Shown in pieces: positions 1 to 64,000 of a stretch of DNA of 64,000 bases. Numbering within the stretch: the stretch's first letter is position 1; each line of letters starts with the position of its first letter. The notes beneath the pieces were generated by a model. That model saw only the letters and a list, made by a program, of their open reading frames with translations, was not told the DNA's origin and ran no database searches. The stretch spans positions 14,742,148-14,806,147 of the forward strand of contig CM061914.1 in NCBI GenBank assembly GCA_031002005.1, in the 5' to 3' direction. The stretch is from Vandiemenella viatica (lineage: Eukaryota; Arthropoda; Insecta; Orthoptera; Morabidae). The translations under genes were made by a program, and so were the position numbers.

Positions 1-195
1 TAGACGCTCACAGCCTGTGGGAGGCTGGCTGCAAACAATTGGAGAGCCTGGAGAGCCGGTCGCTGCCAGAGTTGAGGTGAACCGGGCGCAGATCACAGTC
101 GCCTTCGGAAAATCGACTTCGGTCCAGTGGACAAGACGACGTCAGCGGGAAGACACCGAGGCAGACACAGCAGCAACTCGACGAGACAGCTAAAA

Positions 196-201
196 GTAAG
201 T
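196..201 (+). promoter_or_regulatory. Candidate splice donor for subgenomic env mRNA
   Basis: AAAA|GTAAGT lies in the untranslated leader, about 78 nt before the gag ATG. Errantiviruses express env from a spliced RNA that joins the leader to an acceptor just before env. A strong acceptor is present at 4557-4558, so the pair fits. Splicing itself is inferred. Confidence 0.55.
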
Positions 202-273
202 CTCAGTTAGTTGGAACTGTTGGATATTTGTTTGTCTAACCTTTTGGTAGTTGCTTTTTAACCTTCTTTCAAA

Positions 274-1197
274 ATGAGTGTTGACACAAGTGAAGGGTCA
301 CACGAAGGGCCAGAGGAAGTGTCATACATTAGTGTGTCAGAAGCTCTTAATTAATTTCTCAGCCGTTTGATGGCGACAAACGGAAGTTAAGGGAATTTAT
401 TGACAATGTTGATGTGGCTTTTGAGTCTGTGTGTAAGGCAGATCAAGGATTGCTTTTGCGATTTGTTAAAGCTAAAATTACAGGGGATGCGCGTTCCAGG
501 CTTATGGTTAGGGATGCAACTAATACATGGCCTGAGGTAAAAGAAATTTTAGAGGAAATTACTCCAGTAAAAAGAACAATTGACTTTAATGCTTGCAAAA
601 TGTTTCAAGCTAGACATGGAAAATCTGAAAGTGTAGCTTCGTGGGGTAGTCCGTATAGACGAAATGCAGCGCGATTTTAAGAGAAGCTGTTCAGAAGGGT
701 CTGCAGTGATGATATGTTAGCGGGGGCAGTAAACCTCGTGTATTTGCTTGGTAGGGCGTGCTTTATTCAGGGAGTATCAAACGATCGTATTCAGACAATT
801 GTGAGAAGTCGAGGAGAGAGTATTCGCCTACCGGAAGCGATTGAGTTAGCTCTTCAAGAAGAGAGCGCGAATTTGTCTATGGCTGAAAGAAGTTATAGGC
901 GGACGGAGGAACCACGAAAGGTTGCCGACCGTGTGTTGAAATGTTTTCAATTGTGGAAAAATAGGGCACTCACAAAGAGAGTGAAGGAAGAAGGAAAATA
1001 AGGTACGTCGAGTACCAGTTGTTGATGAGGAATATTGTAAAAAGTGTCACAAGTGTGGGCACACAGAGGAAAAATGTCGGTCACGGGACGTGAGCCACAT
1101 TATCTGTTTTAAGTGTCAGAATAAGGGACACTATGCGAACGAATGTCACGCTAAAGTTGCAAATAGTCCGGTGGGAAGCCGGTCGGGAAACTGTTAG
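274..1197 (+). pseudogene. gag: Gag polyprotein (capsid and nucleocapsid), broken
   Basis: An ATG at 274 opens a frame that stops at the TAA near 352. Gag-like coding resumes in another frame around 360 and continues in pieces through 414-680 and 714-1001, with a stop near 680. The C-terminal part (about 1030-1152) encodes two perfect CCHC zinc knuckles of the form C-x2-C-x4-H-x4-C (YCKKCHKCGHTEEKC and CFKCQNKGHYANEC). These bind RNA in the nucleocapsid of Ty3/Gypsy elements. The many breaks mean no complete Gag can be made from this copy. Confidence 0.8.
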
Positions 1198-1269
1198 CGG
1201 ACGAACTGTTAGCGGACGAACAGTGGCGGTTAGTCCACGTCCGTATGGGTCCAAAGCTGGCCGTAAACC

Positions 1270-1667
1270 GCCAAATAAAAAATGAAGTTTTAAATTTACC
1301 CTGTGACGAATGCTTACATAATAAGGTTAAGTTATTAGTGGATACTGGAGCTCAAACTAGTCTTATTCTTAGATTACTTAAAAGATAATGTGCCGTTAAA
1401 TAAAAATGAAAAGGTAAATATAAAAGGTATAGCTGAAGAAGTGGTCACTACCTTTGGAACAGTAAATCTAGGTTTAACCATTGGAAAAATTAATATTGAG
1501 CATAAATTTCATGTTATAAGAATGGATTTAGATATTCCATATAATGGGTTAGTGGGAAGAGATTTCATTAGAAAACAGAAGGCAATTTTGAACTATAAGA
1601 ATATGTCCCTAAGTATACAGAAAGAAACGGTTGCTATGTCTGCAGAGGAGGATCTAGCTTACAGTTA
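1270..1667 (+). pseudogene. pro: Retroviral-type aspartic protease, frameshifted
   Basis: The catalytic motif VDTGAQTS is read at about 1338-1361. It is followed by a frame change before 1390, where a second frame gives a plausible protease C-terminal half containing the flap-like and NGLVGRDF segments up to the stop at 1667. The pepsin-like half-protease of Gypsy elements cleaves Gag-Pol. The position between nucleocapsid and RT is normal. The break between the DTG loop and the rest inactivates it. Confidence 0.7.
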
Positions 1668-1669
1668 AA

Positions 1670-4552
1670 TGAAAGGACAAAGGTGGGTCCAAGGGAAGAA
1701 AGAATTCTTAGGTTACTGGTAGATAGTGAACCAGGCTTAACCGAAGGAACAGTGTATAAAACAGAACTAGTACCAAATATTTATATACCAGATGCTCTTG
1801 TAAGTATAGAGAATGGATCTTGACTAATTAGCGTAACTAATACTTCAGAAAATGAGGTTACACTTGAGGGTGCTAAAATTAAAGTTGAAACAGTCCCAGA
1901 AGGTACAACAGTGGACACATACAAAGTAAGAACAATGAAACAAAAATCACAGTTACAGTTTGATTCAAGGGTTAAAGAACTTAAGAAGCAATTGCGAACA
2001 GAGCATTTAAATCCGGAAGAAAAATCCGAGTTGTTTAAAATTTGTGCAGAGTTTAATGATATATTTTTTCTGCCAGGAGATAAACTTACACATACAGACA
2101 TCATAAAACATGAGATACCTATAGTACCGGAAGCACAAGGGAGAATTATCAATACAAGGCCATACCGAATACCAGAAGCGCGGCGGGTGATCTTGCAAGA
2201 ACAAATAAACAAAATGTTAGATGATGATATAATAGTACCGAGTAAAAGTGCTTGGAATTCACCATTGTTACTTATACCCAAGAAACTAGACGCTAGTGGG
2301 AAACAAAAATGGAGAGTTGTCGTAGACTATAGGAAATTAAATGAGATTACAGTAGGAGATGCATTTCCTCTTCCTAACATTTCGGATATTCTAGATCGTC
2401 TAGGCAAAGCTAAATATTTCTCAACACTCGATTTAGCTAGTGGTTATTATCAGATTCTTATGGATGAGAAAGACAGGGAGAAAACCGCCTTTAGCTCAAA
2501 TTTCAATCATTACGAATACAGAAGAATGCCTATGGGATTAAAGGGAGCGCCAGGATGTTTCCAGAGGCTGATGAATAGTATATTAACAGGTTTGCAAGGT
2601 ATCAAATGCTTATATATCTTGACGATGTAATAGTTTTCGTAACAACATTGAAGGAACACAATGAGAGACTTACCGAAATTTTCCAAAGGTTAAGGGAAAA
2701 CAATTTGAAACTTCAATTGGATAAGTGCGAGTTTCTTAGGACGCAGGTTGCGTACTTAGGACACATAATCACAGATGAGGGTATAAAACCGGATCCAGTT
2801 AAAGTCGAGAAAGTGAAGAATTTTCCACAGCCAAAGTCTACGAAGGAGCTTAAGGGATTTCTGGGGTTATCAGGATATTACCGACGTTTCATGCCTAATT
2901 ACAGTAAAATTGCAAAACCTTTACATGAATTACTAGTTAAAGGGCAAGATTATATTTGGGAAGAATCCCAGGAAAAGGCTTTTCAGGAATTAAAGGATTT
3001 ATTAATCAATCCTCCATTACTGCAATATCCAGATTTTGGATCTCCGTTCATAGTTACCACAGACGCAAGTAAATTTGCAATTGGAGCTGTGTTATCGCAA
3101 GGTAAATCAATTGGAAAAGATTTGCCAATTGCATACGCATCTAGAACATTAAACAAAGCAGAACAGAATTACTCAACTACGGAAAAAGAATTGTTAGCAA
3201 TTGTCTGGGCAGTTAAACAATTTAGACCATACGTTTATGGTAGAAAATTCACTATTGTAACAGATCATCAGCCCCTTACGTGGATATTCAGTGTTAAAGA
3301 TCCGAGTTCTAGGTTAATAAAATGGAGACTTAAACTCGAAGAGTACGAATACACTGTGGTGTATAAACGAGGAAAGTTAAATACGAATGCCGATGCGCTA
3401 AGCCGTATACGGGAAGTTAATGTACAGAGTAAGGAGAATGAAGTAGTAGGTCAAAACTCCGATGAAAGTAAATTTAAAGAGACACCAGCTGAAATTAGTT
3501 TGGAGGAAAAAGAGCAGATTTTAAAGGAGAGTCATGACGTGCCTTTAGGTGGTCATCAGGGAATGACAAGGACGTACGAGAAGGTGAAAGAGTATAAGCA
3601 ATGGCCGGGAATGAAACGAGACATTGAAAATTATATCAGACGCTGTGAGACTTGTCAAAAGAATAAGATTACACAGAACAAAACCAAAATGCCGCTAGAG
3701 ATAACTCGCACACCTGAGCATGTATTTGAAAAATGTTGTATGGACATAGTCGGTCCTCTAAGTATTAGCGATAAGGGTAATAGATACATTCTAACTTTTC
3801 AAGATGAATTGTCTAAGTATACCTTAGCAGTACCAATTGAACAGCAAGATGCTGATACCGTTGCACGAAAGTTTGTGGAAGAAATAATTCTTAGGTACGG
3901 GATACCGTCTGTTCTTCTGACAGATCAGGGCTCGAATTTCATGAGTGACGTATTTAAAAGGGTGTGTAAAATCTTGAAGATTCAGAAAATCAAAACTAGT
4001 GCGTACCATCCGGAAAGTAACGGTGCTCTTGAAAGAAGTCACAGAACGTTAGTAGAATATCTCCGACATTTCATTGCTAAGGATCAAAGAAATTGGGATG
4101 ATTGGATTCAGTATTCAATTTTCGTATTCAACACAACACCTCATAGTAGTACGGGATTCACACCTCATGAACTTTTGTTTGGGAGAAAGGCAAATATTCC
4201 AGGTATATTACAAAAAGAACCTACAGAAGTTCTGTATTGTTATGATGACTATGTTAAAGAGTTAAAGAGTAAAATGCAATCGTTACATGAAATAGCTAGG
4301 GAACATCTACACAAGAGTAAGGAGACGAATAAAAAGTACTATGACAGAAATGAAAACTCAAAATTGTTTAAACCAGGTGATAAGGTTTTATTGCATGACG
4401 AGTCTGTAAGAAGAGGGCGTTCAAAGAAGTTAGATTCACAATGGATAGGGCCTTACGAAGTTCTGAAAACAGAAGGACCGAATGTTATGCTTAAAACAAA
4501 AAGAAATAAGATAGTAAAAGTACACGCAAATAGACTAAAAGAATTTTTTTAA
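1670..4552 (+). pseudogene. pol: Pol: reverse transcriptase, RNase H and integrase, one frameshift in RT
   Basis: The linker after protease has a stop near 1820. From 1911 an open frame carries the RT fingers and palm (WRVVVDYRKLN, FSTLDLASGYYQI). A frame change near 2606-2630 falls just before the catalytic YLDD motif, which lies in the second frame starting at 2606. That frame then runs 648 codons. It holds RNase H (TTDASKFAIGAVLSQ), the integrase HHCC zinc motif (about 3540-3660), the DDE core (CMDIVGPL, LTDQGSNFMS, ESNGALERSH) and a GPY-type C-terminal module (WIGPYEVL, about 4443). The long intact second frame suggests the RT frameshift is one of few lesions in pol, so decay is recent relative to other relics here. 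Confidence 0.92.
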
Positions 4553-4564
4553 TTGCAGGCCATG
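4543..4564 (+). promoter_or_regulatory. env splice acceptor and start context
   Basis: A T-run ending in AATTGCAG|GCC stands directly before an ATG at 4562 in the context GCCATGG, which is close to an ideal Kozak sequence. It overlaps the end of pol. With the donor at 196 this would create the spliced env messenger typical of errantiviruses. Confidence 0.6.
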
Positions 4565-5894
4565 GTACTCATGAAGATTGTGTTGGGACTTTTAATAATA
4601 CTAACGGGAAGTTCAGCATGGGAAGATTTCCAAGTGCAGAAGATAAGTTCTTCTCCGGGGTTATATTATGATAATTTGGGTAAGGCTAGACTGTACAGTA
4701 CCACATGGAAGGTTGTAAGTTACGTGAAACTGGAAGATATAATGAAAAAGTTCATACAGGCAGAGACCTATGCACAATTGTCGATAGAATTTTGTCGAAG
4801 TAAATTGTTCCACCTAAACATAAGTAATGAAGAATGTGTTAGAATCGAACAACACATTGATAGGCATGTAGCTAGAATAAAAGACGCACAAAGTTTAATA
4901 TCTCAGTTGACTAGACATGAAAGTAGGAAAAAGAGAGGTCTTTTCGATTTTGTCGGAGAAATCAGCAAGGTACTTTTTGGAACACTAAGTGCAGCAGACG
5001 CAACATATTTCAAATCAAAAATAGATGACATGGAGGGCAAGCAAATGCAACTATTGAAATTAACGAAGGAACAGGTAGCTGTTGTAAAAACTACTTTGAA
5101 TGGGATCAATAATACGATGTCTAGTGTCGTCCAAAATGAAAAGATACTAGCAGAAGGGATGAAAAAGATAGAGTGTTATGTTCTCGACTATGTGCAAACT
5201 AATGACGCAACAATCCAGCGTATAGCGACTCTATTAGCAATTAATGAACACTTGATCCAGCTTACTTTAATTTTCGAAGAAATTGAAAGGGATTATGAAT
5301 TAGTGATAACTGCCATTGTAAATGCACAGAAAGGAATCCTTGAGCCACACATCATAAACCCAGTTCAAATTATGAATTACTTAAAGTTGATTCGTGATGA
5401 TCTAAGAGATTTAAAATTTCCACTAACTGAGGCCTATGGATATTTATTACTTAAGCTTATTGACTTAGACGTATTTTTATCGGGAAACGTCCTTGGTTAC
5501 GTTATTCATGTACCTTTAATAGATAATAATATTTTTAATTTGTACAAGGTAATTCCATTGCCAATGGAGATAAAGACCTCACCAGGAAGTTATGTCTATA
5601 TTCAACCAGAAAAAGAATTATTGTTCATTGATGATGCTAAGAGACATTATGCTAAGTTAAATATTGATAAATTGGAGTGCAAACTATTGGATCAGGACAA
5701 TCGTATTTGTAAACAAACATTCATTTTGCTATCTACTTATGATCATGAAGAATGCAAAGCTAAGCTGTTACAACCAGTCAGAGAAATACCGACTGATTGT
5801 ATAAAGAAGGTAGTGCATTTAAATCAAAGCTTATGGACACATCTCGGGAATAATGAATGGTTGTATCTGACTCCCGGAGAAGAAGGTCTTAAGG
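4562..5894 (+). pseudogene. env: Envelope-like fusion protein, 5' part, cut by transposon insertion
   Basis: I start the gene at ATG 4562 because it sits just after the acceptor and opens with a hydrophobic signal peptide (about 20 residues). A furin-type site RKKR lies at about residues 122-125. A glycine- and phenylalanine-rich segment follows and resembles the fusion peptide of baculovirus F-like errantiviral Env proteins. A helical region comes after that. The frame is open up to the P-like transposon at 5895-5901, then runs into foreign sequence. The rest of env resumes after 10109. As it stands the product is truncated and lacks its membrane anchor. Confidence 0.85.
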
Positions 5895-5900
5895 TGGCCA
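5895..5900. repeat. Target-site duplication, left (TGGCCA)
   Basis: TGGCCA here and at 10110-10115 flank the THAP transposon. The left flank 5891-5900 and right flank 10110-10119 are reverse complements of each other, so the original site was palindromic over 14 bp. Confidence 0.75.
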
Positions 5901-6166
5901 TACACGATCGCTCCATTTGGATGTCATCCTTATGGATGACATCCATGCGGATGACGTCCAAAAGCGTAGCACATACACGATCATTCCATCACTCCACCAG
6001 TCAAAGGTGCAACGGCGCTAGTGTTCCTTCGCAAATTGAACGACGCGCCTGCCGCCATTTTGGTGGCAACTGGTAGCTTTCAGTCATTCAGTTTACGTTT
6101 GTACAGTTGATACGTGTTGTCCCGATCGAGTATTCGTATTTTTTGGCTTACCAAGTGTTTTGTACC

Positions 6167-8290
6167 ATGGTTAAGTCTTGCGCTGCATATAATTGCACCA
6201 ACCATGCTACAAGAGGCACAAATTTATCATTTCACAAGTAAGTATGCATTTAAATAAGTTCGGAATCTTCTACTACTGTATCTTATTGCCTGGATGTGGT
6301 TTGACCGTGTTTAATATTTTCTTTCGATACAGATTTCCGCTCCGAGATTTAAATCAAATGAGGGAGTGGTTAGCTAAAATACGCCGGGACACTTTTACTC
6401 CCTCAGAACATAGTGTAATATGTTCACAACACTTTGAAAAAGAATGTTTTTGGGAAAACGGAAATAAAAAGATCCTGAAACCTTCTGCAGTGCCAACAAT
6501 TTTCCGCTTTCCAGACAATATATCGAAGGTAAGGACTACAAGCTTGGCAATAATGTATATGCAAAGTGCTGTAATTTTCTTAGTATCAAAGCTTTGTTAT
6601 TTTAGCTGCACCATATGTAGAAGTAATACACTATCTGTGAATAAATATTTGGGTAAATTATTACTACCATGCTATGTGAAATGTATACTATCAACAGTGT
6701 ATAATATTTTTCAGAAGACTTGCCAGACCACCTCCAAAGGAAAGAAATATCCCAGTTCTTTCTGAAAATGTTTGTCATGAAGTCAGGAATCAAGAGTACT
6801 ATGTGCAGCATTACCGTACATATGACATAGCAAAATCTGTAAAATGTGTGAAATATGAAGCAGTAATAGATAGGAAAAAATACAGCATTGTTAAGTACAA
6901 GAACAAATATGAAAAGGAAGTTGCCAAGAACATAAAAAAGTGCAAGAAAATTGATTCTGTGTTGCAGTTGGTGCAAGAGTTAAAAGAAAAGTGCCAAATT
7001 ACTGGAGATGTGAGCCATATTTTAGAGAATTCTTTTTTTAGTGTTTTTACAGAGTTGGTTGCTCTGTCAAAATCTGGCAGAAATGCTGGTTACAGTAACA
7101 AATTAAAAACATTTGCCTTGACTTTGTATTTTCATTCACCTGCAACGTACAAATTTGTCAGAGAATCATTTGACAATTGTTTACCTCATCCATCTACACT
7201 TCCTAGATGGTACAATGTGATTGATGGCAATCCAGGCTTTGCTGCAGAGTCATTAGCTTATATTGAACAGTTTACCTCTGTTTGTAAATATGAAATACAT
7301 GGATGTTTAATACTGAATGAGATGGCCATCAGAAAAGGCATTCTGTGGAATGGTGAAGAATTTGTGGGTTATGTGAACATGGGTCATATAAATTGTGCTG
7401 CAAGTGAAGAAGGAAGGGAAACAAAGGAAGCTTTTGTGGTGATGTGTGTTGCTATTAATGCTTCTTGGAAAATCCATATAGGTTACTTTTTAGGGGATGG
7501 CATAAGTAGTAGTGATAAATGCAACATTATACTGCAAAGACTAAAAATTTTAAATGATGTTAGAGTTCGTATTGCATGTGTGACATGTGATGAACTTTCC
7601 ACAAACTTGAGTATGGCAAGACAGTTAGGGTGTAATTTTAATGCAGATGAGTTCAGATCATCTTTTAAACATCCTGTTTATGTTTTGTTGGATCTGTGCC
7701 ATATGATGAAATTGGCAAGGAATGTCTTGGGGGACATGAAAGTGTTGAAAGACCAGCAAGGTAGATTAATAAAATGGCAGTATATTGTAGATTATACCCT
7801 TTCAGAAAATCTTTCCATTTATATTGAAAATGTAATTGTTTATATTTCAGGATTTGTTGCCATGAAATATGAATATATGTTTATATTTCTCTTGCAATAT
7901 TTGTACATCTGCTCTGTTTGCAGAAAGAATGTTTCCTCTACTGCTTTGTGTATTGCTGCTAAGGATAATGGGGGATTGCATTATCCCTTAGCAAGAGTTG
8001 TACATATATGCAAAATTGCTGAAAGATGTATAAGGAATGAATTCATTCAATGGTGATATGAAAGTAATGAAAGGTGATTTAAAAGAAAAATTAAAAATAA
8101 TTATTTTGCAGGGATGTAACTTTAATAATTTGTTTACTGATCTTAGTGATCACATGTTTGAAAATGTCTATCCTGAAAATCATATTATCCTGCTTACAAA
8201 GAAAATGATTGATACCATATGTTTGTCAGACTGAGAATGTATCATGCTGCAAAAATACACAATGAAAAACAGAAAATGTAAATCAGACAG
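6167..8290 (+). pseudogene. P-element-like transposase with N-terminal THAP zinc finger
   Basis: ATG 6167 lies in ACCATGG. Exon 1 (6167-6237) encodes the first THAP cysteines (CAAYNC). Intron GTAAGTATG...GATACAG is followed by exon 2 (6333-6528) with the invariant Trp, the CSQHF pair and the AVPTIF box that closes a THAP domain. A second intron (GTAAGG...TTTTCAG) leads to a frame running to 8056 with the P-transposase core (about 6716-8056). Joining exon 2 to the acceptor at 6714 is out of frame by my count, and the 3' third is degraded. A P-type C-terminal tail (RLRMYHAAKIHNE) is readable near 8230-8270. So this copy is probably dead. Confidence 0.8.
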
Positions 8291-10093
8291 AAATTAAACA
8301 AAACTGTGTTATTTTATAATTAATAAAAGAAGTAAAAAAGTTATTTTCTTATTTTTACATCCCTTATGTTCTTATATGAATGATATGATTGTTATTAATT
8401 TAAACATTTTATTCTCCAGATATTGGATTAATGATTGTATAAAATTAATGCAGACATTGGCACCTGCCCAACTAAACTGGTCTCTGTGAACAAAAAATAA
8501 TGGAAACTGGCTTTAACATACAAGGTTATAATTTCAAAACAGTGGGTGCACTTGTATTCAAGTAATATGCAATATGAAAAAATACATATTTTGTTGGCCT
8601 TGGTAAAATTTGATTAACAAGGAGTATCATGCTTAGATTTGCTTGTGCCATGTGCTGAGAAGTCTTTAGAAGGGAAAGAGCTTAGTATACCCATGAACAA
8701 AAAAGATAAAAATATTCACACTAGAAAACCCAAACCTTTCCTTTTTTGGTTGTCTTTATACTGAAAGAACTGCTCGATCACATTCTTCATTTCAATGTTA
8801 TGAATGTCAGATTGTGTCTTTAAATTGAAAGGAATATGTTTGCTCAACTTCTGAAGAAACCTTAGTTTGGGATCAGACCTCTTAAATTTGTATACCTGTA
8901 TTTCGTCAGTTTACCTTCATTATATTTATAAATGGGTTTCTATTATTGTAATGTTAACATCTTTCCAGATCAGTTGCATTAGCCTGCTGGAAGAGAGAAA
9001 AATCTTAACATTGCTCAGGGTGAAGAAAATAACTCCGAAAGTTAATATAGTTGGTGGAAATTCTGTAATTAGCTTGTGGTTAACGTCATTCGATCTTCTT
9101 TGAGCACGTGAAGACTCTTAACAGTATAAAATTTTTCATTCTACAGTGGTTTGTTATATAACTGTGCGAGGGTTACAAATTTCCCGCAAACAGTTGCCAC
9201 TATATTTAATACTGAATAATAATCCTGAAAATTAAATAAACGTCCAAAAAGTGCGGAATTATGAAAAATAAGCTCTGTGATATTACGAAAACTTTTAAAA
9301 ATACTACAAAATGATTATAAAACAGATTTATTAAATTTAAGTACTTTACCAGGCAGAAAATAGTGAGAGGTACGTCACATGTTGTAAAACAACATATTTA
9401 AACAAGTAGGCTCATATAAAATTAATCTTATCATACTATGATCTTTTTAAAAAGAAGACCGCAAAGAATTCTCTTTTTTTTTCAACACAGTTTCTCTCTT
9501 GGCGTTTATGTCTTTATTTTTAAATAATATTAGCAACTGATCTATTGCCACATTTATTTATATTTTGTCATGGTAGTCAGGATTAGAGATCCTACAAGCA
9601 TGGTAAGTCCTTATCCTTCTCAATAATCTCCAGCACAAAGTATTATTGAGACGACATTATTATTTTTAAAAAAATAATCGTTCTAATTGTAACTTAATAA
9701 TATTTAAAACTGTATTATTTTCAATTCTACACTCAAAATAATATTTAACTTGTAGCAAAACAAATATTTCTATAGCAGATTCAAAACAAACAAGAAGTGG
9801 TACAATGTTGCATAATCCACTCAAGGCACTGATGTTGCCTCCTCGGTGGTCAGCGACAGAATGAGAAGAGTGTGGACCGCGGTTTCGCCATACACGAGCC
9901 GACTGGAGCGATGGCTTGGTGTCGCTCCACGTGGTTTTCCCCACACACCGTCAGTCGGCTTGATGGCGTGACGGACGAAACTGATGGATATTGGACTGAC
10001 CGGATATCCAAATAATCCTGTCACTCCACGTCATCCACATGAGTTTCCCCACACACGACGCGATAATGGAGTGACATCGCTCCATTTGGACGG
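8291..10093. other. Non-coding 3' part of the P-like transposon
   Basis: AT-rich sequence with no supported gene. It contains a GC-richer subterminal stretch (about 9830-10090) with repeats of the TIR core such as CCATACACGAG and GGAGCGATGG. The short open frames here have no recognisable protein features. Confidence 0.6.
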
Positions 10094-10109
10094 ATGGAGC
10101 GATCGTGTA

Positions 10110-10797
10110 TGGCCACCTTTACAGTTCTGTGTGGAGGAGGTGCTCCAACAGACATTGTCTTAAAAGGTTTAGGAAAGATAAAGTTTTATACACAATGCAA
10201 AGGCTATGGTACCAGAGTATTTATACAATCAGAATATCTAATCAGAAGTAATGTCAGTAGCAAGGACGTTATCCCAAATTTAACTATAGATATAGATTGT
10301 TGTATAATAAATGATAAAAAACACAATGTATCTGAATTGTTACAAGTTAAATTACCTTTAGAACGTGTGGCAATGCAGTTAGATGACTTAAAGATTGCGG
10401 GTCATAAAATAAAAGACTTGGAAATAGAAATAGAGAGGCAAGAAAAAGAGGCAAGAGAACCTTTTGCTTTTGGTGTATCTTTTGCATCTTATGCAGGATG
10501 TATAATTGTATTCATTTTAATAACTTCTTGTTGTTGCCGCTACTGCAAGTGTTGCAGAGAGTGTTTCAGGTATACCAAAAAGTATATGGACGATGATTGT
10601 TGTGGGAAAGTTTGTGTCAGAACTACAATAGTAAATAACTGTAGAGAGTCACGACTCAGTGGTAGTCGAAGGTCAAACTCCAGTATGGAGGATGAAAGAG
10701 TTATTTTCAGTAGAACTAAAAAAGGCGACGAAAGCATTGCCATCACGGGTTTTTCAAAGGAAGATACAACAATAGCTAAAAGAAGTGACAAAAGGTA
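10110..10797 (+). pseudogene. env: Envelope-like protein, 3' part with membrane anchor
   Basis: This is the continuation of the env gene after the transposon. It holds a cysteine-bearing ectodomain part, a helical stretch, one transmembrane segment (about 10480-10530) and a cysteine-rich, basic cytoplasmic tail ending at the stop before 10798. The sequence on both sides of the insertion is in compatible phase, so the transposon and its 6-bp TSD are the main break in env. This piece alone lacks a signal peptide and fusion peptide. Confidence 0.8.
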
Positions 10798-11196
10798 AAT
10801 AGTACTGTCAAAACATAAATGTATTTTATTATAGCTTAGAAAAGGTAACGTAAATTAGTATTAATTATAATGATGTAGTGAAGTGAGGATTTAATGAAAT
10901 TAAGGTTCGATAATATCTTAGAATCAGCTGATAATGTGAATAGTTAAGATTGAATTTAATTAAAGAGAAATTTCACCTATATGATATAAGTAAAGTTATG
11001 TAGTAACTGAATAGTGAAATGAGGAAACAATATGTTAATGAAAAAATACTTATCTATTGAATTTAATTGTTGAAAATATGCATAAACATGATGTAATGAT
11101 GTCAACTAACATAGACATAGGAATGGAGAGGAAGTTAAAGACAGTCAGATCCAGAATAGCAAAAATTGCTGCAACTGGTATGTTGCATCAATTTCT
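10798..11196. other. Errantivirus 3' non-coding region
   Basis: AT-rich sequence between the env stop and the polypurine tract. No gene seen. Confidence 0.5.
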
Positions 11197-11209
11197 CCGG
11201 GAAGGGAGG
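11197..11209 (+). promoter_or_regulatory. Polypurine tract before the 3' LTR
   Basis: CCGGGAAGGGAGG stands directly before TGTAATATATG, where the 3' LTR appears to begin with the canonical TG. Purine tracts prime plus-strand synthesis in LTR elements. Confidence 0.6.
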
Positions 11210-11224
11210 TGTAATATATGTAAA

Positions 11225-12961
11225 ATAAAACAGAAGAAAATCGCTCATAGAAATTACAAGAAGAGAAGAACCAGCAGTAATTACATCGCATTTAGTAATT
11301 TACGATCAGAATGCAAAAATATAAGTACAGCTTGTTATAATAATTATATTGATAAAATTGAATATGATCTGAAAACTGACACTAAAAAATTCTGGAGTTT
11401 TATTAAGAATAAGCGACGACACAGTGATGTTGACATCCCCTCAACCATGACCTGGAACAGCACAACTGTGAATAATGGTGCTGATGTCAGCAACTTATTT
11501 GCATCATACTTCAAGAGCATATACAAAGAACCATCAGAACTTCTAAATGCTGATACTACGCATGACAGTAGCAATAAATATCCAGATGTGAACCTCTCTA
11601 AATTTGAAGTTCACTTTGATGATGTATTTCGTGAGCTTACACGACTGAACATAAATAAGGGTGCTGGACCCGACCAGATACCTAACAGCCTATTGAGAAA
11701 TTGTGCTGCTGGACTCTGTGAGCCAATCACTCACATCTTCAATAAGTCTCTTGAAACAGGAAGTTTTCCCTCAACGTGGAAAATAGGATATATTATACCC
11801 ATACATAAATCAGGTGCAAAATCCGACATCAGCAAATATAGGCCAATTTGCATTCAATCCTCACTGGCAAAGCTTCTAGAGAAAATTGTCCTGCCACAGC
11901 TTACCTTTGCATTTAAAAATGTCGTAACCTCAAGACAGCATGGATTCTTTGGCAGAAGATCTACAACAACTAATCTCTACCTGTATGTTAACTTTATACT
12001 TAATGCTCTGAATAAAGGTCAGGATGTGCACTCTATATATACTGACTTTAGCAAGGCCTTTGACATGGTGAACCATGATATTCTGATAAATAAATTAAGT
12101 CGTTATGGTATAAGATCCAAGGCCTTGGATTGGCTTCGCTCGTACTTATCTGACAGACATCTACAAGTACGAATTAATGGCCATTTGTCGAATGAGTACA
12201 CTGTTTTGTCTGGTGTGCCACAAGGTTCCCATCTAGGACCTATTCTATTCAGCATCTTCATAAATGACATTGGTAAAAAGTTTATGTCTGATTATTTGCT
12301 CTATGCTGATGATATGAAGATCTTCAGAGCTATTTACAGTGCTCATGACATTGATATATTGCAACAAGATATCTCCGAGTTAGAGGTATGGTGTCAGTTA
12401 AATAAGTTACACCTTAATATAGAAAAATGTGCTGTCATGGTGTTTTCTCGACGTCTCAACCAGCTACCTGTTAATTACTCTATATGTGGTCAAAACGTGG
12501 GAACAGTCAATTCAGTTAAAGACTTGGGAGTGATAATCGATGACAGGCTTACCTTCTCAGAGCACATTAATTACATAACTCAGCGAGCATTTCGTGTCCT
12601 GGGTTTCATATGTAGAGCTGGTAAAGAATTCAAAAACGTTAATACATTGTTTCGACTTTTCTCTGCCTATGTCAAACCGTTACTTGATTATGGTAGTATT
12701 GTATGGTCACCCTTTACAGACCAGCAAATCAGCCGTGTCGAAAAAGTTCAACGCAAGTTTTGTAAGTTTCTGTTACACTATTTTCATCGTGAAAACATGG
12801 AAGATGTGTGTGATGTATATCAACATTATAAGATTAACAGCTTGCAAAGTCAGAGGCAGTTGACTGACCTATGCTTCTTTTACAAAGTCATCAATGGACT
12901 TATTGATTCACCAGATATACTCGAACAATTCCAATTTAATTGCTCTAGGGTAGGCCTATGA
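11225..12961 (+). pseudogene. LINE reverse transcriptase, 5'-truncated
   Basis: RT motifs appear in order: NKGAGPDQIPNSLLRN, the DFSKAFDMVNHDIL box, SGVPQGSHLGPILF, and the catalytic YADD at about 12303. A C-terminal domain (KDLGVIIDDRLTFSEH, KPLLDYGSIVWSP) follows. The endonuclease and ORF1 are missing. After the stop at 12961 the conserved C-terminal tail is still readable in another frame (RLLDAVKPNK). The motif style fits the CR1/Jockey group. The clade was not resolved. Confidence 0.85.
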
Positions 12962-13214
12962 ACAAGACGACTGCTGGATGCTGTGAAACCCAACAAAAAT
13001 TATGTTGCTTCTGGGCCGTACCATAGGATAGTAAACCTGGTTAACCTATATGCAACCAACGTCAACTTCTTTGGAGGTTCTTATACTGGACTGATCTACA
13101 ACATTAAAAGACTTTTGTGAATCACTTATTCATTTTGTAGCTTGTATGTTGATGATAAATTTTATTTAAATATGTACAAAGCCGATTGGCGTTTAAATAA
13201 ATAAATAAATAAAT
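11225..13214 (+). mobile_element. 5'-truncated non-LTR retrotransposon (CR1/Jockey-like) in the LTR
   Basis: Only the RT half remains, with a (TAAA)n-type tail at about 13193-13214. The reading frame of the RT fuses upstream with errantivirus sequence, so the apparent long frame from 11057 is chimeric. I could not define a target-site duplication. Confidence 0.8.
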
Positions 13215-13920
13215 ATACTCAATATTAAAGTAAAATATAATTGTTAAAAAGATATTTAGATGTAGCCTGTGTATTGCCTACGCTGTGTTGGCCACACGTG
13301 TTGGACAGCCAAGCGGGCAGACGCGTTGGGGTGCAACGGTCATTTGGAATCAATAGACCGTATAGGAAGGCGCGCTGCAGATAGGGTCAGATGCAGAGCA
13401 TGGTCTGTTGGGGATAAATAGACCTTATAGGAAGGCGCGCTACCGTCAGGGTCAGATGGAAAAGGAGTATCATGTAAATAAGAGTTTGTGTCACCCATTG
13501 GTTTTGTTTACAACCACACTGGTCGAGCAGGCGTGCTGCTGTTCATGGTTTAATAAGATTCAGCCAAGTGACACGAGGTTAACTCTTTTGACCTAGTATA
13601 AAGGATCACGGAGACCACAGGGAGGGGCCAGTACCATCAAGTTGCTACGTAGTGCTGTACAGTTTGCATCGCTGTACTGCTGCGTATTATTGCTGCCGTA
13701 GTTGACCAGCGGATCTGACTTGGGGAAGCAGTAACTTTCTCTCCCGCACCTAGCATTTCCTAACAACCTAGTTCAAACTGTCTGTAGACTAGTTTGAAGT
13801 TATTAAACTCCAATGTTCTGGAATTGGCTTTGTCATTTCTAGCGTGAGTTTGCCTGCCTACTTTCCATCCAAAATCCTTTGGCGAGAGCCGCTCCTTGCC
13901 TCAGGTATCGAACCCGTGTC

Positions 13921-14680
13921 CTCAATATTTCAGGTTGTGGCCAAAAGTTAAGTGGCTTCCAATCTGGGATAGGACACTATCCTGGTCCAGGTTGCATTTC
14001 AATCTAACAACAGGCAGTTCAATCATTACCGTGGTGCCATAATCTGATGATGAATTCTTGTAGAACTCGACGAAATAAATCGAAAATAAAGAATAAAATT
14101 TTTTGATATCTTTCTTGATTTTCGAGATATAGCATGTTGAAAATCAATTATAACTGTGCTTTTGGCGAAGTTTCCTCTGGTCCAGGACGTATTTCAACCT
14201 AACAACAACCACCAGGAAGAAAAAAAACACATATAGTGCATTTCCACCGTGTAGATATAGCGGTTTTGGTAATTTGTTTTTTCTGGTCCAGGCCAGATTT
14301 CACCCAAACCACCTAAATTTTGAGATAAAATTTCTCGAGAACTAAGCGAGATATGGAAAGAAAATGTATTATTTGTTTTCGATTTGTCTCTTCGAGTTAC
14401 ATACGATATCATCATCAAATTTGGCAATGTCGAAATTTTTCTTGTTCCAGTCCGCATTTAAACCTAACCACGTCAATTTTGAGATACAATATCTCGAGAA
14501 TTAAGTAAGATATCAAAACATTTTATTCTCTACTTTCAGTTTTTTTCGTCGAGTTACATAAGAATCCATCAACAAATTGCGGCTTCACGGTTATCGTAGA
14601 ATCCCATAACCACATACAGTACTACGCTAAACCACGGAGGAAATATTTCCTTCCTCCATGTGCTAAACATGCCGCCAGAG
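13921..14680. repeat. Diverged repeats with a CTGGTCCAGG core
   Basis: Copies of a unit starting TGGTCCAGG...ATTTCAAYCTAAC begin near 13991, 14177, 14280 and 14444, with one more near 15461. Two neighbouring copies also share TTTGAGATA and TCTCGAGAA segments. Spacing is irregular (about 186, 103 and 164 bp). No coding capacity was seen. Confidence 0.6.
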
Positions 14681-16200
14681 AAACAATACTTACTTTACAC
14701 GCATATTAATACATATACTTTTCACATTTCAATGGTCACATTGCATCGCGAAATAAACCAAATAAAAAATCTATAAGGGTTCTTCAATCTTAATTTTTTA
14801 TATTCGTTATTCAGAATTATTCTAACACATTTGAATAGCTGACACAGTTACATGCGGCTGAAATAAGGCATCAGTAAAACCAAAGTAAATTAAAAATAAA
14901 TCTTAACAGCTTACATCATTCCAACGTAATATTAGTTTTAATGGGTGGAAGGTGATATTTTCCACCGGCCGGAAACTGGTACTGCCCTGTTGAAATTTGT
15001 ATCAATTGCTTCATTATAATGGCATCTTCTTCACATTTGCGCCATCCTTTTTTTCCGAAACGTCGCCATGAATTAAATTAAGAATTCTGAAACGTAAGAC
15101 GCTCCGCAACCGAAAAATGTTAGCAACACTTTCGTTAGAACGAAGTAATGAATTAAGTAACAAAAAACGCATGCCTTCTGCTGTAACTTCAAGTGCCAAT
15201 TCTAATAACAATCTATCAAAACTGCCGCTAACATTGCGAAAATTAACTTACATACATGTGATATCAACAAATACTTTTACATAAACTAATATTAAATAAA
15301 TCTAAGCAACTAATAAGTATGTTCAGTCAGTTAATTTATTCGTGGATGCCTAGAAATGTTATTAAATAACGTGGATATTTCTCTGCAGTTGCTTAACTAA
15401 TCAGAATTGTTACAAAATAAAGCTCATTGTGCTGTAGCAAATAGCTTCAGTTGTCATCATGGTCCAGGTTGCATTTCAGCTTAACCATAATATCCGCAAA
15501 AATTTCTGATAGAAAAGCAAAGTTTCAATCACGCTCAATTTACTACATTCCATGCATCGCGATATAAACTAGATCCCAAATCTTCACAGGTTCTGACACA
15601 TTTCTTTCTTAATAGCTACCTATGATGAAGATCGATATTTTAACGGCTAAGAAAGCTTACATCTGCTGAAATAATGACTCCAGCAAGAACGAAGGATGCT
15701 AAAAATAAACCTTAACAACTTAAGCTATGCCATGTAATATTTCATTGTGGTATAGGCCGTATATATCGCGAACAATTTGCAACTTCTTTCATTTGAACCA
15801 TGTAATGTTTCAGTAAAAAAACTGATAATTAATATGCCAATTTAAACACAAATAATTTCAGTAATAGGACACAATTTAAATTTTGAAAAAAACTAAATTA
15901 TTCATGCCCTCTGCGTTAACGTCAAATGAAACTTGTAATTCTAATCCATGCTAGTTATACTCTAACCAAACATTTAGCAGCACTGATGCTCGAAATACAA
16001 AGCTTTTATCTTACAATATCTTTGGACAAAGAATTTAAGGAATACTTCAATATGTCAAAAGAATATTACGTAAATATAAGTATCTAATGATTGATATATC
16101 GATTTTAATGCAATACATACTTTTATTTCAGTGTTCTGTGAGTTAATTTATTCACTGTTGCTTGGAAATGATATTAAATAACGCGCACTCCCACAAATAA
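14680..16200. repeat. Diverged tandem duplication, period about 0.73-0.81 kb
   Basis: Blocks recur in the same order. GCATCGCGAWATAAAC is at 14743 and 15554. TAAAAATAAAYCTTAACARCTTA occurs in both copies. ATGCCYTCTGC is at 15171 and 15904. GTTAATTTATTC...GAAATG is at about 15330 and 16142. The block distances (733-812 bp) differ through indels. No open frame is shared, so this is non-coding or very old. Confidence 0.65.
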
Positions 16201-16212
16201 TATCGTAAAGCG

Positions 16213-16262
16213 TGACGTCACAGCGCAACGTCATAGCTTTACGTCACCGCGTGGCATGACGT
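16213..16262. promoter_or_regulatory. Cluster of CRE/ATF-like ACGTCA motifs
   Basis: A perfect TGACGTCA (16213-16220) is followed by ACGTCA at 16228 and 16241 and TGACGTA near 16257, all within 50 bp of unusually GC-rich sequence. These match the cAMP-response element core. Function is unknown and there is no gene beside it. Confidence 0.35.
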
Positions 16263-16356
16263 AGGCGCGACACGCCACATCTTGTCTATTATATTATAGA
16301 TTATTGTAAGTAATGGTATACCATTGTTTTTTTAGTTAGTGTGCTGGTGTCTTGTG

Positions 16357-17100
16357 TCATAGTTGGTTGTTATTTATTTTGTTGTTGAGCTGTTCAATGA
16401 GTTTTTCTGAGTATCCATTACTGTTTGCTATTTGAATGATTGTATTATATTCTGTGGTGTAGTCTTTCTCAGATAAGGGTATCATATTTAGCCTGTTTAG
16501 CATGTGTCTGAGTGCTGCTTGTTTGTGATTGTTTGGATGGTTAGAAGTTTTGTGCATTATAGTGGCAGTGTGTGTGGGTTTTCTATATATGCTGAAGAAG
16601 TGTAATGGACCTTGTTTGGTTATTCTTATGTCAAGTACGATGAGTGAGTTGTTTGTTTCTTTCTCTAAGAAAAATTTTATGTTGCTGTAGATGTTATTAA
16701 TTTCTTCATGGAATATGGAAATATTGTGTTGTGGTTTATCTATCAAGCAAAGGACGTCGTCTACCTATCTGTGCCTGTAGAGTATGTTGTATTTTTTGTT
16801 TCTGAATATATGGTGTTCTACATGATCCATAAAAACATTTGCCATGATGCCTGAAACCGGAGAGCCCATCGGTAAACCTTCATTTTGGATATAGTATTTG
16901 TTGTTGAATTGGAAAAAATTGTGATATAACCAGATGTAGTATTTCTGTTATCTCTTTGATGTGTGTATCTGGGACTGTGTTGTGTGTGTATAGGTTGTTT
17001 TGTATAATCTTAATTGTTTCATTGACCGGGATGACAGAGAATGTATTTATGACATCAAATGATAAGAGTGTTGCTGTGTGAGGTATTGGTATCTTGTTTA
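16357..17100 (-). pseudogene. Penelope-like element reverse transcriptase fragment
   Basis: Read on the minus strand from about 17100, the sequence shows PLE RT motifs: LSFDVINTF, GLPMGSPVSGIMANVFMDHVE, then the catalytic box where the codon before VDD is a stop (R-stop-VDDVLCL). An open 129-codon stretch (16746-16357) follows with the PLE signature YRKPTHT...HKQAAL. The GIY-YIG endonuclease expected downstream is absent, so the copy is truncated. Confidence 0.75.
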
Positions 17101-17555
17101 TTTATTTATTTATTATTTTATTATTATTATTATTAACTGTGTTGTATTTTTGATGGTTCTGTCATTGTGGTATCTGTATTCATGTAGGAATTCATGCATG
17201 AATCTGCTTAGTTGGCATGTTGGTGCCTACACCACAAGAGCGAAATGCGTCTCGGGAATCAAAAAAATCACCAAAACCGCTGTTTTTGACAGAATTATTT
17301 ATAAAAGCTAAAAACTGAGTTGTGCATTTGACATTTTACTCTAGTGTGTTTACATTCAGTGGTCCTTTGGTATATTCCATATGTTCCATCAGATTCAAAC
17401 AGTAATCAAACACGATTACAATGTAAAATGTGCAACTGACCACATGTTACACGTGTTATGCTACACCGAAGTCGTGGGCTACCTCCTAATATTGTGTGCG
17501 ACTCCAGTTTCGCTGGCGATGTGCAGCAAACCGACATGACATTGACTGAAGTCAA
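17101..17555. other. No gene; short ATT-rich repeat and unassigned sequence
   Basis: A (TTTA/TTA)n microsatellite at about 17095-17135 is followed by unassigned sequence. No convincing coding or structured feature seen. Confidence 0.5.
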
Positions 17556-17660
17556 GTTGGGAATAGCGATTACAATCCAGCAATGCCGGATCCTACATCA
17601 TTTGGCAGTGTGGCGGATCCTGCACAAAATTAAGTTGATCCGTAATCTGCAAAACAGGGA
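17556..17660 (+). repeat. Terminal fragment of the same hAT family as 23030-24617
   Basis: ACAATCCAGCAATGCCGGAT and the following GGCGGATCC and CACAAAATTAAG segments match the reverse complement of the right end of the hAT at 24617. Only about 100 bp of one end is present. Confidence 0.6.
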
Positions 17661-18150
17661 ATAAACCTTTTCAATCTGTATTACCTTTCCTCCCCTACAT
17701 CACTTTCTGCCTGGATTCAGTATCTACCAGTTTTATTGCCTCGTTTGCTTGTACCCTTCAAGTTCACAAATGTTGGTTTATGTCATCTTTCATGATTTTA
17801 AGTAAACAAATTCACTTCTACTTTTTTATAAGAACTCCTGTTTGTTTTTGTTGTATGCATTACTATAATTTGAGTTATGCATCCTATTGCAAAATTAGTT
17901 CCCAGTTCATACACACAAAAATGACACAATTGGGATTGTATCTGAGAATGAAGTAGAAATAATAGATAAAGAATGTTTAAACTATTTCAAAAAGGAAAAA
18001 TCTTTGAAATAAATGGTTTCCAGAATGCTTTGCATGAATGTTTTTACCATAAATTGTTTCTGTACATCATCAGATTTGAGCTATCTGTTTTCAAAAAAAT
18101 ATATTTCGAATTTGTAATTCTGCTAATATTATAATTTTTTAATTAATTTA
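17661..18150. other. No gene recognised
   Basis: AT-rich sequence without repeats or open frames that I can assign. Confidence 0.4.
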
Positions 18151-18340
18151 ATTTAATTGCAATGGAGCACAGGCTCTGGTGGCAATTTCCCTATCCTGCA
18201 CCCACCTACATTTGCCCTCTACAAATTTTATCTTTAAATTCTTTCAAAGTTTTCAGTAAATTATTCATCATTTCTCTTGGTAACTCATTCCAATCCGTGA
18301 CACCCTTACCTAAAAAAGAGAATCTTCCCATACCCTTGTG
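18150..18340 (-). pseudogene. LINE RT C-terminal relic
   Basis: The minus strand encodes FSFLGKGVTDWNELPREM followed by a helical K-rich stretch. It resembles the short C-terminal tail after RT in CR1/L2-type LINEs (KDWNSLP-like). Only this tail is visible. Confidence 0.4.
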
Positions 18341-18755
18341 CCTGAAATCAAGTGCCAGCTTGTGGCCATGGTCATCTTATAGTCAAAAAATTTTCAAATA
18401 CCATACCAGTTGACATAATCGTTCAGTCTGAATATCTCAAGAAACAATGACAAAGATTTTTGTCGAGTTTTGATGAGTAGGCATCTCAAAAAATCACCAG
18501 TATCTGAATGTTTATGTTCACAGCAAAGAAACACATTTTAATCTTGGCTTCGAATATTCGGTTCAATCGGAACTCATTTTACTCTGTGAAAGAATTTTCT
18601 TCTGCAATTTGGTAACTAAGAACTACTGAGAAAATACTATACATTTGGTGTATGGAATGGTAAGGTGACAAAGTTGTTCACAATTATTAAAATGATATTC
18701 TGTCTATTGAAACTGTTGACAACTGCAGTAATTACATTGTCTGCAAAATTCACTC
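18341..18755. other. No gene recognised
   Basis: AT-rich sequence with no supported feature. Confidence 0.4.
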
Positions 18756-18759
18756 ATAC

Positions 18760-19024
18760 ACAGTGGCTAACATGGGATGACACGTACTTACAAATTACAG
18801 TGGAAATTTATTAAACTAACAGGTTTTTTAGTAATTGACTCATCATCAGTGTTGGTAATATTATTGATATTGTTAATAAGTGTATGCATTGTTCTACCTA
18901 TGTAGTAACTAACATGGGAAAGTATTTGCAGATCACAGTAGATATTAATTATACTAACAGGTTGTTAAGTAGCTAACTGGTTATAAACGGCCAGTATATT
19001 ATTGATATTATTAATAAGTGTATG
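18760..19024. repeat. Two diverged tandem units of about 120-145 bp
   Basis: Both units run from CTAACATGGGA through ACTAACAGGTT and TATTATTGATATT to AATAAGTGTATG. The second unit is interrupted at its end by the LINE at 19025. Confidence 0.65.
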
Positions 19025-22000
19025 GGGGACACAGAAAGAATCTCGCAGAAGAGTGAGCTAATCTGTACACTCGGGCATCCCCTGGGCGACGGCATTTCCG
19101 GCTAATCTTTCCACCACAAAGGCGTTGCGATGAGTAACTATAAAAACAATGGGCCTTTTTCAAGATCAATTTAAACAATAACGTTAATCAACATTATCTA
19201 CAATTAAAGAAGAACTACTCAGTGATATATGCCACAGATCTGAATGTGACATTCTATGTTTACAAGAGACACACAGATATATCGCTCAGAGAAGACCAAA
19301 AATAGTAGGAATGCGTCTTATAGCTGAGAGGCCACACGGACAGTACGGTAGTGCCATCTTTGTAAGATCAGATCTAGCAGTGATTTACACTTCTTATACA
19401 CAGGGTAATGAGACTGAAATACTGAGTATCGAATTGAGTAACTGCACGGTCACGTCAATATACAAGACACCAAATGAGAATTTCCAATCCGATCCACCAG
19501 CAAATTTCTGCAGTCAGACTTCACTTATTGTAGCTGGTGACTTTAACAGCCATAGCAGCGTCTGGGAATATGAGGATGATGACGAGAATTGGGAAGCTGT
19601 ACTAATGTGGGCAGAACATCATAAGCTGACTCTTCTTCATGACAGTACACTCCGACATTCTTTTAATAGTGGAAGATGCAAGCAGGGTTATAACCCTGAT
19701 CTGCTGTTCGTAAGTGATGACCTGCCCCTCAGTGTACCAAAACAGTTTCACAACCAATACCTAACACCCAACATAGACCAATACCTAACACCCAACATAG
19801 ACCAATATGCATTCATGAATTTGCAGCAATCAGACCGTTGAAGATTCCATTCCGACGAAGGTTTAATTTCAAAAAAGCTAATTGGACAGCTTTTACTGAA
19901 AATTTAGACAATATGATTTCAAAAATAGAACCTTTGCCTGAGCGATATAATTACTTTGTAGACGCTGTGAAAACAAGTTCCCATCTTTCAATTCCTAGAG
20001 GTTGCCGCACAATATACATTCCAGGCATGAACAAAGAGGTTTCACCTCTCCTGCATTAATACCTGAGGCTCTTTTAAAGAAAATCCTTTTAGCCAGGAAA
20101 CTGTAGAATCTGGGTTAACACTGTGCTCCGCACTTTCAAAGACTAATCGAGAACGTTGGATTGAGACCATGGAAAACATGGACCTGTCCAAAAATAGCCG
20201 AAAGGCGTGACAACTTCTGAAAAGGCTTTGTAGTGACCCATGAGTAACCAATACACATGCTAACGTAACACCCAACCAAATAGCTCATCAGCTACTAATG
20301 AATGACAAAGGAGGAAGACTCAGAAAAAGAGACAAGACTAAGATAATTAGACAATCATAAGTAGAAACAAAAGATCTCTCCACGGAATTTCAAATGAATG
20401 AGTTGTCGAAAGCTATTAAAATGTGCAAAACTGTAAAAGTAACTGGACGATAATACTGTGGAGCAGCTAAAACATTTTGGTGCCGTTGCAATGTAATGGC
20501 TTTTGCGTATTTACAACAACTGCCTCCGAGGTAAACAGATACCTAAGATATGGATAAAGACGAAAGTTTTTGTCATATTGAAACCTGGGAAAGACTCTTC
20601 TATTGCCAAAAACTATAACCCTATTTCTCTGTTAAGCCATCTCTACAAGATATTTGAAAGGATGCTGCTTAATTGACTGAGCCAAAAAATCGAACCGAAA
20701 CTGATTCACCAGCAAGTGGGTTTCAGACCAAACAAAAGCTGCATCGCACAAGTCCTCAACCTGACTCAGCACATTGAGGAGGGTTTTGAGCTAGGGTTGA
20801 TCACAGGAGAGCTGTTTGTACACCACTCTGCAGCATATGACACTGTACAGCATAACATCCTGTTACATAAACTATATCATCTCTCAAATGATTTTGAATT
20901 TAAAGAAATCATCCGAATTTTACTTCAGAACTGAAGGTTTTACGTCGAATTTCAGGGCAACAAAAGTCGATGGAGAACACAAAAAAAGGGGCTGCCCCAA
21001 GGAAGTGTCTTGGTGCCGACATTATTCAACATTTACACCAATGATCAACCCCAGCCGCCAATGACCCGAAGCTTTGTCTATGCAGATGACTTAGCACTAG
21101 CAGTACAATCCAAAGATTTTGAAACAGTGGAGGAGCATTTAAGTAATGGTTTACAATCTTTCACAACCTACTATGAAGACAATCAGTTGAAACTGAATCC
21201 ATCCAAAACTCAACTATGCACCTTACATTTACAAAACAGATATACCAACAAGAAATTAAAAGTCAGGTGGTGGGGGGGGGGGGGGGGGGTCTAGAATTAG
21301 AGTGTTTCAATCCAAAATATCTCTGAGTTACTCTAGATCGCTCCCCCACTTACAAAAAAGAACTGCTTAAACACAAAAGGCAATGTTTCAGCCCGCAACA
21401 ATATCCTGTGAAAACTCACAGGAAACATATGGGGTGCACATCCCACAGTGCTCCGAACATCAGCTCTTGCACTGAGTTATTCTGCTGCAGAATATGCCTG
21501 TCCCGTTTGGTACAACTCTGCTTATGCCAAATAAGTAAACGTTGCATTACACGAAACCTGCAGAATTCTAACAGGCTGCCTCAGAGCCACACCGATTGAA
21601 AAACTATATGATCTGGCAGGAATCGCTCCCCCTGATATAAGACTGAACCTAGCTGTAATGTCAGAAAGAAACAAGGCTAATCAAAATGCTGCTCATCCCT
21701 TATTCGGGCATCAACTTCCAAGACAAAGGCTGAAATCTAGAAAAAGCTTCCTTAGGACGACAGCTGCTTTAGATGTATCGCCGAAAGTTGCCCGGCTCAA
21801 TTTGTGGCGAGCCTGAATGCCTTCTGTGAATCAATGGATACCTACTGCAGAGGCACTACCAACAGGTGGCAACCTCAACTGGAAGATCTGGAGAGTGTTA
21901 AATCGGCTGAGAAGTGGAGTGGGCAGGAAAAAAGATAACCTGGCAAGATGGCATTATCTTGAAGATCCTAATTCAGCATGTGAGTGTAGGGCAGAACAGA

Positions 22001-22216
22001 CCATTCAGCATTTACTGGTATATAACTGCCCGCAGTGCCCATCAACCAGCAAGCTGCAAGACTTCCTTCGCATCAGTGACAATGCCATACAAGTTGCTGA
22101 GTTTTGGTCATCCATCAAATGAACTTTGTTGTTGATTGATATTATTTTATTTATGTTATTGTTATTACTGTTTCTAACAATTTTAAGCAGCATTTTTGAC
22201 ACAAAATAAATAAATA
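19025..22216 (+). mobile_element. APE-type LINE (Jockey/I-like), 3.2 kb, 12-bp TSD
   Basis: AATAAGTGTATG at 19013-19024 is repeated at 22217-22228 after an (AAAT)n tail; the AATA part overlaps the tail repeat. The element starts GGGGACACAG. It holds endonuclease and RT but no intact frame. The site after the element continues the tandem repeat that precedes it, which confirms the insertion. Confidence 0.85.
19220..22122 (+). pseudogene. LINE ORF2 (endonuclease and RT), multiply frameshifted
   Basis: An AP endonuclease domain reads from about 19220 (LCLQETH, then VAGDFNSHSSVW near 19533). A 21-bp in-frame duplication (QYLTPNID twice) lies at about 19757-19804. The RT follows in several frames: GFRPNKSCIAQVLNLTQHI (about 20716), GLPQGSVL (about 20988) and FVYADDLAL (about 21075). 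A C-terminal zinc-like segment (CECRAEQTIQHLLVYNC) reads near 21985-22035. An 18-G run (21272-21289) interrupts the frame. The domain order is standard; breaks make it non-functional. Confidence 0.8.
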
Positions 22217-22290
22217 AATAAGTGTATGTACTGTTCTACATCCCCAAGACTGTTCTGCATCTACATCCACACTCTGCAAATCAAAAAGTA
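22217..22290. repeat. TSD and CR1-tail-like fragment
   Basis: After the TSD the sequence CATCTACATCCACACTCTGC resembles that at about 27050 (CATCTATACTCTGC), beside the antisense CR1-like LINE. Confidence 0.4.
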
Positions 22291-22349
22291 TTGGATCACC
22301 TCCCAGAAAACGCAAACATAGGTAGTGGAATGAAACCTGTGATAAGGCA

Positions 22350-25300
22350 ATAGAACTTAGATTAAAAGCATGGCAAAATTGGAATTCTCATAACACCACA
22401 CAAAATTGGCAGGAATTCATTAAAACGCAGAAACAAACTGCAAAAATCATTAGATTAGAGAAATGTATTTATGATAGAAACAAACTGGCAGAAATTGATC
22501 AAGAGTTTAAAAAAAACAACACAAGGAACTTCTACAGAACATTCAAGGAAGAATAGTCAAATTACCAGGCTCCTAGCCTCTGTTTCAAACGTCCAGATGG
22601 GACTCTAGAAACAAATAATATGGGAAATTGTAAGCTCCTAGCAAATTACTTCAAAGAGCTTCTAAATTGTGAACCCCCTAAAGGACAACTTACCTTTGAA
22701 AAACCCACTCCGAATCCAGATTCAGAACCTCCCACTTTAGAAGAAATCCAACAAATAATTCGTGGACTTAAAAATAACAAAGCCCCTGGGGAAGATGGCA
22801 TAATTGCTGAAATGTGGAAAATAGGTGGTACGAGTCTTGCCCAAAAAAGTCATATGATTACTGAAGATATATGGATCAAGGAAAAAATCCCTGACGACTG
22901 GAAATGTGCACTAATTCACCCACTTCACAAAAAAGGGGATAAAAGTGACATTAATAACTACAGAGGAATTTCCTTGTTACCAATCACTTACAAAATTCTA
23001 TCCAAGACACTTCTCATGAGACTTGAAACTAAGGATTGAAATCCCGCAGTGTTTTCAATCCCGGGGGGTCCACACGGGATTTGCGCCATTCCCGAGGGAT
23101 CCGTGCGGGATTGGTACAAACAGTTTTTTAACGCATATATTTAAAACATAGTTACTTAAAACGTTAATAAATTAAATAATAATTAAATTAATAAATAATT
23201 TTTAATGTTAAATGATAAAAATTAACAGTTAACAATATTTTGATTCGCAAAATGACATTAAAACTTTTTAGCGTGTCTTAAGTGTATTTCGAGGTTTTAC
23301 ATTTTTGTTTTTTAATCTAAACCAATTTTTAAATAAATAATAAAAATTGGAAATATTGAATATTAGGTCAATTATGTGCCTTACAATACATCTCATAAGT
23401 TTAATAATATGGTTTGCTCAATGGCCAAGTTTTTTTTTTAATTCTACATAAACATTCCATAACACCGAGAAAAGCATTCCACTTCACAAAGTGAAGTGAA
23501 TATACTCTGTAAAGTGTAGACTTGGCTCAGAACAAAATCTCATAACTTTTTGTCACTGCACAAGCACGAGACTTGGCCCTTTTTTTGCGTGATTCATTAT
23601 TATATCTCCCGATTCCTTGACTGATATTACAGTTGATTCAATGTTATTAAAAGGAACTACTCACCAACACGTAAACTGTCAAGTATTTCAGATTTACTTA
23701 TGTGGCGTAACGACGTTTTTAGAGTGGAAATTATTACTTTTTAGTAAGAAACGAGACTTTCTCCGCGAATGATTGTAGTGAAGTCCTCATAGGTTGTATC
23801 TCCGGATTTTCATTGCAAACACACGAAGTTACACCCGTGAGGAAGACGGCGGAGGCAGCCATCAAAGTATGGTGTTCCTACAACACAATTCGTCGATACA
23901 CCCGTGAAAATTTTCTTTATAACTTTTTTTACCTTTAGTCGAAATAGTAACAAGGAGAAGAGGGATTAATCGAAAGCCTGAGCAGCACATGTAAGCAAAC
24001 GGCTTTCGTCAAAGAAACACATTGAGGCACCGGCCAAAACAACAATAAGTCAAAGGATATACAATTTCCTTTTGATTGCTGTTAAATAAATAGATCAACG
24101 ATCGTTAAAGTTACGATAACATCAGTTTCACATCAACGAATAATCAAATTTTCAGCCGCAAATTAGGAAATTGTCACAATTACTTTATCTGCAAATACAG
24201 AAAATGGGAATAATGAAACCGTGAATAAAAAACTGAAACCGTGTAGTTCAAATAACGTTTGCGACACTTAAAAAATAATTATTTAATTAGAAAATCGTAC
24301 TAAATACGCACCATAACTCAAATTACAGAAATGTGTACTCGAAACAAACACAAGTTTTGATGAATACGTAAAAGTGTATTTATTTACTTACGAATGACGA
24401 AGGTTGACAAAATCAAACGCTTGTTCACATAAGGCAAATGCCAGTTGGAAGGGTACAGGCAAACAGTGCAAAATATCCGATAGAAGCCAAGTGGGGCAGC
24501 TAATCACGCAGACTGACACGCGTTTACGCCAGATTTTGCGGATCCGCTTAATTTTGTGCGGGATCCGCCAGACTGTCAAATGACGCGGGATCCCGCTTTG
24601 CTGGATTGCAATCCCTACTTGAAACACAAACAGATCATCTTATTGGCGAGTATCAAGGATTTAGAAAAGGCAGGTCATGTGCAGAACAAATTTTAAATCT
24701 CAAAACCATCTTACAAATCCATAAAAACCGAAAAACAGTAATCACCTTTGTAGATTTCAAAAAATCTTATGACTCTATTGACAGACAAACACTTTTTAAG
24801 ATACTAGAAGAATACAAAGTAGACAGGAAAACAAGTGAATTAATCAAACAGATATTAACGGATACCATTTCAAAAGGTTCTTAGGTGAGGTGTCTGAACC
24901 TTTTAAAATCAGGACAGGAGTTCAACAAGAAGATGGACTGTCACCCCTTTTGTTCAATCTTTTTCTGGACAAAGTAATCAAAACATGGGAGAAAGAAGTG
25001 AAAGGAATAACCATTGGCAGGCTACTCATAAATAAACTTCACTTGCAGTGTTTGGCCTTTGCAGATGATCTGGCAATTCTCTCCAACAATAGGCAAGAGG
25101 CAGTCCACGCCCTTGAAAAACTGCATGAAATTTCAGCTAAATGTGGTCTCCAAACCAAATATGCTAAAACACAATATATGGAAGGATCTTCACGGTACCA
25201 AGATGGACAACCCTTAAAAACTCGATTTGGCAATATCACTCAAGTAACTAACTTCAGATATCTAGGAGAAATTATTCAACCTGCAGGACTAAATTGTGAT

Positions 25301-26286
25301 GCAAACAAGGAGAGAATAACTAAATTACAAAAAGCCTACAGAATCACCTGGAACAGATACAACAAAAAGTCAATATCCCGAAATGCCAAGACATTATAAT
25401 CACTGTAATCAAACCGGAGGCGTTATACGCATTGGAAACTTTGATCATTGGGAGCAGATCATTGATTAAAGATATTGAAAAGCAAGAAAGGAAAATTTTA
25501 AGGAAAATCTTTGGCCCAGTTTGTACCGGTGGAATTTGGATGAAAATGAAATCACACGAACTATATCAGCATTCGGAAAAAATTTCAGACACATTCAGGA
25601 AAAAACAAATTAAATTCTACGGCCATATTATCAGAATGAATAACAACAGACTAACAAAAAGAATTCCAAACCTGGTCATTTCAATGAAAATAAAAAACAA
25701 TTGGCTAACTGAAATCGAAAAGGATCTTCAGGAAATTGGATATCATAGAGGACAGACATCGATTTAGTAGCATGGTCAATAACCACCAGTTTGCCAACAG
25801 CCAGTAGAAGAAGGAACACTTGGACGGAAAAACGTAGGAAAGAACACAGCAAAAGGATGAAGAGATTCTGGGAACAGAGGAAAAACACATCTGCTAGATA
25901 AGTTCACTCGCGCTCCTGAGTTTGGCAGAATGATAAAAAAAAAAAACTGCTTAACAATGCACAAACAGATCCCAGTCAGTGAAACCCTCCAAAAAAAAAT
26001 TGCCAATGCAAGATTGCGATGGCTAGGACACATCAAGCAGATGGACCCTACAAGATCACCAAGGATATGGCTGGAAAAAGAATTGGAGGGTAAAAGACCA
26101 AGAGGCCGGCCCAGAAGGAGATGGATTGATCTTGTGATATTGGACCTACAGGATAATGGTGTACAATGGTCCAAAATCCAAGAGGAGGAAACATACTTGG
26201 ACAGTCAAAATTGGAGAGCACTCTTACACCGCACCCGGGAAACTGGAGACGGAAGAAGAAGAAGAAGAAGAAGAAGAAGAAGATGA
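22350..26286 (+). pseudogene. RTE-like reverse transcriptase
   Basis: Motifs in order: RGLKNNKAPGEDGIIAEMWK (about 22765), NNYRGISLLPITYKILSK, then after the hAT GFRKGRSCAEQI (about 24660), FVDFKKSYDSIDR, GVQQEDGLSPLLFN and the catalytic FADDLAIL (about 25060). The C-terminal RTE region (RLRWLGHIKQMDP, RPRGRPRRRWIDLV) reads at about 26000-26140. Stops and frame changes occur near 22555, 24884 and 25399. The stretch 25768-25929 links the two C-terminal pieces and is degraded. Confidence 0.85.
23030..24617. mobile_element. Non-autonomous hAT transposon, 1.59 kb, 8-bp TSD
   Basis: CTTGAAAC at 23022-23029 is repeated at 24618-24625. The element starts TAAGGATTGAAATCC and ends GGATTGCAATCCCTA, imperfect inverted termini of the TA(G/A)GGATTG type. 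Several GGGATCCCGC-like subterminal motifs lie at both ends. The interior is AT-rich with no transposase, so it was moved in trans. The 8-bp duplication and termini support hAT. Confidence 0.85.
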
Positions 26287-26368
26287 TGATGATGAGCCTA
26301 CAGTAATAAGCTTGTAATCTCAAAACCTTAAGCAGTCCGATCAATTTATAAACAGTTGTAGAAGTTGG

Positions 26369-26980
26369 GCTTTCCCACACCCTTCCCTTCCACGGCCTAG
26401 CATCGGGCTGTGCACCGTCATTTGTGTCAGTGGCAAGACACGTAGGCCGTCTCTTCCGACGAACTAAATTCATTCGGAGGCTCGTTGCAGGTTGCCGATC
26501 ACTCCTCTACTGGCCGGCTAGGCCTAACGTATCAGAGGATTTTTGATCAGGATTTACTCCCTTAGCCTTCGGTAGCCCCTACTGAATCTGCCATCTTCCC
26601 CGAACCGAAGTCTACCTTCTCCGCGTTCCGTGCCATTGAGGTCTTTAGTTAATTTGATAAATTCGTGTGTCATTTCCTACACAAAGGTGTCATCTGCCCT
26701 CCAAAGGAAGCACTCCTCCATCCGTAGCTGTTGGTCCACCTTTGGCTGTCAGGATTGGTATTGGGCACCTGATACTTGGCCAGGCAGTCACATATGGTAG
26801 CAGGACGAGCCTGACCTGACATGTGGGAAGGCTCTAAAAGAAATGGAGAGACCAAATCAAGAAGGATATAGAAGACTTAGGGCTTGATTAGATGAGTATT
26901 CGTGGACAGGAAGAAGTGGAGAGTGCTCGTGACCAGCGCCCGGGAGACGAGCTGGCGAATGATGATGATGATGATGATGA
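26369..26980 (+). mobile_element. Short RTE-derived non-autonomous element with (GAT)n tail
   Basis: TGTAGAAGTTGG at 26357-26368 is repeated at 26981-26992. The 612-bp insert starts GCTTTCCCACACCC. Its last 150 bp read like an RTE C-terminus (GQEEVESARDQRPGDELAND), ending in (GAT)n. It is a deletion derivative or SINE that keeps a LINE 3' end for mobilisation. Confidence 0.75.
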
Positions 26981-27269
26981 TGTAGAAGTTGGACTGTTGG
27001 AGCAGTTGGTCTGAAAACTCCTCTTACATTCCAGTAATACTACAAAACATTTACATCTATACTCTGCAGTTCACAGGGACCTATGGGTGGCAGATAATGC
27101 TTTGTACCAAACTAATGTTGATCATGTGCATTTCACTCCCTACTGACAAGAGGGAAGAAATAATTTATATAGGCGAATCAGTATATTATCTTATTTTCCT
27201 GATCTTACCTATCTTGTCACTGCAAAACTAGCATGTATGTGGGAGAAGTATTTCACCTCTTTCATAAAC

Positions 27270-28130
27270 ATTGGAAGTAGTTTGCATTTATGATGAAAGT
27301 ACATTGGCTGTCTACCAGAGACTCCCAGACCACCTTAGGTATTACTTCTGTGACACTTTTGTTAGGACTGTGGCAAGTATTCAAAAATCGTGCAGCTATT
27401 TCTGCACATTCTTAATATTAATAACAAATTCTTTGCGATACGGAACACATACTCCACACATGGACGTACTACAAGTGTACAAACAACTTCCTGTGAAAAT
27501 GTCTTATAATTCTTTAAAATTCAGTCTATGAATCACAGTCTACAATTAGTACTTCCAAGGACCGATATTATGTGCTGATCTCATTTCATATTTCTTTGCA
27601 CTGTTATAGCTAGGAACTTAAAGGATTCATCACTCCCAAGAACTGAATGGTACACTGTGTACTCATTGACGAGGGAGAATTCTTATACATATTATCTAGC
27701 ACTTCTTGCAAATCTAAGCTACATTTATCATACCATTTTGAAATAACATTGAGATCATGTTAATCTCTAAACAATCATCTGAACCCTTTACTTCTCTGTG
27801 GACATATGCATCATCAGCAAACTATCTTAACAAGCTAACAGTCTCCAATACTGTTCAGGAATAGAAGCAATTCCATTATGCTGCCTTGTGGGATGCCTGA
27901 TTCAATTTCTAGGAAAGAGATGCTTCTCCCACTACGATTACATATTAAAGATGTTCCAGTTAAGAAATTCACATTCTTGGATCTTCATTAAGAGGAGAAA
28001 TACTCTCACTGAGATACCGACAGAACCCTGTGCTTTCCCTCATTTAAGCATCTTCAGTTGCTTTGCAGGACCTACAGTGTTTGATTTCTAGTGATTCCAC
28101 GTCTAGCTTTAAGACAACGTAAAAAATGCA
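27270..28130 (-). pseudogene. CR1/L2-like RT relic
   Basis: Minus-strand reading shows SGIPQGSIM near 27880 and the catalytic FADD near 27815, both in RT order and about the expected distance apart. Frames are broken throughout. Confidence 0.6.
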
Positions 28131-28606
28131 GTATGACATCCGTATTTTCATTGTGAATGGATATTTAAATCTGATACTAAGCACATATGCTTTGTAGTGT
28201 CTTTTACTAATTTCACATTGGTTTTGTTTGAATGATTTCAGTATGTTGAAATTACAACTAACTGTTTTTACACAAAACCAATGTTTCTCTGGGATTTATG
28301 TAAGGTTTTTGGAAAGCAAACTGTGATAGAAATTGTTAAAAACCTCATCCACCACATTTTTCAAACATCTTCTTTACTCGGTTAAGATTTCTATGTCCCT
28401 ACTGTCCCTTGCCTTCTCAAACCTGCGTCTATACTCCTCTGTTATTTGAGAAATCTCTTCACCTAATACATGAACCATGATGGATTTTTCCATTCTATGA
28501 TTGTATACTTTGGTTTGACTATCAAAATGTTCCATAAATATGCATGTTAAATGATGTCATGTCTCTTCAACAATTCTTCTTATTTCAATTTAGCAGTATT
28601 ATATAG

Positions 28607-29465
28607 TGTAGTGGGCCAAGGTTAAGGTTGACCCTTACGATGTTAAGGAATATTCAAAGAATAGTTGGTAGACTTATTGTGACATAGCTCCAAAGTGGTA
28701 GAGAAAGCCAGTGATTGGTGGAGCCAAGTCGTGTGATTGATAGGAGAGAGTGGATAGGAAGACTCAGGAGGTTTCAGGAGTCGGGCACAAGATCTTAAAG
28801 TGTCAGGTTCGCTTATTGTATCACCTGGAAACAGTTTATTGTAAAGAGTAGTATGATTAAATTAAGTGGAAGTCTTAAAACCTTTGAAGGAATATAATGA
28901 CTTTAAAAGGCTTCAAGAGTATCGAAGACAAGTTGGTGAAATATTGAGATAAGAAATAACCCGAACGGTGAACAGTTCTAGGATTGGAACAGTTAGTGAT
29001 CTACGGCATGATGAATTTGATGATAAAGATTGACACAATGTAAAACTGTTTTAGTATGATTGTAGTAAATGTTTACCACCCCTAGGAACATTCAAACTGA
29101 ATTGTAAGTAACATAACAATAGTTGTCTGAGATACATAAGAACAATCTAGGTGAGTTGCTACATATGAGAGTGTTCAGAGGGTGAGATGAGCTTCAGATG
29201 TGTTTTCATTAGATTGTGTTGGTGAAGACTTTAGATAGCATTAAAGTTGAGCATATCATCCAGCACTGGTGTCTGACTTATTATCCTACAGTCATTCACT
29301 GATTGGTTTACAGTGAGCAGAGATTTCATAACTCTAGTATTCTCAGGGCAACCGAGATACAAATACTGCAGATCCAGTGAATATGCCGACAGGTAAGCGT
29401 CACACAGTCTTAGTTGGCGGAACAGTTTTTGTGAGCTATCGCTGAACCAGATCATACATATTCAC
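28607..29465. repeat. Inserted segment, possibly a solo LTR
   Basis: Sequence here has no LINE similarity although LINE coding lies on both sides. It begins TGTAGTGGGCC, and CTACA occurs at 29159-29163, so TGTAG...CTACA could be LTR ends (557 bp). However, the flanks do not give a clean TSD and non-LINE sequence appears to continue to about 29465. Confidence 0.3.
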
Positions 29466-29529
29466 CAATAAGTAAGTGCCCCATCAAGAGGTCAGCAAAT
29501 ATTCCTTCATTGCATTTACATTCCATTTT

Positions 29530-30600
29530 TTTCCCCTTTTATGATCAGGTATTGATTTTACAGTTGCAACTTCAGCTTTATGAACATTTATTTCTGTTGT
29601 CACTGCAATACCTTTGAATCAGCATGCTCTAATTGTAACAATAAGATCTAAAATATTTTGATTACCATTAAGATACCATGTTAGTTCAGTGACAAGGTTC
29701 AAGATGATAATCAGAGAACATATCAAGAATAATTTCAGAAGCAGCTACCGATTTTGTAAGCATAATTAAAACAATCGATATAAGGCAAGTTAAAGTCTCC
29801 TCCTACTATTGTTCCATGATCTGGAAATTGTTATTTTCATTGCTTCTCGGCACCCCAACAACATTTACGTAACCAACTGTAACCAACTGACAGACAGTGG
29901 AAGGAGCCTTTCACCGTTAGTGCCTTTGAGTTTATCCATATATTTTCGCAAACTGAAACTTCTATTTCATTCCACAGGAGGTTTTTATTGATGGCTACAA
30001 ATACAACTGTCTCCAGAAGATTGCAATCTATTCTTTAGCATATGTTCATGTAGTTATTGAAAAATTCTGAAAAATTTATAGCCATTTTAACCCTCTTTCT
30101 GTGCTGATAGTAATAACAACACTTTCTAGTTCCAGCAGTTTGTTACAAACACGTTGACAATAAATTAGAACTTTTAACCATGAAGATTTTCACTGGATTG
30201 CCAGTCACGGTATTCTTTATAATGGGTCTTCCTGCCTCAGCCTAAAAATTCCAATACACTTCACACAGCACCTGCCAACGATTGATATTTTTCAATACAT
30301 GGTGACCACTAGCAACAGAGTCCACTTTTTCCGCTAACTACTGGAAAGAAGAGAGTATAACGTCAGATCCCAATTAATGGACGTTACTGTTACCAACATG
30401 TGCCACGATCTGAGTGTACTGTACAGCAACGAGGATTGATGAGGTCTTGACAACGCCTCACGGAATACAGGAGGTACCTGTAACATGCGACCATTTCTCT
30501 AAAAGGTCCATAAGCTGTCATGCATTGGAGCCCCCAACTACCAGTAACTACCCTCTGTGGTTGCTCAGACCTTGCAGGTTGGAAGGTCACAAAGTCACTA
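29530..30600 (-). pseudogene. LINE ORF1 esterase-like and endonuclease relic
   Basis: Endonuclease: TIVGGDFNLPYIDCF near 29800, followed by a NILDLIVT stretch and PDH near 29550. ORF1: around 30360-30560 the minus strand shows remnants of a GDSN/HVGTN-type SGNH hydrolase block, as found in ORF1 of CR1/L2 LINEs. The assignment rests on short motifs across stops. Confidence 0.5.
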
Positions 30601-30650
30601 GTGTAGACACTGTAGATAAGTCAGTCTGAGAGTATATCAAAAAAGTTTGA

Positions 30651-31411
30651 CATATGTACTTGCAAGGATTCATGACTACACATGTGACTATAAGATCAGG
30701 TTACTATGATCCTGTCACTAAAAAGCAACTGAAGCACAGTACCCTACCCTAAGTGGCTCGGAAGGACTGGTATGTGGCTTTGTCACTGCAGGATCCTCCC
30801 TGTAATATCCATTGTAGCCTCTTATGGCAGGTTCCAGTTAAGATGTTTCTAACAACAAAGCCATGAGCTCAATATGAGGGTTGGCAACTTCAGCCCATGT
30901 TTGCACACAGCAATAAACAGTCCCTCCACATCACTAGTTACTTTTTTAAGTGAAATATGAAAAAGCCAAATTACTGAACTAGTGAATATACGACAGTACT
31001 AAATCACATAAATGACTAATGATTTTCTTTATCACTACACATAGTGGAAAACTGAAGAAAACGGTTAGAACAGAAAACTTAAGCAATAATTGTAAGTTTT
31101 GTTACAAATCAGGGATTTTGTTGTCGAATATACTTCCCACTGCAACATATCTATAACCTTGTTAAAACCACTTACAAATAGGTTTATTCCACAGAACTAG
31201 TACAGCAAAGCATTTCTACCAGCTATACCTAATAGTAAAATACCTGTATATTTTAGTTTGATTTTGGAGCTGCCTTCATAAAACATATAAATTTCAGTTA
31301 AGTCATTTTTCAAGTATAATAGATTTAGTTGCCTCCATTCTAACTATGAAAACTTGTGATGGAGAGCATTTTATGGTGTATATCCTATGCTTGGAAAAAT
31401 TTAGTTTGGAA
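30651..31411. other. No gene recognised
   Basis: AT-rich; may include more of the 5' end of the antisense LINE, but no motif is clear. Confidence 0.4.
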
Positions 31412-31427
31412 AACATTTCTTTTTGGT
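31412..31427. repeat. 16-bp target-site duplication, left (AACATTTCTTTTTGGT)
   Basis: Identical sequence at 34960-34975 bounds the PLE composite. Confidence 0.85.
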
Positions 31428-31519
31428 AAAGGATTTTTTTGTTTTCGCAGGCGTCATATTGATATAAATGCTTACGGGATTATCGCTGCGTTGCTATACT
31501 CCTCCTTCTTCTTTTCCTG

Positions 31520-31550
31520 ACGTTTCAACCTAGTCTTCGGTCTTCTTCAG
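31520..31550 (-). ncRNA. Hammerhead-like core, PLE terminus (minus)
   Basis: Minus strand: CTGAAGA, a GACC/GGTT stem, then GAAAC. This matches the conserved hammerhead boxes CUGANGA and GAAA with a stem II between. PLE terminal repeats are known to encode hammerheads. Stems I and III were not verified. Confidence 0.45.
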
Positions 31551-31687
31551 GGGTCGTGTGCCAAATCTGCTACAGATTGTGATCTGCTGGAGAGCGGTGT
31601 AGCTAGTTGTTTACTTATTTGTACTGTCAATTGTCTGATTATCCAGAGATGTTGTTTAGTATGTAATATCTGTGGGTCCAGAGTTAA

Positions 31688-32104
31688 TTATTTATCCAGC
31701 ACACATTTCCAACTCTGGCTAAGACCGTAACTACCATCTTTGTTGAGGTTGTTTGGATGTTTGAATATTTCAATAGCCTCTCTCACTTTTTCGGTTTTAG
31801 CTAGCACTCTTGTATTGTCCCACAATATTTCATATTCTTCCTCCATCTGGTGTTTGCCAATAGCTGATTTTGTGGGATGCCTCAGACGGGAGTAACTTTT
31901 ATGTTCACTTATCCTCACAGCTACGGCTCTTTCGGTTTCACTTATATATACCTTCCCGCAATTACAGGGTACTTCATAAATTCCACTGCTTTGTAACAGA
32001 GACCTTTGATCTTTGACTGTTCGAAGGTTTTCTTTCAATTTGTTTCCACTTCTGAATATAGGAAGAATATTCGATTTCATTAAAATTCTCCCAATTTTTT
32101 CCAA
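31688..32104 (-). pseudogene. GIY-YIG endonuclease domain of the PLE
   Basis: SGIYEVPCNCGKVYISETER gives the GIY...YIS pair; the usual YIG is here YIS. The downstream Arg (RISEHK) and a terminal helix follow, ending at WKCVLDK stop. This nuclease nicks target DNA for target-primed reverse transcription. The open stretch is 138 codons; the upstream link to RT is broken. The Gly to Ser change in the second motif could reduce activity. Confidence 0.8.
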
Positions 32105-32329
32105 GACACCTTACACATATGGCACCACAGCTTTCTGTTTCTGGTCTTCATCAAGAAAATTTTTCTTTTGCTTGGTTGACATTGCATTTAATATCATATT
32201 AAGCCCATAGTCGTAATGTCTCAGTGTCCGTTTAAGATGTTCTCGTTCGTTTATTAAATGTCCCTCGTCCGCAATTCTTTCTGCCCTGCAGAACAGCGTT
32301 TTAATCAAGGCTCATTTTTGTAATGGGTG

Positions 32330-33290
32330 ATAAAGCGTGGAGGTACCTATCCATATGTGTTGGTTTTCTGAATACCGTGTGTCCAAGCCTGCCTCCTGAC
32401 TACTTTTTCACTAAAACATCTAGGAAAGCCAGCTGACCGTTCTCTTCACGCTCCATTTTAAACATTATGTTTGTACGGATATTATTGATGTGATCGAAGA
32501 ACTGTTTCAAATCTTCTTCTCCATGGGGCCATATCACAAAAGTATTAACTACCTATCTTAGCCAAAGTGATGGTTTCTTGGTTGCAGTCTCAATGGCTTT
32601 CTTTTCAAATTTTTCCATAAACAAATCCACTATGTTGGGCGACAGAATGCTGCCCATTGGCACTCCTTCTTGTTGTTCATAAAACTCATTGTTCCACTGA
32701 AAGTAGGTAGAGGTAAGACAATGTCTGAGGACCGACCTCCATTCCACAGTGAATTCTTTATCTACGATTTCCATCACATCGTTCAGAGGTACGTTTGTGA
32801 ACAATGACGTAATGTCAAAACTTATCAATAAGTCTTTGTCAGATAAATCAATCTTCTTAATTTTTTCGGCAAAGTGCAATGAATCTTTTATATAAGTCTC
32901 TGTGCATCCCACCAGCGGATCTAATTGGAGTTTTGCTAACCCATACGTAGGTGAATTTATGGCACTCACAATAGGTGGTAGAGGTGCCTCGGCTTTGTGG
33001 CAGGCCGTAGAGGAGAGGGGAAACTGGAGTGCCACTTAGTATAGTTCGTTTCACTGTCCATTCCAAGTTCAAATGGATAAAATGTTCTTTAGTCTGTCTT
33101 ATAATTTTTGCTGTGGGGTCTTTGTCCAGTTTTTTGTATGCGTTGTCTGCCAATAATTGATGGATTTTTTCTTTGTGGTCTGACGAATCCATGATGACAG
33201 TGCAGTTTCACTTATCAGCTGGTAGAATTATAAAGTCCTGGTTTTCTCTTAACTGTAGTAGTGCAACTCTTTCTTTTACTGTGATGTTGG
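32330..33290 (-). pseudogene. PLE reverse transcriptase
   Basis: The minus strand reads ENQDFIILPADK, HQLLADNAYKKLDKDPT, FDITSLFTNVPLNDV, EGVPMGSILSP and FRKPTHMD in the standard PLE order but in several frames. At the catalytic box (about 32555) the expected YVDD is degraded to a stop followed by VVN. So the copy is inactive. Confidence 0.8.
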
Positions 33291-33335
33291 ATCTTGGAGA
33301 TTTAGCTTTCTTTAATATAACTGCTATGTCCTGTC

Positions 33336-34732
33336 TGAAATCTAATATTCTTCCTATATTCAGAAGTGGAAACAAAGTGAAAGAAAACCTTCGAACGGTC
33401 AAAGATCAAAGGTCTCCCTTACAAAGCAGTGGAATTTATGAAGTACCCTGTAATTGCGGGAAGGTATGTATAGGCGAAACTGAAAGAGCCGTAGCCTTGA
33501 GGATACGTCAACATAAGAATCACATCCGTCTTGTAAGGCCCAAATGTGCACTGGGGTTGGTGCAAAAACACATTGGATCTTAACTCTGACCGTGTGTAGC
33601 CTTGGATGTAACAGTTTTGGCTTAAATAGAATAATAAGGTCGCCACACAGATTTTAACCAGAAAACTATGAAAAGGTAAAGTTCAATAAATAGTTCAATG
33701 TCATTTAAATAACTATATTCTTCAATTTCACAAAACCAAAACTGTACAGGCAATCAGATGACTTTTCCAAAGAAATGTTTTACAAGTTCGATTAACCGGT
33801 CAAGCAAGACCACACCCGAATAGTTCAAAGAATTAAATCACTAGTTGAAGAAAGCCAGTAAAAGTTCGTCACACGCTCCCATTGTTCAAAAGTTTAGTTA
33901 ATTTAGACAATCCCGAGGCCTCAATTGGAGAATACTATTTTAACACAACATTATGGTTAACTTGAATAAAACAAGCGGAATTCTTCCAAAATAAAACTTT
34001 CACTGATGTGCTAGGTATAAAACTTTCCGGCCTACTTAGCTACATGTTACCGCGCCGACTGCTTTTGTCCGACTGAGGGCGAACAACTGCACGCACGCAT
34101 CTATATCAAATAGTGCTTCTCGAAGATTCCTAGCGACTGTTCTCACGCGAAGCGTGGGAACGTATTCACTTCCTCTTTCACAGGGGTGGCTGATCAGATC
34201 TGAAATCACATGTCTGAAGTCCTCACATTATCTAATCTGACCTTGACAATAAAAATAATTCAATCTTTCTGAAAAATATCGTAACTTTAATCATTTAGCC
34301 GAAAGTAAATACTTTAAGTATGAACTTTCCCTCTCCAGGCGAATGCCTAAGAATGTTGAAATTGAAAAATATTGAAAATACTATCTTAGAAACTGTAAAT
34401 CTGCTTTTTAATTTGAATAAACATAAAAACTAACTTTGAAAATGAAATGCAATAATATTCTATCCGATCTAACTCGTGGTTCTGAGAACAAAATTTTGTC
34501 ACGCAGTTACAAAATTTAACAGATAGCTTACAGTCTGAGGCATCCCACGAAATCAGCTATTGCTGAACACCAGATGCAGGAAGAAAATGAAATATTGTGG
34601 GACAATACAAGAGTGCTAGCTAAAACCGAAAAAGTGAGAGAGGTTATTGAAATATTCAAACATCCAAACAACCTCAACAAAGATGGTAGTTACGGTCTTA
34701 GCCAGAGTTGGAAATGTGTGCTGGATAAATAA
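33336..34732 (+). pseudogene. Second, inverted PLE endonuclease copy, split by a solo LTR
   Basis: The plus strand encodes SGIYEVPCNCGKVCIGETER (GIY...CIG) up to 33531. It then resumes at 34537 and ends WKCVLDK stop at about 34732. It has no RT upstream; it is only the terminal repeat of the composite. Confidence 0.8.
33532..34532. mobile_element. Solo LTR, 1001 bp, TSD GTCT
   Basis: Starts TGTAAGG and ends CTTACA, the 5'-TG...CA-3' ends of an LTR with a 6-bp inverted terminus. GTCT at 33528-33531 is repeated at 34533-34536. The uninterrupted PLE copy (31880-31910, reverse strand) shows the empty site, which confirms both borders. A 4-bp TSD is typical of Gypsy-type integrases. There is no coding capacity. 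Confidence 0.9.
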
Positions 34733-34869
34733 TTAACTCTGGACCCATAGATATTACATAGTAAACAACATCTCTGGATAATCAGACAATCGAAAGTACA
34801 AATAAGTAAACAACTAGTCACGCCGGTTTCCAGCAAATCACAATCTGTAGCAGATTCGGCACGTGAGCG

Positions 34870-34901
34870 CTGAAGAAGACCCAAGACTAGGTTGAAACGT
34901 C
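34870..34901 (+). ncRNA. Hammerhead-like core, PLE terminus (plus)
   Basis: CTGAAGA at 34870, stem of GACC with GGTT, GAAAC at 34894-34898. It is the mirror of the copy at 31520-31550. Confidence 0.45.
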
Positions 34902-34975
34902 AGGAAAAGAAGAAGAAGGAGTATTGCAACGCAGCGATAATCCTGTAAGCATTTATATTAACATTTCTTTTTGGT

Positions 34976-35994
34976 GTTGTGAGACCACACCTTTAGAGGA
35001 AACCAAACATAGGATTTGAAATAGCTCGTTAATGCAAAAAGCTACATCAGACATTTTATCACCAGCTGTTACCAGTACCTTTTAATATGTTCTAAGCACA
35101 ATATTGGTTAATTAGATAAAGTACAAGTATGATTTTTAGTCAAGAGAAAAAATTAAAATCTAAAATAAATAAAAGCAGGAAATTAACTTCAGGTGATAGA
35201 TAAGTCAAGCTGATTAAAATTATGTATTGCTTTCATGAAAAAGTTTGGATTTAAACAAAATAAATATGAGTTTTCAAATTGCATTGTTAGACACATTATA
35301 GAAATTCCCACGAGGCAGTGACGTAACAGATTTAAATTTTTAAATAATATAAACACTCTTGAAGGAAAGGCAAGGATTCAAAATCACAAGCAAGTCGTGC
35401 AATGAGACTTATAGATAAAAATTAAGCAATTAAATAGATATTATTTTTTAAAGTCACAAGCTGACATCACAAGGTATCTCCAACAACTTGGCATAAGATA
35501 AGTAATGTTTGAATAGTGGCTGCAAATGAGGTTATATCAATAATAACAAATCCTGTCCTGTCCAGCTAGGTTTGTCCAAGAGAATGAAAAAGTTGCAATA
35601 CAAGATATCATTACAGAAATTTGGCACCTGTTAGACAAATTTTTCAGAAAAAAAAAAATTAAATAAGAGCCCATTTCTTACAGGAATCAGAGCACTAGCC
35701 AAGATTGAAGAACACGTACAATAAAGAGGATAATAGTGATAATGAAACTGCCATTAAGCAATGAAAAAAGGTAGGATTAGTGTTGCAAATTGAAAAAAAA
35801 ATTTTTTCAGCTTTGTGAAAAAAATATGAAAAAAAACCTAGCACCCTTGTTTTTTTTTTTTTTTTTAGTAAACAATATATGTGATAAATTATATTTACGG
35901 AACTTACATTTTACAAGTGTGTTTCATAAGTCTTACTGAATCATATAATGTCTTACATAATGATTCATAAATGTATCTATAGAGGTAACATAAT
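34976..35994. other. No gene recognised
   Basis: AT-rich with an A-run near 35650 and T-run near 35850. This may be intron or downstream sequence of the putative host gene on the minus strand. Confidence 0.4.
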
Positions 35995-35995
35995 T

Positions 35996-36222
35996 TTATT
36001 CATCCTCAATGTCAGTACCACATTCACTAGTATCAGCACTACCAACACTAGTTCGATCGGTGTCGGAATTTTCTGTTTCTTCTTCTGTCTCCTCTAGATC
36101 CATAATTTCGGAAGTAGTTACATTTTCCTTTACTGGTTGTTCTTGTATTGTACGCAAAAGATTTTGAGATTGCAATTTTAAATTGTGAGCAAAGTACACA
36201 CTGTGCATAAAGACTGCACCGA
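35996..36222 (-). CDS. Possible last exon of a host gene (acidic C-terminus)
   Basis: The minus strand opens after a possible acceptor (TACAG|AAC at about 36223). It encodes about 75 residues ending in a strongly acidic, Ser/Thr-rich tail (EETEEETENSDTDRTSVGS...TDIEDE). The stop TAA lies inside AATAAA (35995-36000), a poly(A) signal. The composition is unlike the transposons around it. I do not recognise the protein. An acidic tail with a poly(A) signal is what a terminal exon would look like, but chance cannot be excluded. Confidence 0.35.
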
Positions 36223-36239
36223 TAGTTCTGTATTACGGT

Positions 36240-36851
36240 CTTTTAAGTTTGAATTTAAATCTATTATCATACAAAATAGGAGCTTTATTTCTTTTTCAAT
36301 TGTTGGTTTACGCCAACGGTTGCAAGAAAACAATTCATAGTTATTGGCAATTTAATGAGTCAGTATCACTATACCCTGAGAGTTTAACAAGTATACGAAT
36401 ATAAGGAAAGCACAATAAGTAATAAAAAAGAGGCAAAAAACTGTAGATAAATTTTAAATTCCTAATTTTTTGAAAAGATCCGTAGGTCTACAGATAAATT
36501 GGTAGGGCTGGTAGCACTAGTTCAAATAGCGAGTATCAATCGAAACAACGGGGAATGGGGATTCCTTCTCACGCAACCTATCCTCTTCGGGAAGTCCCCA
36601 TTCATAAAAGAAAATTCCAATCAATGTAGCCAATATTTTTTTAATTTTCTTTTTTTTTTTACTGAACCAGAAAAATATAGTAGATTTAAAAATTAAGATA
36701 AGTACTTGGAATAAACTCTAAAACAGTCATATTAAACGATAAATGCTTTACAAATATTTTTTTTCAACACTAGGTAGAATAGGAAAAATAAACCATCACT
36801 TACCACAAATGAAGGCAGGAGGCCATACAAGCACACAAAACAATGACAAAC
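36240..36851. other. No gene recognised
   Basis: AT-rich sequence, no supported feature. Confidence 0.4.
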
Positions 36852-36863
36852 ACTTTTTACAAT

Positions 36864-37123
36864 GCAGTGAATTCTTCACGGGAGTGCAGCCGGATAGTGT
36901 CATAAAATGACGACGTTTCGATAATATGCTCGGTTGTCTTCATCAGGTCTATTTCAGATATTATTGCTTGAAACCACAAAACAGTGAAGCAATATTATCT
37001 GAAATAGACCTGATGAAGACAACCGAGCAGGTTGTTGAAACATCGTCAATTTACGACACTATCCGGCTGAACTCCTGTAAAGAATTCACTGCATCAATAC
37101 GCCGGGAAAGTCTCCACTCTCAT
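36864..37123 (+). mobile_element. Palindromic mini-retroelement 1 with hammerhead-like arms
   Basis: ACTTTTTACAAT (36852-36863) is repeated at 37124-37135. The insert is an inverted repeat (to 37093) whose arms carry a hammerhead-like core. It is followed by the unpaired 3' module CAATACGCCGGGAAAGTCT...ACTCTCAT. Two shorter relatives are at 60869 and 62463. Confidence 0.8.
37010..37041 (+). ncRNA. Hammerhead-like core in mini-element arm
   Basis: CTGATGA at 37010-37016, stem GACAACC with GGTTGTT around loop GAGCA, then GAAAC at 37037-37041. The opposite arm (minus, about 36944-36908) has CTGATGA and GAAAC with a decayed stem II. Stem I was not convincing. Confidence 0.5.
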
Positions 37124-37135
37124 ACTTTTTACAAT

Positions 37136-37560
37136 ATTTTGGTTAGTAATCTTAGTCATGTAAGTAGTAATGATGCAACTAAGGCAAATTGAAGCGGCTT
37201 CTAGGCGATATAAATAAGAAAAGAAAGGGAAATTAACCCACCACATACCAAAGTGGACGGATGCGATGAGAGGGAACACTTATGCTGACAAACAAATACA
37301 CAATATTTCGGCATCTGCCTGGTTCACAAGTATAAAAACGGGCCATTAGGCTCGGAACGTGTGTACACAACGAACGTTGCCTAATGACTTACCGAGTAGA
37401 GGGGGACGGTGGGGGAACGGCTAAGGAGTAGACTATCGAAATCGGTATGCAATGTCTGAGATAATATATTGCAGGCGATGGTAAAATGAACCTAAGTAGT
37501 AAGGTATAAACACGGCGGGGGGGGGGGGGGGGAGAAAAGAAGGTAGTGATGGATTAATAG
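37136..37560. other. No gene; 16-G run at 37517-37532
   Basis: Unassigned sequence ending near a homopolymer of 16 G. Confidence 0.4.
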
Positions 37561-37599
37561 GATTTTAACGGTGGTTAAGTGCAGGTGGGTGTCTCGTAT

Positions 37600-37750
37600 C
37601 CTGGATATTCTGGTACGCTAGTTCCCATCTCCGGAGTTCTGCTGCAGTGGTGCTGTCAGGAAAACTCTGACTGCTCTCACAGTTAAAGAGTCGTTGAGGT
37701 TGTTGGAATCATGGCTATTGGCATGTTCTGGTAGTGGAAGGTACAATGCG
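37600..37750 (-). pseudogene. Relic coding repeat, LTVRAVRVF family
   Basis: The minus strand reads EHANSHDSNNLNDSLTVRA. It is alignable to EHASTHHSTNINNCFTVRT at about 49700 on the plus strand. Both look like C-terminal tails of PLE endonuclease regions. The family is not certain. Confidence 0.4.
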
Positions 37751-37908
37751 GGTATAATGGAATATTAACACAACAGAGATACTCTTGGAAATCCATACAT
37801 CAGCAGCTATAACAACTTTGAACAATAGAATTAATAATCTCAAGCTAGAGCTGTAGAGCTATGACAGGAGATGAAATAAAAACAAACAATTTGATTCTCC
37901 CCTTGATA

Positions 37909-39169
37909 TGAAGGTTGCTATTTATATTTAAGGCCTAGTAATGAAAAAACAAATATTTATGATCGAAATTGGTTTTTTTTGTTTCTCAAAATATTCTCCA
38001 TGAACATCAATACACTTTTGCATGCATTTGAACCAATTTTTGAAGCACTTTTTCCATTTCAATGGAGGTAACTCCAGAACGTGCGTCTTGAATGCATCAA
38101 CCGCTTCTTCAGGTGTCGAAAATCGTTGACCACATAATTTGTTTTTTATGTACGGGAATAAAAAGAAGTCATTGGGTGCCAAATCAGGGTTGTACGGTGG
38201 ATGACCCATCAATTCGATGTTTTGACTGGTCAAAAATTCCTTTGTTTGAGCCGATGTGTGACAGCTCGCAATGTCATAATGAAGAATTATTTGCCTCTTC
38301 TTTGATTTTTTTCCGAATTTCTTCAAAGATTTCTGGTAAACAAATGGTTGTGTACCATTCAGATTTGACCGTCCTACGTTGCTCTAACGCCACTGTTGCC
38401 ACGTGACCGGTAATACCAAAGAAACAGGCAAACATTTGCTTCGATCTGTTTCTTCCGCGAACTACTTTTGTTGGATTTGGCTCGTCTTGGAAGACCCTAC
38501 AGTTGATTGCTGTTTTGTTTCGGGCTCATATGCATAGATCCATGATTCGTCAGCTGTGTAGATGTTATACAAAGCCTTTCATGCACCTTGAATGTATTTT
38601 TTTTTTTTTTAATATTTTCTTGCACCAATCGACACAAGCTTCCTTTTGAGCGTCTGTCAGATTATGCGGGATCCAACGTGAACAAATCTTTTTTATGACC
38701 AAATGATCATGCAATATTTTATTGATGCTTGTCATACTAATGCCCAAAGATGACTCAATCTCAAGGTATGTCACATGACGATCTTGCTTTATCAATTACG
38801 CACAGCATCGATGTTTTCTGACACAACTACCGATTTTGGACGACCCTGACAGAATTCATCCTGAAGCGAACTTTGGCCACGATTGAATTCGTTATACCAG
38901 TTTTTTACAGTGCTATATAGGAAATTAAGTTCATCGAAGCACTCTGGTATTGATAATCCACATCGAAAGTTGTGAAAAATAATAGCACGAAAATGATCAC
39001 GAGTTAATTCAATTTTTTCGCCCGAGATGAATTTTTGAAGTTACTGTAAACAACAAATCGCACTCAAATGACACACTGTTATGAATAAGGCTATGTTCAA
39101 CAATGTCAATGTTTCCAAATGTAAACTTCAGATGGCACCTGGCAACAGAAATATAAATAGCAACCATCG
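37909..39169 (-). mobile_element. mariner transposon, 1.26 kb, TA target
   Basis: Flanked by TA at 37907-37908 and 39170-39171. Inverted ends share GGTTGCTATTTATATTT. Length is normal for mariner. Confidence 0.88.
37928..39060 (-). pseudogene. mariner transposase, frameshifted
   Basis: Minus strand. The N-terminal HTH part (LEIESSLGISMTSINKILHDH) lies at 38795-38565. The catalytic C-terminal half (38326-37928) has YDIASCHTS and HPPYNPDLAPNDFFLFP, which supply two of the D,D34D acidic residues. Frame breaks separate the halves and degrade the first 200 bases of the gene, so it is inactive. Confidence 0.88.
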
Positions 39170-39358
39170 TATAATCAATCATTCATTAATTTAACAAACT
39201 ATCTATAAAAATCATACATATATTCAGTGAAAATCCCACTAGCTTGTTGAACCTCTCGCAGCTTTGAATTAAAATTTCAGAGCAGGGAAATAAAATTTTA
39301 TTATATATAAATCTAATCATGATAAATTTATTACAAGCTTTGCTGACAACTTGAATAA

Positions 39359-39532
39359 CTATTTCATTCTTGTACCATATGGAAGATGGCCTACAGTTTC
39401 ACTCACCTTTTCCAAGTTCAAGACTTCAAGCAATTTCTCTCTCAGCTGAGGAATGGCACACATATCTCTCAGCAGTTCACATAATTTATGCTGCACGTCT
39501 GTCATCATATCCGATATAAACAAAACATCCAC
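39359..39532 (-). CDS. Possible internal exon of a host gene
   Basis: The minus strand has a good acceptor (CTGTTTTTCCAG|TG) at 39533. A helical coding stretch begins CLVDVLFISDMMTDVQHKL and ends LPYGTRMK stop. A donor could be ATG|GTACAAG before the stop. It has no transposon motif and looks like part of an armadillo/HEAT-type helical protein. Splice phase does not match directly with the exon at 43 kb, so another exon would have to lie between. Function unknown. Confidence 0.4.
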   Translation of the reverse strand: MDVLFISDMMTDVQHKLCELLRDMCAIPQLREKLLEVLNLEKVSETVGHLPYGTRMK

Positions 39533-39559
39533 TAAACACTGGAAAAACAGAATCAAATG

Positions 39560-39997
39560 ATAAAAAGGAAAGCATAATCATTAAATCGTTTGAAGTTCTA
39601 ATGATGGCAATGGTGGTGATGATCAAGTAATTAGGGTAAATGTTTTCTTCTTTTCATCCAAAAGAAACACCCTTGAAGCTTTACTTAATGTGAGATTTTA
39701 TTACTGAAAGTTGTATGGAAATTTCCAAAGAAATTAAATGAATAGCTAGGACGAAATTCAATTACAGTCTTGGTTGAAAATGAAATTCTTTAAGATGTAA
39801 TGGAATGAAAAAAAAAAGTATTTACTAAATCGATTAAATATATTGTTTAATTTACAAAGAGCATTAAAAAAGAAAATATGGACAGGTTTACATTTTTAAA
39901 AAGGCAACTCTGTTGATAATCACATTTAATAAACATGTATTTACAATATCTGATTTACAATATATGTTGTGGATCATTTTCCTAAACTGCTGATAAT
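39560..39997. other. No gene recognised
   Basis: AT-rich sequence; likely intronic if the minus-strand gene is real. Confidence 0.4.
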
Positions 39998-40524
39998 ATT
40001 AATAAATAAATTACGCCAAAGCAATTGACTTTTTTGTATTTATTGGTCTCCCATACATGTTTCACTTCTTTTGCAGAAGCATCTTCAGCGGGTTTTTTCT
40101 ATTAATTACGTACAAAAGTTGTAAGCAGGTTGTGTTGTGTTTGGTACAGTGGAATGAATTATTATCTAACTTATAATCTACTTACATTTAGTGGTCTATT
40201 GCATTTCTTTTAGCTCCATTTTCAGCATCAGTGCTTTTGCATTTTTGGTGAGAAGTATCTTCATTATTCAGATTGACAACACTGCACTTTATTGCACTGC
40301 ACTATGTGTATTTTCTTGCGAATAGTCGTTCTGTTTTGTTTAATAAGTATCGAGTTTGTGTAGTTATGTGGTGTTGTTTTGTTTTTTCAGTCTTCCATTT
40401 ATTTGGTGTGTTTTTTTTCAAATGTTAATGATTTCAGTATTTTTTGTGGTTTTTTATGTTCTTATTTATTGTTGTTTTTCCTGTGTCCATGCATTAAAAA
40501 TAACACATAATCCAATAAGTATCA

Positions 40525-40851
40525 CAACTCAGGAATATACAGGCTAACATGCAATGAATGTGAAGCACAGTACATAGGACAAACATGCAGAAAATTCGAA
40601 CCAGATACAAGGAACATATAAGAGCTCTAAAATGTTCAACATTTGCAGAACACTTACAAGAACACAACCACCACCCAACAAACATTGACTCAGACATGCA
40701 AATACTCACCATACACAACAACAAACCACAAGTACTAAAATTCCAAGAAAACTATCATATACAAAAAGCACTAACAGAAGGAAAACAAATAATAAATGGA
40801 TACACAAACCTCACACACCCAACACTATACAAAACACTGAAACTAAAATAG
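40525..40851 (+). pseudogene. GIY-YIG endonuclease in the loop of the inverted PLE
   Basis: NSGIYRLTCNECEAQYIGQT shows an intact GIY...YIG pair at 40525-40584. A one-base frame change near 40590 shifts to the frame beginning RTRYKEHIRAL, which has the conserved Arg/Glu region and runs to the stop at 40851. The RT that normally precedes it is missing. Confidence 0.75.
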
Positions 40852-41263
40852 AAACATCGACACAGGAAAAACAACAATAAATAAGAACATAAAAAACAAC
40901 AAAAAATACTGAAAAAATTTACATTAAAAAAATGCCAAATAAATGGAAGACCGAAAAAACAAAACAACAACACATAACTACACAAACTCGATACTTAGTA
41001 AACAAAACAGAACGACCATTCGCAAGAAAATACACATAGTGCAGTGCAATAAAGTGCAGTGTTGTGAATCTTATTAATGAAGACACTTCTCACCAAAAAT
41101 GCAAAAGCACTGATGCTGAGAATGGAGCTAAAAGAAATGCAGTTGACCACTATATGTAAGTAGATTATAAGTTAGATAATAATTCGTTCCACTGTACCAA
41201 ACACAACACAACCTGCTTACAACTTTTGTACGTAATTAACAGAAAAAAGAAAAAAAAACAACG

Positions 41264-41293
41264 CTGAAGATGCTTCTGCAAAAGAAGTGAAAC
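41264..41293 (+). ncRNA. Hammerhead-like core, inverted PLE arm
   Basis: CTGAAGA, stem GCTTC with GAAGT, GAAAC, followed by GCGTAC. The copy in the other arm is at 40059-40088 on the minus strand. Confidence 0.5.
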
Positions 41294-41575
41294 GCGTACG
41301 GGAGACCAATAAATACGAAAAAGTCAACATAGTTGGCGTAATTTATTTATTAATTTATTTACAGTGTTGAATAAGAGAAGAATCACTAAAAATGGGTGAC
41401 AATAGAACTACACAGAAATTAATGGATATGGAGTAATTTAGAAAACCTATGTCTTCAGCAGAAAATTTAGTTGATTTTGTATTCAAGTGTTGATAAAGAG
41501 TTCTTATTACATTATTTAATTTGCTGATAAAACTATTGATAATTTTGTTGAATTAATGGGCTTAAGGGGACACAG

Positions 41576-42162
41576 TCGCGAAGGACATCCCATAAGAAAT
41601 CAATGTTAAAACAAGCAAACTTCAGGTACACTTTCTGAAGATACTTATGGAGAAACAGACCAGAAACTTTCGCAGTATACAGATAAAACATCATCTGCAA
41701 ATCACATAAAGATTTGTTACTAAATTTTATATAGTTTATGATTATTGATTTTTTTGTTCTAAAAAACAAAAAATTATAACTTTTATAAATATCTTGGAGC
41801 TTGTAAGTTTGTTCTTGTTGTTACGATAGGTCCCATTTTTTTTTGATTAATCATTGCATTATTAACAAGAGATGCTGAAAGTCTGATGTCTTTATCAGTT
41901 TTAGTTTTTGAGAAAAGTGTACCAGAAGATCAAAATATGTAGTTTTAAGAAAAACTGTATTAAAAATTTTACAGAAAAGAAACTAATGTACATTACAATA
42001 CAGACACACTATTACCACGTATCACGAAAAAATTAATAACTACAAATCTAATCGTCAAATTTACACAAAACAAACGGCATTTTGCAGCTAAATAATTGGA
42101 GCTTTTAACAAGTCTAAAAAGAAAAATTCAATTTTTTTGAACCTGTTCGCGACTGTGTCCCG
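41576..42162. mobile_element. TTAA-flanked MITE (piggyBac type), 587 bp
   Basis: TTAA at 41572-41575 and 42163-42166. Termini GGGGACACAGTCGCGAA and the reverse complement of CGGGACACAGTCGCGAA match at 16 of 17 positions. There is no transposase inside. TTAA duplication is diagnostic of piggyBac-type insertion. Confidence 0.82.
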
Positions 42163-42166
42163 TTAA

Positions 42167-42839
42167 CACCTTTTACAAAATAAAATTGGTTTAACATTTT
42201 AACATATCATAACTTATGTAAATAAGACTGCCAGTGTAACTGATTTTCACAAATATAAATAATACAAGTGAACTAAAGATTTACAATCAATAATACAAGT
42301 AAGACAATGTAAAAGTTGTAAAAGTAAAATAAGCTTAAAAAACTAGGAAATGAAATTGCAAAGCCAACTGGTTTTGTAACTTTCTAACACTATAACTCTT
42401 GGTTAAAATTTAAAATAATGACAGTCACACTTCAAACAGAAGGTGAAGTAGCTTAAAAATTGTGCAAATGTCAGCCAAATATCTAAAAGTAACCCAGGCA
42501 ACTGATAAGCTGACACAAGTTAGTTAGTTCATGTAGATAACTAAAAATTTCTTCTCAAAGTGGAGACAGGAAGCATGTGACGATACACAGGAAATGTGAA
42601 CAAACAGGTACATATTATTTTGTACAGCCTCTTATAGTTTTGAAAGAAAAATAACACTAGCATTAATTACAGAGCAGTTTACTTAGTAGTAATGTATACC
42701 CCATGCTTAAGGATCACAAATAGTCATCTCATTGAGTGCATTTTTGTGATAACTGACAGTTAGAAGACTATTCACAAGGACAAACAATATGACCCTAACT
42801 TCTACGATCTTTACTACTCAACATTTCTGAACTGAGCAA
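42167..42839. other. No gene recognised
   Basis: AT-rich; likely intron or unassigned. Confidence 0.4.
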
Positions 42840-42845
42840 ACATAC

Positions 42846-43162
42846 AAACTTTATTACTAATAACACTGGATTTGAGGAGGCTCTTGGCACTTACAGGAAT
42901 ACTTGACCGGAGCTGCATAATCACACCATCGTTACAGTTGCTGTGACTGAGTACTGCACTGGCTGTTGATAGAGCGTGAGCGGCAGTAGTAGGGCACTCT
43001 ACTGAACGCAAGGCCAACTCCAGAAACCGCCCGTGCAGAGGAGCCAAATCCACAATTTCAGCCGATAACAATGTTCTCAACAGCTCCAGCACCATTGATG
43101 TCTCCTCTTCCTCATTCACTATCAATGATCTTTCCACAAGTCCTTCAACATCCTCCTTGAAG
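42846..43162 (-). CDS. Possible internal exon of a host gene, helical repeat protein
   Basis: The minus strand has acceptor AACTTCAG|CTTC at 43163 and donor TTT|GTATGT at 42845. Between them are 317 bases open in one frame, with leucine-rich amphipathic helices (ETSMVLELLRTLLSAEIVDL, then FLELALRSVE and STASAVLSH). This looks like an armadillo/HEAT fold. There is no transposon similarity and GC content is higher than the flanks. I do not recognise the gene. It is the best host-exon candidate in the window. Confidence 0.5.
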
Positions 43163-44041
43163 CTGAAGTTAATTAATTTTATTAATTGATGAAATATGAA
43201 AAATTAATTCTGATACTTCTACAGGCATCTATAATAAAAAAAATTGTACATTCCTATCAACCTGCTGGCAGAATTACAGCAACAAGATTCTGCAGAATTT
43301 ATTACAAAGGCTCAAGTGCATATTAGGTACATATATGTAGCCTATAAGATCATATCTCAACCATTTTTATGATACTAAAACTTGATTTAGTTAAAATCGT
43401 TTCAAAAAATGTATACCAATTCATTTTAGTACTGACAATCTTTACTTCATTTCAATAAAATTTGTTAAATATTTTAGAATCACTTTAAATGGAGTTATCC
43501 TATCTGGTTTTCGACAGTGAAAATTCATTTTTTACTAATGTTTTTTATACTTTTCAAACCTACTACAAAGTTACCCTCTTTAGAGATATGTGATTTGAGA
43601 TGATACTAATGAGCCACATTTTAGAAATTTTCCTTACAAAATCTTTAAAATAAATTATGGATATTATAATTTTTGTTATAATTAATATTAAAGTGGTGAC
43701 CCAAATAGTTACTGCAAGGTGAAAAATGTCAAATGTAATATCTTTTCATTAGTAAAAGCATCAGACAAGTAAAGATTAAACAGTGCTCTAACTGCAAAGA
43801 GGGTTAAAACTATACTGGATTAAGAAATACAAAATAGCACAAAAATATGAATTTTGAAATTTATTAATCAAAGAAAAGAGATTTCCATAAATTCCTTATT
43901 ACTGTGACTAGAGAGTTGTGATAAGCTCACCCCTTGATCGGCATGTTTGTACTAATTAGACAGAATAAAATTGTGTGATTTTGCATCCTTTGATCATATG
44001 TGTATGAAATGTTTCCACATCCTGTCATGTAATGGCTATCT
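43163..44041. other. No gene recognised
   Basis: AT-rich sequence, no supported feature. Confidence 0.4.
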
Positions 44042-44054
44042 TAAATGATTCAAA

Positions 44055-44311
44055 TTTTTTTTTGTTTTGTTTTTTTTTGTAACAGTTTAACGTCCCTTTT
44101 TAACAACGTGGTCTTTAGAGACGGGAAAGGATGGGGGCAAGGAATGGGAAGGAATTCGGCCATGGCCTTTTGAAGGAAGCATCCCGGCATTCACCTGGAG
44201 TGATTTGGGGAAACCATGGAAAACCCAAATCTGGATGCCCGGACGGGGATTCGAACCGCCGTCCTCCCGAATGCGAGGCCAGAACGCTATCCGTTACACC
44301 ACCACGCTCGG
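44055..44311 (-). mobile_element. tRNA-derived SINE, 257 bp, 13-bp TSD
   Basis: TAAATGATTCAAA at 44042-44054 is repeated at 44312-44324. On the minus strand the head is tRNA-like, with a perfect A box TGGTGTAACGG (44301-44291) and B box GGTTCGAATCC (44257-44247). These are Pol III promoters. A body and an A-rich tail (T-run at 44057-44080 on plus) follow. The almost perfect TSD suggests a fairly recent insertion. Confidence 0.92.
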
Positions 44312-44394
44312 TAAATGATTCAAAGAGATTGAACTAAAAGTAAACACGCTTATCAGCCTGCTGTAGTGAGTGCATTAGTAAAAATATATGAAGT

Positions 44395-45545
44395 CTCGAA
44401 ACCATCCATTAGGTGGGTCAAACAATCTATCAGTGACTATTTAAAAACTTCTCCATAACACAATACCACATTTCATGTCCATTTAACATTTGGATACCAG
44501 ATGCTATGGTACAGTGTTCCTTTTGTTGCACTTCTTTGAAAATTTCTGCTCCAAGGCTGATAATACCCATATAACCCCAAAAAGCTCTTCAGGTGAGTCT
44601 TATTGGTGTGTCACAGACATTTCTTGATGGCCTCTAGCCTTGACTTTTCTCATTAGTTTCCAATGTTCATCAATCGTATTGGTGGCAATGATTATAATAT
44701 TGACATATACTTCCACCTTTTCTCTTAGTTCTCTGCCCAGTACTTCATCTAAAGCTCTAATGAAATGGGCCACTGAAACCTTTAAAAAAGTCACATCCAC
44801 AAAGCCAATATCTCTTTTTTAAATGTTTTAGAATTATACATGTAGTATTTTATGATAATGACTTTTTTACAGTGAAAGTGATATTTATCATTACTCTTCA
44901 AAATAAAATACCTTTTACTATTTAATGATAACAACTTTATACGATAAAGGTGATATTTATTACTAGTCTTCGAAATAAAATTCCTTTCATTAATGAATAT
45001 ACTTGGATTTACTTATTTCCACAATATTATATTACCATTTGGTGACTGACCACAAAGAATTATTCATTTAAAGAAATAAAAGGTCCTTTCTCTAATCAAA
45101 GAGACTCTGAACTAACTTCAGTCGGCTTACTGGTACCTAAAAAGTCTACGATATGGCACGTTAGGGCCATTTCCGAGATATCAAATAGGAGAATTGCTCA
45201 TTTTGTGTAAAATTGCGTTTTTGTAGGGAAGACAACTGTTTAGAGAAACTTGAAAAGCAAAACGTTATCTAAATATAAATTTCTATTAAAATCATTAGTC
45301 ATTTTCAAGATAGCAAATACATACAAGAATTGTTTGTTCAAAGATAAAGATAATCATCATACGCCAAACACAAACAAAACACATGTTAATTAGATAACTA
45401 TATCTAGGGATTCAAGCCATCTTCTGACAGCTGGTCAAGCTTGATGCAGTGTAAGAAGACCTTTAGATAGTCCTTTTGCTGGATAGTCCATCACAATGTC
45501 GTCAACGGTGAAGGGAGAGAAATGACTAACACCATAAAAATCAAT
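44395..45545 (-). pseudogene. Gypsy-type RT relic
   Basis: The minus strand reads FIRALDEVLGRELREKVEVYVNIIIIATN near 44780-44690 (YVDD decayed to YVNI). SPEELFGVI-type connection sequence follows at 44600-44500. Upstream near 45490 lies VDDIVMDYPAKGLSKGLL, which may be an earlier part of the same element. Highly degraded. Confidence 0.5.
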
Positions 45546-45549
45546 CATA

Positions 45550-46020
45550 TAAATCTGATATACCATTTTCACTATTATTGTGTTTGTGAAATGTTCCTTG
45601 TGAGATAAAAACACATTATTTGAAAATCATATAAAACTTTGAATCAAAATCTGATGTACATCTATTAACATGATTTAATCAAGGCAAATTATTCCTTTCC
45701 CAATCAATTTAATGAACTATAGTTTTGGGGCTTCACGACTGGAAAGTAGTTAGTGACAGATATGAGGGGGGCGGGGATGTTAGGAACACTGTTTATATAT
45801 AGTAAGGTATAATTGTGATTCAAGTTCATGATCACTAATGGAAGTTATTTTTTTGTTATGACATCTGTATAAATAGATTCACCAGGTGAAGAAGGATTTA
45901 GAGGTTTAGGAAGTTGATTGGAGACAATTTGTGGAGGGAAGAACTTAAAGTGAATGAGACTTGGAAGAGGACGTGCCAGACGACCCTCTAAAGAGGAAAC
46001 ATCTAATGATGATTGACTTC

Positions 46021-46051
<31 letters not shown>

Positions 46052-46310
46052 GTAACTGTAGCTTAGGTACTAGGGCACCCTGCTACAACATGGACGACTG
46101 AAGATCCAATTCCAATGAGGACCAGAAGACTAGAAATGTTCTTCAAAGCTGAACATCTGGAACAATTTCCCAAGTACTTTCAGCTTGCTATCCAATAACA
46201 GAGGAGGTTCTTCCTTTAGGGAGGGAGGGGGTGGTAAAAGAAAAGCCAGAGTATTGACCCCATTACCTCCATTAAAACAATAGCATTGGTTTAATCTTTT
46301 TTTCTTTTTT
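45550..46310. other. No gene; (TA)n at 46019-46047
   Basis: Unassigned AT-rich sequence with a simple TA repeat of about 28 bp. Confidence 0.5.
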
Positions 46311-46312
46311 TT

Positions 46313-49300
46313 TACCGTCATCAATCTTTCAACTGGTTTGATGCAATCCTCCATCTCTTCCTATCCTGTGCTAACCTCTTCATCTCTACATACCCCTTGC
46401 AACCCACGTCCTCAATTATCTGCTTCACATATTCCAATCTCTGTCTTCCTCTACAGTTCTTACCTTCGACTGTTCCCTCCACCAACAAATTAACCAATCC
46501 AGCATGTCTCAAAATATGACCTACTAGCCTATTGCTTCTTTCTGTAAGCTTCTTCCATAAATTTATTTTCTCACCCATCATTTCCAAAACTCTTTCATTT
46601 CTTACTTTGTCTGTCCACTTAATTTTCAGCATTCTTCTGTAGCACCACATTTCAAATGCTTCAATTTTCTTTCTTTCCCGTATTCCTAAAGTCCATGTTT
46701 CGCTACCGTAAAGTGCTATGCTCCACACAAAGAGTTTTAAAAAGTTCTTTCTAATTCCTACATCAATATTTGAAACTAAAAGGTTTCTCTTTTTCATTAT
46801 TGTACATTTTGCTAGTGCTATTCTGCTTTTAACGTCATTCCTGCTTCGGCCATCGGTTGTAATTTGTCCTCCCAAGGAACAGAATTCACTTACTTCTCCT
46901 ATTGCATCCGATCCTATTTTTATATTTAATCTACTAGTATTGGTATCATTTCTGCTACATTTCATCACTTTTGTTTTGCTTTGATTTATATTCAGTCCAA
47001 AATCTTCCTTCAATATTTTGTTCATGCCATTCAGTAACTTCTCAATATCCTCAGCCTGTTCTGCTAACAAGACAATGTCATCAGCAAATCGTAGCATACT
47101 GATTTTTTCTCCCTGAAAACATATGCCACATGGAAATTTTTCTTTGACTTTCTTTATTGCTTCTTCTACATACAAAAGTTGAATATTAACGGGGATAGAC
47201 TACAACCTTGTCTCACACCCTTTTTAACTAATGCATGTCTCTCGTGATTCTCTACTTTTATTACCACCACTTGATTCTTATATAGTTTATAGAGTATTCT
47301 TCTATCTCGATACTTTACACCTGACTTCTTTAAAATTTTGAACATCTTCTCCCACCTAACATTATCAAAAGCTTTTTCTAAATCATCAAATGACATAAAA
47401 GTATCTTTGTTTTTCTAGATCCGCCCTTCAAGTATTATTCTTAAAGACAGAATTGCTTCCCTTGTAACACTATTTTTCCTAAATCCAAACTGATCTTCAC
47501 CTACTATCTCTTCTACTACCCTTTCCATCCTTCTGTATATTATTCTGATCAGTAATTTTGAAGCGTGTGATGTTAAGACTAATGGTACAATAATTCTCAC
47601 ATTTGTCGGCTTGTGCTTTCTTTGGAAGTGTGAAGATGATATTTTTATTAAAATCAGTTGGAATTTCATAACTTTTTGATATCAGCTTGAATAATCTTTT
47701 GATTCCTTCTTCTCCTAGGGATTTAAGAAGTTCTGCAGGGATCTTATCAATTCCAACTGCCTTATTTGCTTTCAAGTCATTCAGAGCTTTACTTAATTCT
47801 GTCCTCAAAACAGTATCCCTTAAGTCATCAATGTCGATATCGCATTCCTTTTCCATTGCACTATTGTTCAAGTCGTCCCCAACATACAGTTTCTCAATGT
47901 ATTCCTTCCATCGGTTAGCTCTATCTTCTGAGCTTAAAAGAGGTTTCCCATCGGCAGCTTTAACATTCACACCTCTTTTCTTCATTTCTCCAAAATTCTG
48001 TTTGATCTTTCTATGTGCAACATCTACTTTACTTACAACCATTTCCTTTTATACTTCTTCAAACTTTTGTTCTAGCCATTTTTCTTTTGCTATTTTGCAT
48101 ATGCTGTTTATTTGATTTCTAAATTGCCTCTATTACTCTCTTCCTGCTTCATCCTGAGCATTTTTGTACCTTCTCCTCTGATCAATCAGCTCCAAAATTT
48201 CTTCTGCGATCCAAGTTTTTCGGGCAGCTTGTCCCCTAAAGCCTAATGTTTCTTTACCAGCTTTCATTATTTCGGTCTTTAATGCATTCCATTCGTCCTC
48301 GGATGAGCTCCTTTCAGAGTTACTTCTTAGACCTAAGTCTACCATTTCTGCAAATTTTTCTCTCGTGCTAGATTGTTTCAGTTTACTCACTTCCAGTCTG
48401 TTCTGCTTATACTGCTTCCTTATACACTTGAATCAAATTACGGTCAGATGCAGAGTCTATGTCTGCTCCTGGGTACACTTAACAGTCAAGAACTTGATTC
48501 CTGAATCTCTGTTTGACCATGATATAATTTAGCTGATATCTACCTGTATCCCCAGGACGTTTCCAGGTGTATATGCATGGTTCTTAAACAGTGTGTTTGC
48601 CACTACTAGCTTATATCTTTCACAAAATTCTAACAACCTGCTTTCTCGCTCATTTCTTTCTCCTAGACCAAAACTTCCTACAGTATTCCCCTCTTTTCCT
48701 TCTCCCACTATTGCATTCCAATCACCCATGATTATTAGATTTTCCTCCCCCTTCACATATTGGATTCTTCAATTTCAGCATATATTTTTTCTATTTCTCC
48801 GTCATCTTCCTGTGACGTTGGCATATACACTTGTACTAATGTGGTTGGGACGGGCTTAGTTTCTAACCTCGTCAAAATAATCCTGTCACTAAACTGTTCA
48901 TAATAACTCACCCGTTTCCCTACTTTCTTGTTCATTACAAATCCTACACCAGTGACTCCATTGACAGCTTGTGTGCTAATTATCATGTGTTCCCCACACC
49001 AGAAATCCTGTGCATCCTTCCATTTAATCTCACTAATCCCAACAACATCTAACTTAAGTTGTTCCATCTCCCTTTTTAGGTTGTTTAACCTACTTGCCCT
49101 ATTCAGACTTCTAACATTCCACGCTCTGACTCGTAGAATGTTTCTAACCATTCTGATGACTCCTCCCTGAGCAGTCCCCACCCGGAGATCCGATTGGGGG
49201 ACTATTTTACCCAGGAAGAAGCCATCATGATATATGTAGTTTGAGAGAATTACATGTCCTCGGGATACCCTTTGGGTCTTTAATGCAGTGGTTTCCCGTT

Positions 49301-49560
49301 GCCTTCTGCATCCCCATGCCGTTGATCATTTCTGATTCATCCACCTTTAGGAGCCGTTTCCAACCCCTAGGGCAAGAGAGTGCCCTGAACCGTTCCCCTC
49401 TCTTCCGCCCTCCTTTCGGAGGTCGTTTGCAAGCAGTGGGCGATTCCTTATACCGGGCATCTTTCAATTTTACTATTAAAAATTTAGCAGAAACTGCTAA
49501 CTACCCAGACCTATTCCAATCCTACCACAGGGGAAACTTTCCGCATCATTGGGTGTGCTA
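46313..49560 (-). mobile_element. RTE/BovB-like LINE, antisense, broken
   Basis: On the minus strand the element runs from about 49560 (5' leader) through endonuclease and RT to a 3' end GATTGATGACGGTAAAA with an A-run (T-run on plus, 46298-46312). It seems nearly full length, but frames are broken at several points. I could not define a TSD. Confidence 0.8.
46321..49181 (-). pseudogene. RTE/BovB-like endonuclease-reverse transcriptase
   Basis: Minus strand. Endonuclease from 49181: LRVRAWNVRSLN, VGISEIKWK, and IIMGDWNAIVGEG near 48740. RT: NKAVGIDKIPAELLKSLG (about 47780), GEDQFGFRKN (about 47490), SFDDLEKAFDNVRW (about 47390), GVRQGCSLSPLIFN and FADDIVLLAE (about 47090). The C-terminal domain SIALYGSETWT...MWCYRRMLKIKWTD and RGRQRLEYVKQI closes the protein near 46321. 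At least four frame changes or stops break it (near 48750, 48390-48130, 47500 and 47170). Confidence 0.85.
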
Positions 49561-49629
49561 GTTTTTTTAAATTTACCTCTTATACAACTAACTTATCACC
49601 ACTGTATTAGTTTGTATATAGGCCTCACC

Positions 49630-49860
49630 AAAAAACAACTCTCAGACAAAATGAATGACCACAAACAGTCCACATCCGCAACCTAAAGCGTCCAGTAGCA
49701 GAACATGCCAGTACCCACCACTCTACCAACATCAACAACTGCTTTACAGTGAGAACTGTCAGAGTATTCCCAGAAACCACCACTGTTTCTGAACTTTGGA
49801 AATGGTAATTTGTGTTACAAAATATCCTGGATATCAGATCTCCTCCTGGCATAAATCACC
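49630..49860 (+). pseudogene. Relic coding repeat, second member of the LTVRAVRVF family
   Basis: The plus strand reads PVAEHASTHHSTNINNCFTV, then RTVRVF. Related to 37600-37750 (minus). It resembles a PLE endonuclease C-terminal region but is too short to be sure. Confidence 0.4.
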
Positions 49861-50600
49861 GATAAGATCTTATCAATGGCCTATTACTAATTGTTTATTT
49901 ATTGTTAACTTTAAAAAATTCTTCTAAATTTATTTATTATTGTTGTTCTAACTAAGCTGCTCTGCTCGCCGTAAAGTTGGATCGAGCAGCTACCTCACTC
50001 TACTGCTCTAAGCCCGAAAATTTTAACGCTAAATCTGTGTACGTATCTATCCGTGGGTCGAAACTGCAGGCAGCATCCTTCATCTTTGGATAGAGGTGAT
50101 TACTTCTGTATCCAAATGTTTAATTTATCTACTTTTAGCTCCTTTATTTCATGACCATCTATACATGTTTTAACCTTTTTCAAAGAGTTATCGAAAGTTC
50201 ACTTCACAATAATTTACTACCACCATCTTGACCTCCCCTCATCCTGTTCTCCACGAAGTAGCTAGTCATGTGATAAGCCGTGGTGTGTGCACATGCCCTT
50301 TGCCACATAGCCCACTCCTACCAACAAAAATAAGCTTTTAAACTAAAATCTTGCAAAGTGTGTTCATGTTTTTGTGTTCAACTTGCCCTCCTGCCTTCAT
50401 CTGTGATGTTTAATGGATTATTTCCTCTATCCTTCCTTTTTTTCACTACCCCTACAGTGTAAATGAATATTCATATGAAGTTGAGGTTTCTGCACTGTTT
50501 TATGGAAAGATTTATATACAGACTGATAATGCGTTTGAAAATTTTTCTTATAATTATTTACAGCTTTACAGTTCCAGAGGTCATTAAATCCAGGATAGAA
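49861..50600. other. No gene recognised
   Basis: Unassigned sequence. Confidence 0.4.
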
Positions 50601-50603
50601 TGA

Positions 50604-50770
50604 TGGCCCAGGAACTGGAAAAAATTTGGCCACGGCCTCCTGAAGAACTCATCCCAATATTTGCCAGGATCAATTTCCAGGAACAATGGAAAACTGAAAT
50701 CTGGATGGCCAGAAAAGTGATCAAACCCTTGCTAATGCCTGTCCTAAATGGTACCGCTCTACCACAATTT
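50604..50770 (-). repeat. Diverged SINE relic, same family as 44055
   Basis: Segments GGCCACGGCCTCCTGAAG, AATGGAAAACTGAAATCTGG and CCGCTCTACCAC align with the SINE body and tRNA-like head at 44110-44300. B box decayed. Confidence 0.6.
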
Positions 50771-50930
50771 TAGTTAAGTTAAAAGAAAATTTGTGAATAC
50801 AGTGTTACTTCTCTAATTCAGACTTTTTTAATTCGAATTTCTGTATATTCAAAATTTTCTTCTGGTCCCTTGAATTTTGTATTAAACTAGTATAAAAATA
50901 ACTCCTATAATTTGAATTACTTCTTTTGTT

Positions 50931-51328
50931 GTTGTTGTTGTTGTTGTTGTTTTAGGGCGCGTCGACAGCGAGGTCATTAGCGCCCTAACAAAAACCAGGC
51001 GTGACAACGTGGCGAAATTGCCGTCTGTGTGGCCGACTGTAAAGGGGTCGGCCACAGAGACAGCACAATAAAATACTAACATACTAACTAAAATACCGTC
51101 TGCCTGGCCGACTGTAAAGAGGTCGGCCATACAGACGGCAACATAAAATATAAAACTCTGCCAAGAATATAAAATTACATACTTTAACTGGTTGGCTGTA
51201 AATGGGCCAACCAGGTTAAAAACAAGTTAGATGGCTGGCTGTAAAAGGGCCAGCCATATAATCAGTGTCACAAATAAAAACAGTACTTGGATTGGTGGTT
51301 GTATACGGCCACCAATCCAATCTAGAAC
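50931..51328 (-). other. LINE 3' UTR with hairpin array and (AAC)n tail
   Basis: Five stem-loops lie at 51023-51061, 51096-51138, 51183-51220, 51231-51257 and 51287-51320. In transcript sense the loops read close to CCNUUUACA, while the stems differ (GGCCGAC/GTCGGCC, GGTTGGC/GCCAACC, GGCTGGC/GCCAGCC, TTGGTGG/CCACCAA) and stay paired. This suggests selected RNA structure, perhaps recognition by the RT or RNA stability. Role inferred. Confidence 0.8.
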
Positions 51329-54300
51329 CTAGGCCGATCTGCCAAAAATTTTTGGGACAAGACCGGCCAAGCAACAAAATTTTAAAACCTTAGCCACGTT
51401 GCCACGATCATCGCTTAAAATAAGTGACAGATCGTTGGCTAAGCCAACGTCTGCCCTTAGATCTAAAAACAATACACATTCGGTTAAAATGTGGCGTACC
51501 GTCAAAGGTACGCCACAAGCATCACACTCCGGAGGGTCCTCTCGGCGGAGAAGAAAGCTGTGTGTCAGAGGACAGTGCCCTATTCGGAGACGAGTAAGGA
51601 GAACCTCATCCCTCCTCGCCCGCTGGAAGGAGCTGCTCCACGGCTGAACGGTCGGTTTGACCAGCCGGAGCTTATTATGCTCAACCTCCAGCCACTGCCT
51701 CTGCCAGATGTCAAAAACAAATCTTTTCCCCGCCGAGGCAAGGTCAGACTTTGGGACCGGATCAAAGTCAACTCTGACCTTGTTGCAGGCTAACTTGGCA
51801 GCTTCATCAGCTGCCTCGTTCCCCCTGATTCCCACATGACCAGGTACCCAGCAGAATACGACCTTCTTTCCAGAAGTTTGGAGCGATCGGAGGGTGTCCT
51901 GTATGCCTTGGACAAGCCTATCTGCTGGGTACATGCTTCCTATAGCCTGGATGCAACTGAGGGAATCACAGCATATGATGTACTTCGTGCCGCGACTTAC
52001 TTTCATATGCTGGAGCGACTTTAACAAAGCGTAACACTCAGCAGTGTATACGCTGCAACAACTATTCAGTTTGTAATTATAAGTCGCTCGAGGGAACACA
52101 ACTGAGCAGCCAACTCCGTTAGCCTGCTTAGACCCATCCGTGTATACCGGGGTAAAATCGCGAAACTGATTTAAAACATCGCTAAAATTTCGGATAAAAA
52201 CACTGTCGGCGGTACACAGCTTGTTGTACCGCGTCAGATCTAAAACTGTTCTGGGCCTCTTTAAAAGCCAGGGAGGAGTTTTACTCCAACCCTGGTGATA
52301 AAAAGAGGGCATCTGAAAGCCATATTCCTCTAATATAGCCTTTGTACGGTAGCTGAATGGTTTAGTTGCTCTTTGACGGTTGCTATAGAGCCGTTCTAAG
52401 TTAGGATGGATAACTACGTCGTACACGGGACTGCCAGGAGTTATGGCAATATGTAAATAGTGTCGCACCATGAGGAGACGCCGGCGGATGGAAAGCGGCG
52501 GCTCGCCAGACTCAGCACAAATGCTGAGTATCGGACTGGTGCGGTATGCACCTGTGGCGAGACGAATTCCTGCATGGTGGACACTATCAAGTATACGTAG
52601 ATAACTGTCCCGTGCCGAACCGTATACAATGCAACCATACTCCAACCGCGACCGTACAAAGGCTCTATAAAACTGTAGCAGGCAGGAGCGGTCAGCGCCC
52701 CACGACCTGCCACACAGACACTTTAAAACATTAAGGGCTTTCATGGCTCTGACTTTGACATCTTTAAGATGTGGCAGCCATGTAAGCCTACTGTCGAAAA
52801 TGAGGCCCAGAAATCGAACAGTTTCACTAAAACCTAAAACGGTGTTCCTCAAGGTGAGATGAGGTTCTGCTAAAAGACTTCTACTGCGGCTAAAAAGTAC
52901 ACACCGAGTTTTCTCAGCAGAGAAACGAAAGCCGGTGTGTACTGACCATTCATCCAGCCTGTTCAGCGTGAGCTGCAGCTGCCGCTCCGCGCTTATCAGG
53001 CTAGCTGATGCAATAAAAATTAAAAAGTCGTCAACGTATAAGGAGTACCGGACGGGCCTCCTTATAACAGTTGAGATGCTATTTATGGCAATAACAAAAA
53101 GGGTCACACTTAAAACTGAACCTTGAGGAACACCGTTTTCCTGGATAAAAAGGTCGGACACTTCTCTACCGACTCGGTACCGGAAGCAACGTCGAGATAA
53201 AAATGATTTTAAAAAACGGGGTAGATTTCCCCTAAATCCCCATTCATATAACTGTTTTAAAATAACGTGCCGCCAGGTAGTGTCGTAAGCCTTTTCTATG
53301 TCGAAAAATATACCCACAAGATGTTGGCTGCGGATGAAGGCATCTTGAATGGCCGCTTCCAGTAGGATCAGGTTATCCGTGGTGGAACGGAACTTCCTGA
53401 ATCCACACTGAAAACGGCTCAACAGTTTACGGGACTCAAGACACCAGACGAGGCGACGGTTCACCATCCGCTCTAGTGTCTTCCCGACGCAGCTCGTTAG
53501 GGCAATGCTACGGTAGCTACCTGGCAACAACTTGTCTTTACCTGGTTTTAAAATTGGGATCATCGTTGCTTCCTTCCACGAGTCGGGGAAGTGTCCTCCG
53601 GTCCAAATTTCATTAAAAATACCCAGCAGGTACTCTTTAGCATCTTTGTTAAGATGCCTCAGCATCTGGTACTGGATCAGGTCAGGCCCTGGCGCAGTGT
53701 CTTTGGCGTTGTTAAGAGCCGACTCCAGCTCCCAAACTGAAAATGGGGTATTGTAGTCCCGTAATTCCGACGAGTCGAAGTTAAAGACTTGCCTTTCGGC
53801 AGATGTTCTACGTTGCTGGACCTGTTGGTCCAATCCAGCAGACGAAGTGATGGCAGCGAAATACTCTGCCATCAGCTGCGCGATGCTTCGCTCGTCGGTG
53901 ACTACACGCCCCTGATCCAGTAATCCAGATACTGGCGATCGAGAGTACCTACCGGATATACGGCGGATTGACTCCCATACTTTTGTTTGTGGTGTGGAAC
54001 GGTTAATGGTGCTCACGAATTTCTGCCATGATCTCTTTTTGCTCTCCTTAATCACACGGCGCGCCTTAGCTCTAGCAATCCGGAACGCTGCGAGGTTGTC
54101 AGGTGTTGGGTGCAACCTAAACCGGCGCATGGCCCGTCTCCGGCCCTGAATAGCGGAACGACATTCATCGCTCCACCAAGGGACAGGCGTTCTGCGCTGC
54201 GCCCCGGAACTGCTAGGCATGGATATATCGGCCGCCCGATGAACTACTTCTGTGAAGTGTTTCACCTTGTCATCGGTGGTCTGGCGATGTTGGAGTATGA

Positions 54301-55021
54301 CTGACCGGCTATAAAGTTGCCAGTCAGCTCTGCCGATATTCCATTTCCGTGTGTTCCTTGTTTCGCTCCGTTCGGACTCTAAATGTAACCAAATTGGGAA
54401 GTGGTCGCTTCCATGGAGGTCACGATCCACCTCCCAATGCACGGAGTCGGCAATCGATGGAGAGCAAAGAGAGAGATCAATGGCAGAGGACGAACCGGAA
54501 GCAGTAGTGAAGTGTGTCATCTGATCGGTATTTAGGATGCACAGATCCTCCTGCTCCAATAATCTACAAATCTCTCGGCCTCTGGGGCAATTGGTGGTCG
54601 AACCCCACAACGCGTTGTGCGCGTTAAAGTCTCCCAATAGGAGAAAAGGCCGAGAGAGTTGCCGAGTGATGTCAGCCAGCTGACCGCAATCAACTGGTGA
54701 TCCCGGCGGCAGATATATTGAGCATACAGTCAGTTGCACCGGTCCATGCAATTTAACTGCTACTGCTTGTAAGGTAGAGGTGAGAGCTACAGGTTCGGAG
54801 TGGACAGTGTTCCGTACAAACACCGCCACTCCCCCCTTCGCTCGATCACCCTCGGTATCGTCCTTTCGGTATACATCAAAACCTCTTAGCACAGGTTGAC
54901 GCGTTGGTCTGAAGTGTGTCTCTTGGAGACAGAGACACAAGGGCTCAGACCGTGCTAAGAGTTGTAACTCCTCCTTGTGAGCCATAAAACCATTAATGTT
55001 CCATTGGAGTATGGGAGCCAT
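51329..55021 (-). CDS. LINE ORF2: endonuclease, reverse transcriptase, RNase H
   Basis: 1230 codons with no stop. AP endonuclease (residues 1 to about 215) has QWNINGF, LCLQETHF, LLLGDFNAHNALWG (about 130) and GSDHFPIW. RT has DTAPGPDLIQYQMLRHL, GSYRSIALTSCVGKTLERM, FFDIEKAYDTTW, NGVPQGSVLS and the catalytic YVDD (about 661-664). RNase H (about 955-1085) has VYTDGSK, TAECYALLKSL, CDSLSCIQAI and GHVGIRGNEAADEAA, so the D-E-D-type catalytic set appears present. A zinc-like CDACGVPLTVRHILTEC lies at about 1165-1181. It would nick target DNA and reverse transcribe its own RNA in the nucleus. It starts 2 nt after the ORF1 stop, in a different frame. It looks enzymatically competent. Confidence 0.95.
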   Translation of the reverse strand: MAPILQWNINGFMAHKEELQLLARSEPLCLCLQETHFRPTRQPVLRGFDVYRKDDTEGDRAKGGVAVFVRNTVHSEPVALTSTLQAVAVKLHGPVQLTVCSIYLPPGSPVDCGQLADITRQLSRPFLLLGDFNAHNALWGSTTNCPRGREICRLLEQEDLCILNTDQMTHFTTASGSSSAIDLSLCSPSIADSVHWEVDRDLHGSDHFPIWLHLESERSETRNTRKWNIGRADWQLYSRSVILQHRQTTDDKVKHFTEVVHRAADISMPSSSGAQRRTPVPWWSDECRSAIQGRRRAMRRFRLHPTPDNLAAFRIARAKARRVIKESKKRSWQKFVSTINRSTPQTKVWESIRRISGRYSRSPVSGLLDQGRVVTDERSIAQLMAEYFAAITSSAGLDQQVQQRRTSAERQVFNFDSSELRDYNTPFSVWELESALNNAKDTAPGPDLIQYQMLRHLNKDAKEYLLGIFNEIWTGGHFPDSWKEATMIPILKPGKDKLLPGSYRSIALTSCVGKTLERMVNRRLVWCLESRKLLSRFQCGFRKFRSTTDNLILLEAAIQDAFIRSQHLVGIFFDIEKAYDTTWRHVILKQLYEWGFRGNLPRFLKSFLSRRCFRYRVGREVSDLFIQENGVPQGSVLSVTLFVIAINSISTVIRRPVRYSLYVDDFLIFIASASLISAERQLQLTLNRLDEWSVHTGFRFSAEKTRCVLFSRSRSLLAEPHLTLRNTVLGFSETVRFLGLIFDSRLTWLPHLKDVKVRAMKALNVLKCLCGRSWGADRSCLLQFYRAFVRSRLEYGCIVYGSARDSYLRILDSVHHAGIRLATGAYRTSPILSICAESGEPPLSIRRRLLMVRHYLHIAITPGSPVYDVVIHPNLERLYSNRQRATKPFSYRTKAILEEYGFQMPSFYHQGWSKTPPWLLKRPRTVLDLTRYNKLCTADSVFIRNFSDVLNQFRDFTPVYTDGSKQANGVGCSVVFPRATYNYKLNSCCSVYTAECYALLKSLQHMKVSRGTKYIICCDSLSCIQAIGSMYPADRLVQGIQDTLRSLQTSGKKVVFCWVPGHVGIRGNEAADEAAKLACNKVRVDFDPVPKSDLASAGKRFVFDIWQRQWLEVEHNKLRLVKPTVQPWSSSFQRARRDEVLLTRLRIGHCPLTHSFLLRREDPPECDACGVPLTVRHILTECVLFLDLRADVGLANDLSLILSDDRGNVAKVLKFCCLAGLVPKIFGRSA

Positions 55022-55023
55022 CC

Positions 55024-56454
55024 TTACCTATTTAGCCTCACCCGCCCCGGATCGGGTGGGTCATCGGTCACTTCCTGCTGAGGAACGGGACCAAACTCGT
55101 CCACCAGCATCTCAGTTTCATCCTGACCAGGAACGGAGACAGACATCTCCGACCCAGAGGACTCTTCAAATTCTTCCCCATCCTTTTTCTTTTTCTTCCT
55201 CTGCCTCTTCCCCTCCTTACTGCTGGGCAGTCTGGGAGGAGACGAAGAGGGGGACTTGACAAACTGGGTCGGATCAGTCTGTCTAAACTTCCGACCACGG
55301 ATCTTCTGGTCACCTCCACTGGCGCTGGTAGCAAAAGGTATCGCTACAGCGCGTGGAGGAATGGGAGGTGGTTTTCGGTTGACTGCTACTGTCGGTGCTG
55401 GTGGAATAGTTGTTACTACTGCTGCTGGTGTGGTCGAGGTGTCAGACGTGCTGCTACCGACGTCTGCGGTCTTAGACGTAACGACCTTAGCGGATTTAGC
55501 ACCGCATTTGCATTGACATGAGCACGAAGTACTCGTGCTCATGTCTGCGAAGGACGTCTGGGTAGCAGCACTCTGCTTCCTGACGGGAGCTGAAGCCATC
55601 TTTGCAAAACTCGTCCCAAAAATTGGAGCGGCGAGCGACTTGGCCCTCTTTTTTGCTTCCCCATAGGGAATCCGCTCTTTGGTCTTCAGCTCCTGTATCT
55701 TGCGCTCTTCAAGATACACTTGACACTCCCTACTCCAGGCTGGGTGCGATCCGGAGCAGTTGACGCACACCTGTGGTAGCGTGCAACTAACGCCCGGCTC
55801 ATGTGCCCCCTTGCCACACTTGCCACAGGTGGGATTACCCTTGCATGACGCCGTCGTATGTCCGAACCGCTGACACTGAAAACAGCGCATCGGGTCCGGA
55901 ACATACGGACGGACGTTCAGGTTGATGTAGCCTGCTTTTATGTTCTTGGGTAGTACTGGAGTGTCAAACGTCAGGACGAAGGTGGCAGTCTTTTCAATAC
56001 TGCCATTAACCCTTCGTGTGATTTGACGTACCTCGACCACTTTCTGCTCCTTCCACTCCTTAACGAGTTCCTCGGTCCCCATGTCAATCAAGTCACGGCA
56101 GGTGACAACGCCTTTAGAACTATTCAGGGATTTGTGGAGTTCGCAATTGACTGCGAACTCCCCGAGCTTCTCACAGTTAAGGAGTTGGGTAGCTTGCCTA
56201 CTGGTTGTAGTTTCCAGCAGCAGCGTCCCGTTCCTCAGCTTCTTCACCGAATTCAGGGTCCCTACCAGACCCTCCAACCCCTTTGAAATGTAAAACGGTG
56301 AAACTTTTTCAAAGGTCCCTTCCATCCTTTGCATCACTATAAAAGCGTTCGGTCTCGAACAAACTTTTCTGTCACTGTTACTTTCTGAACCGGGGGGGCT
56401 ATCGACCCTCACCCGCTTCTTAGAACTGGGTGTATTGGGATTAACCTGCGGCAC
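55024..56454 (-). CDS. LINE ORF1: gag-like RNA-binding protein with CCHC knuckles
   Basis: 476 codons, uninterrupted. The N-terminal region has low complexity and a basic KKRVR stretch, which could act in nuclear import. An RRM-like or coiled region spans about residues 40-175. Three zinc knuckles lie at about 189-245: CFQCQRFGHTTASC, CGKCGKGAHEPGVSC and CVNCSGSHPAWSREC. A Pro/Ser/Thr-rich region, a basic KRQRKKKKKDGEE patch and an acidic tail follow. ORF1 of I and Jockey-group LINEs packages element RNA. Its TAA stop is followed by GG and the ORF2 ATG, suggesting stop-reinitiation coupling. Confidence 0.92.
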   Translation of the reverse strand: MPQVNPNTPSSKKRVRVDSPPGSESNSDRKVCSRPNAFIVMQRMEGTFEKVSPFYISKGLEGLVGTLNSVKKLRNGTLLLETTTSRQATQLLNCEKLGEFAVNCELHKSLNSSKGVVTCRDLIDMGTEELVKEWKEQKVVEVRQITRRVNGSIEKTATFVLTFDTPVLPKNIKAGYINLNVRPYVPDPMRCFQCQRFGHTTASCKGNPTCGKCGKGAHEPGVSCTLPQVCVNCSGSHPAWSRECQVYLEERKIQELKTKERIPYGEAKKRAKSLAAPIFGTSFAKMASAPVRKQSAATQTSFADMSTSTSCSCQCKCGAKSAKVVTSKTADVGSSTSDTSTTPAAVVTTIPPAPTVAVNRKPPPIPPRAVAIPFATSASGGDQKIRGRKFRQTDPTQFVKSPSSSPPRLPSSKEGKRQRKKKKKDGEEFEESSGSEMSVSVPGQDETEMLVDEFGPVPQQEVTDDPPDPGRVRLNR

Positions 56455-56861
56455 ACCCGTACCGCAGGGTTTTTTGGTTTTATTGGAAGACTTCGTTTTG
56501 GTCCCACGAGTAAAACCAGTTTAAAAAGAAGCGCTAATACAACAGGGGTGTGCAGGTGCCCCTGAGGTTGTACGTTAGCGAGTGATCTGCCTCTCACCCA
56601 TGCACCTCCTCGGCACGTATCCGACCTTGAGGTTGAGGGGTTTTTTATAGAGGTTTTTACCGTCCTCGCGATCCGGGCGATGAAGCCAAGATCCCCGTTC
56701 TCCTAGGCACACAACGTTCCACCGCCACGCCCTACGGTGGTCGTTGAAGCATGGTAGGAGTTTACGGTGTGGGAAACTTGCGGCGCTCACAAGTTTCCAG
56801 CTCGGGCACCGCGGGTTCGCCAAACCCGTACCTGGCACTTGCGTACCAGGCCCCTGCGGGG
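56455..56861 (-). promoter_or_regulatory. LINE 5' UTR with probable internal promoter
   Basis: About 407 bp of GC-rich sequence from the 5' TSD to ORF1. Full-length LINEs carry an internal promoter here; I did not identify a specific core element. Confidence 0.5.
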
Positions 56862-56873
56862 ACTTCTTTTGTT

Positions 56874-57290
56874 AATTCAAAGTAAATTTGATCATATTTA
56901 GGAAAAGAGCATGTAATCCTCAGGTATACTATTGTTGCAACAAATTTTTCTTGAGCACTATCAGGTCTTTTACAGTAATCGTTAATGTCACTGTGCAGAG
57001 CACATGACCCAAACCTTCCCCATTGTTATTGTTTCCAAGAATGTGGTAACTCATCAACTGGCTAGCCATCTGGGTCCCTGTTCAATCAACTCTGGGAGTC
57101 TTGTCTGCTGTTTAAGAGTACATTATGACATTATACATTCTGTCAACAAAGTACCAGGAATTGATCATTTAAAAATCCCACTTAAAGGGATTGTCAAAAT
57201 TCTTTTTGTAATGAAGCTGACAACTGTTCTTGAGTTTTAGCTCTATCTGTCATTTAGTTTTTTTACAGCGCTCATTGTTGTCAGTTCATC
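56874..57290. other. No gene recognised
   Basis: AT-rich sequence, no supported feature. Confidence 0.4.
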
Positions 57291-57299
57291 TCAAGTGTC

Positions 57300-58300
57300 C
57301 TTAACGATTTTTACAATGGATAAAATACCAAACAAATATTATTTCTAAAATTTTGCATTGAAAATGGAATTTCGTGTGCCGCATTGCTGAAAATGCTACG
57401 GAAGGCTTACAGCCAGTCAAGTTTATCAAAAATACGTGCATATTAATGGTAAAGTGAATTCAAAAGTAGTTGGTATGTGATAGAAGAATTGCCTCGCTCT
57501 GGTCAGCCATCAACGTTTTAATATCACTAAAGAGAAGGAAATGGTGAGTGAATATCGTCATTTAAGTTTGAGAGAGACAGCTGCTACACTTTCTGTGTCG
57601 CACGAATCAATTCGTACCATTTTTACTGATTGTTTGGGCACATAATGCGTTACCACTCAACTATTACCAAAAAGACTTGAAATTTCTTTAAAAACTCAAT
57701 CGTGTATAGGTCACTGAAGACATGCTAGAATTAGTCAATTCCAACTCCATTATAACTGGTGATGTGACACGGGTTTACGAGTTTGATAAGTAAACGAGCC
57801 AACGAGCTTCAGAATGGTATCCACCAACCGAGCCGAACCACGTCAAAGTCGGTCAGAAGTCAAAGTGATGTTGACTGTTTTCTTTGATTATTGTGGTGTT
57901 GTGCACTCTGAATTCTTGCCAGAAAGTCAGACGGTAAATAATTAATATTATCCGAGTGTTATGCAGTGTTTGAAGGAGGAAATTCATCAAAAAAGGATTT
58001 TGCAACACGAAAATGTACCATCTAACAAGGCTATCATTGTAATTGAATTTCTGGCCAAATGTCATCAACCATCAATACCATCAAAGAACCACTGTATTCA
58101 CGTGATATGGCTCTGGCCGATTTTTTTCTCTTTCCAAAACTCAAATTACCAACTCAAGGCATAACAGAGAATTCACGGTGAGAACTGAAGTTCATTCCAG
58201 AAAAAGCATTTAATAAATGTTTTGATGATTGGATTATTTGTTGGCATAAGTCATAAGTGTTTAATTTTGAAAGGGGCCTACTTTGAGGGCTATACAATAA
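57300..58300 (+). pseudogene. mariner transposase relic (second lineage)
   Basis: The plus strand reads TGDVTRVYEFD near 57758, KVMLTVFFDYCGVVHSEFLP near 57860-57920 (a mariner core block), then SRDMALADFFLFPKLKLP near 58100, which corresponds to the last catalytic aspartate. Frames change repeatedly. Sequence differs from the mariner at 37909. Ends not found. Confidence 0.8.
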
Positions 58301-59459
58301 ATATTTCGTGTTTAATTGACAAATTTTTGGTACTTTTTTGACAGAGCAGTATAGTCCGTGCTTGTGTTGGTGTTCTGTTTTCTGTGCAATATTAAGCTTA
58401 CATTTAACTGAATCAATATGTTGCCATTCAAGTTGAGAGTTCAGTACAAGACTAACATTTTCTGAAAAAGTAGCAACAATACAGGTTGTTGAAAAAGAAA
58501 TCAAGAAAAAATATATCTTACCACAAAACAATTTGGGATGCCACCGAATACTTATCTACATATCTTAAAACAAGGAAATTTTTTTGACAGTTTTTCTAAA
58601 GAAAGTGATAAAGACCGTAAAAGAGCACAAGGGCCTGAAAATCCTGACACTGATGAACGTGTGCACAAATGGTTCAAAGAAGCATGAGATAAACTGAAGA
58701 GTTTGCTTCCAGTTTAGTCAAAACTGAATTTAAAGGGAGCAGTTGTTGGCTGGACAAATTTTAGGAGAGGAACAGAATAACCTTCAAATATGATAGTGGG
58801 GAAAGTAGGAGTGTTGATAAAATTGCAGCAATTTTTTGGAAAGACTATGTCTTAGAAATGATAGAGGAAACTCCTGCAAAAGATATTTTTTATGTTGTTG
58901 AAACTGGGTTGTTTTCTACATGTACGCCAGACAAAACTAACTTTTAAAGGTAGAAAACACAGTAAAGAGAGAGTAATACTTTTGATTTGAGCTAATCTGG
59001 AGAGCTCAGAAAAACTATCATTGCTCATGACAGGAGCGTCTGCTTCACCTCATCGTTTCAAAAACGTAAAAACAATACCATTAGAGTACAGAGTTAACAA
59101 AAAAGCTCGGATGACAAGCAAGATTTTTGTAAACTGGCTAACAAATCTTGGTAAAAAGTTTAGAAATGAAAACAGAACAATTTTGCTATTTATTGACAAT
59201 TGCACAGCTCATAACATTTGTTAGGATCTGTGCCTGATATAGGGGTTAGGTATCAGCTTCTTCACCTAAACTCAAAGATATCCAAAAGTTGTCAAAGTAT
59301 ATATTCTTGAAAATTTTCACAGAAGTTACAAAAGTCACAGTTAGCAATGGCAATCGGAGGAAAATCATCAGCCGAAGATTACAAATCGTGAAACAGAACA
59401 GACCGCACCACCCCAAATGAGACTGAAAGTTAGAAAAAAACACATGTCGGAAAGTTTCA

Positions 59460-60858
59460 GAATGTTACGTTGGTAATGCCGGTTTTAGCAATGGCGCTGG
59501 TCGGCCATAATGCCATAAAGCCAATCTACCCATCAACCACTGCGCTCTTTAGCCGGTCTTCTCAAACTCGCCACACGAGAGATTACATGCTCACCCAATG
59601 AGATACTTCATCAAAATGTGATAAAAATGGCAGACGGGTCCCTTTATCAAACTGACCTACTGACCGAGACAAAGGTCTATCTTGAAAAAGAACCTGTTAA
59701 CTGTGTGCTACCAGAAATTCACCGAATGAAAAGCGTAATGAGACAAGTGTAGTGATGTGTTTGGTTTTGTTCTTAAAGCCTTCAGACCAGTGAAAATGAA
59801 TTTTGAAGTTTGGTTAATTTAAAAGCACATTTGAATCGGGTACTGTTATACGTCACAGGAAAAATGCTAACTCTCAAAGCCTTAAAATCTCAAGTTAATA
59901 CTATTTTTAAATCGTTCCCCAGCCTTTGCTGAGCTCAGTGGTGTAAAAATCTTTCAAATCGGTTAAGTCTATCGGAAGTTATAGAATTTCTAAATTTTAC
60001 TGTTTTCCATTGTGCAACCAAACATTTCGCTTTTTATTTAAAGCCGTTCGTGGTCTGAAACTAAATTTAGATTGGACCTTTATTTATTTTAAGCCTTTTA
60101 GAAAAGTTTTTAGCTCGTTAAACATGTTAGTTCGTGAGTTATTGAATTTTAAAAGTTCGTTGCTACTGCGCCATTAGCAGTTGGCTCTTATTTACTTATA
60201 TTTTCTATTTACTGGTTGATGGTTACCGAAAACTTAAAGAATATTGACTGGCTGGGTGTTTTACTTGGTTAAATCTACTTTTAAAGCTCTGAAACTGTTT
60301 AGATGTGGTGGAATTAAATGTTGAAATGCACTCCATGTGGAGATGCATTAAACTTCATATTCACTGCTTTAAATCGGTCTGGAGCTGCGAGTTATTAGTG
60401 AATTTAATATCAGATGGTGAAATCCTAATTAGTGAATTGCTTTACAGTGTTTAATTTAGTGGAATATCAGTGTTATGGTGGTGTAAACAAACCTGTGTTT
60501 TCTACTTCAGGATTATTATGGATTATGCTCATTTAGGTAAGTGTATGGTTTATATTTTACTTGAAACTTCTTATTTATGGTTGCTATGTGCTGTTTATTT
60601 ACTTTTCTGTACACAAAGTGTTGTTATCTTGATTTTAACTATGGCATCGTGTACTGATGTTAGCCTCAAACTTTGCCGGATTTTAACTGAATCTCGAAAA
60701 TAGAACGAAAGGTAGCTTACACATTGTAGCCCTGATGAAGTTATTTTTTGCTACCAAATATGACATCTGTTGTGCAAGCACTGGATAAAGGCATAATTAA
60801 ACATTTTAAACATTTTTATAGCTGCCTTGTAGGGCAAAATATTCCTTCAGAGAACTAA
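59460..60858. other. No gene recognised; separates the two halves of Tigger
   Basis: Repeats of GCCATAATGCC-like sequence at the left and AT-rich sequence at the right. It probably includes an insertion of unknown class, since Tigger coding stops on one side and resumes on the other. Confidence 0.4.
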
Positions 60859-60868
60859 ATACACAAAA

Positions 60869-60995
60869 CGAATTCTTCACAGGTTTGCCACAGGATGATA
60901 TTTTTAAAGGACAAGCTTGTCCTTTGAAAATATCATCCGGAGGCAAACCTGTGAAGAATTTGTGCCAAAGATACGTTGGGAAAGCCTTGTTTCTC
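60869..60995 (+). mobile_element. Palindromic mini-retroelement 2, 127 bp
   Basis: ATACACAAAA at 60859-60868 is repeated at 60996-61005. The insert is an inverted repeat centred on AAGCTT (60913-60918), with arms including AATTCTTCACAGGTTTGCC, followed by the shared 3' module AAGATACGTTGGGAAAGCC...TTTCTC. Confidence 0.8.
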
Positions 60996-61167
60996 ATACA
61001 CAAAATGAAGATTAACATCTTATAAGCTGCAAGAATGTGTAACAATGTACGGGAAAAAGTTATTAAAAAACTGTTGCCAACTGTTTTCGTAAAGCAGGTT
61101 TTAAGAAAAATGCTGATCTTACTACCATTATGGACGAAATTGTGCTTCCAGTAGCCATATGGGGAGA

Positions 61168-61368
61168 CATAGTGGTGGATCTTGGAGGGAGGGCCTAGAG
61201 GGCTCAAGCCCCCGCCCCCCCCAAAAAAGTTCTATGTCAACCCCCTGCACTGTAATTTGGAGAACTTTTTGTTTTAGAATGGTGGCATGACTATAAAGCC
61301 TACCCCTGCCTGACTCAAGCCCCCCCCTTCCCCAAGAACGAAATCCTGGATCCGCCGCCAGAGAGACG
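61168..61368. mobile_element. hAT-like MITE with GGCGGATCC-type ends
   Basis: Starts AGTGGTGGATCTTGG and ends CCTGGATCCGCCGCCA, imperfect inverted termini close to the widespread CAGTGGCGGATCC hAT type. Two CAAGCCCC-rich C-tracts face inward. Flanks GAGACAT and GAGACGT are a possible imperfect TSD. No coding capacity. Confidence 0.55.
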
Positions 61369-61690
61369 TGAACCAACAAGTTTTCTTCGACGACTATGTG
61401 GACATTGAAATTGTGTTGCAGTGTGTGGGGAGCTAACTGACACAAACATTTTAGCTGATGTGTTGTTGAAGAAAACAGTCAAGAAGGAGAGGAGATGGAG
61501 AACATTGTAGAGCAACCCATTCAAACTTCTTCTGAGGCACTACACTATATCCACAAACTTCAACGCTACATCAAGAATCAAGTTAAAGTGAGTGTTTCTC
61601 TCTTCACTGCCAGAAATAAACTCCACGACTTCACATCTTTGCAAAAAATCAGTGCAAAAAAGCAGGTAATAATTTCTAATTCTTTTACTA

Positions 61691-62446
61691 AAATGTAATC
61701 CTAGCTTTATACAACATATTTTTAGAAAGTTAAGGAGATGTCTAAATAAATAAGACAAAACTTAATTTTTACAGTATAACAACTTCCTAATTCGAATTTT
61801 CGGTAATTTTAAGTTTGTTTATAGTCTCTTCAGATTTGTATTAGAGAAGTTCTGCTGTACATTGTATATGTTCTTAAAAATCTGATGTAACAATATCACT
61901 GACAATTTGTAAAAAGAAGCTGCAAATATTTCAATAATTCATTCTCTTTTAGTTCCTTTCAATCCAAAAATGAATGGAGAGTAAGACACCTTCAATTCAA
62001 GTTTTTAAGGACAATCAAATTTTCTGTCACTTCCTAGATTGTTATAATTGCAATATTTTGAAACAATTTCAGTAACAAAAACTTAAGTAATCACCTAGTA
62101 GACTGCTGACATGCTTTTTATCAAGTTTTAGGAGTATCTATCAGACCTCAATGGTAATAGTTTGAAGTAGTGGTAAGGCACATCTCTCAAGCATTCTCAA
62201 CAAAAACTGACCTCAAAGTTCTTAAAAATTTGACTCTGATTTGGATAACAGTACGAACCTTCAAGTGCTGCTAAGGTTTCATGATTATCTCTTCTTTTCC
62301 TTCCAAACTTTTTGATTGTAATAATATTTTTATGTGGGGTTTCTCTTCTAACATAAAATCTGATCATAAATCAGTCACAAGAGAAAAACAATATTTGTTG
62401 CAGCTGATTTTGTGAAAATTGAAGGTTTTTGTTCCCACATATAAGT
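61691..62446. other. No gene recognised
   Basis: AT-rich, no supported feature. Confidence 0.4.
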
Positions 62447-62462
62447 AACCTCTTAACATTTG

Positions 62463-62553
62463 AAATATAGTCTTCGCGGGTTTTCCGCCCTATACGGCGG
62501 AAAACCCGCGAAGACTATATTTCATCGATACGCCGTGAAAGCCTTCGTTCTCA
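62463..62553 (+). mobile_element. Palindromic mini-retroelement 3, 91 bp
   Basis: AACCTCTTAACATTTG at 62447-62462 is repeated exactly at 62554-62569. The insert has perfect arms (28 bp, counting one TSD base) around a 6-nt CTATAC loop (62490-62495), then the shared 3' module TCGATACGCCGTGAAAGCC...GTTCTCA. Confidence 0.88.
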
Positions 62554-62569
62554 AACCTCTTAACATTTG

Positions 62570-64000
62570 TTAACAACTAGAAAGTCCAATCATGTATTGA
62601 AATATCTCATAACTAATGTAATTTTTCTAACTGACCAACAAGTCCAAATATTTAATCCAATAGGCGAAGTATTTCAATAAAAAAGTAAACAAACTTGTAG
62701 CAATACAAGTTACAAAAGCATATAGTATTTTCATTTCTTTGGAAAAAAATTCCTGTTTCTTTTGATAAGATGGGAAAAACTTCAGTGCAAAAATTAACAT
62801 CACCAAGTATTACTTATTAAAATACAAAGTATATTATATTGATGGCATCATACGCAAAATAAAATGTATTACAAAAAACATGCATGTAGATTTGAAGCCT
62901 GATCAACCAGGAAATTACAATTGAAGGTTACTATTATATAAATTCCAGTCAAATTAAAATAAATTTTCTTGATAGATATACTTTAGTTTTGCTCAACAGG
63001 ATTACCCTTTATGTCTGCATGCCCTAAAATTTGAGAAAAAACCATAAGCCCAATATCTGGTGATATCAGTTCATACCATAGTCGGACACTAAATCTATTT
63101 TGATTCGTTGATGGAGTCTTTAAATCAGAGAGTAAGTGTTAGGAAGAATATAAGGCATGCCAAAATTTTTCTAAAATAATTTAGATAAAACATGGGAAAC
63201 TAGATTCTGGCCTGGAATAAAAAACCAGTGACTGCCGATGTCAGGATTCAGAGAACAGGGCTTGGAGAAATTTTGGGAGAAGAAGACATGAAATGATGGC
63301 ATGAATCTTTCCAGTTTAGTTCGATTTAACTTGAAAGCAATTTCTTATTCATTATCACCATCTTTCAATAATATGGTATACTTTGTTGCTATTACTTGCT
63401 TAAATTGAATCACTTGTGTCTTTTAATCTTGAACATGATTGAGGTATAAATGCAAATATTGTTTATTCCTGCCTTGAGCTCTGGTAAAAGATAGATTTTG
63501 TTTCTCTGTATTAATATAAATACAATGTGAAAACTATACACTAACAATTTAACTTGCAATCAAAACTGTAAAAGCTTTGGCGTATTTTGTAGAGTACAAC
63601 ATTATACTTCATATCTTTAACACCAATTTAACACAAATTTTTACTATCAACTGAAACAAGAATAGAGGAAGTTAACAAACTGAATACCAAGTCTAATAAG
63701 AGGAGGGATAGGACAGCAAACAAAAAGATTAACAGAGAGAATGAACAGCAGACAAAAGTTTTAGACAGGAACACAAAATAATTTTTTCTCTCCTGCTTTC
63801 TGCTAGGTAAATTAAATATTTACTTTATCATTGTCTGAATTATATTGCCTTTTAACATTATTTCCAGTTCCATTAGCACACAAATTGTGGATACAGAAAG
63901 GTAAGACACCTTAACTACACATTTGATACATTTTTGCTTACCTTTTGTAAGTTAGAAGAACATCCCTCAGATGGTTATTTGATATTACATCAGCAAAAAA
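62570..64000. other. No gene recognised
   Basis: AT-rich. A short stretch near 63869-63901 lies between TTATTTCCAG and AAAG|GTAAGA, a possible 33-bp exon context, but that alone is not enough to call a gene. Confidence 0.35.

Follow-up and report, generated by a model that had tools for sequence, protein, structure and literature searches.

Tiny palindromic inserts in the Vandiemenella viatica genome as very short copies of Penelope-like elements, possibly primed from both target strands

What kind of element leaves inserts of only 260, 127 and 91 bp, each of them a palindrome followed by an unpaired 3′ module? Three such inserts lie in a 64,000-nucleotide stretch of Vandiemenella viatica DNA (contig CM061914.1, positions 14,742,148 to 14,806,147; hereafter the window). 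An earlier note on this DNA took them for a family of tiny retroelements with a 3′ module of its own, inserted by target-primed reverse transcription, made palindromic by snap-back of the new strand, and probably descended from a longer Penelope-like element (PLE). The coordinates that it gave, together with TSDs of 12, 10 and 16 bp, proved exact to the base (Table 1). Shared words of at least 10, 12 and 16 bp arose in 0.37%, 0.1% and 0.01%, respectively, of 20,000 random placements of flank-sized stretches of the window. An independent search recovered the inverted arms (108 nt at 90% identity, 48 nt at 92% and 32 nt at 97%); a scan for the module that tolerated up to three mismatches gave exactly three matches in the window against 0.04 expected; and the three right arms and modules aligned without gaps across their last ~60 nt. 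Both the palindromes with a common unpaired module and the alignability of the right arms were thereby borne out.

A diverged paralogue spans the insert 1 join without the insert (80% identity, query 76–310), at a join too diverged for base-level proof. Insert 2 appears to lie within a reading frame (window 60700–61160) that may resemble a pogo/Tigger-type transposase. The hairpin of insert 1 (36901–37055) drew weak Rfam matches, nine of ten to microRNA precursors and all below the gathering score, probably because this insert is a hairpin.

Table 1 Features of the inserts and of longer Penelope-like copies, in window coordinates
Feature	Position	Strand	Details
Insert 1	36864-37123		left TSD (12 bp, ACTTTTTACAAT) 36852-36863; right TSD 37124-37135; exact match
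Insert 1 left arm	36864..36984	-	inverted pLTR and ORF start, without tail; spacer on inner end
Insert 1 right arm	36988..37092	+	pLTR and ORF start
Insert 1 hammerhead-like core	37010..37041	+	CTGATGA..stem II..GAAAC; mirrored at 36915-36946 on the - strand
Insert 1 open frame	37013..37123	+	37 codons, corresponding to the first PLE ORF codons; stops at insert end (nt 111)
Insert 1 unpaired 3′ module (PLE 'tail')	37093..37123	+	31 nt
Insert 2	60869-60995		left TSD (10 bp, ATACACAAAA) 60859-60868; right TSD 60996-61005; exact match
Insert 2 left arm	60869..60915	-	
Insert 2 right arm	60916..60962	+	self-complementary centre AAG/CTT
Insert 2 tail	60963..60995	+	33 nt
Insert 3	62463-62553		left TSD (16 bp, AACCTCTTAACATTTG) 62447-62462; right TSD 62554-62569; exact match
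Insert 3 left arm	62463..62492	-	
Insert 3 right arm	62493..62522	+	centre TATA
Insert 3 tail	62523..62553	+	31 nt
PLE A	31428..34959	-	decayed 3.5-kb Penelope-like insertion, same plan as the inserts
PLE A TSD	31412-31427 / 34960-34975		16 bp, AACATTTCTTTTTGGT
PLE A 5′ inverted arm	33336-34959	+	interrupted by ~1 kb of other DNA at ~33534-34533
PLE A unpaired tail	31428-31461		34 nt
PLE A reverse transcriptase open piece	32553..33035	-	best match E 8.7e-111, 50% identity over 98% (read-through query)
PLE B (probable)	39998..41354	+	head-to-head arms ~0.5 kb, ~90% identical; different hammerhead-like core
PLE B endonuclease remnant, probable Penelope-like	~40532-40791		two weak tblastn matches, best E 2e-4

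The module lies inside PLE ORFs. The right arm and module of insert 3 are identical at 61 of 61 positions to the PLE ORF starts of three loci in the same genome (L085, L086 and L087). The frame shared by L085 and L086 is M...IRRESLRS/HIRYLYGEEI..., where the slash marks approximately the point at which insert 3 stops, and the ORF continues beyond it. The PLE ORF of L020, a relative of insert 1, also continues beyond the module, and a direct PLE ORF lies upstream of the module in L016 and L060. In insert 1 the frame opens with an ATG within a hammerhead-like core and runs through the right arm and module to the insert end; the same frame is open across the aligned parts of inserts 2 and 3. This frame, which links the ATG of the hammerhead-like core with the arms and with the PLE ORF, replaced another reading of the module. 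As right arm and tail, the inserts hold the pLTR end followed by the opening ~37 ORF codons in sense orientation (only the later part of these codons in insert 3), preceded by a left arm that is an inverted copy of about the right-arm stretch minus its last ~30 nt, all between TSDs.

A number of long PLE ORFs are open in this genome. A search with an ORF start of this kind gave 20,451 first-look candidates, and the 150 that were scored include open frames of 800–1,041 aa. The protein P0124, which has a Pfam RVT_1 match, returned 52 scored ORFs (of 55,479 candidates) when used as a query against the genome, with E values down to 7e-229 and matches mostly over residues 29–808. It is 62% identical over 783 aa to an 836-aa Anolis carolinensis protein (P0121), with the GVY..YVG motif aligned, and the L085 ORF start is 58% identical to P0121 over 65 aa. 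Pfam gave no GIY-YIG family match in P0124 or in the scanned stretches of PLE A and PLE B; P0124 had no match in PDB and, in NCBIfam, only weak, below-cut-off matches to other reverse transcriptases. A protein search with a 37-residue ORF start gave no candidates, and two exact patterns gave no matches in viral contigs. We consider it nearly certain that the parent of the tiny inserts is a PLE of the Penelope/Poseidon group; here the note's suspicion was right, given a module that lies inside the PLE ORFs of L020 and L085–L087. Its tiny retroelement family with a separate 3′ module is ruled out by PLE ORFs that run through the module, which is coding sequence of at least three PLE families.

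The best comparison is with PAc, the Poseidon element of Anolis carolinensis. As given in excerpts of PMC11167929, its ORF starts at stem II of a hammerhead, its reverse transcription has an internal start at ORF nt 111–118, and a genomic 'tail' of 30–40 bp lies between two RT start sites. The first 78 residues of P0121 differ at one position from the PAc ORF start printed there. Insert 3 agrees with the PAc ORF in 15 of 16 aligned bases, a score that 1 of 2,000 shuffles reached, and its end maps to PAc nt 116. Inserts 1 and 2 alone gave no significant match to PAc (1,746 and 164 of 2,000 shuffles as good, respectively) and were placed on it because of their gap-free alignment to insert 3. By these alignments the module corresponds to the published PLE tail, and the end of insert 3 falls inside the PAc RT start range. 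Inverted pLTRs, a tail of 30–40 bp and short TSDs have already been described for PLEs (PMC3846280 and PMC11167929, both in excerpt). The tails of the three inserts (31, 33 and 31 nt) and of PLE A (34 nt) have the length of this hallmark, with RT starts placed by alignment, and short variable TSDs accompany the inverted pLTR (at least 9 bp in 44 of the 51 inserts mapped below, at least 12 bp in 33). PAc thus resembles the inserts in an ORF that begins in a hammerhead, a tail between RT starts and a homologous ORF. It differs from them in that the available text describes its copies as tandem, describes no palindromic stubs, and reports the same start sites on both strands.

Two longer copies lie in the window itself (Table 1). 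The named protein matches of the PLE A reverse transcriptase come from animals, many of them arthropods. PLE B is probably Penelope-like, judging from two weak protein matches and the core pattern; we found no clear TSD around it and no Pfam match. Another Penelope-like reverse transcriptase remnant lies at window 16306–17220 on the - strand (tblastn best E 4e-32). Elsewhere in the genome, full-length PLE ORFs face each other head to head, the gap between their matches being as small as ~15 bp (G000:C4537:38487234-38491879 and others).

The hammerhead core pattern has nine matches in the window against 0.95 expected. The pattern, with an ORF start within the putative core, recurs in three PLE families. 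Stem II was present in the predicted fold of five cores; it was better than in shuffled sequences in three of the five (z -1.8 to -3.2) and no better than shuffles in the cores of PLE A and PLE B (z -0.3 and -0.9). No match to the Rfam hammerhead family reached the gathering score, and none was among the ten matches at E ≤ 10. Cores in three families (insert 1 on both strands, L059 and L082) carry the ORF ATG inside and are followed by a self-complementary ACGT or AGCT, which we take to be a possible minimal stem III; the palindrome centre of insert 2 is AAGCTT at the same place.

Hammerhead-like cores in the pLTR, together with the size class, recall animal retrozymes, which are small, hammerhead-bearing, non-autonomous elements; PLEs have been proposed as strong candidates for moving them (PMC7229834, in excerpt). 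That the inserts are retrozymes is nonetheless extremely improbable. Their sequence is PLE pLTR and ORF, and the 61/61 identity to PLE ORF starts contradicts this assignment. Retrozymes are described as direct tandem repeats of a 150–450-bp non-coding unit with canonical type I hammerheads and circular RNAs, and the available text of PMC7229834 does not report PLE ORF sequence in them, whereas the copies studied here are inverted and coding.

To place the three inserts among their relatives, we searched the genome from which the window comes (3.72 Gb, 8,965 contigs). The families of insert 1 (F1), insert 2 (F2) and insert 3 (F3) gave 2504, 1649 and 597 first-look candidates, respectively; 40 of each were scored, and 80 loci were analysed (36 of the 40 scored for F1, 4 of 40 for F2 and all 40 for F3). 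Selection of loci rested on likeness to the query, and the queries for F1 and F3 are biased towards certain lengths; the last six F1 loci were chosen non-randomly, and most of them have an adjoining inverted match. Within this sample, 57 of the 80 module-bearing loci are palindromes with TSDs of 7–16 bp. A script that required arms together with a TSD no shorter than 7 bp identified 56 of them, and L037 (TSD 13 bp) was recognised by eye; seven of the 56 have TSDs of 7 or 8 bp, which may be chance. Six loci have arms but no adjoining TSD of at least 7 bp (L013, L014, L019, L042, L075 and L076), the module is internal to a PLE ORF in L020, and the short insert L067 has a 9-bp TSD but lacks an inverted arm. 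The remaining 15 have no inverted arm in the fetched DNA (0.6–1.6 kb upstream). Upstream of the module, these armless loci have a direct PLE ORF (L016, L060), an inverted one (L005, L059, L063, L070 and, weakly, L025) or neither (L004, L011, L017, L022, L023, L024, L061, L082), and some of these last eight may be plain non-palindromic copies. The least biased subset, 18 F3 loci with a 100% match to the 62-nt right arm and module, comprises 12 palindromes (TSD 10–14 bp), one short non-palindromic insert and five loci that could not be assigned. L028 and L029 are one duplicated locus, with a 304-nt non-PLE stretch between the arms inside a single TSD pair that resembles the captured spacers reported for rotifer Penelope elements.

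The earlier note had proposed this genome search, and had regarded hits without TSDs, or the module away from palindromes, as evidence against its reading. Most loci are indeed palindromic with TSDs, but the module also occurs free of palindromes, in longer PLE ORFs, in L067 and in the eight loci with neither arm nor ORF. Since the module is the start of the PLE ORF and most related loci are palindromes with TSDs, we conclude from sequence comparison that the inserts are PLE copies of very small size, drawn from at least three families and belonging to the known inverted-pLTR kind, not to a new class of retroelement.

We mapped 51 inserts (16 F1, 3 F2 and 32 F3) on single-arm relatives (L020; L059 with L060; L082). 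From the 56 palindromes identified by script we had dropped L007, L029 and L030 as duplicates of L003, L028 and L015 by TSD or flank likeness, L028 for its 304-nt foreign stretch, and L026 for a rearranged centre; L037 is outside the 51. Much of F1 is of similar size, ~250–270 bp, a size that the F1 query favours. Together with the number of copies, this could suggest an element of foldback MITE or SINE type that is copied as a palindrome, a reading that we consider very improbable. Palindrome length (78–362 bp) and centre vary among the 51, the module lies in PLE ORFs, and the last ~30 nt are unpaired, without terminal inverted repeats.

Arm sequences also bear on this question. Arm likeness was assessed in 15 of the 16 F1 inserts (L027 omitted) and, for F3, in the 10 inserts out of 32 whose common arm measured 50 nt or more. 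On average, left arms are nearer to their own right arm than in shuffled pairs (P 0.0006 for F1 and 0.02 for F3), although only 4 of 15 F1 left arms and 7 of 10 F3 left arms are closer to their own right arm than to any other; at two diagnostic F1 sites the arms are concordant in 23 of 27 cases. The mean left-left distance exceeds the left-right cross distance (0.089 against 0.075 in F1, 0.029 against 0.025 in F3), and left arms form no lineage. Propagation of a master palindrome was rejected on these distances. A MITE or foldback DNA transposon was rejected on the unpaired 3′ ~30 nt and on TSDs of 7–16 bp rather than a fixed length. A SINE was rejected likewise: ARAGORN found no tRNA, no Rfam match reached the gathering score, and the right arm and tail of insert 3 are PLE ORF. 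TSDs of variable length support target-primed retro-insertion, as the note had held.

The palindrome is also, as the note had claimed, a copy of the element's own interior, but its origin by snap-back is not favoured. In that explanation a single target-primed cDNA folds back and copies itself into the left arm, and later asymmetric loss at the centre alters the spacer. Small spacers, similarity between the arms of one insert and palindromic centres would all fit, a spacer such as the 17 nt of insert 1 would suit a loop, and palindromes at inverted PLE junctions are read as self-priming in the available part of PMC3846280, albeit on an antisense template. However, a snap-back copy should run through the tail to the target, whereas the left arm starts ~30 nt short: in 40 of the 51 inserts its outermost base falls between -31 and -28, counted from the module end, which is the upstream edge of the tail to within 4 nt, and in 49 of 51 between -36 and -26; among the 56, none lies closer than -23. 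Snap-back alone lengthens only the right arm, whereas the left arm is the longer in 15 of the 51; the right arm exceeds the left by more than 3 nt in 19, and in 17 the arms agree within 3 nt (median difference 10 nt). Nine inserts have exactly equal arms and can be aligned to a parent (L071 and L073 also have equal arms but no such alignment), and in four of the nine the centre is a self-complementary overlap of 4–8 nt with no loop, against an expectation of 7–12% of positions for overlaps of at least 4 nt. Plain snap-back, as in the note, does not account for the left start at the tail edge, the spacer in the left arm or these loop-free centres. Asymmetric central loss from symmetric palindromes could also make either arm longer, and snap-back followed by loss at the palindrome centre is possible; as an explanation of the inserts, we consider snap-back unlikely.

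Priming on both target strands would account for the same features. The target motif is dyad-symmetric, AAnA...TnTT (p 8e-6 to 0.003 per position, 44 inserts), with A at -3, -2 and the first TSD base on the left and T at the last TSD base, +2 and +3 on the right. Inner joins overlap by at least 4 nt in 11 of the 51 inserts, against 3.9% of simulated joins. We propose that the PLE protein would cut both target strands, mostly 12–14 bp apart, at similar AT-rich motifs, and that each cut strand would prime reverse transcription at one of two ORF start sites ~30 nt apart, from which we infer that only one cDNA would carry the tail. Both cDNAs would stop at roughly one position, probably where a single shared RNA, often a short one, has its 5′ end, and the 3′ ends of the cDNAs would then be joined, often through 2–8 nt of complementarity, to give a head-to-head palindrome. 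Two cDNAs on both strands are suggested by the constant left start at the tail edge, a tail confined to one arm, and cuts that are symmetric. We regard the account as a whole, in which short PLE insertions are primed on both strands and the joined cDNAs form the palindrome, as likely, and on balance we prefer two-sided priming to snap-back.

The weakest step is the single shared RNA, for which we see the chances as about even. It is suggested by the similarity of an insert's own arms and by similar arm lengths, whose rank correlation has a rho of 0.69 for the 32 F3 inserts and of 0.75 for the 12 of the less biased subset, with no correlation in F1 (rho 0.19, n=16). This step therefore rests mainly on F3, and the length bias of the queries matters. 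In excerpts of PMC11167929, the PAc protein cleaves and extends both target strands in vitro, and no difference in start site was seen between top and bottom strands; the latter counts against strict use of one site per strand. According to the same source, PLE steps beyond first-strand synthesis are yet to be validated. More tentatively, and with odds that we put a little short of even, PLEs in general may prime both cut strands on one RNA from two starts ~30 nt apart, with the trailing RT displacing the other cDNA, and with both cDNAs stopping at the RNA 5′ end and being joined by annealing. If this is true, a single step would explain, for PLEs generally, why only one arm has a tail, why the pLTR is inverted, and why palindromes and TSDs occur, and the tiny inserts would be a record of such priming on short RNAs.

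Twin priming in LINE-1 inverts an upstream stretch rather than a second copy of the same 3′ stretch, and hence gives no palindrome. LINE-1 twin-priming inversions (PMC2837659, in excerpt) share with the inserts two primers, an inverted 5′ part and TSDs. Closer in kind are Pen2a_Av and its relatives from Adineta vaga (PMC3846280), which are likewise PLEs with an inverted pLTR and a 3′ tail. In the available text their pLTRs flank ORF-bearing, partial or captured sequence, and solo pLTRs are mentioned, whereas the inserts consist of arms and tail only, down to ~80–90 bp, in at least dozens of copies. The available parts of PMC11167929, PMC3846280, PMC12910113, PMC7229834 and PMC8969392, a set that covers few subscription papers, contain no description of inserts made only of palindrome and tail, or of a two-cDNA reading of them. 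The PLE, inverted pLTR, tail, hammerhead and TSD are thus already known; what may be new is the mechanism.

Within a few hundred base pairs, palindromic stubs retain the two start points, the two stop points and the junction of a single event. Because each records a whole event, a stub-rich genome such as this one (57 seen, with first-look candidates mostly unscored) offers a large set of insertion footprints, and these can discriminate between two-sided priming and self-priming without an active system. They also carry a warning for annotation, since PLE stubs mimic MITEs, microRNA hairpins or new tiny retroelements while really being PLE pLTR and ORF. Retroelements of other kinds share the window: by eye, window 1911–6076 is Gypsy-like, its frames including one for reverse transcriptase/integrase and, further downstream, a third long one, and 51329–56454 on the - strand is a non-LTR retrotransposon whose two ORFs (1230 and 476 aa) look open and whose GC lies above that of its surroundings.
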